Part shown: positions 1-20,080 of the stretch, in pieces
How the letters are laid out: each line of letters begins with the position of its first letter
How positions within the stretch are numbered: the stretch's first letter is position 1
Virus record (IMG/VR): IMGVR_UViG_3300035698_003146
Coordinates: 1 to 20,080 of that record
Length of the DNA: 20,080 nucleotides
Reading direction: 5' to 3' (one strand)
Origin: a virus
Position numbers and translations under genes: made by a program
The notes under the pieces: generated by a model
What the model was told of the DNA's origin: nothing
The model's input: the letters and a program-made list of their open reading frames with translations, nothing else
Database searches by the model: none

Positions 1-26
1 AACACAAAAAACACAAAAAAGGATAA
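1..26 (+). CDS. Possible 3' tail of an upstream gene (partial)
   Basis: In the frame ending with TAA at 24-26 the bases read as a basic tail HKKHKKG before the stop. The arrangement GGA-TAA-ATG at 21-29 looks like the stop/start junctions seen at 506-516 and 832-840 in this window. The segment is too short and too repetitive (a 10-base unit, AACACAAAAA, twice) to identify a protein. It could equally be leader sequence or the early part of the next gene's frame, which is also open here. Confidence 0.2.
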
Positions 27-55
27 ATGTAAAGAAGTTAAAACAACTTAAAGAG

Positions 56-511
56 ATGTATTTAGCTGAAAAGACTAATAAAGAAATAGCTTCTACATTG
101 CATATTGCATATAGAATGGTTCAATATCACACCAGCAAGATAAAGAAAGAACAAAATAAAGTTAAAGTAGGTAGGCCGAAGATAGAATTAGATTATGAAG
201 AAATAGAGAAGTTTGCAGCTATGATGGCAACACACCAAGAGATTGCAACGTTTTATGGTATATCAACAAAGACACTTCAGAGAGATGAAAAATTTGGTCT
301 GGTATATAAAAGGGGTCAACAAGATGGCAAGATGTCACTACGTAGAAAGCAATTTAATCTAGCCAACAAAAGCGCTGGAATGGCTATTTTTTTAGGTAAG
401 AATTACTTAGATCAAAAAGATCAACAAATTATTGAATATACCAAAGAAGTAGATTTATCAGAATTAAGCGCAGCTCAAATTTTAAAGATTGCATTAGATG
501 GAGAAGGATAA
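56..511 (+). CDS. Small terminase-like protein with two HTH motifs
   Basis: This is probably the small terminase subunit, which recognises phage DNA and hands it to the large subunit. From the ATG at 56, a first HTH-like segment covers about residues 3-32 (KTNKEIASTLHIAYRMVQYH) and a second about 53-80 (THQEIATFYGISTKTLQR). The stretch SLRRKQFNLANKSAGMAIFL followed by GKNYLDQKD resembles the C-terminal part of many phage small-terminase-like proteins. The start is uncertain. ATG 56 has no properly spaced ribosome site. The frame is open to the left edge with VKKLKQLKE just upstream, which would complete helix 1 of the first HTH, so the gene may begin outside the window or at a non-standard codon. 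The gene ends in DGEG and its last codons carry the ribosome site of the next gene. Family resemblance is from memory of the motif, so another DNA-binding regulator is possible. Confidence 0.65.
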   Translation: MYLAEKTNKEIASTLHIAYRMVQYHTSKIKKEQNKVKVGRPKIELDYEEIEKFAAMMATHQEIATFYGISTKTLQRDEKFGLVYKRGQQDGKMSLRRKQFNLANKSAGMAIFLGKNYLDQKDQQIIEYTKEVDLSELSAAQILKIALDGEG

Positions 512-513
512 AA

Positions 514-837
514 ATGACAAATGAAGAAATATACGAGTTAATCCACGTTCGCATAAACAATAGCATACATGATTATAGGATCCGTAAGCCATTTGAATAC
601 CAATCTAACGAGCGAAGTATTGGTATAGAACTGGAATGCTTCAGTGTTTTATTTATAACTCGTGGTTGGAGCGGGGAATTAAGTGTTACAATTTCCTCTA
701 TACTGCCAGAAATACAGGCAATATTAAAAGACATAATTTGGAAAAATAGAGATCACAAAACAATCGTAACAACTAGGACAGAAAAAACCTATGTACCAGG
801 CAAAAGTATAGAATATTATTTAGATGGAGAGGGATAA
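514..837 (+). CDS. Hypothetical protein, inter-terminase cassette
   Basis: A 107-residue protein that I do not recognise. It is soluble-looking, with no signal peptide or membrane segment and an alternating beta/alpha pattern. The start at 514 follows the previous stop by two bases, and the GGAGAAGGA ribosome site (501-508) lies in the end of the preceding gene, so translation is probably coupled. It ends in LDGEG, the same last residues and nearly the same bases as the preceding gene. It lies between the terminase subunits, so a packaging role is possible but unsupported by any motif. Confidence 0.7.
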   Translation: MTNEEIYELIHVRINNSIHDYRIRKPFEYQSNERSIGIELECFSVLFITRGWSGELSVTISSILPEIQAILKDIIWKNRDHKTIVTTRTEKTYVPGKSIEYYLDGEG

Positions 838-1050
838 ATGAATAAAGAAGAAATGAAAGAAATGCTAGTACTTGTAAAAGCAAAAAAAGAATTCTTAAAA
901 ATTGACCTACTAGGGGAATATTGTGGAAAAACATGCTGCAAAAACTGCATATTTTATGATGTATGTAATGAACTTATGTGGGAAACAAGAGGAATGCTTC
1001 AAAGAGCAGAGGATATTTTAGAAAGTCATATAAATGGAGGTACAAAATGA
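838..1050 (+). CDS. Small cysteine-cluster protein
   Basis: A 70-residue protein of unknown function. Residues about 29-43 read CGKTCCKNCIFYDVC, five cysteines that could bind a metal ion or form a small disulfide-linked fold; a zinc site is an inference. The flanks are charged helices. ATG 838 directly follows the TAA at 835-837 and uses GGAGAGGGA just upstream. The cysteine core resembles that of the gene at 1551-1895 (CKGCIFDEEYIC), so the two may be distant paralogues. The last codons overlap the next start as ATGA. Confidence 0.7.
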   Translation: MNKEEMKEMLVLVKAKKEFLKIDLLGEYCGKTCCKNCIFYDVCNELMWETRGMLQRAEDILESHINGGTK

Positions 1051-1343
1051 CAGATTGCAGTTGGTTTGATGGAGAATATCTTTATTGTGGGTGTACATTA
1101 GAAGATAAAGATATGGAGCAAATACCTGTAGAAGCGGATAGCAAAATGAATTTGAGTGTAGAAGTAGGAGATAGTTTTATAGATGGAAATTTAATGAGGG
1201 TGGAGATAAAAGAGGAACACATAGAAAAAAACAAACTTAAGGTGGTATCAAATGAGTTAGAATATTGGATAACTAGATCATTTATACAATATTGGTTAGC
1301 AAGTGGGGTCTGGGTTAGAATTGTAAAACGAACTGATCAGTAA
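1047..1343 (+). CDS. Hypothetical protein with YWIT motif (copy 1)
   Basis: A 98-residue protein of unknown function. I chose ATG 1047 because it overlaps the preceding stop as ATGA and has a GGAGG ribosome site at 1036-1040. A longer in-frame start at 978 would lie deep inside the preceding gene. From residue 31 onward it aligns with the whole of the next gene: both have a short VGD segment, a variable middle, then YWIT (residues 73-76 here), a helix and a final VWVR/MWIR. This looks like a small beta-rich domain repeated in tandem. The first 30 residues (three cysteines, C4, C14 and C16) are specific to this copy. Confidence 0.7.
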   Translation: MTDCSWFDGEYLYCGCTLEDKDMEQIPVEADSKMNLSVEVGDSFIDGNLMRVEIKEEHIEKNKLKVVSNELEYWITRSFIQYWLASGVWVRIVKRTDQ

Positions 1344-1374
1344 ATCTTACAAGTTGAAAGAAAGCAGGAAAGTA

Positions 1375-1554
1375 ATGAAATTAAATGTTGGAGATGTATT
1401 TGTTGATGTAAAAACAAAAAAAGAAATTCAAATAATAGCTGTAAATACAGGCATTGTAAAAATAAATCAAGACCTTATGGCCTATTGGATAACTAAAGAG
1501 GTACTTGCCGGTTGGCTAAAGAGAAAAATGTGGATACGAAAGGAAACAAAATGA
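1375..1554 (+). CDS. Hypothetical protein with YWIT motif (copy 2)
   Basis: A 59-residue protein of unknown function. ATG 1375 is preferred over TTG 1354 because AGGAA at 1366-1370 is correctly spaced before it, and because the homology with the preceding gene begins here (MKLNVGD against MNLSVEVGD). The YWIT motif is at residues 37-40, with 13 identical bases shared with the neighbour (1263-1275 and 1483-1495). The stop overlaps the next start as ATGA. The pair probably arose by duplication; this copy is the minimal domain. Confidence 0.68.
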   Translation: MKLNVGDVFVDVKTKKEIQIIAVNTGIVKINQDLMAYWITKEVLAGWLKRKMWIRKETK

Positions 1555-1895
1555 ATTTAGATGAAATGTTAAAAGACTTAGAAGAAAGAATTGCATTAAT
1601 TAAGAAACCTTCAGCATTAAAAGAACTTTGTAATAATTACGATGAGCAATGTAAAGGATGTATATTCGATGAAGAATATATTTGTAAAGCATGGAGAAGA
1701 GATCCAGAACATTTAAATGACTTATTAAAAGCGAAACAAATTGTATTAGATCACATTAAAACACTTAAAACATTAAATGCAATGGAGGTAGAATTAACTC
1801 CAGAAGAAGCAACCGAATTAACTCCAGAAGAAGCTGGAGAATTTAGGAATATGCTCACTGGAATAGGTAAAGTAATAAGAAAGGATGCAAAATAA
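1551..1895 (+). CDS. Hypothetical protein with cysteine cluster and LTPEEA repeat
   Basis: A 114-residue protein of unknown function. ATG 1551 is chosen because it overlaps the preceding stop as ATGA and follows AAGGAAA at 1540-1546; a TTG at 1512 has no comparable site. It has an N-terminal charged helix, then cysteines spaced C-x7-C-x2-C-x7-C around residues 27-46 including CKGCIF, resembling the gene at 838-1050, then a helical segment. Residues about 81-96 contain ELTPEEA twice, encoded by a 24-base tandem repeat (1791-1838). Metal binding by the cysteines is an inference. Confidence 0.7.
   Translation: MNLDEMLKDLEERIALIKKPSALKELCNNYDEQCKGCIFDEEYICKAWRRDPEHLNDLLKAKQIVLDHIKTLKTLNAMEVELTPEEATELTPEEAGEFRNMLTGIGKVIRKDAK
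1791..1838 (+). repeat. 24-base in-frame tandem repeat, two copies
   Basis: The unit encodes ELTPEEA plus one variable residue (T, then G). The two copies differ only in their last four or so bases. As an in-frame duplication inside a flexible acidic region it probably reflects slippage. It could vary in copy number between related phages. Confidence 0.75.
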
Positions 1896-2326
1896 TGGAA
1901 ATAACAGATTTACTAAGAATACTAGATAATGATGAATTTTTATATACACGACCAAAATACAAGATGCACACTGAAGATGAGTATGATCGTTACGCGTTAA
2001 TACAATTAAGAAATTATAATGTAAAAATCAAAAGGTATTTTAATAGATACATAAAGATTGAAAGTAATTCATTTGAGCCAAAGGTTAAAGATTTAATTAA
2101 CAAGATAGTATTGGCCAACATGTACGATGCTACAACAGTTATAACTCCGGTTAAATATAACTTTTCAGCTAAAGACTTCATGGTCGAGAATGGCAAAGCA
2201 ACAGTTATTGGAGGATTTAGTATGGAGGGATTATTAGACTATAGAAAAGAAGTAAAGAATATACTCAAACCAGTAAAGATAACAAAAAAAGTATTAAAAA
2301 ATAAAGGCAAGCTACAAAAGGCTTAA
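1895..2326 (+). CDS. Hypothetical protein upstream of terL
   Basis: A 143-residue protein that I do not recognise. ATG 1895 shares one base with the preceding TAA and has AAGGA at 1881-1885. It is charged, predicted mixed alpha/beta, with no membrane segment. The C-terminal 25 residues are strongly basic (KKVLKNKGKLQKA), which could contact nucleic acid. It is the last gene of the inter-terminase group. Its stop is followed directly by the start of a 10-codon micro-ORF. Confidence 0.7.
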   Translation: MEITDLLRILDNDEFLYTRPKYKMHTEDEYDRYALIQLRNYNVKIKRYFNRYIKIESNSFEPKVKDLINKIVLANMYDATTVITPVKYNFSAKDFMVENGKATVIGGFSMEGLLDYRKEVKNILKPVKITKKVLKNKGKLQKA

Positions 2327-2359
2327 ATGATATACACCAACCGGGGAAACAAAAATTAA
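2327..2359 (+). CDS. 10-codon micro-ORF bridging to terL
   Basis: ATG 2327 directly follows the preceding TAA (TAAATG). The frame encodes MIYTNRGNKN and stops at TAA 2357-2359, which overlaps the terL start as TAATG. The only candidate ribosome site for terL (GGGGA, 2343-2347, about 11 bases from the start) lies inside it. It may act as a translational relay by stop/restart rather than make a functional peptide. Chance occurrence in an AT-rich gap is quite possible. Confidence 0.25.
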   Translation: MIYTNRGNKN

Positions 2360-3768
2360 TGAGCACAGATGCAGAAGATAAATATTTTGCCTTGCAACAA
2401 GCTACTAGAAGAAAGCTTATACTAGAGGGAAATTATCTTGCATATTTAAAATATACTCATTATGGCAAATATACAATTGCACCTCATAACAGGTTAATAG
2501 CTCATAAGTTAGAACAAGTAGAATTAGGAAACATTAAAAAGATAATGTTCTTTTTGCCGCCTAGGCATTCCAAATCAATGACTATAACGGAAACTTTCCC
2601 TTCATTTTACATGTTAAGAAATCAAGAGAGAAAAGTAGTAGAAATTTCCTATTCAGGAGACTTTGCCAAAGAATTTGGTAGAAGGAATAGAGAAAAGATT
2701 AGGCAATGTGGGCCATTATTCAATTGCCAGCTTGATCCATCACATTACACCTCAAATGATTTCACTTTCGATGGTCATAGAGGAGGAATGCTCTCGGCTG
2801 GTATAGATGGACAAATTACCGGTAAAGGTGCAGACTTATTACTTATTGATGATCCAATTAAGAACCATGCGGCCGCATACTTACCAACAAAGAGAGATAA
2901 GCTCTGGAATGAGTTTTGTGGTTCATTTCTAACTAGATTACAACCAGGTGCAGCAATTATCGTAGTTATGACAAGATGGCATTCTGATGATTTAGCTGGA
3001 AGGCTATTAGAAATAGACCCAGAGTTTGAAATAGTAAAACTAGCGGCAATATGTGAAGATAAAGATGATATTTTAAAAAGAAAAATAGGCGAACCGTTAT
3101 GGCCTAAATATGGATTTGACTTAAAATTATTGAATAATAGAAAAAAGATAATGGGAGATAAGGCTTTTCAGTCGCTTTATCAACAAGATCCGGTATTAGA
3201 TGGCGGGAACTTATTTAAAAATGAATGGTGGAAATTATATACAGAATCAAATGCACCACCTCCATCAAAAAGAAGATATGTACAAAGCTGGGACTTCTCG
3301 GTTAAAGATAAAATTAAACCAAAAGACAACCCAGACTATGTTGCTGGAGTAGTAGGATTTGTCTCAGGCCCAAATTTCTACATTGAAAAGGTATACCGTA
3401 AACAAATAGGATTTGTAGAGAGTTTAAGAATAACTAGGGAATATGCTAAAATGTATCCTAGAAGTAGAATCCTTATAGAAGATCGAGCAAATGGAAGTCC
3501 AATATTAGAAATAGTTAAAAAGGAAATACCTGGAGTTATTCCAGTAATCCCAAAAGATAGCAAAGAAGCGAGAGCAATTGCAGTAACTACTTATATAGAA
3601 TCAGGAAACGTTTATTTATTAGATGATGCTCCCTGGTTAAGTGATTTCATTAAAGAGTTTACAAGATTTCCAGGTGGCTCAAATGATGATCAAGTAGATG
3701 CAACTACTCAATTATTAAATGATGTATTTAATAGAAACATTCCACAAATTCATATAATTAATATTTGA
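2359..3768 (+). CDS. terL: Terminase large subunit
   Basis: The ATPase and nuclease motor that packages DNA into the prohead and cuts it. The 469 residues are full length for the family (TIGR01630-like, Terminase_6 type). N-terminal ATPase: adenine-contact region about 42-66, Walker A-like PPRHSKS at 67-73, Walker B LLLIDDP at 160-166, and the coupling-region candidate VMTRWHSDD at 203-211. C-terminal RNase H-like nuclease: acidic residues in SWDFS (D312), ILIEDRANG (E374, D375) and DDQVDA (443-448). It follows the micro-ORF as TAATG and precedes the portal gene. Six genes separate it from the presumed small subunit, which is unusual. No missing motif is seen. Confidence 0.96.
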   Translation: MSTDAEDKYFALQQATRRKLILEGNYLAYLKYTHYGKYTIAPHNRLIAHKLEQVELGNIKKIMFFLPPRHSKSMTITETFPSFYMLRNQERKVVEISYSGDFAKEFGRRNREKIRQCGPLFNCQLDPSHYTSNDFTFDGHRGGMLSAGIDGQITGKGADLLLIDDPIKNHAAAYLPTKRDKLWNEFCGSFLTRLQPGAAIIVVMTRWHSDDLAGRLLEIDPEFEIVKLAAICEDKDDILKRKIGEPLWPKYGFDLKLLNNRKKIMGDKAFQSLYQQDPVLDGGNLFKNEWWKLYTESNAPPPSKRRYVQSWDFSVKDKIKPKDNPDYVAGVVGFVSGPNFYIEKVYRKQIGFVESLRITREYAKMYPRSRILIEDRANGSPILEIVKKEIPGVIPVIPKDSKEARAIAVTTYIESGNVYLLDDAPWLSDFIKEFTRFPGGSNDDQVDATTQLLNDVFNRNIPQIHIINI

Positions 3769-3772
3769 CAAA

Positions 3773-3798
3773 ACCTTTTTTAAATGGTATTTAAAGGT
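3773..3798 (+). promoter_or_regulatory. Inverted repeat covering the portal ribosome binding site
   Basis: In the 32-base gap after terL, ACC-TTT(TTT)-AAAT (3773-3785) can pair with ATTTAAAGGT (3789-3798) across the loop GGT, leaving three unpaired T residues. The right arm contains AAAGG (3793-3797), the only apparent ribosome site for the portal start at 3801. A fold here could limit portal translation. The stem is AT-rich and weak, and it lacks the GC stem plus trailing U-tract of a terminator. Confidence 0.35.
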
Positions 3799-3800
3799 AT

Positions 3801-5735
3801 ATGGATATATTCAAAAGAAAACCTAAAACAATTACCAAAAGTTATGATGGCGACCCGCAACCATTCAATGTAATTCTAAAGAATGTACCTGCGGATACAA
3901 TTTCAAACTATTATGACGCAATAGACAAATCAATGTATGTTCAATCTTGTTTAGATGCAAATGCTACTAAAATTAGTAATATAAAAGGTAATTTAGATTC
4001 AACATTAAAAAAATTCAATCCAATATATAGTTGGGGAGAAATTCTCTATTCAACGTATTGCTGGGGCAAATTAGCTGGCTATGCTTTATTTTATTTTGAT
4101 GGAATGTATTTATGGCTGTTAGATTTATCGAAAGTAAGTTTCAACGAAGAAGATATAACTTATATTGAACCAAGTTTAAATGGAAATGAAAACGCTAGTA
4201 ATGTTAAACATATAAGCTATTTTGAAGTTGCAGTTATAAGAAACAAATCTCCATTTCTTGGAGCAAAAGGATTCCCTACTTTAACAACTGCAGTATATCA
4301 AGAAATTAATTCACAATGGAAACAAAATGAAGCTGTAGCAAACTTCTATGAAAATGGAATGTTTTCCCAAGCATATGCGCATACCCCCAACCCTTTACTA
4401 CCAGAAGAAATTGATTTACTCAAAGAACAAATTAAAACTTCATTACAAGGGCCTGCAAATGCGGGAAGTATCCCAGTATTCACAAATGGGATAGATATAA
4501 AAACACTTGCATTATCTCCAGATCAGTTTAAACAATTGGCTTCTGATAATGTTAGCTTACAGAAAATAGCAATGGTATTCAGAACACCTCCATTAGTTCT
4601 TGGTAGGGCTGAAAGTGGCTGGGGCGAGAAAGATGCAATTCTTGAATTTTGGGTAAATGGAACAATAGTACCTGAAGCAGAGAATATTGCTGAACAAATG
4701 ACAGATCGAGTATTACCATTAATAAATGTAGCTGGAACATATAAATTTAATACTGAAGCAATGCCGGAAGTTCAAGCAGCAGCATTGAAGAAAGCCACAA
4801 AGGTTGTAGGTATTTATGATAGTGGATTAATTACTAAGAATGAAGGCCGAATACAAATTGGTTTAACGCCAATACCTGGGGAAGATGAATTTAAAGCTTC
4901 TAATGCTCAACCAATGTTATTGAATGGCAAACCAGATATAACGAAAGCAATATATAAATCAGTAAGAACTTCTAACAAAGATAGAATTGGACGCTTTGCA
5001 AAACGATTTAGAAAACCATGGAAATCATATATGGACGGTATGGAAAAAGATTTCATGGCTAAATTAAAGAAAGCAAAATCTCCTGAAGAAGCTTTAGTAA
5101 TAGAATTTGATGGTAAATTTATAAAAATTGGTGAATCTATAGGATACGAATTTATTCCTGGAATGTATAGAGAATCAGCAGAAGCAACAATGGCCGCTTA
5201 TCCAACACCTAGAAAATCATTACAAAAGAAAAATAGTGGAATAGCTTATTTTGATGAAGCTGATCCATTTGTTATGGATAAACTTGCAAACCAAGTAATA
5301 AAATTAAGCAGTAGAGTATATGGAAAATCTAAAGATATTATTGAAAGATTAATAAGAAACGTTGTAGCAGAATCTCGAAATGAGGGCCTTGGTATAGAAG
5401 AGATGATGAAGAAAATTACCAAAGCTTGTGAGGGTGAATTTAAAGGCTGGAAATCTTATAGATCAGAAAGAATAGCGAGAACAGTGTCAACAGAAGCAAA
5501 TTCTCTCGGTTCATTGGAAGGAGCAAGACAAACGGGAATGAATATGAAAGCCTGGCTCCCTTCTGGTGCATTTAATCCAAGAGAAACTCATGCAGTTATG
5601 AGCCCAAATGAATTTATTCCATTAGATGCATTTTTTAATGTTGGTGGTGTTTCTATGTATGCGCCTGGAGATGGTCCCGCAGATGAAGTAATTAATTGTG
5701 GTTGTAGTATGTTATTCGATTGGATAGGAGCTTAA
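3801..5735 (+). CDS. Portal protein fused to MuF minor head domain
   Basis: Residues about 1-370 match a phage portal: the ring at one capsid vertex through which DNA passes. Supporting stretches are the alpha/beta core around 75-165 (WGEILYSTYCWGK, WLLDLSKV), the FYENGMFSQ region at 182-190, and FRTPPLVLGRAESGWGEKDA (260-279), typical of the portal stem/crown region. Residues about 490-644 match the MuF minor head domain: RSERIARTVSTEA (554-566), RETHAVM (594-600) and INCGCS (631-636). The basic linker 380-480 is less conserved. At 644 residues it is longer than a plain portal, fitting a natural fusion; the frame is intact with no internal stop. It uses ATG 3801 with a very close AAAGG. Confidence 0.92.
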   Translation: MDIFKRKPKTITKSYDGDPQPFNVILKNVPADTISNYYDAIDKSMYVQSCLDANATKISNIKGNLDSTLKKFNPIYSWGEILYSTYCWGKLAGYALFYFDGMYLWLLDLSKVSFNEEDITYIEPSLNGNENASNVKHISYFEVAVIRNKSPFLGAKGFPTLTTAVYQEINSQWKQNEAVANFYENGMFSQAYAHTPNPLLPEEIDLLKEQIKTSLQGPANAGSIPVFTNGIDIKTLALSPDQFKQLASDNVSLQKIAMVFRTPPLVLGRAESGWGEKDAILEFWVNGTIVPEAENIAEQMTDRVLPLINVAGTYKFNTEAMPEVQAAALKKATKVVGIYDSGLITKNEGRIQIGLTPIPGEDEFKASNAQPMLLNGKPDITKAIYKSVRTSNKDRIGRFAKRFRKPWKSYMDGMEKDFMAKLKKAKSPEEALVIEFDGKFIKIGESIGYEFIPGMYRESAEATMAAYPTPRKSLQKKNSGIAYFDEADPFVMDKLANQVIKLSSRVYGKSKDIIERLIRNVVAESRNEGLGIEEMMKKITKACEGEFKGWKSYRSERIARTVSTEANSLGSLEGARQTGMNMKAWLPSGAFNPRETHAVMSPNEFIPLDAFFNVGGVSMYAPGDGPADEVINCGCSMLFDWIGA

Positions 5736-5736
5736 T

Positions 5737-6450
5737 ATGATTCAAAAACACTTTATAAAAACAGTAAATGTTACAAAATCAAATGGTAGTAATGTTTATA
5801 CAATTTTAGCTTCTTCAAATCAAATTGATAGAGATAGAGAAGTTCTTTTGCCTTCTGGTTGGGATATAGCTAATTATTTGGTTCACCCAATTATAATGGC
5901 AGACCATAAAGAAAAGAGTTCTCTTTGTCAAGTTGGTAAAGCTTTAAGGACAGAAAAAGCTGAAGATGGGTTATATGTAGATGTAAGTTATTACCCTAAC
6001 AAAGGAAATGCTCTTGCTACTTGGTGCGACTTTATAGCAAGCGAAGGAATGGCCGCTTATTCAGTTGGAGCTTTAGGCAAGAAATTTACTACTGATACAA
6101 AATCATTAGAATTTAAAGCCTATGAAGGCCAAAATGTTTACAGAATATTTACTGAACAGGAATTAGTTGAAGTTACTCATACGCCTGTTCCAAGCTTGGC
6201 AAGTGCTTTACAAATGGGAATGGATCAAGAAAAGACTTTATACACAGCAAAATCTATTTATCCATTAGAAGCAGATTGGTATGCATGGAATATTGGCGGA
6301 CGTAAGGGAAATATCCCAACACTTGAAAAAATGGTTCAAGACGAGGTAAAAAAACAAATGAACTTAATTAAGAACCCTTCTAACAAGGAATTAAGCGATT
6401 ATGAAGTACTTTGCCGAGGTTATGGACTAACTACAGAAAGAGGTAAATAA
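5737..6450 (+). CDS. Prohead protease, HK97-like (S78 family)
   Basis: A serine protease that cleaves the scaffold segment from the capsid protein during head maturation. Family hallmarks are present in order: NQIDRDREVLLPSGWDI (28-44), LVHPIIMADHK with a candidate catalytic His57, the GKALRTEKAEDGLYVDV strand region, YSVG with candidate Ser109, and ELVEVTHTPVPSLASAL (142-158) with candidate Glu145. Catalytic residues are assigned by analogy with HK97 gp4, not by structure. A C-terminal extension of about 70 residues (170-237) falls outside the core. The start follows the portal stop by one base with ATAGGAG at 5724-5730. The next gene is the capsid protein, the expected substrate. Confidence 0.88.
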   Translation: MIQKHFIKTVNVTKSNGSNVYTILASSNQIDRDREVLLPSGWDIANYLVHPIIMADHKEKSSLCQVGKALRTEKAEDGLYVDVSYYPNKGNALATWCDFIASEGMAAYSVGALGKKFTTDTKSLEFKAYEGQNVYRIFTEQELVEVTHTPVPSLASALQMGMDQEKTLYTAKSIYPLEADWYAWNIGGRKGNIPTLEKMVQDEVKKQMNLIKNPSNKELSDYEVLCRGYGLTTERGK

Positions 6451-7635
6451 ATGCCTGATAATCAAGCAACAGATGAAGCTAAAAGGTTTCAAGAATTAAA
6501 AATAAAGTTAAATGAAACATTAAAAAAAGAAGTTTACGAAGATGTGCAGAAGGATATTAATAAAGCTTTTGCAGCTCAAGACCTTCTGATTGAAGCATTA
6601 AATAAGAAAAATATATTAATGGCTTCTCAAATTTCTTTATCAAGATCAGCTAAACCTGATATTCACAAAGATCAGTGGCAAGATGTGATAAAATGCATAA
6701 CAGACCCAAATTACATTTTAAAAGAAGAAATTAAAAAAACAATCATGACTACAAATGTAGGACACCAGATGGGTTATTTCATACCACAAAGAGAAATGAC
6801 TGAATTTAAAACTTACTTATTTAACAATTCGTTTGTAAGAACAATGTCAAATGTAATTCCTACTGATCCAAAAAGTCCTGATGCTAAAGTAATATTTAAC
6901 AAAATTGGACAAGCCGCAGATGGAACTTTATCTAAACCAACCTTTACTTATAAGGGGGAAGGGCACCCATTAACCGAGACAGATATTGCTGCAGCTCAAC
7001 TTAAGCTAGAACCAAAAGGCTTAGGCTTAACAATGTTTGTACCAAATGAAACTATGCGAAATATCCCAGCAGTAGAAACTTATTTAAAAAATTCTATTAA
7101 TATTGGTGCAGCTGATATTGAAAATGAGAAATTTATGAATGGTTCTGGTGGACTACAACCTACAGGAATTAAAAACACTGGCTGTATGAAAATGATTGAG
7201 AGGAATACTACTGGAGCTATTAAACGAGAAGATATTGTAAACATGCAAGAAAAAATGTTAGGTAGAGAAGAAGCCAGATATGTTTGGTTGCTTTCTAAAA
7301 CCTCACAGAAATATATTGTTGAATTAAAAGATGCCACTGGAAGAAATTTATTATACGATCCAAAAGCAAAAACATTAAATGGTCAAAGAGTTATTTGGAC
7401 TCCTGAAGCTTCTGTATATGGAGATAAACATGATTTAATGCTTTTAAATTTTGACTGGTATTCAATTCTTGATGGTCAGAAACTTTTAATAACACTTTCA
7501 ACAGATTATCGTTTTATAGATGATCAAACTGCAATAAAAGCTACCATGAGCCATGATGGTGATTGCTGGTTAGATTTACCTATTACACAAAAAGATACCT
7601 CAACCGTATCACCATTTATTAGTTTAGCATTATAA
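6451..7635 (+). CDS. Major capsid protein, HK97 fold
   Basis: Forms the icosahedral shell. At 394 residues it has the usual length for the HK97 family with a built-in scaffold. Residues 1 to about 60 are a charged helical, coiled-coil-like delta segment, probably removed by the adjacent protease. The mature part begins near the N-arm (GHQMGYFIPQREMTEF, 104-119). The family hallmark FMNGSGGLQPTGI is at 228-240, followed by the P-domain and A-domain regions (REDIVNMQEKM). ATG 6451 directly follows the protease stop, with AGAGGT upstream. No separate scaffold gene lies nearby, agreeing with the built-in delta domain. The exact cleavage site cannot be read from the sequence. Confidence 0.93.
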   Translation: MPDNQATDEAKRFQELKIKLNETLKKEVYEDVQKDINKAFAAQDLLIEALNKKNILMASQISLSRSAKPDIHKDQWQDVIKCITDPNYILKEEIKKTIMTTNVGHQMGYFIPQREMTEFKTYLFNNSFVRTMSNVIPTDPKSPDAKVIFNKIGQAADGTLSKPTFTYKGEGHPLTETDIAAAQLKLEPKGLGLTMFVPNETMRNIPAVETYLKNSINIGAADIENEKFMNGSGGLQPTGIKNTGCMKMIERNTTGAIKREDIVNMQEKMLGREEARYVWLLSKTSQKYIVELKDATGRNLLYDPKAKTLNGQRVIWTPEASVYGDKHDLMLLNFDWYSILDGQKLLITLSTDYRFIDDQTAIKATMSHDGDCWLDLPITQKDTSTVSPFISLAL

Positions 7636-7649
7636 GAAGGGAGTAAACA

Positions 7650-8378
7650 ATGATTAATGAAATAGTAGATAATAACCAATTGTTAATGGGCATTCCTAAT
7701 CAAGTAATTGGGAATACAAATGTTACTGGGCCTTATTATCTTGCAGGGAAAGAAAATTGCTGGATATTACAAGGTGGAACCATTTTAACTGGAAAAACTG
7801 TTAAACTTGATATTCTTCAAGCTACTGATGCAGAGGGGACGGGGGCAAAGGCAATTACTGATATAGACAAAACGACAACTGCAAGCAAAACCTTAACAGG
7901 TGGAGCCGGGGCCGTTGAAATGGGTATTTTCGTTACAACTCCAACTGCTGGAGGTACAGTTATTCTTAATGGTCACACTTACACAGCCGCAGTTGCAACC
8001 GATACCGCTGCAAGTGAATTTTTAAACAATGCAGGATTAATTGCTTGTATTAATGTTCAACAGGCCACAAGTTTAATTGCTTCCGCAATTGATGGAACTC
8101 ATACAAAAGTTGCTTTAAAATATCCTGAAAAAGGTGGAACAATTACCGATACAGGGGCCCCAGAAGCTTCTCATTTAGTAAGCCAAACAACTCATGCACA
8201 GTTAATAATTGAGGTTGCTCCAGATGCACTCGATGAAGCAAATGAATTTAGATGGTTTGCTGCAAAAGTAACTACTGATGATGGTGCAACAGATAATGCT
8301 TGTTCAGTTAGTTATGGAAAAGATGCAGCTCACAGACCAAATAATGGAAATAATGCTTATGTGCTAAGGATTCATTAA
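7650..8378 (+). CDS. Putative capsid decoration or head protein with inserted domain
   Basis: A 242-residue protein placed directly after the capsid gene, where decoration (cement) proteins are common. The outer parts, about 1-85 and 182-242, look like one beta-sandwich: GKTVKLDILQATDAEGTGAK in the first, then ALDEANEFRWFAAKV and SVSYGKDAAHRPNN in the second. Between them, about 90-180, lies a separate-looking module (GTVILNGHTYTAA, LIACINVQQA, GGTITDTGAP) like small Ig/beta modules found inside phage virion proteins. There is no signal peptide. The ribosome site AGAAGGGAG (7636-7644) is strong, fitting high expression. The role is inferred from position and composition. Confidence 0.6.
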   Translation: MINEIVDNNQLLMGIPNQVIGNTNVTGPYYLAGKENCWILQGGTILTGKTVKLDILQATDAEGTGAKAITDIDKTTTASKTLTGGAGAVEMGIFVTTPTAGGTVILNGHTYTAAVATDTAASEFLNNAGLIACINVQQATSLIASAIDGTHTKVALKYPEKGGTITDTGAPEASHLVSQTTHAQLIIEVAPDALDEANEFRWFAAKVTTDDGATDNACSVSYGKDAAHRPNNGNNAYVLRIH

Positions 8379-8379
8379 G

Positions 8380-8580
8380 ATGAAAACTTTTAAAATTAAA
8401 ACCTTACAAGTTATTGGAGTTAAACCTGTTGGAGCTCAATTTGTTAAACTTAGGCCAGTTGGATTTGTTTGTAAAATTGATGAAATTGAATATCAACGTA
8501 TAGCAATGTTTGTTGAAGTTATTCCTGAAGATGTTCCAAAAACTAAAATAAAAACCAAGACTAAAGAAAAGACTAAATAA
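8380..8580 (+). CDS. Small basic-tailed hypothetical protein
   Basis: A 66-residue protein of unknown function. Residues 1-50 are a compact hydrophobic/basic segment containing VGAQFVKLRPVGFVCKI. The last dozen residues are a Lys/Thr tract (KTKIKTKTKEKTK). The ATG lies one base after the preceding stop, and its own stop abuts the next ATG at 8581. It sits in the head-completion segment of the operon, so it may be virion-associated, but no motif supports a function. Confidence 0.6.
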   Translation: MKTFKIKTLQVIGVKPVGAQFVKLRPVGFVCKIDEIEYQRIAMFVEVIPEDVPKTKIKTKTKEKTK

Positions 8581-9099
8581 ATGATAATAGCACTTTCAGA
8601 CTTAAAATCATATATTGGAGTAGATACAAGAGATACTGTTAATGATGCAAAATATACTCAATCGATTGAATGGGCTGAAAGTGTTCTTTATCTATATAGG
8701 CACATTGGAGAAAGATCAACTGTTACAGATGAAAAACATGACTGTACAAAGTTACTTATTCCCGATGTAATTCCAATTGTTTCTGTTACAAGCTTATATG
8801 CTGATGATTTACTGTTGGTTGAAGATGAAGATTATTTTGTCTACATAAACCGTATTAAATTACCTAATTTGACAAGCACAAAGAAAAAGGGATTAAAATT
8901 AACTTATGTTGCAGGAATTATTTCAACAGATACTGAAGTTAAATTATTGAGTTATTATACTGCTGGTAAAACAGCAATAATGAAATTGGCTGCTTATGAT
9001 TGCCAATATAATTCTACAGTTAATGGCGGTAAGAATTTAGAATTTTATAAAATTATCAATGAGATAATTATCCAAACGCCTGGAATAGTATTAATATGA
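8581..9099 (+). CDS. Head-tail connector protein (gp6-like)
   Basis: Probably the adaptor that forms a ring below the portal. The 172-residue protein has the expected opening (MIIALSDLKSYIGVDTRDT), then paired helices with TQSIEWAESVLYLYRHIGER, the strand segment PDVIPIVSVTSLYADDLLLV, GLKLTYVAGI, and a C-terminal helix pair (AIMKLAAYDCQYN), as in the HK97 gp6 / DNA-packaging connector group. Position between the capsid and a gp10-like gene supports this. Its stop overlaps the next start as ATGA. Sequence similarity in this family is low, so the call rests on pattern plus order. Confidence 0.72.
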   Translation: MIIALSDLKSYIGVDTRDTVNDAKYTQSIEWAESVLYLYRHIGERSTVTDEKHDCTKLLIPDVIPIVSVTSLYADDLLLVEDEDYFVYINRIKLPNLTSTKKKGLKLTYVAGIISTDTEVKLLSYYTAGKTAIMKLAAYDCQYNSTVNGGKNLEFYKIINEIIIQTPGIVLI

Positions 9100-9566
9100 T
9101 TCTTATAGGAATTAAAGAATTACAAAAAACTATTGACCAAATGAAAAAGAAAACCTTGGTACAAACCAAAATGGCTTGCAATATGCTTGGCCATGCTGGG
9201 GTAAATCGTACAAAAAAACTTTGTCCAAGAGGGATTGGCAAGGGTGGCGGCTTAATGGGTTCTTACCGTTATACTTTAGATATTAATGGATATGATTACA
9301 CTTTAATTATTGGAACAAATCAAGCTTATGCTCCCGATGTAGAATATGGAACGGAACCACACAAAATGGAAGCAGAAGAATTATTCTTATGGTGTAAACG
9401 AAAACTTGGTATTGCTGATGAAGATGTTGCTAAAAGTGTTGCATATGCAATTACTTACAAGATTGCAAGATATGGAACAAAAGCCCAACCTCATTTAAGG
9501 CCTGGGGTTGCTAACGCTTTAGCACTTGATTGGCCAGTGATTCTTGAAAGAATTAAAAATGTTTAA
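9096..9566 (+). CDS. HK97 gp10-like head-tail joining/tail protein
   Basis: A 156-residue protein of the HK97 gp10 group, which acts at the head-tail junction. Supporting stretches are CPRGIGKGGGLMGSYRYTLD, NQAYAPDVEYGTEPHKM (about 87-103) and the C-terminal IARYGTKAQPHLRPGVANAL (134-153), which matches the family's GT-x-AQPFLRPA ending. The start overlaps the connector stop as ATGA. Order (connector, gp10-like, terminator, tail tube) is standard for long-tailed phages. Confidence 0.82.
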   Translation: MILIGIKELQKTIDQMKKKTLVQTKMACNMLGHAGVNRTKKLCPRGIGKGGGLMGSYRYTLDINGYDYTLIIGTNQAYAPDVEYGTEPHKMEAEELFLWCKRKLGIADEDVAKSVAYAITYKIARYGTKAQPHLRPGVANALALDWPVILERIKNV

Positions 9567-9936
9567 TAAGCAATTAGTAAAAAGATTACAGACTAATATT
9601 TATGATTGGGGCTATAATGTATTTGAAGATGATAGGCCATTACAAGGCGCATTATCGGTAATATTAAAAATTAATAGTGTATCTGATACAAATATATTAA
9701 GTGGTGATAGAAGAATGTTTGATGGCTTTCAAATGACTTATGATATTCATATATTATCTAAGAATAGTACTAGTGAATATGAACAGCAAATTTGGGACTT
9801 GTTGAACACTTGGAAATGCAAGCCACAAGATTATAACCATTTTCATAAAGTAGATGGGAATGTTCAGCACTCAATAGAAACTTATACATGGATAGCCTCG
9901 AAATGGAGAGTAAACAATGACACAGAACAATTATAA
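9559..9936 (+). CDS. Putative tail terminator / tail completion protein
   Basis: A 125-residue protein. ATG 9559 is preferred over TTG 9544 because GAAAGAA (9546-9552) precedes it and it gives the usual short overlap with the preceding gene. Size, mixed alpha/beta composition (an N-terminal helix LVKRLQTNIYDWGYNVFED, then strands) and location between gp10-like and tail tube genes match tail terminators, which cap the tail where it joins the head. I see no diagnostic motif, so this is mainly a gene-order call. It ends 20 bases inside the next gene. Confidence 0.5.
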   Translation: MFNKQLVKRLQTNIYDWGYNVFEDDRPLQGALSVILKINSVSDTNILSGDRRMFDGFQMTYDIHILSKNSTSEYEQQIWDLLNTWKCKPQDYNHFHKVDGNVQHSIETYTWIASKWRVNNDTEQL

Positions 9937-10183
9937 TAATATTGTAAAACCAAAAGATTCTGATATTGTTAAAACAGTAAAAGCTAAAAAGCCTGATAAA
10001 ATAAACAGGCTTGAGATTAGTATTAATTCTAGTAATGTAAAATTAAATGGAGTAGCTATAAGTGCCAACAGACCAACTTACAAGCAAGGTGGAGAAATTT
10101 GGATTCCCTTATCTACTTTAAAAATGTTATTACCAATTAGTGGTAGTGAAGAAAAAATAGTACTGGAGGTAAAGAATGGCTAA
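9917..10183 (+). CDS. Small protein with copper-amine-oxidase-N-like motif
   Basis: An 88-residue protein. The N-terminal 30 residues are lysine-rich and probably flexible. Residues about 32-73 (LEISINSSNVKLNGVAI, then GGEIWIPLSTLKMLL) resemble the short beta repeat called copper amine oxidase N-terminal domain (PF07833), seen in many Firmicute surface proteins with the pattern NG...GR-x-YVPLR. No copper ligand pattern is implied. The start at 9917 overlaps the previous gene, with GGAGAG at 9905-9910. A role in the virion is possible from position only. Confidence 0.55.
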   Translation: MTQNNYNNIVKPKDSDIVKTVKAKKPDKINRLEISINSSNVKLNGVAISANRPTYKQGGEIWIPLSTLKMLLPISGSEEKIVLEVKNG

Positions 10184-10520
10184 TATAGCAACGCAAGCTA
10201 TTGGAAGAGTTGGAGCTTCATTAATCCATACACTTTGTTCAATTACAGGAGATGTAATTACTGGTTTTGATACTAGTGGAGCATTAATATTTGATAATGT
10301 ATCGGTCGGTTCTATTACGGTTACAATTACCGCTTTAGGGCAAGACAAATATGGAGAAACTACATTACACAATAGAGATGTAATTGTTCCAGCTGGTGAA
10401 ATGATGGCAATCGGTGGAACCTTCTTTAGTAAGAATTTCGGTAGTGTAGTTGGAGCGGTTACCCTTGCATATACAGATGTTACAACTTTTTACGTTATAC
10501 CTATAAAAGTTTCATTTTAA
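10176..10520 (+). CDS. Small beta-rich virion-associated protein candidate
   Basis: A 114-residue protein with no clear family name that I can assign. It is beta-rich with no lysine tail or membrane segment; ALGQDKYGETTLHNRDVIVP (54-73) and a late GAVTLAYTDVTTFYVIPIKV (93-112) suggest a small beta-sandwich like those in phage head or tail structural proteins. It has a strong GGAGGT ribosome site at 10165-10170 and overlaps the previous stop. It sits just before the tail tube gene, so it is likely structural. Confidence 0.55.
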   Translation: MANIATQAIGRVGASLIHTLCSITGDVITGFDTSGALIFDNVSVGSITVTITALGQDKYGETTLHNRDVIVPAGEMMAIGGTFFSKNFGSVVGAVTLAYTDVTTFYVIPIKVSF

Positions 10521-10531
10521 GGAGGTAAAAT

Positions 10532-11080
10532 ATGTTAAATGATAGAATAACAATGAGCGGGATTAATCAAGCAGCTATGACAATTGGGGCAGTTTATCAT
10601 GCTGTGACAGGAGTCAAAGATTTCTCATTTGTACCGGAAATAATTAATTCGCCTTTGACCGGCGATGGTGGAATCCATTACGGCCATATGGCAAAGCCAA
10701 GTGGTTTAACTAATTTTGATACAATAACTTCTTTAATTCCTTTAACAACTCTTGCTGCAATGTTGGGAATTACTGCTGTAGATTCAGGAGCAACACCAAA
10801 CCAAATAAGAAAATATACTTTGCTCGCTGGAAAGTGTTTAGAAGAGTTTAAATTTGAATGTAAAGGTGATTGTATGGGTAATGTGTCTGGCATAGGAACT
10901 GGAACAGAGCCAGGAGATGTCCACATTGTTTTTCCTAGTTGTAAGGCAACAGGAATAACAATTGCAATACCTGAAAAAGATTATGCATTACTAACTTTTA
11001 ACATGGTTGGATATGCCGACATTACTACAAAAGCATTTATGGAAATTGTACTTAATGAAACAGAAACTGCGATTGTATAA
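10532..11080 (+). CDS. Major tail tube protein (putative)
   Basis: A 182-residue protein that by position (after the terminator, before tail chaperone and tape measure) should be the tail tube subunit. Composition fits: few charges at the ends, many strands, Gly/Thr-rich loops and a late hydrophobic strand segment (YALLTFNMVGYADI). It has one of the strongest ribosome sites in the window (AAGGAGG, 10519-10525), expected for an abundant subunit. Four cysteines at about 102-140 are notable. I see no diagnostic motif, so the call is mostly from gene order. Confidence 0.65.
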   Translation: MLNDRITMSGINQAAMTIGAVYHAVTGVKDFSFVPEIINSPLTGDGGIHYGHMAKPSGLTNFDTITSLIPLTTLAAMLGITAVDSGATPNQIRKYTLLAGKCLEEFKFECKGDCMGNVSGIGTGTEPGDVHIVFPSCKATGITIAIPEKDYALLTFNMVGYADITTKAFMEIVLNETETAIV

Positions 11081-11598
11081 TGCCTAGTAATATTGCTCGA
11101 TTTAAACAAAGTTCTTTGAAATATATTAGTTTCAAGTTTGTGAATGATGGAGCGGCTCTGGAGTTTAAAATTCCAGAGCCCTCTTATATCGACGTACAAA
11201 GAGTAATTGCTAAGCTTGAAAAAAGATACCATATATCATCCATGGCTCAAAAGGTTGCTAAAAAATTAAAGAATAAAGAAGATCCAACACAGACGGAAAA
11301 AGATTTAATGAAATCTTATGATATTGATATTATGGCAGAAGTAGTTGCATTATTTGAAGATGTATTTCCTGATGATTCAGGTGGCAAATTAACTTTAGAT
11401 GATTTAAGTAAAGATCAAGTATTGGAGGTATTCGCAGCTGCGAGATCCTTTTTTCTCCGGTTGTACAATACCGAAGAACCATATGAGAAAGCTCCAACAG
11501 ATAATTTTCAAGAGGTTCGGGACACCACCGATAAACAAGCCAATATCGGACCTAACCTGGAGCGAGTATCTTTACAACCAGAAAGTAATATTTTATGA
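11080..11598 (+). CDS. Tail assembly chaperone (G-type)
   Basis: A 172-residue protein likely to hold tail tube subunits and tape measure together during tail assembly, as lambda gpG does. It is acidic and helical (VQRVIAKLEKRYHISSMAQK; DIMAEVVALFEDVFPDDSG; DQVLEVFAAARSFFLRL). It lies between tail tube and tape measure. The start overlaps the tube gene stop (TAATG). The last 25 or so in-frame residues look less protein-like than the overlapping +1 frame, which continues as a credible protein to 11662; see the separate extension entry. An unusually GC-rich hairpin sits within codons 25-34. Confidence 0.75.
   Translation: MPSNIARFKQSSLKYISFKFVNDGAALEFKIPEPSYIDVQRVIAKLEKRYHISSMAQKVAKKLKNKEDPTQTEKDLMKSYDIDIMAEVVALFEDVFPDDSGGKLTLDDLSKDQVLEVFAAARSFFLRLYNTEEPYEKAPTDNFQEVRDTTDKQANIGPNLERVSLQPESNIL
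11154..11180 (+). promoter_or_regulatory. GC-rich intragenic hairpin in the chaperone gene
   Basis: GGCTCTGGA (11154-11162) and TCCAGAGCC (11172-11180) form a perfect nine-base inverted repeat. The intervening bases GTTTAAAAT allow two or three further pairs and leave a tiny loop. This is the strongest stem I found in an otherwise AT-rich window. It is followed by CTCTTAT rather than a clean run of T, so it is not a standard terminator. It might attenuate transcription or slow ribosomes early in the chaperone gene, or be coincidental coding sequence. Confidence 0.5.
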
Positions 11599-11662
11599 TG
11601 AAACTAAAGAATGGATAGCAGAAACAATAGCAGAAGATAGGAGACAAAAACTTGAGCACTAG
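11408..11662 (+). CDS. +1-frame extension of the tail assembly chaperone (GT-type fusion)
   Basis: The +1 frame relative to the chaperone is open from 11408 (after a TAA at 11405) to TAG at 11660-11662. Its later part, PISDLTWSEYLYNQKVIFYD then ETKEWIAETIAEDRR, is clearly protein-like and resembles the T domain of tail chaperones. In many phages this domain is made only by programmed frameshifting from the G frame. A +1 (or -2) shift would give a product of about 193-194 residues. Candidate slip sites are UUU-UUU-C at 11449-11455 and UUU-C at 11506-11509, where Phe tRNA could re-pair. The -1 frame is closed by stops. Alternative: separate initiation at ATG 11483, giving about 59 residues, but no good ribosome site is apparent there. 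The exact shift point is not determined. Confidence 0.65.
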   Translation, partial: VKIKYWRYSQLRDPFFSGCTIPKNHMRKLQQIIFKRFGTPPINKPISDLTWSEYLYNQKVIFYDETKEWIAETIAEDRRQKLEH

Positions 11663-14600
11663 AGGAACCGAGATAAGTAAATTACTTATCAAGATAACTG
11701 CTGATAATACAAAAGCTTTAGCAAAAATGACAGAAACAGAAAAGAAAGCTGTTAAAACTGCTAATGCAATAAAAATGATGCGAAATACTCTAGTTTATGG
11801 TAGTATTGCCATGATTACAGCTCTTACTTATGCAGCAAAAAAAGGCACTGAAGAATGGATGATCCAAGAAGATGCAATGAGACAAGTTTCAAATAGAATT
11901 GAAATGACTGGAGGAGCTGCAGGAATAGCGGCCCAAGAAGTTTTTGATTTAGCAGATTCAATGGAAAGAGTTACAACTTATGGAGCTGATGTAGTTTTAC
12001 AAGGACAAGCAATGCTCTTAACCTTCACAAATATTGGTGAAGATGTATTTCCTAGAGCTACAGAAACTATGTTAGATATGGCAACAGTTTTTAAGGTTGA
12101 TGCAAAAAATTCAGCAATACAATTAGGAAAAGCTTTGAATGATCCAATTCTAGGAATTACTGCATTAACAAGAGTTGGTGTAATGTTCACAGAAGAACAA
12201 AAAGCACAAATCAAAGCCATGATGGATGTAAATGATATTGCTGGAGCTCAAACAATTATATTAGATGAACTTGCAAAAGAAACTGGAGGAGCTGCTGCCG
12301 CCGCTGCAGATACACTTTCTGGTAAAATGAAACAATTGGGAAATCTTATGGGAGGGGCATTTGAAAGTTATGGGCGAGGAATGAAAGGTTCCTTGATGAA
12401 TGCCCTTGATTATTTAACAAATGTATTTGTGCCAGTGTTTGAAGATATGATGGAAAGCACTGGATATACTATGGGAACTATGGTTGATGATGTTGTTAAC
12501 GGTATGAGAGGCCTGACTTCTGAAACTGACAAAGAACTTACTGAACAAGAAAAATTACATTATGGTTTTGGTTATGCATTATATGTAGTTTGGAATGGTT
12601 TGGTTAATGTAGTAACTATAGTAGGAAATACTATTCTCGGAGCGGTAACCTTAATAGTTGGTGGAGTAATGGCTATTACTGAAGGCGCAGTTAATGCAGT
12701 TAAATGGGTAATGAATATGATTACTCCTGTATTAGCATTTTTAAATTTACCAATGGAAGATCATTTAAGGGCAGTTGTAAAAATAAGTGAAACTTCTAGA
12801 AATTTAAGAAACACATTAGATAATACTAATATTATAATGCCTTGGGATAACCTTAAACCAATAGTTAGTTATGGTGAATATGTTGCAGATGTTACTACGG
12901 GATTAGATATATTTGATGACACTGTAGCCAAAACTAGGCCAGAGTTAAAGGGATTAGGGGAAGGACTTGGAGAAGCTGGAAAAGCCGCAGAAGCTGCCAA
13001 AAAACAATTTGAAGATAATATTGGAGTATTAGAAGAACTTGGAAGAGCAATAAGAGAATCTCTTATAAATAATATTGAAGATGCTTATGAAGCAAGGGAA
13101 TCTTTAATGGAGAATTATTCTCGTACATTAGAACAATCTAAAAACCAACAAATAAATGATGAAACTTTTATTCACAATGTTAAAAAAATGAATGCAGAAG
13201 ATGAATATGAAACAAAACAATTATCTTTAGAAAATCAACAAACTGCATTAGAACATTCTAAAAATGTAGCACTAGAAGCAATAGATGAAGAACAGAATGC
13301 TTTTAATGATTATATTGATACACAATTAATAAGAATAGCAGAGCTTGAAACTAATAGAATGAGTATGATCGATAATACTTTAAACGAAGAAACTTCAGCG
13401 TATAATACTCAAATTGATAGAATTGAAACTTTAATAGGTTTAGAAAATTCAAGATATAAAGATGAACAAAGAACAAAAAATTTAACTAACCTTCGAGATC
13501 AAATTAGTTTAGAAGATGATTTATATAGAAAACAAATTTTAATTAATCGTTATAACCAAACAGCTGAAAACTATAAAAGACAAGATAGAATTTCAACTTT
13601 AAATGAAGAAAAAGAAGGTTATAAAGAATTAATAAATACAGCGAAAGTAGCTGCAAATGATGAAAAAGATATTTGGTCTACAACTTTTGAAGAAATGAAA
13701 AAAGGCCAAACAGATCAAATTCCTGTTATGGATACCGGATTTGATAAACGAACAGAAGATATTTTAAAAAACTTTAATTATGATTCTAATGAATTAGGTA
13801 CAAAACAAAGTGATTTAGATAAAACTTTCCAAGACTCTTCGGAAGAACTTGAAAATACCTTTATAAATAGACTTGCAGTAATTGAAGGCGGGTATAAAAC
13901 CGCAATTGTATTACTAGAAGCAGAGCTTGAAACTTATAGAGTTAATAGAGATGAATTACTTAATGATACAAGCATAAATGAAATGGTTGTAAACTTATTT
14001 ACTTCTGGAGATGTTGTAAGATATATTAATGAAAATATTCCAGATATTTATAAAGCCGCCAAAGGGATAGGCGAAAAAGTTGTTCTTGGAGTTGGTGATG
14101 GTTTAGAGGGTAAAGCATTAGAAAAATCTATTAATGCATTTACTCAAAGTATTATAGACCAAACAGAAGAAGGATTAGATATTCATTCGCCTTCTGGTGA
14201 AGGAATAAGAATAGGTGGTTCTTATGGTGAAGGAGTTGTTATTGGAATGTATGATTCAATACCAGATATTCTTTCAGCAGGTTCTACAATGTCAGATGCA
14301 ATGTTAAATTCAATGGCTGGAGTTAAAGTTGGAGGAATGGCTAATGCAGCAAATGCAATGGGCAATGGTATAAATTTTGGTTCTGAACATGCAGGCCAAA
14401 CAATGTCAGGTGGTTTTATGTCAACTAGACCATCTTGGGATGTTTCAGCTGGTCTAACTTCTTCAGGTGAAGAATATACAATAACAGATATGATTTCAAT
14501 GGATCCAAATTTAAGAAATTCTGGAGCAAATGCAAGAACTACTGCAGCAATGTTACAAGGAGAAATTGCACCCAACCAAGCCGTAAGAGATTATCAAACC

Positions 14601-14738
14601 TCTCAAGAAAGTATTTATGGTCAACAAAGCGGCGCGCAAGTAACAAATAATATTTATACTCAAAATGTAGATCAACAAACAATGAATGATATTTCTAACG
14701 ATACACAAACACATATTGCAATGGATGCAGGTTTATAA
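11652..14738 (+). CDS. Tail tape measure protein
   Basis: Sets tail length and fills the tail tube before DNA release. The 1028-residue protein begins at TTG 11652, with AGGAG at 11639-11643 and an 11-base overlap with the chaperone extension. N-terminal tape-measure core at about 70-245: GAAGIAAQEVFDLADSMERV, ALNDPILGITALTRVGVMF, LDELAKETGGAAAAAADTL, GKMKQLGNLMGGAFESYG. A hydrophobic stretch at 307-365 may form membrane-crossing segments during DNA entry. Long charged coiled-coil regions cover about 440-770. A C-terminal HSPSGEGIRIGGSYGEGVVI (845-864) matches a common tape-measure ending. At about 0.15 nm per residue the tail would be roughly 150 nm. No lytic transglycosylase or peptidase motif is seen. 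Confidence 0.95.
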   Translation: MSTRGTEISKLLIKITADNTKALAKMTETEKKAVKTANAIKMMRNTLVYGSIAMITALTYAAKKGTEEWMIQEDAMRQVSNRIEMTGGAAGIAAQEVFDLADSMERVTTYGADVVLQGQAMLLTFTNIGEDVFPRATETMLDMATVFKVDAKNSAIQLGKALNDPILGITALTRVGVMFTEEQKAQIKAMMDVNDIAGAQTIILDELAKETGGAAAAAADTLSGKMKQLGNLMGGAFESYGRGMKGSLMNALDYLTNVFVPVFEDMMESTGYTMGTMVDDVVNGMRGLTSETDKELTEQEKLHYGFGYALYVVWNGLVNVVTIVGNTILGAVTLIVGGVMAITEGAVNAVKWVMNMITPVLAFLNLPMEDHLRAVVKISETSRNLRNTLDNTNIIMPWDNLKPIVSYGEYVADVTTGLDIFDDTVAKTRPELKGLGEGLGEAGKAAEAAKKQFEDNIGVLEELGRAIRESLINNIEDAYEARESLMENYSRTLEQSKNQQINDETFIHNVKKMNAEDEYETKQLSLENQQTALEHSKNVALEAIDEEQNAFNDYIDTQLIRIAELETNRMSMIDNTLNEETSAYNTQIDRIETLIGLENSRYKDEQRTKNLTNLRDQISLEDDLYRKQILINRYNQTAENYKRQDRISTLNEEKEGYKELINTAKVAANDEKDIWSTTFEEMKKGQTDQIPVMDTGFDKRTEDILKNFNYDSNELGTKQSDLDKTFQDSSEELENTFINRLAVIEGGYKTAIVLLEAELETYRVNRDELLNDTSINEMVVNLFTSGDVVRYINENIPDIYKAAKGIGEKVVLGVGDGLEGKALEKSINAFTQSIIDQTEEGLDIHSPSGEGIRIGGSYGEGVVIGMYDSIPDILSAGSTMSDAMLNSMAGVKVGGMANAANAMGNGINFGSEHAGQTMSGGFMSTRPSWDVSAGLTSSGEEYTITDMISMDPNLRNSGANARTTAAMLQGEIAPNQAVRDYQTSQESIYGQQSGAQVTNNIYTQNVDQQTMNDISNDTQTHIAMDAGL

Positions 14739-15598
14739 TGATTTATGGAGTAAAATTTACAAATGCAAATGGAGTAAGCTATGCTTTTGATTCCGGTGAC
14801 ATGTATATTCATTCAGTTACAGGATTAAATGCAAAAGTAATTACAAATTATGTAAAGTCTCCAAATCAAATAGGAGATTATTACGTTGGTAAAACAATTG
14901 GAAGAAGAACAATTGGAATTAATTACACTTTAATGAAATACTCGCAACCTGATTTTTTAGTTGAAAAAGCTTTGATTGATTCTGTTTTTAATCCTTCTTT
15001 GTCAAATACTGACCCTGATGATGATGGAGTAGGGGTATTAGAGTTTTATATTAATTCCGTGAAGTATTCTATAAATGGTAGATGCACTTCACCAACCTAC
15101 GCGGAAACACCCCCAGGCAAGGGAGAAATGGACGTTAAAGGAACTATTAATATTGAATGCCCTTATCCTTATTTTAAAGTAGGAGATTTAATTACAGTTG
15201 ATATGGACTATGTAACAGGCGGTTTGACTTTACCTTTTACACTCCCTTTTACATTGGGTACAAGAAATCCAACTTATAATATTACGATAAATGGTACTGT
15301 CCCAAGCCCTTTTATTTTTGAAGTTTCAGGAATAACAAATCCTAAATTGTCAAATCAGGACATGAAAAGTCTTGGAGTAACAAAAGTCATTGGAACAACT
15401 GAAACTATGGAAATTGATACTACATTTGGAGTTAGATCAGTTGAAATTGATGGAGTGAACTCTTTCCAGTATTTAACAACAGATTCAGAATTTTTCTATT
15501 TATATCCGGGTTTAAACACCTTAACTTATGTTGATTCTGGTACAATTGTTGGTGCTTCAGCACAAATAAAATATTATAACTGGGTGGCCGGAATATGA
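14738..15598 (+). CDS. Distal tail protein (Dit)
   Basis: Forms the ring at the end of the tail tube to which the hub and adhesion proteins attach. The 286-residue length fits the siphovirus Dit family. N-terminal belt region: MIYGVKFTNANGVSYAFDSG, then KTIGRRTIGINYTLM. Central IECPYPYFKVGD (about 140-151) and the C-terminal galectin-like region end with FYLYPGLNTLTYVDSG (252-267) and IKYYNWVAGI, the usual Dit ending. The start overlaps the tape measure stop (TAATG). The order tape measure, Dit, hub is diagnostic. Confidence 0.88.
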   Translation: MIYGVKFTNANGVSYAFDSGDMYIHSVTGLNAKVITNYVKSPNQIGDYYVGKTIGRRTIGINYTLMKYSQPDFLVEKALIDSVFNPSLSNTDPDDDGVGVLEFYINSVKYSINGRCTSPTYAETPPGKGEMDVKGTINIECPYPYFKVGDLITVDMDYVTGGLTLPFTLPFTLGTRNPTYNITINGTVPSPFIFEVSGITNPKLSNQDMKSLGVTKVIGTTETMEIDTTFGVRSVEIDGVNSFQYLTTDSEFFYLYPGLNTLTYVDSGTIVGASAQIKYYNWVAGI

Positions 15599-16644
15599 TC
15601 TTTTTATACGATAGCTCCCTAAACAGGATAAGAGGCTTGGATATTTACCAAAACTTAACTTGGGTTAGGAATTGGCAAAAAGAAGATACTTTTACACTTA
15701 CAATAAATAGACAATCTCCGCATGCTTTAGAGATAGATACTGGCATGTTTATATCTTATGGATCATATCTAGGCTATATAAGGACAATACAAGGATCAGA
15801 AACACTACCCGGAGCAGATAACCTAATTGTAAAAGGTGTGGAATACAACCTATTTAACGATAGATTGATTCAAGACGGCACAGATGCAGGTACTGGCTTT
15901 GATTCTCAAACGGGAAACGCAGAAAACGTAATTAAGCACTATTTAAACGCTAATTTAGTTGCTGGTAGGCAAATACCCAATTTAACAATAGAAACGGCTG
16001 ATTCGAGAGGTTCTGTTGTTACATATGACGGCAGGTTCCAATATTTATCAGATATGATTTATACAGTATGTCAAGCAGCTGATATTGGATGGAAAATTGC
16101 TTTTGATGGATCTTCTTCTACGTTCGTAATTATTGAAGGAGATGACAGAACTTCTTCTCAATCTTTGAATCCACCTTGTATCTTTTCAGTTGAAAACGGT
16201 ACTGCGACAAGAAGAAATTATGTAAAAAGCAATGTTAACTCCAAATCCACTGCATACGTTCTTGGTGCTGGAGCTGCAGCTGCAAGAGCTCAAACAATTG
16301 TAGGTGGGGGCAATACGGGTTTAGACAGAAGAGAAATTTATTCAAGCATGGAAAATACAACCGATGCAACAGAAACAGGGAATAATCTTTTGGCTCGATT
16401 GCCTTTGACGGATCAGAACACATTTGTAATTAGCGAGACTTCTTCGCTTGTTTACAATCGTGATTGGTTTCTTGGTGACAAATGCACAGCAATAGCAGAT
16501 GGAGAAACTTTTGATTTTAGAGTGAAAACTATTACCGAAATAATCACAGCAGCAAAAAAAGAAATAATGCTTTCTTTAGGTGCTACTGATGCGATAAATA
16601 TTACTAATATTACGAAAATACAGACCGCACAGGAGGTATTCTAA
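15595..16644 (+). CDS. Tail hub protein, ReqiPepy6 Gp37-like
   Basis: A 349-residue tail-tip hub of the Gp37-like group (PF14594), related in fold to phage T4 gp27-type hubs. Features: N-terminal LDIYQNLTWVRNWQKEDTFT, GVEYNLFNDRLIQDG (about 82-96), the helix GNAENVIKHYLNAN, RFQYLSDMIYTVCQAADIGW (143-162), and the C-terminal LVYNRDWFLGDKCTAI (284-299), where the family typically has a Y..D..LGD motif. No catalytic peptidase or lysozyme domain is visible, so it is structural. The start overlaps the Dit stop as ATGA. Confidence 0.85.
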   Translation: MIFLYDSSLNRIRGLDIYQNLTWVRNWQKEDTFTLTINRQSPHALEIDTGMFISYGSYLGYIRTIQGSETLPGADNLIVKGVEYNLFNDRLIQDGTDAGTGFDSQTGNAENVIKHYLNANLVAGRQIPNLTIETADSRGSVVTYDGRFQYLSDMIYTVCQAADIGWKIAFDGSSSTFVIIEGDDRTSSQSLNPPCIFSVENGTATRRNYVKSNVNSKSTAYVLGAGAAAARAQTIVGGGNTGLDRREIYSSMENTTDATETGNNLLARLPLTDQNTFVISETSSLVYNRDWFLGDKCTAIADGETFDFRVKTITEIITAAKKEIMLSLGATDAINITNITKIQTAQEVF

Positions 16645-18191
16645 TGGCTGAAAAGAGTATGTTTTGGGATGCCGTAGCAGGTGCACCGAGCTATGATGAT
16701 GCCAAATTATCAGAGTTTTTCCGGGATATTGTGAGAGATGGATATGTTTACAAAACTGGAGATGAATATGACGTTTCAGCAACAAGCCCTGTAACGATGA
16801 CAGTAGACGTGGCTCTTGGAACCGGTTTTGTGCAGGGTTATTGGCACTCGCTTTCAGTTGCTACAAATTTAGCAATTACTGCTGCAGATGGAGCAAATCC
16901 ACGAATTGACAGAGTAGTACTTGAGGCTGATATTGTGAGTGCAGAAGTAACTGTAAAAGTTATTGATGGAGTTGCAGCTGCAATTCCTTCTGCTCCAGCT
17001 CTTACTCAAACAGCTGCAAAATGGCAATTGTCTCTGGCTCAAATATTAGTTGATACAGCAGTTGTTTCAATTACAGATGCTGATATTACGGCTGAAAAAA
17101 ATGACGATGATTTATGTGGTTATTCGATTGCACCTTCCCAAGCAACTCCAAAAAGCGTATTTGACGACTATATTTACCATTTAAATGGTGCAGATGTAGG
17201 AACTACAATAAATCATGGTAGCTATGCCGGTTCGGTGTCAAGCCCAACAAAAATATATTTAATTGGTGGGGCAACAGATTTAGACCAAGTATCAATATTT
17301 ACACCTTCTGTTAGTGCAGCAAATGGAGCTTGGGCAAGTGGAACCAACATGACAACTCCAAGAAGTAGTGCCGCTGCTTGTTTTTATGACGACGGAACTC
17401 AAGAAAGAATTTTTGTGATTGGTGGTAATTCTGGTGGAGCATTAACAACTGTGGAAAGGTATAACATTACAGATGATAACTGGACAGCAAGAACGGCAAT
17501 GACAAACGCAAGGTATAATTTAGGAGCTGCAGAATTAGGTGGTTATATTTATTGTCCTGGTGGTTTAAACAGCAACAAAATGGAAGTTTACAACATATCC
17601 GGAAATAGTTGGGCAGTAAAAACAAATTTACCAACAACTCCTAACGCAAACCCAGCGTATAATACTGTTTGCGTTGGTGCAGGTGATTTAATGTACATTG
17701 CTTTTTATAACACCTTAGGGGCTTCAGTTTTTTACTCTTATAAGCTTTCCACAGATGCTTACACTGCATTAGCAGCTCCGGCTTTAAATGTAAATTCATT
17801 ATTTAATATTGATGGGTTTATTTATGGGCTTCAAGCGAATGTTATCTATAGGTACAATATAACAGAAGATGCTTGGGAAACAGTAACCGCGGCATCTGGG
17901 TTAGGAATAAGCAATATAATTCGAGCTTGTATCTACAAAAATACATTTTTTAAATCAGTGTCAACGACTGCAGCAACTGGTTGGTATACAGTTATTCGAG
18001 ACCTTTCAATCACAGCAAACAAAAGTGGTATTGCAGGATTTATTGATAGGAATGATATAAAATATAAAGTTTTTAATACTGTTTCTTTAGCTGGTGGTGA
18101 TTCCATAGCCGTTAAAGTGAGTCAAGGGTTGAAAATGTATGTAAATGATACCACCGCAACGGCAACGGCAGATATTGAGATTCTATTATGA
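16644..18191 (+). CDS. Tail tip / receptor-binding protein with kelch propeller
   Basis: A 515-residue protein, probably peripheral to the hub and engaged in host binding. Residues 1-160 form a baseplate-type attachment domain: FFRDIVRDGYVY, GTGFVQGYWHSL, ANPRIDRVVLEADI, VKVIDGVAAAIPSAPALT, ending in DDLCGYS. Residues about 200-420 contain kelch repeats, a beta-propeller fold: KIYLIGG (203-209), RIFVIGG (255-261), VERYNITDDNWTARTAM (270-286), YIYCPGG (301-307), MEVYNISGNSWAVKTNL (313-329), and more degenerate FIYG and YRYNITEDAWETV blades. About five blades are visible. The C-terminal 90 residues are beta-rich. The start overlaps the hub stop (TAATG), with CAGGAGG at 16630-16636. Receptor binding is inferred. 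Confidence 0.82.
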   Translation: MAEKSMFWDAVAGAPSYDDAKLSEFFRDIVRDGYVYKTGDEYDVSATSPVTMTVDVALGTGFVQGYWHSLSVATNLAITAADGANPRIDRVVLEADIVSAEVTVKVIDGVAAAIPSAPALTQTAAKWQLSLAQILVDTAVVSITDADITAEKNDDDLCGYSIAPSQATPKSVFDDYIYHLNGADVGTTINHGSYAGSVSSPTKIYLIGGATDLDQVSIFTPSVSAANGAWASGTNMTTPRSSAAACFYDDGTQERIFVIGGNSGGALTTVERYNITDDNWTARTAMTNARYNLGAAELGGYIYCPGGLNSNKMEVYNISGNSWAVKTNLPTTPNANPAYNTVCVGAGDLMYIAFYNTLGASVFYSYKLSTDAYTALAAPALNVNSLFNIDGFIYGLQANVIYRYNITEDAWETVTAASGLGISNIIRACIYKNTFFKSVSTTAATGWYTVIRDLSITANKSGIAGFIDRNDIKYKVFNTVSLAGGDSIAVKVSQGLKMYVNDTTATATADIEILL

Positions 18192-18544
18192 GTGCAGTCG
18201 ATACTGGAGAACAAGGAAATAAATCTGTTTTAATTACTAACACAACAATTAAAGCAAACTTAATTAATGATATTACACATATTTATAATTGTTTAATGAA
18301 TGAAGTTCCAGGAGTTGGGATTGTAGATTTTTCTTTCAATGATTTAACTCCAGTATTAGTTGCTAATTTTATTGTAGGCTCAAGTAGGGTCTATGTCGAT
18401 GGTGTAAGACAGTTATTTTCAACTTATACAGAATTTCCAGGAACTGGGCATATTGTTTTTACAGCAGCCCCAGCTGGAGGAACTACCGTAACTGCCGATT
18501 TTGATCAGTCAACAACTTTTGATTGGTCTGACTTAACAGCATAA
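18188..18544 (+). CDS. Small tail fibre-like protein
   Basis: A 118-residue protein. The N-terminal 45 residues are helical; residues about 50-118 contain SSRVYVDGVRQLFSTYTEFP then TGHIVFTAAPAGGTTVTADF, a repeated type of beta module found in tail fibres and other virion adhesion proteins (V-x-VDG-x-R...G-x-I-x-F-x-x-AP-x-x-G-x-x-V-x-x-D). The start overlaps the kelch gene stop as ATGA, so co-translation and assembly with it are likely. Exact role unknown; a tail tip or fibre linker is the best guess. Confidence 0.6.
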   Translation: MSAVDTGEQGNKSVLITNTTIKANLINDITHIYNCLMNEVPGVGIVDFSFNDLTPVLVANFIVGSSRVYVDGVRQLFSTYTEFPGTGHIVFTAAPAGGTTVTADFDQSTTFDWSDLTA

Positions 18545-18557
18545 AGGAGTATTACGA

Positions 18558-20027
18558 ATGGCTAATATTAAAAGAGTTCGTTACGTAAATCCAGAAACAG
18601 GTTTGTCTTGTTATTTTACTGGTGTATTTAGACCAGAAGATCCGAACAAAGATTTACAATATTTTGATGATACAGATGGAGCGTGGAGAAGTACTCCAGT
18701 TTCTCCATACCCAGACCTTACAGAAAGTACAATCGTAAAAGGTCTATATTATAAAAATGAAAGTCGAAAAAAATGGGCAAACGGCTTTTATGAATTTACA
18801 TTTTATTCAAAACTTGGAGCAGTGAAAGCTCCAACAACTGATGATATTATGTCAACTAACACCACAAGAATTAAAATCCAAAACGATACAATTTATGGAG
18901 TTGCCGCTACAGATGCCTCAAGGAAAATTATAAATGATGCCGCTAATTCAATTATAGCCGCCTTAGGTGTAACAATTGGAGCAGATTATGAAGGTGTTGC
19001 AACTAGTGGAAGTAATACAACAATTGTAGAAGCTCTTGCAATGTGGAATGTAAACATTTGGGCTTCTGTTGGAGATTTAGAAAATTTATGTGTGGTTGAA
19101 AGATTGGCTACTGGAAAAAGATATGGTTCAAAAATTGTTTCCAATACAAATACAACATTAACTGTAGATGCTTTAGCAAGTGGTTATTTAGTAGTTGCTG
19201 GAGATAAGTTCTACATAAAGAGAAATTCAAATGCCGTTGATATTAAGTCAGTTGGTGGAACAGTCCAGACTGGTGGAGATTGGACAGCATTACTAACTGG
19301 GATAGATGCCGATACGGGAAATATTGTGACAAACACAGGTATTATAGCAGGAGATACTACAAGCATTGATGGTAAACTAACTGATACAAATACCAAATTA
19401 GATACAGTTAACACCAATTTAGGTACAATTGAAACAGATATTGAAGCTATAAATACCGATACTAGTGCAATTTTATTAGACACTGCAAACATGGATACAA
19501 ATTTAAATACTATGACAGCAGACTTGGCAACAGTGAAAACAGATGTAGCCATAATAAAGGACAATACGGATGAGATTGAAACTAAACTAGACACAGTCAA
19601 CGTAAATCTTGGGACAATAGAAACAGACATAGAAGCAGTAAATTCAGACACAACCAGTATGGATGGTAAGCTCACAACAGTTAACGCAAATTTGGGGACA
19701 ATAGAAGATGATGTTGAATTGTTGGTAGGGGACACTGTAACAAACTATGCGGTTACTTTAACAGATTCAGACACTCAATATTCTCAAGTAATTCCAAACG
19801 GTGCGAAACACGTTTATGTAAATATTAGAGATGGAGTGTCAACAGATCATTTTAGGATTGCATGGGTAACAGGAAAAGTAGCCGCACCAACAGACCCATA
19901 CACAAAAGCTGACGGGAATGCTTATTATCAAACCCCGAATAATATAGTTTTGAACTTGCAATCAAAAACGCTTTACCTAGCTGGTTCTGCGGATGGAATG
20001 GTTGCACAAATCGAGGTGATAGGATGA
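18558..20027 (+). CDS. Tail fibre protein with long coiled coil
   Basis: A 489-residue protein, probably a trimeric fibre or tip appendage. Residues 1-90 are an N-terminal attachment-like domain (NPETGLSCYFTGVFRPEDPN). Residues about 95-245 are a mixed domain with a strand-rich segment (VERLATGKRYGSKIVSNTNT). Residues 268-392 form a heptad coiled coil with a/d positions as Leu, Val and Ile. It contains repeats of KLDTVNTNLGTIETDIEA at 279-303, 342-366 and, diverged, 370-393. The C-terminal 393-489 is beta-rich (VIPNGAKHVYVNIRDG), probably a knob that could bind the cell surface. AAGGAG at 18544-18549 precedes the start. The order after the kelch gene supports a tail appendage. Confidence 0.8.
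   Translation: MANIKRVRYVNPETGLSCYFTGVFRPEDPNKDLQYFDDTDGAWRSTPVSPYPDLTESTIVKGLYYKNESRKKWANGFYEFTFYSKLGAVKAPTTDDIMSTNTTRIKIQNDTIYGVAATDASRKIINDAANSIIAALGVTIGADYEGVATSGSNTTIVEALAMWNVNIWASVGDLENLCVVERLATGKRYGSKIVSNTNTTLTVDALASGYLVVAGDKFYIKRNSNAVDIKSVGGTVQTGGDWTALLTGIDADTGNIVTNTGIIAGDTTSIDGKLTDTNTKLDTVNTNLGTIETDIEAINTDTSAILLDTANMDTNLNTMTADLATVKTDVAIIKDNTDEIETKLDTVNVNLGTIETDIEAVNSDTTSMDGKLTTVNANLGTIEDDVELLVGDTVTNYAVTLTDSDTQYSQVIPNGAKHVYVNIRDGVSTDHFRIAWVTGKVAAPTDPYTKADGNAYYQTPNNIVLNLQSKTLYLAGSADGMVAQIEVIG
19392..19736 (+). repeat. Repeats encoding coiled-coil heptads in the fibre gene
   Basis: Three related units: 19392-19466, 19581-19655 and a diverged one at 19665-19736, encoding variants of KLDTVNxNLGTIETDIEAxN. 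Protein identity between the first two is very high while third-codon positions differ at many sites, so the repeat is old or kept by selection for the coiled coil rather than a recent DNA duplication. Confidence 0.75.
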
Positions 20028-20080
20028 TTGGAATAGCTAGACAAGAATTTACTGATCCAGTTTATGGGATTAAGTGGGAC
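20024..20080 (+). CDS. Start of a further tail-tip gene (partial)
   Basis: ATG 20024 overlaps the fibre stop as ATGA, and GAGGTGATAGG lies just upstream. The frame is open to the right edge and reads MIGIARQEFTDPVYGIKWD, 19 codons. Too short to identify. Its overlap continues the coupled operon, so another tail appendage, chaperone or lysis gene could follow. Confidence 0.55.
   Translation, partial: MIGIARQEFTDPVYGIKWD

Follow-up and report, generated by a model that had tools for sequence, protein, structure and literature searches.

A lambda G/GT-like tail assembly chaperone locus with a probable +1 shift at a conserved UUU UUU C site

Low-level frameshifting between the G and GT products is widespread in long-tailed phages, and the shift can be -1, -2 or +1 depending on the phage (PMC5009743). 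In lambda, the gene lies between those of the major tail protein and the tape measure, a second frame without a start of its own overlaps it, a short product (gpG) and a longer fusion (gpGT) are made with a -1 shift, and the end of T abuts the tape measure gene. In phage Mu, T lies in a frame that either a +1 or a -2 shift would give; the literature assigns it to -2. Forward shifts have been reported or annotated in tail chaperone or related joined genes of HSTV-2 and of some actinophages in the PRFect set (PMC5009743; PMC10885494). The Listeria phages PSA, A118 and A500, together with SPP1, phages of Gram-positive bacteria, show +1 shifting in structural genes. Since +1 shifts at tail chaperone genes are less common and have no recognised general motif, they are easily missed in annotation. 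The PA-X protein of influenza A virus is made by +1 slippage on UUU_C while the A site holds a sense codon (UCC UUU CGU), as was shown by mass spectrometry, and the authors of that work predicted a wider class of UUU_C-type sites (PMC3498833). The phage locus described here is probably a known kind of system with the less usual +1 shift, at a UUU_C site like that of PA-X.

The window analysed is a whole IMG/VR virus record of 20,080 bases, and it carries a structural module of siphovirus type with genes for the terminase, portal, capsid, neck, major tail protein, tape measure and distal tail. The features of the locus are all on the + strand. The major tail protein gene (10532-11080; PHROG 4971, E 7.6e-5) lies directly 5' of the 172-residue ORF at 11080-11598, which sits in the chaperone position between the major tail protein and the tape measure. 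The tape measure gene itself (11652-14738; PHROG tape measure, E 5.9e-35) has a TTG start with a GGAG about 8 nt upstream. Relative to the chaperone, the +1 frame has an open stretch that begins at 11408 and runs to a TAG at 11660-11662, with a translation that reads ...TWSEYLYNQKVIFYDETKEWIAETIAEDRRQKLEH, and its end overlaps the tape measure start by 11 nt, a layout that suggests translational coupling. The preliminary description of this DNA had noted a protein-like +1-frame stretch at 11408-11662 without a convincing start, and its coordinates, peptides and two candidate slip sites are all present in the sequence. It had also noted that the -1 frame is closed so that +1 or -2 is needed; the -1 (+2) frame is indeed closed, and the T frame can be reached by either of those shifts.

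The 0-frame protein matched no family in Pfam or PHROG, so it is named a chaperone for its place in the gene order and its architecture, and neither it nor the fusion had a significant match among 50,697 phage records. Its predicted structure was too poor for a judgement of the fold (mean pLDDT 53), and a PDB fold search gave no significant match. A search of about 1,200 genomes with an alignment of the major tail protein brought up one distant, high-GC match (G230), and the chaperone candidate downstream of it looks unrelated and of the -1 type. Streptomyces phage mu1/6 was likewise set aside; its major tail protein matches weakly, and its chaperone cannot be aligned and looks -1.

A scan of viral contigs with a tape measure alignment gave one close relative, IMGVR_UViG_3300042271_000091 (hereafter L008), with 66% identity over the tape measure segment; the contigs held no further chaperone relatives that the searches could find. 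The identity between the two is 57% in the major tail protein, 57% in the chaperone over 11080-11454 and 58% in the +1-frame segment, and tblastn with the +1 segment found L008 at 55% identity (E 3e-27), in the +1 frame of L008's own chaperone. The T segment of L008 is at 2182-2391, and the T segments of both viruses (11456-11659 in the window) weakly match phrog_10841, a family of unknown function, at non-significant E values of 0.05 and 0.2. The two-frame layout is the same in L008; the -1 frame is closed there too, and a GTG stands at the equivalent of the tape measure start. The 0 frame of L008 ends early, at the equivalent of 11536, and the 0-frame C-terminus is therefore not conserved. 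A chance open frame, or a sequencing or assembly indel in one gene, has nothing in its favour beyond the general frequency of indels, and, unless one and the same error is present in both contigs, is barely credible when an independent contig has the same layout at 55-58% protein identity and the codon-phase selection is opposite on the two sides of the site.

This opposite selection can be seen in the substitutions between the window and L008, a comparison of two sequences only, with the alignment taken as ungapped over 11323-11649. Up to 11454, 24 of 49 substitutions fall at third positions of the 0 frame (P 0.003), while over 11456-11596 third positions of the +1 frame take 31 of 55 (hypergeometric P 4e-6). 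The 0-frame periodicity is kept to 11454 and the +1-frame periodicity holds from about 11455. In the 0 frame pN/pS is 0.42 up to 11454 and 1.53 over 11455-11597, where the +1 frame gives 0.26. A likelihood scan with one switch of substitution phase gained 11.4 lnL over no switch, with none of 300 permutations doing as well, and switch points across 11440-11468 score within 2 lnL of the optimum. As judged from these substitutions, two overlapping frames are shown to be under purifying selection, each on its own side of the junction, with the switch at the T6C run; the conservation of the 0-frame protein ends there, at residue F125. The preliminary description had proposed to look for the place where conservation changes frame in related phages, and the alignment with L008 places it in this interval, from 0 to +1. 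Conservation of the 0-frame C-terminus to 11596 in place of the +1 frame, a pattern it had set against its own reading, is the opposite of what is found.

The same data bear on the idea that T is encoded by a small gene in its own right, overlapping the chaperone and with a start of its own such as the ATG at 11483, which is the single ATG in the +1 ORF of the window. This codon is CAA in L008, though, and the first ATG in the +1 frame of L008 (2251) is CCA in the window and lies well inside the conserved segment. No start codon in the +1 frame is common to the two viruses, the +1-coding signal begins 5' of both ATGs, with +1 periodicity already present from about 11455, and L008 has no T gene with its own start, the other finding that would have spoken against the preliminary description. 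A separate T gene is largely refuted, and we regard it as highly improbable.

Two sites in the overlap had been put forward as candidates for the shift, TTTTTTC at 11449-11455, which is read as TTT TTT C, and a likewise in-register TTT C at 11506-11509. The first lies inside the switch interval and is identical in L008 (2175-2181, in the same register), in the context AGA TCC TTT TTT CTC CGG in the window and CGA CAG TTT TTT CGC AGG in L008. A switch at about 11506-11509 is some 8 lnL worse, and the second site reads GTT C in L008. Between the two sites (11455-11508) pN/pS is 1.30 in the 0 frame versus 0.41 in the +1 frame, and over 11509-11597 it is 1.78 versus 0.18. The first candidate is therefore supported and the second rejected. 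It is worth pointing out that one copy of the heptamer on the coding strand is not unusual in itself, since codon shuffles give a mean of 1.7. A -1 site of the X_XXY_YYZ type does not fit, as the -1 frame is closed in both viruses and the T6C run is read as TTT TTT C, not T TTT TTC. At the switch point, UUU_C is in register for the P site, and the codon next to it, in the A site, is a sense codon.

We consider it likely that the locus encodes a tail assembly chaperone of the lambda G/GT type, in which a shift to +1 at UUU UUU C (11449-11455) gives both G and G-T. Most ribosomes would stay in the 0 frame and make the 172-residue G-like protein ending at 11598. A minority would shift and make a G-T fusion of 193 residues, with a T-like extension of 68 residues followed by the stop (11456-11662), ending just inside the tape measure start. 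In the shift, the P-site tRNA-Phe would slip from UUU (11452-11454) to the better-paired UUC (11453-11455), with TCC read next, while a slowly decoded A-site codon waits, CUC in the window and CGC in L008; a +1 shift at the first Phe codon (UUU_U) would yield an identical peptide. By analogy with lambda, G would bind the tape measure and T would recruit the major tail protein. The overall reading of the preliminary description, a T-like extension reached from the chaperone frame, has proved largely right, and is strengthened by its conservation in L008.

We infer that ribosomes perform the shift, and on pairing grounds its direction would be +1 rather than -2, with +1 well ahead. The same T frame would be reached, with one extra Phe at the junction, if the P-site Phe-tRNA slipped back by two along the U run (from 11452-54 to 11450-52). 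The re-pairing of UUU on UUU is perfect in both viruses, as the preliminary description had seen on the T run, and phage Mu GT offers a precedent (PMC5009743; PMC3498833). However, tandem re-pairing of two tRNAs mispairs in both viruses, where the upstream codon becomes CCT or AGT, so that only a slip of a single tRNA fits, and -2 is the rarer shift according to the literature. With the improved UUC pairing and the UUU_C precedent on the side of +1, we consider -2 unlikely. The T6 run is also conserved at the switch point, as would be expected if it caused slippage in transcription, where some of the mRNAs would lose one U (or gain two) and yield the fusion by ordinary translation. Productive transcriptional slippage in bacteria, however, usually requires runs longer than the six found here, which makes this explanation very unlikely.

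As for what might promote a +1 shift, the A-site codon may act as a stimulator. The 0-frame codons CTC and CGG that follow the P site (11455-11460) are both rare in the genome (2.1 and 0.2 per thousand codons of the window); the L008 counterpart is CGC AGG, with CGC, at 3.4 per thousand in L008, only moderately rare. No conserved downstream RNA structure was found in the two viruses (z -1.75 and -0.50). A Shine-Dalgarno-like GGAGGT at 11424-11429 is also present in L008; it was given no weight as a stimulator because some 23 nt separate it from the P-site codon and it codes for a conserved Glu-Val.

How does this locus compare with the systems described at the outset? With lambda it shares the position of the gene, a conserved, start-less overlap ending near the tape measure start, and a conserved slip site at the switch, the predicted products being a short protein and a longer fusion. 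It differs in the shift, which is -1 in lambda and would be +1 (or -2) here, at UUU UUU C. The locus would operate as a G/GT pair does, and its architecture assigns it to that type. Mu GT has its T in the same relative frame, but its shift is -2, whereas pairing favours +1 here. The HSTV-2 and PRFect actinophage cases are similar in kind of gene and in direction; the window chaperone, in contrast, is without a match in the phage records searched. In the Listeria phages the shifted genes encode the major tail protein (and the PSA capsid), the sites are CCC, and the products are C-terminal extensions of virion proteins, not chaperones. Influenza PA-X comes from an unrelated gene of a eukaryotic virus and resembles this locus in the site alone, a UUU_C in the P site, the A site being filled by a sense codon, CGN or CUC. 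In the literature searched, which gives a partial coverage, we found no report of a UUU_C site at a phage tail chaperone.

The same heptamer also occurs at other chaperone-tape measure overlaps, as T TTT TTC in the -1 register, in L018 (1964), L024 (1961), L062 (1047), L089 (2006) and L122 (1878). A mechanical survey of other tape-measure loci counted 116 overlaps in the -1 frame versus 22 in +1/-2, a crude count in which many of the 22 look like chance and L008 itself was mispaired. These cases suggest that the direction of the shift may depend on the register of U6C. Tentatively, U6C may serve both directions, read as U_UUU_UUC for -1 in the chaperone-position genes of phages with a similar tape measure (L018, L024 and L089, for example) and as UUU_UUU_C for +1 here, in which case moving the register by one base could reverse the G-T shift. 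If this is true, UUU_C would represent a +1 site that occurs naturally in bacterial systems and acts on a sense codon. The locus offers a short, testable site (UUU UUU C followed by CUC or CGC) that is backed by comparison, and it opens, in a bacterial system, the questions of what drives the forward slip of a P-site Phe-tRNA and of how the shift direction evolves while the G:GT output stays.

Other features of the window lie toward its 3' end. The tail-end protein at 16644-18191, after a Gp37-like gene, contains repeats of the beta-propeller motif Kelch (Pfam Kelch_1, E 2e-15), which seem unusual in a phage tail fibre or receptor-binding candidate. The last gene (18558-20027) is made of coiled-coil units in repeats (LDTVNTNLGTIETDIEAINTDT...), and the long antisense ORF within it, at 19211-19735, probably reflects its repeat composition.
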